This document shows, in pieces, positions 1-10,043 of a stretch of 10,043 bases of DNA. The DNA lies in assembly GCA_016932965.1 (NCBI GenBank), contig JAFGBW010000066.1, positions 1 through 10,043 of the forward strand, in the 5' to 3' direction. Position 1 is the first letter of the stretch. Every line of letters begins with the position of its first letter. The notes beneath the pieces are model-generated. The model saw only the letters and a list, made by a program, of their open reading frames with translations. It did no database searches and was not told the DNA's origin. Position numbers and translations under genes: made by a program. The stretch is from Candidatus Auribacterota bacterium. GTDB taxonomy: Bacteria > Auribacterota > JAFGBW01.

Positions 1-870
1 TATTTCTGGGCAGCCTGGATTTTGATCACCATGGCCCCGGTTTCCACCCTCATTCCCATTCCAACCTGGATGAATGACCGCTATCTTTACGGACCTCTTC
101 CGGCCTTGTCGGTTCTTTTCGTTTCAGCCCTTCATCATTTATTCACCTCAAAAAAAGGGTTCTATATCCTGGCTGCTGCTGCAATCCTTTTTTTATGGTT
201 TCCCTCTAAAAATCAAATCCGGCTTTGGAAAAAAAGCGGCTCCCTTTATCAGGCTTCCGTAAAAAGATGCCCCGCTTCCATTCAATGCAGAAACTGGCTT
301 TTAAACCTGGAATTGGAGAGAATAATTAAAGATAAAAAACAACTTATCCAGATTGAAGAACTGGCCGATCAGGCCCTGACCGTCAAAGCGGATGATGCCT
401 ATGCGATTTACTGCAAATCGCTTTGTCTGGTTGAAAAAAACAAACCTGATGAAGCTTTGAAACTTCTTTTCAAGGGATTGAGAGCTTTTCCGCACCACCC
501 CTATTTGAACCGAACTTGCGGGAACATTTACATGCAAAAAGGAGAATATCAAAAAGCCCTGCGGTTTTATTCCTTCATCCCTATAACAGATAAACAGGAA
601 GCCGCTGAAGCCCTGGTGGATCAGATGAAAATTTTATTGAACCGCAAGGATTACCAGAGGGCCCTGAAAGTGGGAGCACTCTTAATTGCCCGGGTGCCGG
701 AACGGCCTGAAAGTTTCAATCTCCTGGCAGTTGCCGAACATTCGCTCGGTTTGTACGCCCAGGCAAAAAAAACATTAACCCAAGGTTTGAGAAAACATCC
801 TTCTGATGAGATGTTGAGAGAAAATCTCATCACTTTAGCCGTGCAAATGAGGAAGAACCCTCCTGATTAA
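1..870 (+). CDS. Polytopic membrane protein with C-terminal TPR repeats (5' end outside window)
   Basis: The reading frame is open from base 1 and stops with TAA at 868-870, so only the last 289 residues are present; a TTG at 22 and an ATG at 31 lie inside a membrane helix and are not convincing starts. Residues 1-20, about 35-50 and about 53-67 are hydrophobic membrane segments. The short motif NDRYLY (bases 73-90) and the following stretch with Trp-Lys-Lys-Ser...Leu-Tyr-Gln-Ala resemble the last membrane helices and the TPR junction of TMTC-like or PMT-like (GT-C fold) membrane proteins. From about residue 115 to the end there are roughly four TPR-like helix pairs, for example GEYQKALRFY and GLYAQAKKTL. 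By family analogy it could be a lipid-linked-sugar glycosyltransferase or a membrane scaffold; the catalytic N-terminal half is not in the window, so the activity is unproven. It converges with the transglutaminase-like gene and overlaps its stop codon. Confidence 0.75.
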   Translation, partial: YFWAAWILITMAPVSTLIPIPTWMNDRYLYGPLPALSVLFVSALHHLFTSKKGFYILAAAAILFLWFPSKNQIRLWKKSGSLYQASVKRCPASIQCRNWLLNLELERIIKDKKQLIQIEELADQALTVKADDAYAIYCKSLCLVEKNKPDEALKLLFKGLRAFPHHPYLNRTCGNIYMQKGEYQKALRFYSFIPITDKQEAAEALVDQMKILLNRKDYQRALKVGALLIARVPERPESFNLLAVAEHSLGLYAQAKKTLTQGLRKHPSDEMLRENLITLAVQMRKNPPD

Positions 871-2414
871 CTGGTTGTTTCCAGGATTTCAAAGTGAGAA
901 TCACGGAGATGGTACAGCGTGTTGAAAAAATCAAACAACAAGACGCGCTCCTCGCTGCCTTCCATGAATTGAATATGGGTGGGATCAATCCGTGTCTGAT
1001 TGAAGGCAGGATCCATAGCAACCCATGTCCTGCCTGTATAAATTTTGACCCAGATATGCCCGGTGAATTCCCTGTATTTTGAATCGTAGACGAGTCCCAC
1101 GCAGTATCGAACCGGTAAACCTGACAATCTGGCTAAAACCGTATAAAGCATGGCATGGGCCTTGCAATCTCCCTGCCGGGAGCGGATGATCTCCTCTACA
1201 CTCATGTATTGCCGGTACTCCTTATCGGAAATATACAAAAAGACCCATTTCACAAGGAGTTCCCCCAACTTAAGTGGCTTCTCCTTTTTTATCTTATTCA
1301 CAACCGTATTGAGGAATTGAAACGTTTTTGCACTTTCAGTTTCAAGGATCGGCCTATTTTCATTTGTCGGAACCCCATATCCGGAAACTTCATGGGATAA
1401 ATCCTCAGCCTGTCTCTTGATATGAAGAATGATTTGCTTACTGACGGGATCCCGACTTAAGACTTTCTGACGTTCATCTTCAACGATGGGTAAATATTCT
1501 TCCGGAGATTTGGGGGATATTTTCAATACAAGCGACTTCAATTTATCAGGGGAGCGTATACGAAGCTTGTCCGCAAAAAAAAAATCAGGAATAACATATT
1601 TCTGCAGTTTTGATTGAAAAATATTGTTTTTATCGCTCGAGACGACTTCAATATTCTTGACCAGATCCTTGCCGCTTATCATTTCCCCCTCTGCATTGAG
1701 ATAAACGATATTTTTTTGTTTTCGTAGTATGAGCTCGGCCTTCATCACTTTTTTCCCGGCCCCTCCCTTTTCTTCGGGGATAGGGGGGCTTTCCAAAAAC
1801 AATATTTGCAGCGTATCCAGAGACAACAATTCCTCATTAAAAATCTGAACTTCGACTTTATTCCCAGATCGAATTTCACTTTTAGGCAAATTCAATAAAT
1901 CCAGGAGATACAGGTTCCCCTTTAGAGGGATCTCCTTGTGATAAACCTGGCTGGATTGAGTGATCTTCAGGAACAAGGTCTTTTCCCTTATCACTCCTTC
2001 CAGAATCTTTGCGCGGGAGGACGGCCTTTCAACCCTGAACGCGATAAAACCACCGCCATTTTCCTTTAAAAGAGCCGTTCTGCGGATGGCATATTCTTCA
2101 TAGGACCTGTATTTTCCTTTTGTCCGGATGAATGATTCATTAATGACCTGAATAAAATTGAAACCATTCAGACATTTTTTTTGAAAAACAGAATGGCAGT
2201 AGCCGACGGGATTTTTTTCATGATTCAATATCAGCATCCACTCTTCCCGGGGAGGGGCCGTCCCTTTTGCATGAATACCTCTGTCCATTCCTGAATATAA
2301 AACGCCGGAAAAATCATCCGTGCTGACAGAAAATCCAGGCTCCAGAATCAGTATAAAAAGGAGGGCATAAGGTAATAATGACGTTCTCATGTTGATTAGA
2401 AAGAATAATGCCAT
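867..2414 (-). CDS. Exported transglutaminase-like cysteine protein
   Basis: This 515-residue protein has a hydrophobic N-terminal segment (about residues 9-25) typical of a signal peptide or single anchor, with no lipobox cysteine, so it probably acts outside the cytoplasmic membrane. The first ~350 residues have no motif I recognise and look beta-rich. The C-terminal part is a transglutaminase-core fold: Cys417 in QGDCKAHA, His453 in GHIWVKI and Asp468 in AMDPAFN form a complete catalytic triad, and the segment GLPVRYCVGLVY between them is characteristic. Such proteins act as cysteine proteases, peptidases or cross-linkers; the substrate cannot be read from sequence. It is the third gene of a minus-strand operon, 30 bases after the GGDEF cyclase. 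Neither ATG 2414 nor ATG 2390 has a clear Shine-Dalgarno; the second would give a more compact signal peptide (MRTSLLPYALLF) and is a credible alternative start. No terminator is evident after its stop. Confidence 0.85.
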   Translation of the reverse strand: MALFFLINMRTSLLPYALLFILILEPGFSVSTDDFSGVLYSGMDRGIHAKGTAPPREEWMLILNHEKNPVGYCHSVFQKKCLNGFNFIQVINESFIRTKGKYRSYEEYAIRRTALLKENGGGFIAFRVERPSSRAKILEGVIREKTLFLKITQSSQVYHKEIPLKGNLYLLDLLNLPKSEIRSGNKVEVQIFNEELLSLDTLQILFLESPPIPEEKGGAGKKVMKAELILRKQKNIVYLNAEGEMISGKDLVKNIEVVSSDKNNIFQSKLQKYVIPDFFFADKLRIRSPDKLKSLVLKISPKSPEEYLPIVEDERQKVLSRDPVSKQIILHIKRQAEDLSHEVSGYGVPTNENRPILETESAKTFQFLNTVVNKIKKEKPLKLGELLVKWVFLYISDKEYRQYMSVEEIIRSRQGDCKAHAMLYTVLARLSGLPVRYCVGLVYDSKYREFTGHIWVKIYTGRTWVAMDPAFNQTRIDPTHIQFMEGSEERVLLFDFFNTLYHLRDSHFEILETTS

Positions 2415-2444
2415 ATTATTTCATGTTTTGAAAAGGGACGAAAG

Positions 2445-3806
2445 TTATCCCTCCGTCATTTGGATGCGGTCTCCACCCTCTCTCTTCGCCTTATAAAGGG
2501 CCTGGTCGGCTGCTTCAAGCAGTTTATCACGATCTTCTCCGCTTTCAGGGAAAAAAGCGATACCCGCGCTGATCGTGACCTTGAATTCGGTGGAAGTGCC
2601 GGGGTTGAAAACCAGTTTGGCAATAGCCTTTTTAATACGTTCGACAATCTGAAGAGACTCTGTCAGGGAGGCACCCGGCAGGATGAGCGTGAATTCATCT
2701 CCTCCAAAACGGGAGATCAAATCTTCCTCCCTGCAGCGGCTTTTCAATATCCGGCCGATTTCCTGGATCACATGGTCTCCCATCAGATGTCCATGCTGGT
2801 CATTGATGGATTTGAAATGATCCACATCCATCATGACAACGGAAAAGATGGTTTTTTTCCCCTTGTGCCGTTTTATTTCCTCTTCAAATAAGGGAAGAAA
2901 ATGGCGCTTCAGGTACGTACTGGTCAAACTGTCGATAGTGGAAAGACGCTTGATTTTTTCGTACAGTCTGGATTTTTTTATTTCCATGGAAAAATGAAGA
3001 GACAAGAGTTCTAGCTGATTTTCAAAGGCAGTTCTTTTGTCATTGAAATAAACCAGCACTCCGAGAAAATCCGTCTGGAAATACAATGGCACCACATGAG
3101 CCCCCATGGAAGAGCAAATATCAAAGGAACTGGCAACAAGGCCGAACTGAACCGGATCAGAAACGGTTTGAATGTTTTTTTCATGCCGCATTCTGGAAAA
3201 GACAACCTCCTCCGCCTGAGAGCATGGATACGATTCCAAAACGGGATTGGAGACAGAACACCGATAAGCTCTCAAAACAGCAGAAGAAGCGCCGTTCTCT
3301 TCAGAAGAGTCCGATTCTGCTAAAATCAAATGAAGCTTCTGGAATCCTTCCATCTGGATGAGCCCTTTCACATAAGACTCAAGCGTTTCATTAAAATCAA
3401 GAGTGGAGCTCATGGCGAGTGTGGCCTTGTAGGCAGAAGAAGTCTGTTCCACACTCGATATCAATTGTTGAATGGAAGCCTGGACATCCTCTTCTTTGTC
3501 GCTGTATGTAAGAAATTCCTGTTGGATCAGATTGCATTCCCGCTCTTGTTCTCCTTTTTCTTTTTCTATTTGTTTCATGCGGCGATGATTGATAAAAATG
3601 AAAATGAACAGCGTGATAATGCCGAGAAAACGCGAGGCAAATTCAAGAGAAAAAAAACGGCCAAAAAAGGAATAAAAATAAAACAGGCCACCGATGAAAA
3701 GCAGCAGGATCTGTATGAGGACCGAAATTGCTTTTTTGTTGAGTGACATGCTTTGATTCATCAGAAGGATCATCAGGATAAAAAACAAGGCTAAAGGCAG
3801 GTTCAT
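2445..3806 (-). CDS. Membrane-anchored GAF-GGDEF diguanylate cyclase with intact I-site
   Basis: The 453-residue product should make cyclic di-GMP from two GTP on the cytoplasmic face of the membrane. Three hydrophobic helices lie at about residues 3-20, 26-47 and 55-73. They are followed by a charged, coiled-coil-like linker (about 74-120), a GAF-like sensor region (about 130-280) and a GGDEF domain from DSLT at 292 to about 450. Catalytic features are present: Asp327 in MMDVDHF for metal binding, the signature GGDEF at 368-372, and the conserved ISAGIAFFP and ADQALYKAK blocks. The inhibitory I-site REED occupies 359-362, exactly five residues before GGDEF, so product feedback inhibition is expected. 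The ATG overlaps the TGA of the upstream cyclase gene (ATGA), implying translational coupling; no strong Shine-Dalgarno of its own is seen. The GAF ligand is unknown. Confidence 0.9.
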   Translation of the reverse strand: MNLPLALFFILMILLMNQSMSLNKKAISVLIQILLLFIGGLFYFYSFFGRFFSLEFASRFLGIITLFIFIFINHRRMKQIEKEKGEQERECNLIQQEFLTYSDKEEDVQASIQQLISSVEQTSSAYKATLAMSSTLDFNETLESYVKGLIQMEGFQKLHLILAESDSSEENGASSAVLRAYRCSVSNPVLESYPCSQAEEVVFSRMRHEKNIQTVSDPVQFGLVASSFDICSSMGAHVVPLYFQTDFLGVLVYFNDKRTAFENQLELLSLHFSMEIKKSRLYEKIKRLSTIDSLTSTYLKRHFLPLFEEEIKRHKGKKTIFSVVMMDVDHFKSINDQHGHLMGDHVIQEIGRILKSRCREEDLISRFGGDEFTLILPGASLTESLQIVERIKKAIAKLVFNPGTSTEFKVTISAGIAFFPESGEDRDKLLEAADQALYKAKREGGDRIQMTEG

Positions 3807-5260
3807 GGGATAACTACCGTCCTGTTCCGCCCTTGCTTCTTGGCCAGATAAAGCATTTCATCGGCTTTTTGGACAAGAATTCTCCCCTCTTTGCCGTCTT
3901 CAGGAAAAGACGAAACGCCGATGCTTAAGGTAAGATGAATGCTTTCTCTGCGTAAGGTCAAAGGATTTTCATCAAATGATTTTCTTATCTTTTCAGCGAC
4001 GCAAAAGGCTTCTTTTTTACCCATACCTTCCAGTAAAACGGCGAATTCTTCGCCTCCATACCGGATGGCCAACCCTGACTTGGGAATATTTTTTAGGATT
4101 TTCGCGCTCGTTTGCATCAGAACATGGTCACCCACCACATGGCCAAATGTGTCATTGATCCTTTTGAAATGATCCAGATCCATCATCAGGAGACTGAAGG
4201 GGCTGTTTTGTTGATTGTCCTGGTTCTGGCTGATCAGGTTGGAAATGGTTTCAAATAGAAAATGGGGCAAATAGAGCCCCGTCAGGCCATCGGTAACAGC
4301 GAGTTTTTCGGTCTGCTTGAAAAGTTCGGAATTTCTCAAGGAAAGAGCTGAAATATTGGCTATGATGACTAGCATACGGAATTCATTAATATGAAACTGA
4401 TTGGGGTTTTTGGAATCAATCCGTATAACGCCCATTGGTTTGTTATCTGAAATCAAGGGGGAAGCGATAATGGAACGGGAAAGCGGATAAAACAAAGGGA
4501 CATCCCCTTTGATTTGAAACCGGTAGTCTTCAAGAACGTCATTGATTCTCAAAGGGGAGCGGTAATTCATCACCCATTCATTCAAAATATCCTGCTGGTC
4601 CGGACGGAGATGGACATCTTCCCTGTTTTCTCGGACGATAAAATGAGTGGTGACCGGCTCTCTTTTGGGATTGAAAAGAAAAAGGGAATACAGATCAGCG
4701 TGGGGAAGGTTCTCATTAACAAAATGAAGAATCCGATCCGATAGATCCTCCTTGGACAGAGCAAAATTGAGCTGGGATATATAATTTCTCAAATTTGAAA
4801 AACGCTGAATTTGAATCTCCAGGGACTTTTTTTTCAAATTTAAGTGTTCCAAAGCCTGCTTTTTTTCATTTAATTTTTCCTTGATTTTTTCTATTTCCAG
4901 TAAACCGGAGCGCCTGGTCTCAGAAATGCGTTCACATTGACGCCGATAAATCAGCTGAAGCAGGATAAAAAGTGGGACGGCCGCCAGAAAGGAAAACCTA
5001 GAAAAAATCAGCGTGGACAGACTCATGAGAACCACGCAGAAAAAAGAGAAAATCAGGGCGCCGGTTCCGGAAATAAATCTGTTCGCTGGCAATCCAATGC
5101 AAATGAGCCAAAAAATCACGAGTTCAGCGCAATGAGAATAGACGATACCGGTATCAGATAAGAGAAAAAAGAAAAGAACCGAAAAGAAAAGAAAAAGAGA
5201 ATTGATAAAAAAGGTCAGTCTTTTAATTTGAATAGAAAGGATGAAATTGGTTGCGTTCAT
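3803..5260 (-). CDS. Membrane-anchored GAF-GGEEF diguanylate cyclase lacking the I-site
   Basis: First gene of the minus-strand operon, 485 residues. Four hydrophobic helices (about 14-34, 42-58, 66-86 and 87-105) precede a Lys/Glu-rich coiled coil (about 110-160), a GAF-like domain (about 165-315) and a GGDEF-family domain starting at DGLT (324). Active-site elements look complete: Asp361 in MMDLDHF, GGEEF at 402-406, TLSIGVSSFP, and ADEMLYLAKK. The RxxD inhibitory site expected at 393-396 reads PKSG, so allosteric product inhibition through the canonical site is unlikely. Its layout matches the downstream cyclase, which suggests an old tandem duplication followed by divergence. The ATG at 5260 lies only about 8 bases after the predicted transcription start and has no Shine-Dalgarno, so it may be translated from a nearly leaderless mRNA. 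Confidence 0.9.
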   Translation of the reverse strand: MNATNFILSIQIKRLTFFINSLFLFFSVLFFFLLSDTGIVYSHCAELVIFWLICIGLPANRFISGTGALIFSFFCVVLMSLSTLIFSRFSFLAAVPLFILLQLIYRRQCERISETRRSGLLEIEKIKEKLNEKKQALEHLNLKKKSLEIQIQRFSNLRNYISQLNFALSKEDLSDRILHFVNENLPHADLYSLFLFNPKREPVTTHFIVRENREDVHLRPDQQDILNEWVMNYRSPLRINDVLEDYRFQIKGDVPLFYPLSRSIIASPLISDNKPMGVIRIDSKNPNQFHINEFRMLVIIANISALSLRNSELFKQTEKLAVTDGLTGLYLPHFLFETISNLISQNQDNQQNSPFSLLMMDLDHFKRINDTFGHVVGDHVLMQTSAKILKNIPKSGLAIRYGGEEFAVLLEGMGKKEAFCVAEKIRKSFDENPLTLRRESIHLTLSIGVSSFPEDGKEGRILVQKADEMLYLAKKQGRNRTVVIP

Positions 5261-5274
5261 GCTTTGACGGGGGG

Positions 5275-5304
5275 ATTATAAAATCAGATTCCCGGGCCTG
5301 TCAC
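5275..5304 (-). promoter_or_regulatory. Sigma70-type promoter of the cyclase/transglutaminase operon
   Basis: On the minus strand GTGACA (plus coordinates 5299-5304, five of six matches to TTGACA) is followed after 18 bases by a perfect TATAAT (5275-5280). The predicted start of transcription falls near 5268, about 8 bases before the ATG at 5260. The location immediately upstream of the first operon gene supports it; it is a sequence match only. Confidence 0.6.
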
Positions 5305-5334
5305 CATAATTCCCATTCAAAGTTTATTTTCTAC

Positions 5335-5364
5335 TTGACAATTCATAGAAAGAGATTATTGAAT
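5335..5364 (+). promoter_or_regulatory. Candidate nusA promoter
   Basis: A perfect -35 hexamer TTGACA at 5335-5340 faces nusA. The -10 is poor: TTGAAT at 5359-5364 (18-base spacer, four of six) or TATTGA at 5357-5362 (16-base spacer, three of six). It is the only convincing -35 in the 174-base divergent gap, and a promoter is needed there because the neighbouring operon runs the other way. Predicted transcription would start near 5371 and leave a leader of about 60 bases. Confidence 0.4.
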
Positions 5365-5394
5365 TTCTGTTTAACTTTACGGTTTTTTATGACT

Positions 5395-5423
5395 GGGGTG
5401 GCAGGACCACTCCTTTATTTTTT
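5395..5423 (+). terminator. Terminator-like hairpin in the nusA leader (putative attenuator)
   Basis: GGGGTGG (5395-5401) can pair with CCACTCC (5407-5413), giving a seven-pair stem with one G-U wobble and the five-base loop CAGGA, directly followed by the T-tract TTTATTTTTT (5414-5423). This is the shape of an intrinsic terminator on the plus strand. On the minus strand no T-tract follows. The nearest plus-strand gene upstream ends at 870, far beyond a minus-strand operon, so it cannot be an ordinary end-of-gene terminator for that gene. It sits between the presumed nusA promoter and the nusA ATG at 5435, which fits a leader attenuator. Pairing was judged by eye. Confidence 0.55.
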
Positions 5424-5434
5424 AAGCGGATTTT

Positions 5435-6772
5435 ATGAAAACAACCAAAACACCCAAAATCAATAATGAATTAAAAAGCATTGTGGATTACATGGAAAGG
5501 GAAAAGGGATTGGACCGGAAAATCCTTCTGGAAACCATCACCTCCTCTCTGCATCTGGCTGCCAGAAAAAGCGTGAGTGAAATCTCCAATCCGGCTATCC
5601 GGATTGACCCTGAATCTTTCATCGTCACCGTTTATGGAGAATTTCATGTCATTGAAGATTCCAAAAATGCCAAAACCAACGAAATCAACCTGAAGGAGGC
5701 CCTGGAAATTGATCCCAACGCCGTAGTCGGCGGAACGATTTTGATCGAGGCAACACCTGATAATTTCGGCCGTATTGCCGCCCAGACTGCCAAACAGGTC
5801 ATCATACAGAAGCTCCGGGATGCAGAAGCGAACGTGCTTTACAACGATTATAAGGACAAAGTAAGCCAAGTTATTTCAGGAATAGTCCGCCATTATGATA
5901 AAAAAAACGTCATTTTGGATGTGGGTCGCGGGGAAGCCGTTCTGCCTCCCAGAGAACAGGTGGAAACGGAAGAATATCATGTGGGTGACCGTTTAAAAAT
6001 ATATGTTCTTGAAGTCAATAAAAGCGGGACTCATTCAGAAATTGTCGTTTCCCGTTCCCATCCGGGTTTTGTAAAAAAACTGTTTGAAATCGAGGTTCCG
6101 GAAATCGCTGATAAAACCGTTGAAATCAAAGGCATTGCCAGAGAGGCTGGTTTCAGGACCAAGATTGCCGTATATTCCAAGGACCCCAAGGTGGATTGTG
6201 TCGGAGCCTGCGTTGGAATGAGAGGCGCCCGGGTTAAAAATATCGTTCACGAATTGAACGGGGAAAAAATCGATATTGTACCCTGGTCCATGGATATCGG
6301 AATCTATTGCCGAAACGCCCTGAATCCGGCAAAATTGAAACACCTCGAAATTGATGAACCTGGCAAACGTATTCTGATTTATGTGGATCAGAATCAATTT
6401 TCTCTTGCCATAGGCAAACACGGCCACAATGCCAGACTGACTTCAAAATTGCTCGGATGGAAAGTGGATGTTCTGGTGGCTGAAAATGAAATGCAGACGG
6501 TTTCTTCCACTCCTTCCTCCACTTCCCATCGTCGTGACATGAAAACAGAGGTTCCTCAAGAATTGGATGAACGTTTAAAAATATCCATCGAAGAGATCGA
6601 AGGGTTGAGCAAAAAGGTAAAGGAATCCCTTGTCGATGCTGGATACCATTACCTCGGCGAATTGAAATCCCTTAAAATAGAAGAATTGTATGCCATTCCC
6701 GGCGTCGGAAAATCCAATGCCGGTGAAATCATGGACCATATTCAGTCTGCCATGAAAAAAGTGGTCGGCTGA
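5435..6772 (+). CDS. nusA: Transcription termination/antitermination factor NusA
   Basis: The 445-residue protein binds RNA polymerase and nascent RNA, controlling pausing, termination and antitermination. Domains in order: the N-terminal polymerase-binding domain (about 1-140, beginning with the typical IVDYMEREKGLDR), an S1 domain (about 145-208, with LPPREQV), KH1 (about 225-300, with GACVGMRGARV), KH2 (about 305-350, with AIGKHGHNARLTSKLLGW), then a Ser/Thr-rich linker (355-368). A short helix-hairpin-helix region (about 380-445, with IPGVGKSNAG) ends the protein, so only one C-terminal repeat-like unit follows KH2, unlike the longer enterobacterial protein. KH1 has Cys255 where Pro is usual before VGACVG. 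The start at 5435 is preceded by a weak AAGCGGA (5424-5430). It heads the nusA-infB-rbfA-truB cluster without rimP in front of it. Confidence 0.97.
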   Translation: MKTTKTPKINNELKSIVDYMEREKGLDRKILLETITSSLHLAARKSVSEISNPAIRIDPESFIVTVYGEFHVIEDSKNAKTNEINLKEALEIDPNAVVGGTILIEATPDNFGRIAAQTAKQVIIQKLRDAEANVLYNDYKDKVSQVISGIVRHYDKKNVILDVGRGEAVLPPREQVETEEYHVGDRLKIYVLEVNKSGTHSEIVVSRSHPGFVKKLFEIEVPEIADKTVEIKGIAREAGFRTKIAVYSKDPKVDCVGACVGMRGARVKNIVHELNGEKIDIVPWSMDIGIYCRNALNPAKLKHLEIDEPGKRILIYVDQNQFSLAIGKHGHNARLTSKLLGWKVDVLVAENEMQTVSSTPSSTSHRRDMKTEVPQELDERLKISIEEIEGLSKKVKESLVDAGYHYLGELKSLKIEELYAIPGVGKSNAGEIMDHIQSAMKKVVG

Positions 6773-6807
6773 ACAGGGTTTCATATGACGAATAACATGA
6801 ACCAGAA

Positions 6808-6839
6808 GGATTCAGTACCGTATCGTCGCAGCTGAATCC
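6808..6839. other. 8-bp inverted repeat in the nusA-infB gap
   Basis: GGATTCAG (6808-6815) is the exact reverse complement of CTGAATCC (6832-6839), with a 16-base spacer. No T-tract follows on either strand, so it is not a classical terminator. It could be an RNA hairpin for processing or mRNA stability, a protein operator, or a small dispersed element. It begins 36 bases after the nusA stop. Confidence 0.5.
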
Positions 6840-6871
6840 GCCTGATGTACAGAATGGATATGGTGAGTGGC

Positions 6872-6889
6872 ACGGATAATAGAATCCGT
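6872..6889. other. 6-bp inverted repeat in the nusA-infB gap
   Basis: ACGGAT (6872-6877) and ATCCGT (6884-6889) are exact reverse complements separated by the six bases AATAGA, forming a compact potential hairpin 33 bases after the larger inverted repeat. There is no poly-T tail. The role is unknown; a six-base stem in 225 bases may also be chance. Confidence 0.35.
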
Positions 6890-6932
6890 ATCAATATGAG
6901 TGACATTTGTATTATATGTGGTTTCTAAACAG

Positions 6933-6941
6933 TGATATAAG
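6933..6941 (+). promoter_or_regulatory. Possible extended -10 promoter for infB
   Basis: TGATATAAG at 6933-6941 matches the extended -10 pattern TGnTATAAT with one mismatch. No good -35 lies 16-18 bases upstream, which extended -10 promoters can tolerate. Transcription would begin near 6948, about 56 bases before the infB ATG. The wide gap after nusA makes an internal promoter plausible, but this is a weak match in AT-rich DNA. Confidence 0.3.
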
Positions 6942-7003
6942 AGAATCATTTTCATGTACTTCTTTGTTGAGAAAACGGATTTGTTAGTGATTTAAAATTG
7001 ACC

Positions 7004-9418
7004 ATGCGCATTTATGAAATAGCAAAAAAACACGACTGTTCATCCAATGAAGTCAAAACGATTTTGGATGAGTTGAAGATTCCCTATAAGTCCCATTCTT
7101 CAACTATCGATGAGGACGTGCTCCCCAAAGTGGAGAATCGGCTTGTCAAGTTTCTCCATAAAAAGCCCCCTTCTTCCGGCCAGGTTCATAAAACCGATAA
7201 ACCTGAGGCTGAACCAGCGGAATCCGTTTCTTCTGAAGCGCATAAAACTAAAGGTAAATCTGTAAAAGAAAAAAAAATCTCCCATAAGACCGATTCGGAT
7301 CTATCCCATCAGAAAAAAAAGCCTTCTCATCCGCAGGAGCGGATTAAAGAAATTCCGGAAAAGAAACCGGAGGATAAGAAAGACAAAAAAAAGGAAGAGC
7401 CGCTAAAGCCCCATCCGGTTCAACCGGAATCCCTTGAGGAACCGATCCCGCCTCCTTTGCCGGATACGGATGATTTTAAAGAGGATTATGAATCCTATGA
7501 AGAGGCTTATGAAGAAAAATTTTTAAAGAGAAAAATTCCGAAATCAGACCGGGTTAAAAGCACTCCCAAACAGTCGGAAACCTGGGACAAAGATCAAAGA
7601 GAAGAAGAGGCAGTTCCCCGCGCTGAAGAAGTCAAGCTCATCCGTCCAACCGGTAAGGTGACCGTTCCAGATGGACTGACCGTCAAGGAACTTTCAGAAG
7701 TCATCGGAATTCCCGCCTCTGAAATCATCAAAAAATTATTTCTTCTTGGCATGATCGCCTCCATCAATCAGCAATTAGATAAAGACACTCTTTTGATTGT
7801 CGCGGATGAATTCAAGATCGATCTGGAAGTGAAGGATGTGGAGATCACTTCTGAAGTGGCGGAACCCATCACGGAAGAATTGTTTTCCAAAGAAGAAGAT
7901 ACCCTGGAAGTCCGCCCCCCTGTCATCACGATCATGGGGCATGTGGATCACGGCAAAACGACTTTGTTGGATTATATCCGGAAAAGTAAGATAGTGGAAC
8001 AGGAATCCGGCGGAATCACTCAGCACATCGGCGCGTATCTGGTGGAACATGATAATAAAAAAATATGCTTTCTGGATACTCCGGGACATTCAGCGTTCAC
8101 CGCCATGCGAGCCATGGGAGCCAATGTAACGGATACGGTTATTCTGGTTATTTCCGCCGTTGAAGGCATTCAGCCGCAAACAGTGGAATGCATCAATCAC
8201 GCCAAGGAAGCGGAGGTCCCCATCATCGTAGCGATCAATAAAATTGATATGGAAGGGGCCAATGTGGATAGAGTGAAAGGACAATTGGCTGAAATGAGTT
8301 TGACGCCGGAAGACTGGGGTGGTGATACCTTATGTGCTTCCATATCTGCCTTAAAAGGAATTGGTATTGATGAGTTGTTAAACGCCGTCAATCTTCAGAC
8401 TGAACTTCTGGAATTAAAAGCCAATCCCAAAGGTAAACCCTTGGGGATAGTCATTGAAAGCTGTCAGACAGACCATATGGGACCCTTGGTGACGGTATTA
8501 GTGAAAAACGGAGAGTTTAAAGTGGGCGATGCCGTAGCATGCGGGCATGTTTATGGAAAAATAAGAAGAATGGAGGATGACCGTGGAAACTCCGTACCAA
8601 CGGCCTCTCCTTCCGTTCCCGTGAGAATTTTCGGTTTTTCTAGCGTACCGGACACCGCCGCCAGAGTCCGTGTTTTTCCTTCTGAAAAAGATGCCAGGGA
8701 ATCAGCAAGAGTCGAAGCAGAGAATCGCCGTCATAATGCCCTGAAGAAGAAAGAAACCATCACCCTCGACAATCTTTATTCAACCATTCAGGCTGAATCA
8801 AAAAAAGAGTTAAAGGCCATTTTAAAAGCGGATGTCATCGGATCCATCACGGCTTTGAATTCGTTATTCGCCGGATTGCCAACGGAAAAGGTCAAATTAA
8901 AAATCATCCACTCAGCCACAGGGCCGGTGAGCGATTCTGATGTGATGCTGGCTCATGCATACCACGCCATTATTCTGGCATTTCGAACTAAAACCACTCC
9001 TTCAGCCGCCCAACTCATTAAAAAACATGAAGTAAAAATAAAGGAATACGGCATCATTTATCAAGTTCTGGATGATGTTAAAAAATACATGGAGGGATTG
9101 TTAGACTGGGAATATGTCGAGGCCACTTTGGGTACTTGCGAAGTCAAGAAAGTCTTTAAAATCGGTAAAATTGGCCTTGTGGCCGGCTGCCTCGTCACCC
9201 AGGGAAAAGTCACGAAAGATGCTCAGTGCCGAATAAAAAGAAATGGAGAATTACTGGATTTAACCTGCAAGGTTGCATCCTTACGTCATTATAAAGATGA
9301 AGCTTCTGAGGTCAAAATGGGCGGGGAATGCGGAATCAGTCTGGATGGTTTCACCGATATTCAGGAAGGGGATATTCTTGAGTTTCATCAGATGCAAAAA
9401 GTGGAATCGGCATTATAA
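7004..9418 (+). CDS. infB: Translation initiation factor IF-2
   Basis: This 804-residue GTPase recruits initiator fMet-tRNA to the 30S subunit and promotes 50S joining. I chose ATG 7004 ([10 protein letters not shown], the usual IF-2 beginning); TTG 6998 in the same frame adds two residues. There is no Shine-Dalgarno before either. Domains: an N-terminal IF2N subdomain (about 1-50), a long Lys/Glu/Pro-rich disordered linker (about 55-215), and a second IF2N (about 219-275). The G domain has G1 GHVDHGKT (312-319), switch [10 protein letters not shown]3 DTPGH (358-362), G4 NKID (412-415) and G5 SAL (448-450). Domain II (about 478-565) and the C-terminal domains C1 and C2 (about 585-800) follow, ending with the GECGI block of the fMet-tRNA-binding domain. 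Several well-conserved motifs are altered, including MRARGA to MRAMGA and GFNVR to AFRTK, but every GTPase motif is intact and the gene looks functional. Confidence 0.97.
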
Positions 9419-9492
9419 TTTAAACCATTCCCTCAAAAAATCCGTTACAACCCAACCGGAATAAATATATCCTTATTGTGGTAAAAAAAGTT

Positions 9493-9569
9493 AAAATTCA
9501 GAAAAAAGACTTGGAAAAAAATTCTGATTTTTCATACTGAATTCTGACTTCTGGATTCTGAATTCTTTT
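9493..9569. repeat. Degenerate ATTCTGA direct repeats with inverted arm
   Basis: The infB-rbfA gap (9419-9637) contains three ATTCTGA copies in the same orientation at 9521-9527, 9541-9547 and 9555-9561, with irregular spacing of 20 and 14 bases. AATTCAGAA (9495-9503) is the exact reverse complement of TTCTGAATT (9556-9564). It can alternatively pair with the nearer TTCTGA (9522-9527), extended past one mismatch by AAAA/TTTT. This looks like a small intergenic repeat or foldback element rather than coding DNA. I see no transposase or clear target-site duplication. The rest of the gap is AT-rich and carries nothing else recognisable except the rbfA ribosome binding site. Confidence 0.5.
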
Positions 9570-9625
9570 AAGATAACTAATCAATAAATAATTATCCGAA
9601 TCTTGTTTATAGCCTCTTATCGTTT

Positions 9626-9632
9626 AGAAGGA
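9626..9632 (+). promoter_or_regulatory. Shine-Dalgarno of rbfA
   Basis: AGAAGGA lies five bases before ATG 9638 and is the clearest ribosome binding site in the window. It fixes the rbfA start and contrasts with the poor or absent sites before nusA and infB. Confidence 0.75.
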
Positions 9633-9637
9633 CTGAC

Positions 9638-10000
9638 ATGCCCTATAGAATGGACAAAGTGAATGAAGAGCTGCATAAGATTCTCAGTGATATCATTTTA
9701 ACCGAATTGAATGAAAAAGACGCCTCCGCCTATCTTTACACCGTCACTTCGGTCAAATGCAGCAGAGATCTGCAAAATGCAACGGTTTTTGTTTCCGTCC
9801 TTGGCGACAAGGAAAAATCGTCTCATGGTTTTTTGATTCTCTGCCGGCATTTAAAAAAAATCCAGTCCCTGTTTTCAGAACGGATTCACTTGAAATACAC
9901 ACCGAGACTTTATCTCAAACTGGACGAAACCGCTGCTTACGCGGAAAGAATCGGCCGTCTCATAGATCAGGTCTGCCGGCATGAGCATGAGGAAAAATAA
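9638..10000 (+). CDS. rbfA: 30S ribosome-binding factor RbfA
   Basis: The 120-residue protein has the length of the RbfA family, a single KH-like domain that binds the immature 30S subunit and assists maturation of the 5' end of 16S rRNA. Family landmarks are visible in order: YRMDKVNEELHKILSDII at the N-terminus, TSVKCSRDLQNATVFVSVLG in the middle (family form: V-x-V-S-x-D-L-x-x-A-x-V-x-V-S-V-L-G), and TPRLYLKLDETAAYAERI near the end (family form P-x-L-x-F-x-x-D). The cysteine at VKCSRD replaces a more usual Val/Ile-Ser context. It follows infB after 219 bases and precedes truB by 11 bases, its standard position. A strong Shine-Dalgarno supports the start. Confidence 0.93.
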   Translation: MPYRMDKVNEELHKILSDIILTELNEKDASAYLYTVTSVKCSRDLQNATVFVSVLGDKEKSSHGFLILCRHLKKIQSLFSERIHLKYTPRLYLKLDETAAYAERIGRLIDQVCRHEHEEK

Positions 10001-10011
10001 ATCATAACTCA

Positions 10012-10043
10012 ATGCAACCAAGCGGTTATTTTTTATTCGACAA
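10012..10043 (+). CDS. truB: Start of tRNA pseudouridine-55 synthase TruB (truncated by window edge)
   Basis: After the rbfA stop and an 11-base spacer, ATG 10012 opens a frame reading MQPSGYFLFD and then the first two bases of a probable Lys codon, up to the end of the window. TruB proteins begin with a short leader followed by G-x-x-x-x-D-K-P, and truB commonly follows rbfA, so both motif and position agree. The enzyme makes pseudouridine 55 in the T-loop of tRNAs. Only ten codons are visible and the catalytic Asp is beyond the edge, so the call rests on synteny and the start motif. No good Shine-Dalgarno lies close to the ATG; GAGG near 9989 is too far away. Confidence 0.65.
   Translation, partial: MQPSGYFLFD

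Follow-up and report, generated by a model that had tools for sequence, protein, structure and literature searches.

The nusA-infB-rbfA operon of a Candidatus Auribacterota bacterium is probably preceded by an attenuator of the rimP-leader type, at which NusA would stimulate termination of its own leader transcript and so exert negative feedback on the operon. The element lies at 5395-5423 of the window, the whole 10,043-nucleotide stretch of DNA that was analysed. Its stem is conserved and covaries throughout the phylum, where no RimP was detected.

The hairpin and its surroundings in the window

The features on which the argument rests are as follows.

5335..5340, + strand: presumed nusA promoter, -35 hexamer TTGACA, a perfect hexamer 63 nt before GUGG
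5357..5364, + strand: weak -10 candidate TATTGAAT, from position and spacing alone, matching TATAAT at 3-4 of 6 positions
5395..5413, + strand: putative attenuator hairpin GGGGUGG-CAGGA-CCACUCC, from the fold, strict terminator scan, conservation and covariation
5414..5423, + strand: U-tract UUUAUUUUUU, by direct reading; a U-tract is present in all aligned relatives
5435..6772, + strand: nusA, 445 aa, with NusA_N, KH_5 and C-terminal HHH domains (Pfam above cut-off)
7004..9418, + strand: infB, next in the presumed operon (Pfam IF-2 domains)
9638..10000, + strand: rbfA (Pfam RBFA)

The arms of the hairpin, GGGGTGG (5395-5401) and CCACTCC (5407-5413), enclose the loop CAGGA (5402-5406) and form a stem of 7 bp with a single G-U pair (5397-5411). 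The tail TTTATTTTTT follows directly 3' at 5414-5423. A seven-pair stem with one wobble and a T-tract was what the first-pass annotation had described, and direct reading and folding bear this out. Folding of 5365-5440, which it had proposed as a check, gave the structure as stated, with z = -2.66 against shuffled sequences, and the hairpin alone has a predicted energy of -9.9 kcal/mol. The G-C pairs at the base of its stem place it above the weakest class of terminators.

We scanned both strands of the window with strict terminator criteria (at least seven pairs, at least five of them G-C, and at least eight T in the next 10 positions). The 5395-5423 site was the sole match, and a site of this kind appeared in none of 1000 dinucleotide-shuffled versions of the intergenic region 5261-5434. 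A long-range helix between 5366-5374 and 5421-5429, covering the region before the start codon, was considered and rejected; it would require transcription to begin no later than 5366, and the relatives folded do not show it. The hairpin is not part of the nusA reading frame, given an in-frame TAA at 5423-5425, 9 nt before the start.

The hairpin was said to lie between a presumed promoter and the start of nusA, and so it does, with TTGACA at 5335, the ATG at 5435 and a predicted transcription start at about 5369-5372. The upstream gene, encoding a GGDEF protein, is on the minus strand (3803-5260) and therefore leaves no plus-strand gene for the hairpin to terminate, as had also been claimed. 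This gene is one of two adjacent diguanylate cyclase genes (2445-5260, minus strand), which overlap by 4 nt and are divergent from nusA; both carry GGDEF and one also GAF. On the downstream side, nusA and infB are some 230 nt apart, and this spacer (6773-7003) contains no open reading frame of at least 60 aa. The gene ylxR, which often sits between nusA and infB in other bacteria, was not seen there.

Conservation of the nusA leader across the phylum

We compared the leader with those of relatives in a collection with 3 genomes of the window's order and 44 of its phylum. The first-pass annotation had made its reading depend on conservation of the stem, and had called for a search of related leaders for compensatory changes. 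A hairpin was found at the corresponding place in all 40 readable nusA leaders of the phylum, the window included, with the consensus AAGAGUGGG, a short loop and CCCACUCUUUU. Pairing holds for 96.3% of stem cells across the 39 relatives, and compensatory changes are present: both partners have changed in 25 cells, as against 7.8 in shuffles and at most 5 in slid controls. These changes fall at four pairs and include U-A to C-G and G-C to A-U. The U-A to C-G change is common to eight genomes of one genus and may represent a single event. One G-C pair is invariant in the 39 relatives, and no G-C pair has flipped to C-G.

The promoter is similarly constant in position. In each of the 40 leaders the best sigma-70-like site lies 56-76 nt before GUGGG (one at 96), with a median of 63, which is also the value in the window. 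A promoter score of at least 9 was reached in 38 of the 40 leaders versus 5 of the 37 stretches further upstream that served as controls. The near-constant placing of this promoter-like site just upstream of the hairpin argues that the transcript on which the hairpin works is that of nusA itself. Since the predicted start as a rule precedes the hairpin core by only 20-40 nt, an aptamer or a large antiterminator would hardly fit; in the aligned phylum leaders the 10 nt that precede the stem showed no conserved columns.

Two local observations were made in the course of this comparison. In leader L004 (genome G001), the nusA start is immediately preceded by AAAAAGAGTGGGGATTATG, a repeat of the attenuator's 5' arm that would be able to pair with the 3' arm, and the predicted fold of this leader prefers that pairing; a second layer of control is possible in this one genome. 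In genus g4, three loci (L123, L124 and L125) have a nusA of about 386 aa followed in the same frame, after one stop codon, by an infB-like next long frame. The nusA-infB fusion suggested by open frames of 1425-1467 aa in this genus was thus discarded, the two frames being parted by a stop.

Nearly all other phylum members carry GUGGG...CCCAC, and by eye the copy in the window is the most divergent of the set. In register it reads GUGG/CCAC; the outer A-U pair has become G-C, the next-but-one A-U pair has become G-U, and the loop-closing G-C pair is lost. The position of the window's G-U pair is A-U in 24 of 27 sequences, so that the weight which the first-pass annotation had placed on the wobble finds no counterpart in conservation. 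To gauge specificity we searched the phylum with a covariance model trained on the 39 relatives, the window copy being excluded. Among the matches listed with E < 0.01, those outside a nusA leader came only from genus g4 (family f3), and are presumably general terminators resembling the g4 variant. In the window's own genome the best match was the nusA leader at 22.6 bits, and the next, an ordinary terminator-like hairpin, scored 22.3 bits; the window copy is therefore identified by its place and not by its sequence. The plain pattern GTGGN{3,12}CCACTY was uninformative, with 42 matches in the genome, fewer than its reversed control.

Relation to the rimP leader and the absence of RimP

The anatomy of the element recalls a published class that the first-pass annotation had not recognised. 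The rimP-leader attenuator, called the most widespread attenuator, precedes rimP-nusA-infB in most bacteria; its stem, GGGc(...)gCCC, was found in no other terminator class, it is as a rule without an antiterminator, and NusA was favoured as its effector with RimP possible (Naville & Gautheret 2010, Genome Biol 11:R97, PMC2965389). Like this class, the element predicted here is a short G-rich/C-rich terminator hairpin with a U-tract, situated in the nusA-infB operon leader, lacks a larger conserved aptamer or antiterminator, and lies 4-130 nt before the first gene. In contrast to it, the first gene is nusA, and the phylum yielded no RimP. The copy in the window also departs from the GGGc(...)gCCC signature, reading GUGGC...ACCAC with two of the three G-C pairs. 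Judged by its sequence, the element is thus a variant of the rimP-leader attenuator rather than a strict member, because nusA replaces rimP as the first gene and the signature is incomplete in the window. Rfam leader families gave no match at gathering score and nothing relevant at relaxed E-values; matches to AniS and to the L20 leader were weak, rested on the terminator and were set aside.

Two experimental systems offer points of comparison. In the rimP operon leader of Streptococcus agalactiae, RNA-seq placed termination 31 nt after the start (PMC4448216). The terminator is thus very near the transcription start in both cases, at 31 nt there and a predicted 50 nt or so here, although rimP is the first gene in S. 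agalactiae. For Bacillus subtilis, NusA-stimulated leader termination is reported in the summary that the review PMC12288461 gives of Mondal et al. 2016. As summarised there, the two share an intrinsic terminator in the nusA operon leader and a proposed negative feedback by NusA; the B. subtilis case is experimental whereas ours is inferred, and it concerns another phylum and another operon start.

The operon had been described as lacking rimP in front, which proved correct on a scale that the first-pass annotation was unaware of. The RimP_N (PF02576) and RimP C-terminal (PF17384) domains were found in 0 of 44 phylum genomes, in a search that recovered both domains in 10 of 14 control genomes. 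As far as these domain searches can tell, the lack of rimP in the operon reflects its lack throughout the phylum, and the element therefore directly precedes nusA.

We also examined 35 genomes outside the phylum. The out-of-phylum set in which pairing was measured had been picked for GGG/CCC-type hairpins, and its high pairing is consequently not counted as independent evidence. RimP is present in 27 of them, and in 16 of these 27 a hairpin of the same type lies 31-126 nt before the RimP_N domain. Among the eight genomes without RimP, two (G047 and G055) carry the hairpin directly before nusA, and a third (G076) has a less similar hairpin some 200 nt before it; the other five had no such hairpin in the stretch read. 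The phylum model recovered the hairpin at 12 outside loci with E < 0.01.

A feedback model and its alternatives

These data lead us to propose a mechanism for the control of nusA-infB-rbfA. The hairpin and U-tract would form an intrinsic terminator about 25 nt downstream of the point where nusA transcription is predicted to begin. Some transcripts would end near 5420, with termination in vivo expected at 5414-5423, to leave a leader RNA of roughly 50 nt, and the remainder would read through into nusA-infB-rbfA. We infer that NusA sets the efficiency of this terminator, such that abundant NusA would lower its own supply and scarce NusA would relieve termination. NusA is the best candidate for the feedback factor because RimP is undetectable, and by analogy with B. 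subtilis. The first-pass annotation had already read the leader as an attenuator on which NusA acts, and this reading gains support as likely from the phylum-wide hairpin, the compensatory changes, the absence of RimP and the match to the rimP leader. Against it stand the odd character of the window copy, which has lost its loop-closing G-C pair, the weakness of the -10 box, the nearly equal score of an ordinary terminator-like site in the same genome, and the G-C pairs at the base of the stem.

An attenuator of the same anatomy could instead be set by NusG, polymerase speed or ribosome loading, or be constant and simply lower basal expression. We regard this as unlikely. The sequence cannot say which factor acts, and NusG-dependent terminators also have U-tract interruptions and a TTNTTT motif (PMC8060035), which is found in the tail of the window copy and among the 39 relatives in 18. 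However, the element keeps its sequence beyond what pairing demands, in the invariant G-C pair and the lack of flips to C-G, which suggests a specific recogniser and for which a constant attenuator would have no need. Moreover, the controlled operon is nusA's own, in lineages with and without rimP.

The remaining explanations detach the hairpin from attenuation altogether. By sequence it is a good intrinsic terminator, and among the relatives L012 and L014 each have an upstream reading frame in the same direction that ends close by, as would suit a terminator or insulator against upstream transcripts with no bearing on nusA control; given that the window's upstream gene runs the opposite way and that all 40 leaders have a promoter-like site shortly before the hairpin, such a role is very improbable. 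The proximity of the inverted repeat to the promoter would also fit a DNA operator bound by a repressor, but the many G-U pairs on the transcript strand, the U-tract always on one side and the G-rich arm always first are features of an RNA, and we give an operator scarcely any credence. A NusA-stimulated attenuator of rimP-leader type thus remains our preferred reading.

The 2010 description of the rimP leader did not decide between RimP and NusA as the feedback factor. The element has been kept before nusA in a phylum where RimP is undetectable, and RimP is therefore removed as a candidate there. Tentatively, we suggest that the rimP-leader element stayed with nusA in this rimP-less phylum as a NusA-specific RNA signal, whose GUGGG/CCCAC sequence, in addition to its fold, would be recognised by NusA or by the polymerase that carries it; the window copy would then indicate how far such a signal may drift. 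The natural variants, C-G in place of U-A in one genus and GGGGUGG in the window, could be used to probe what NusA requires.
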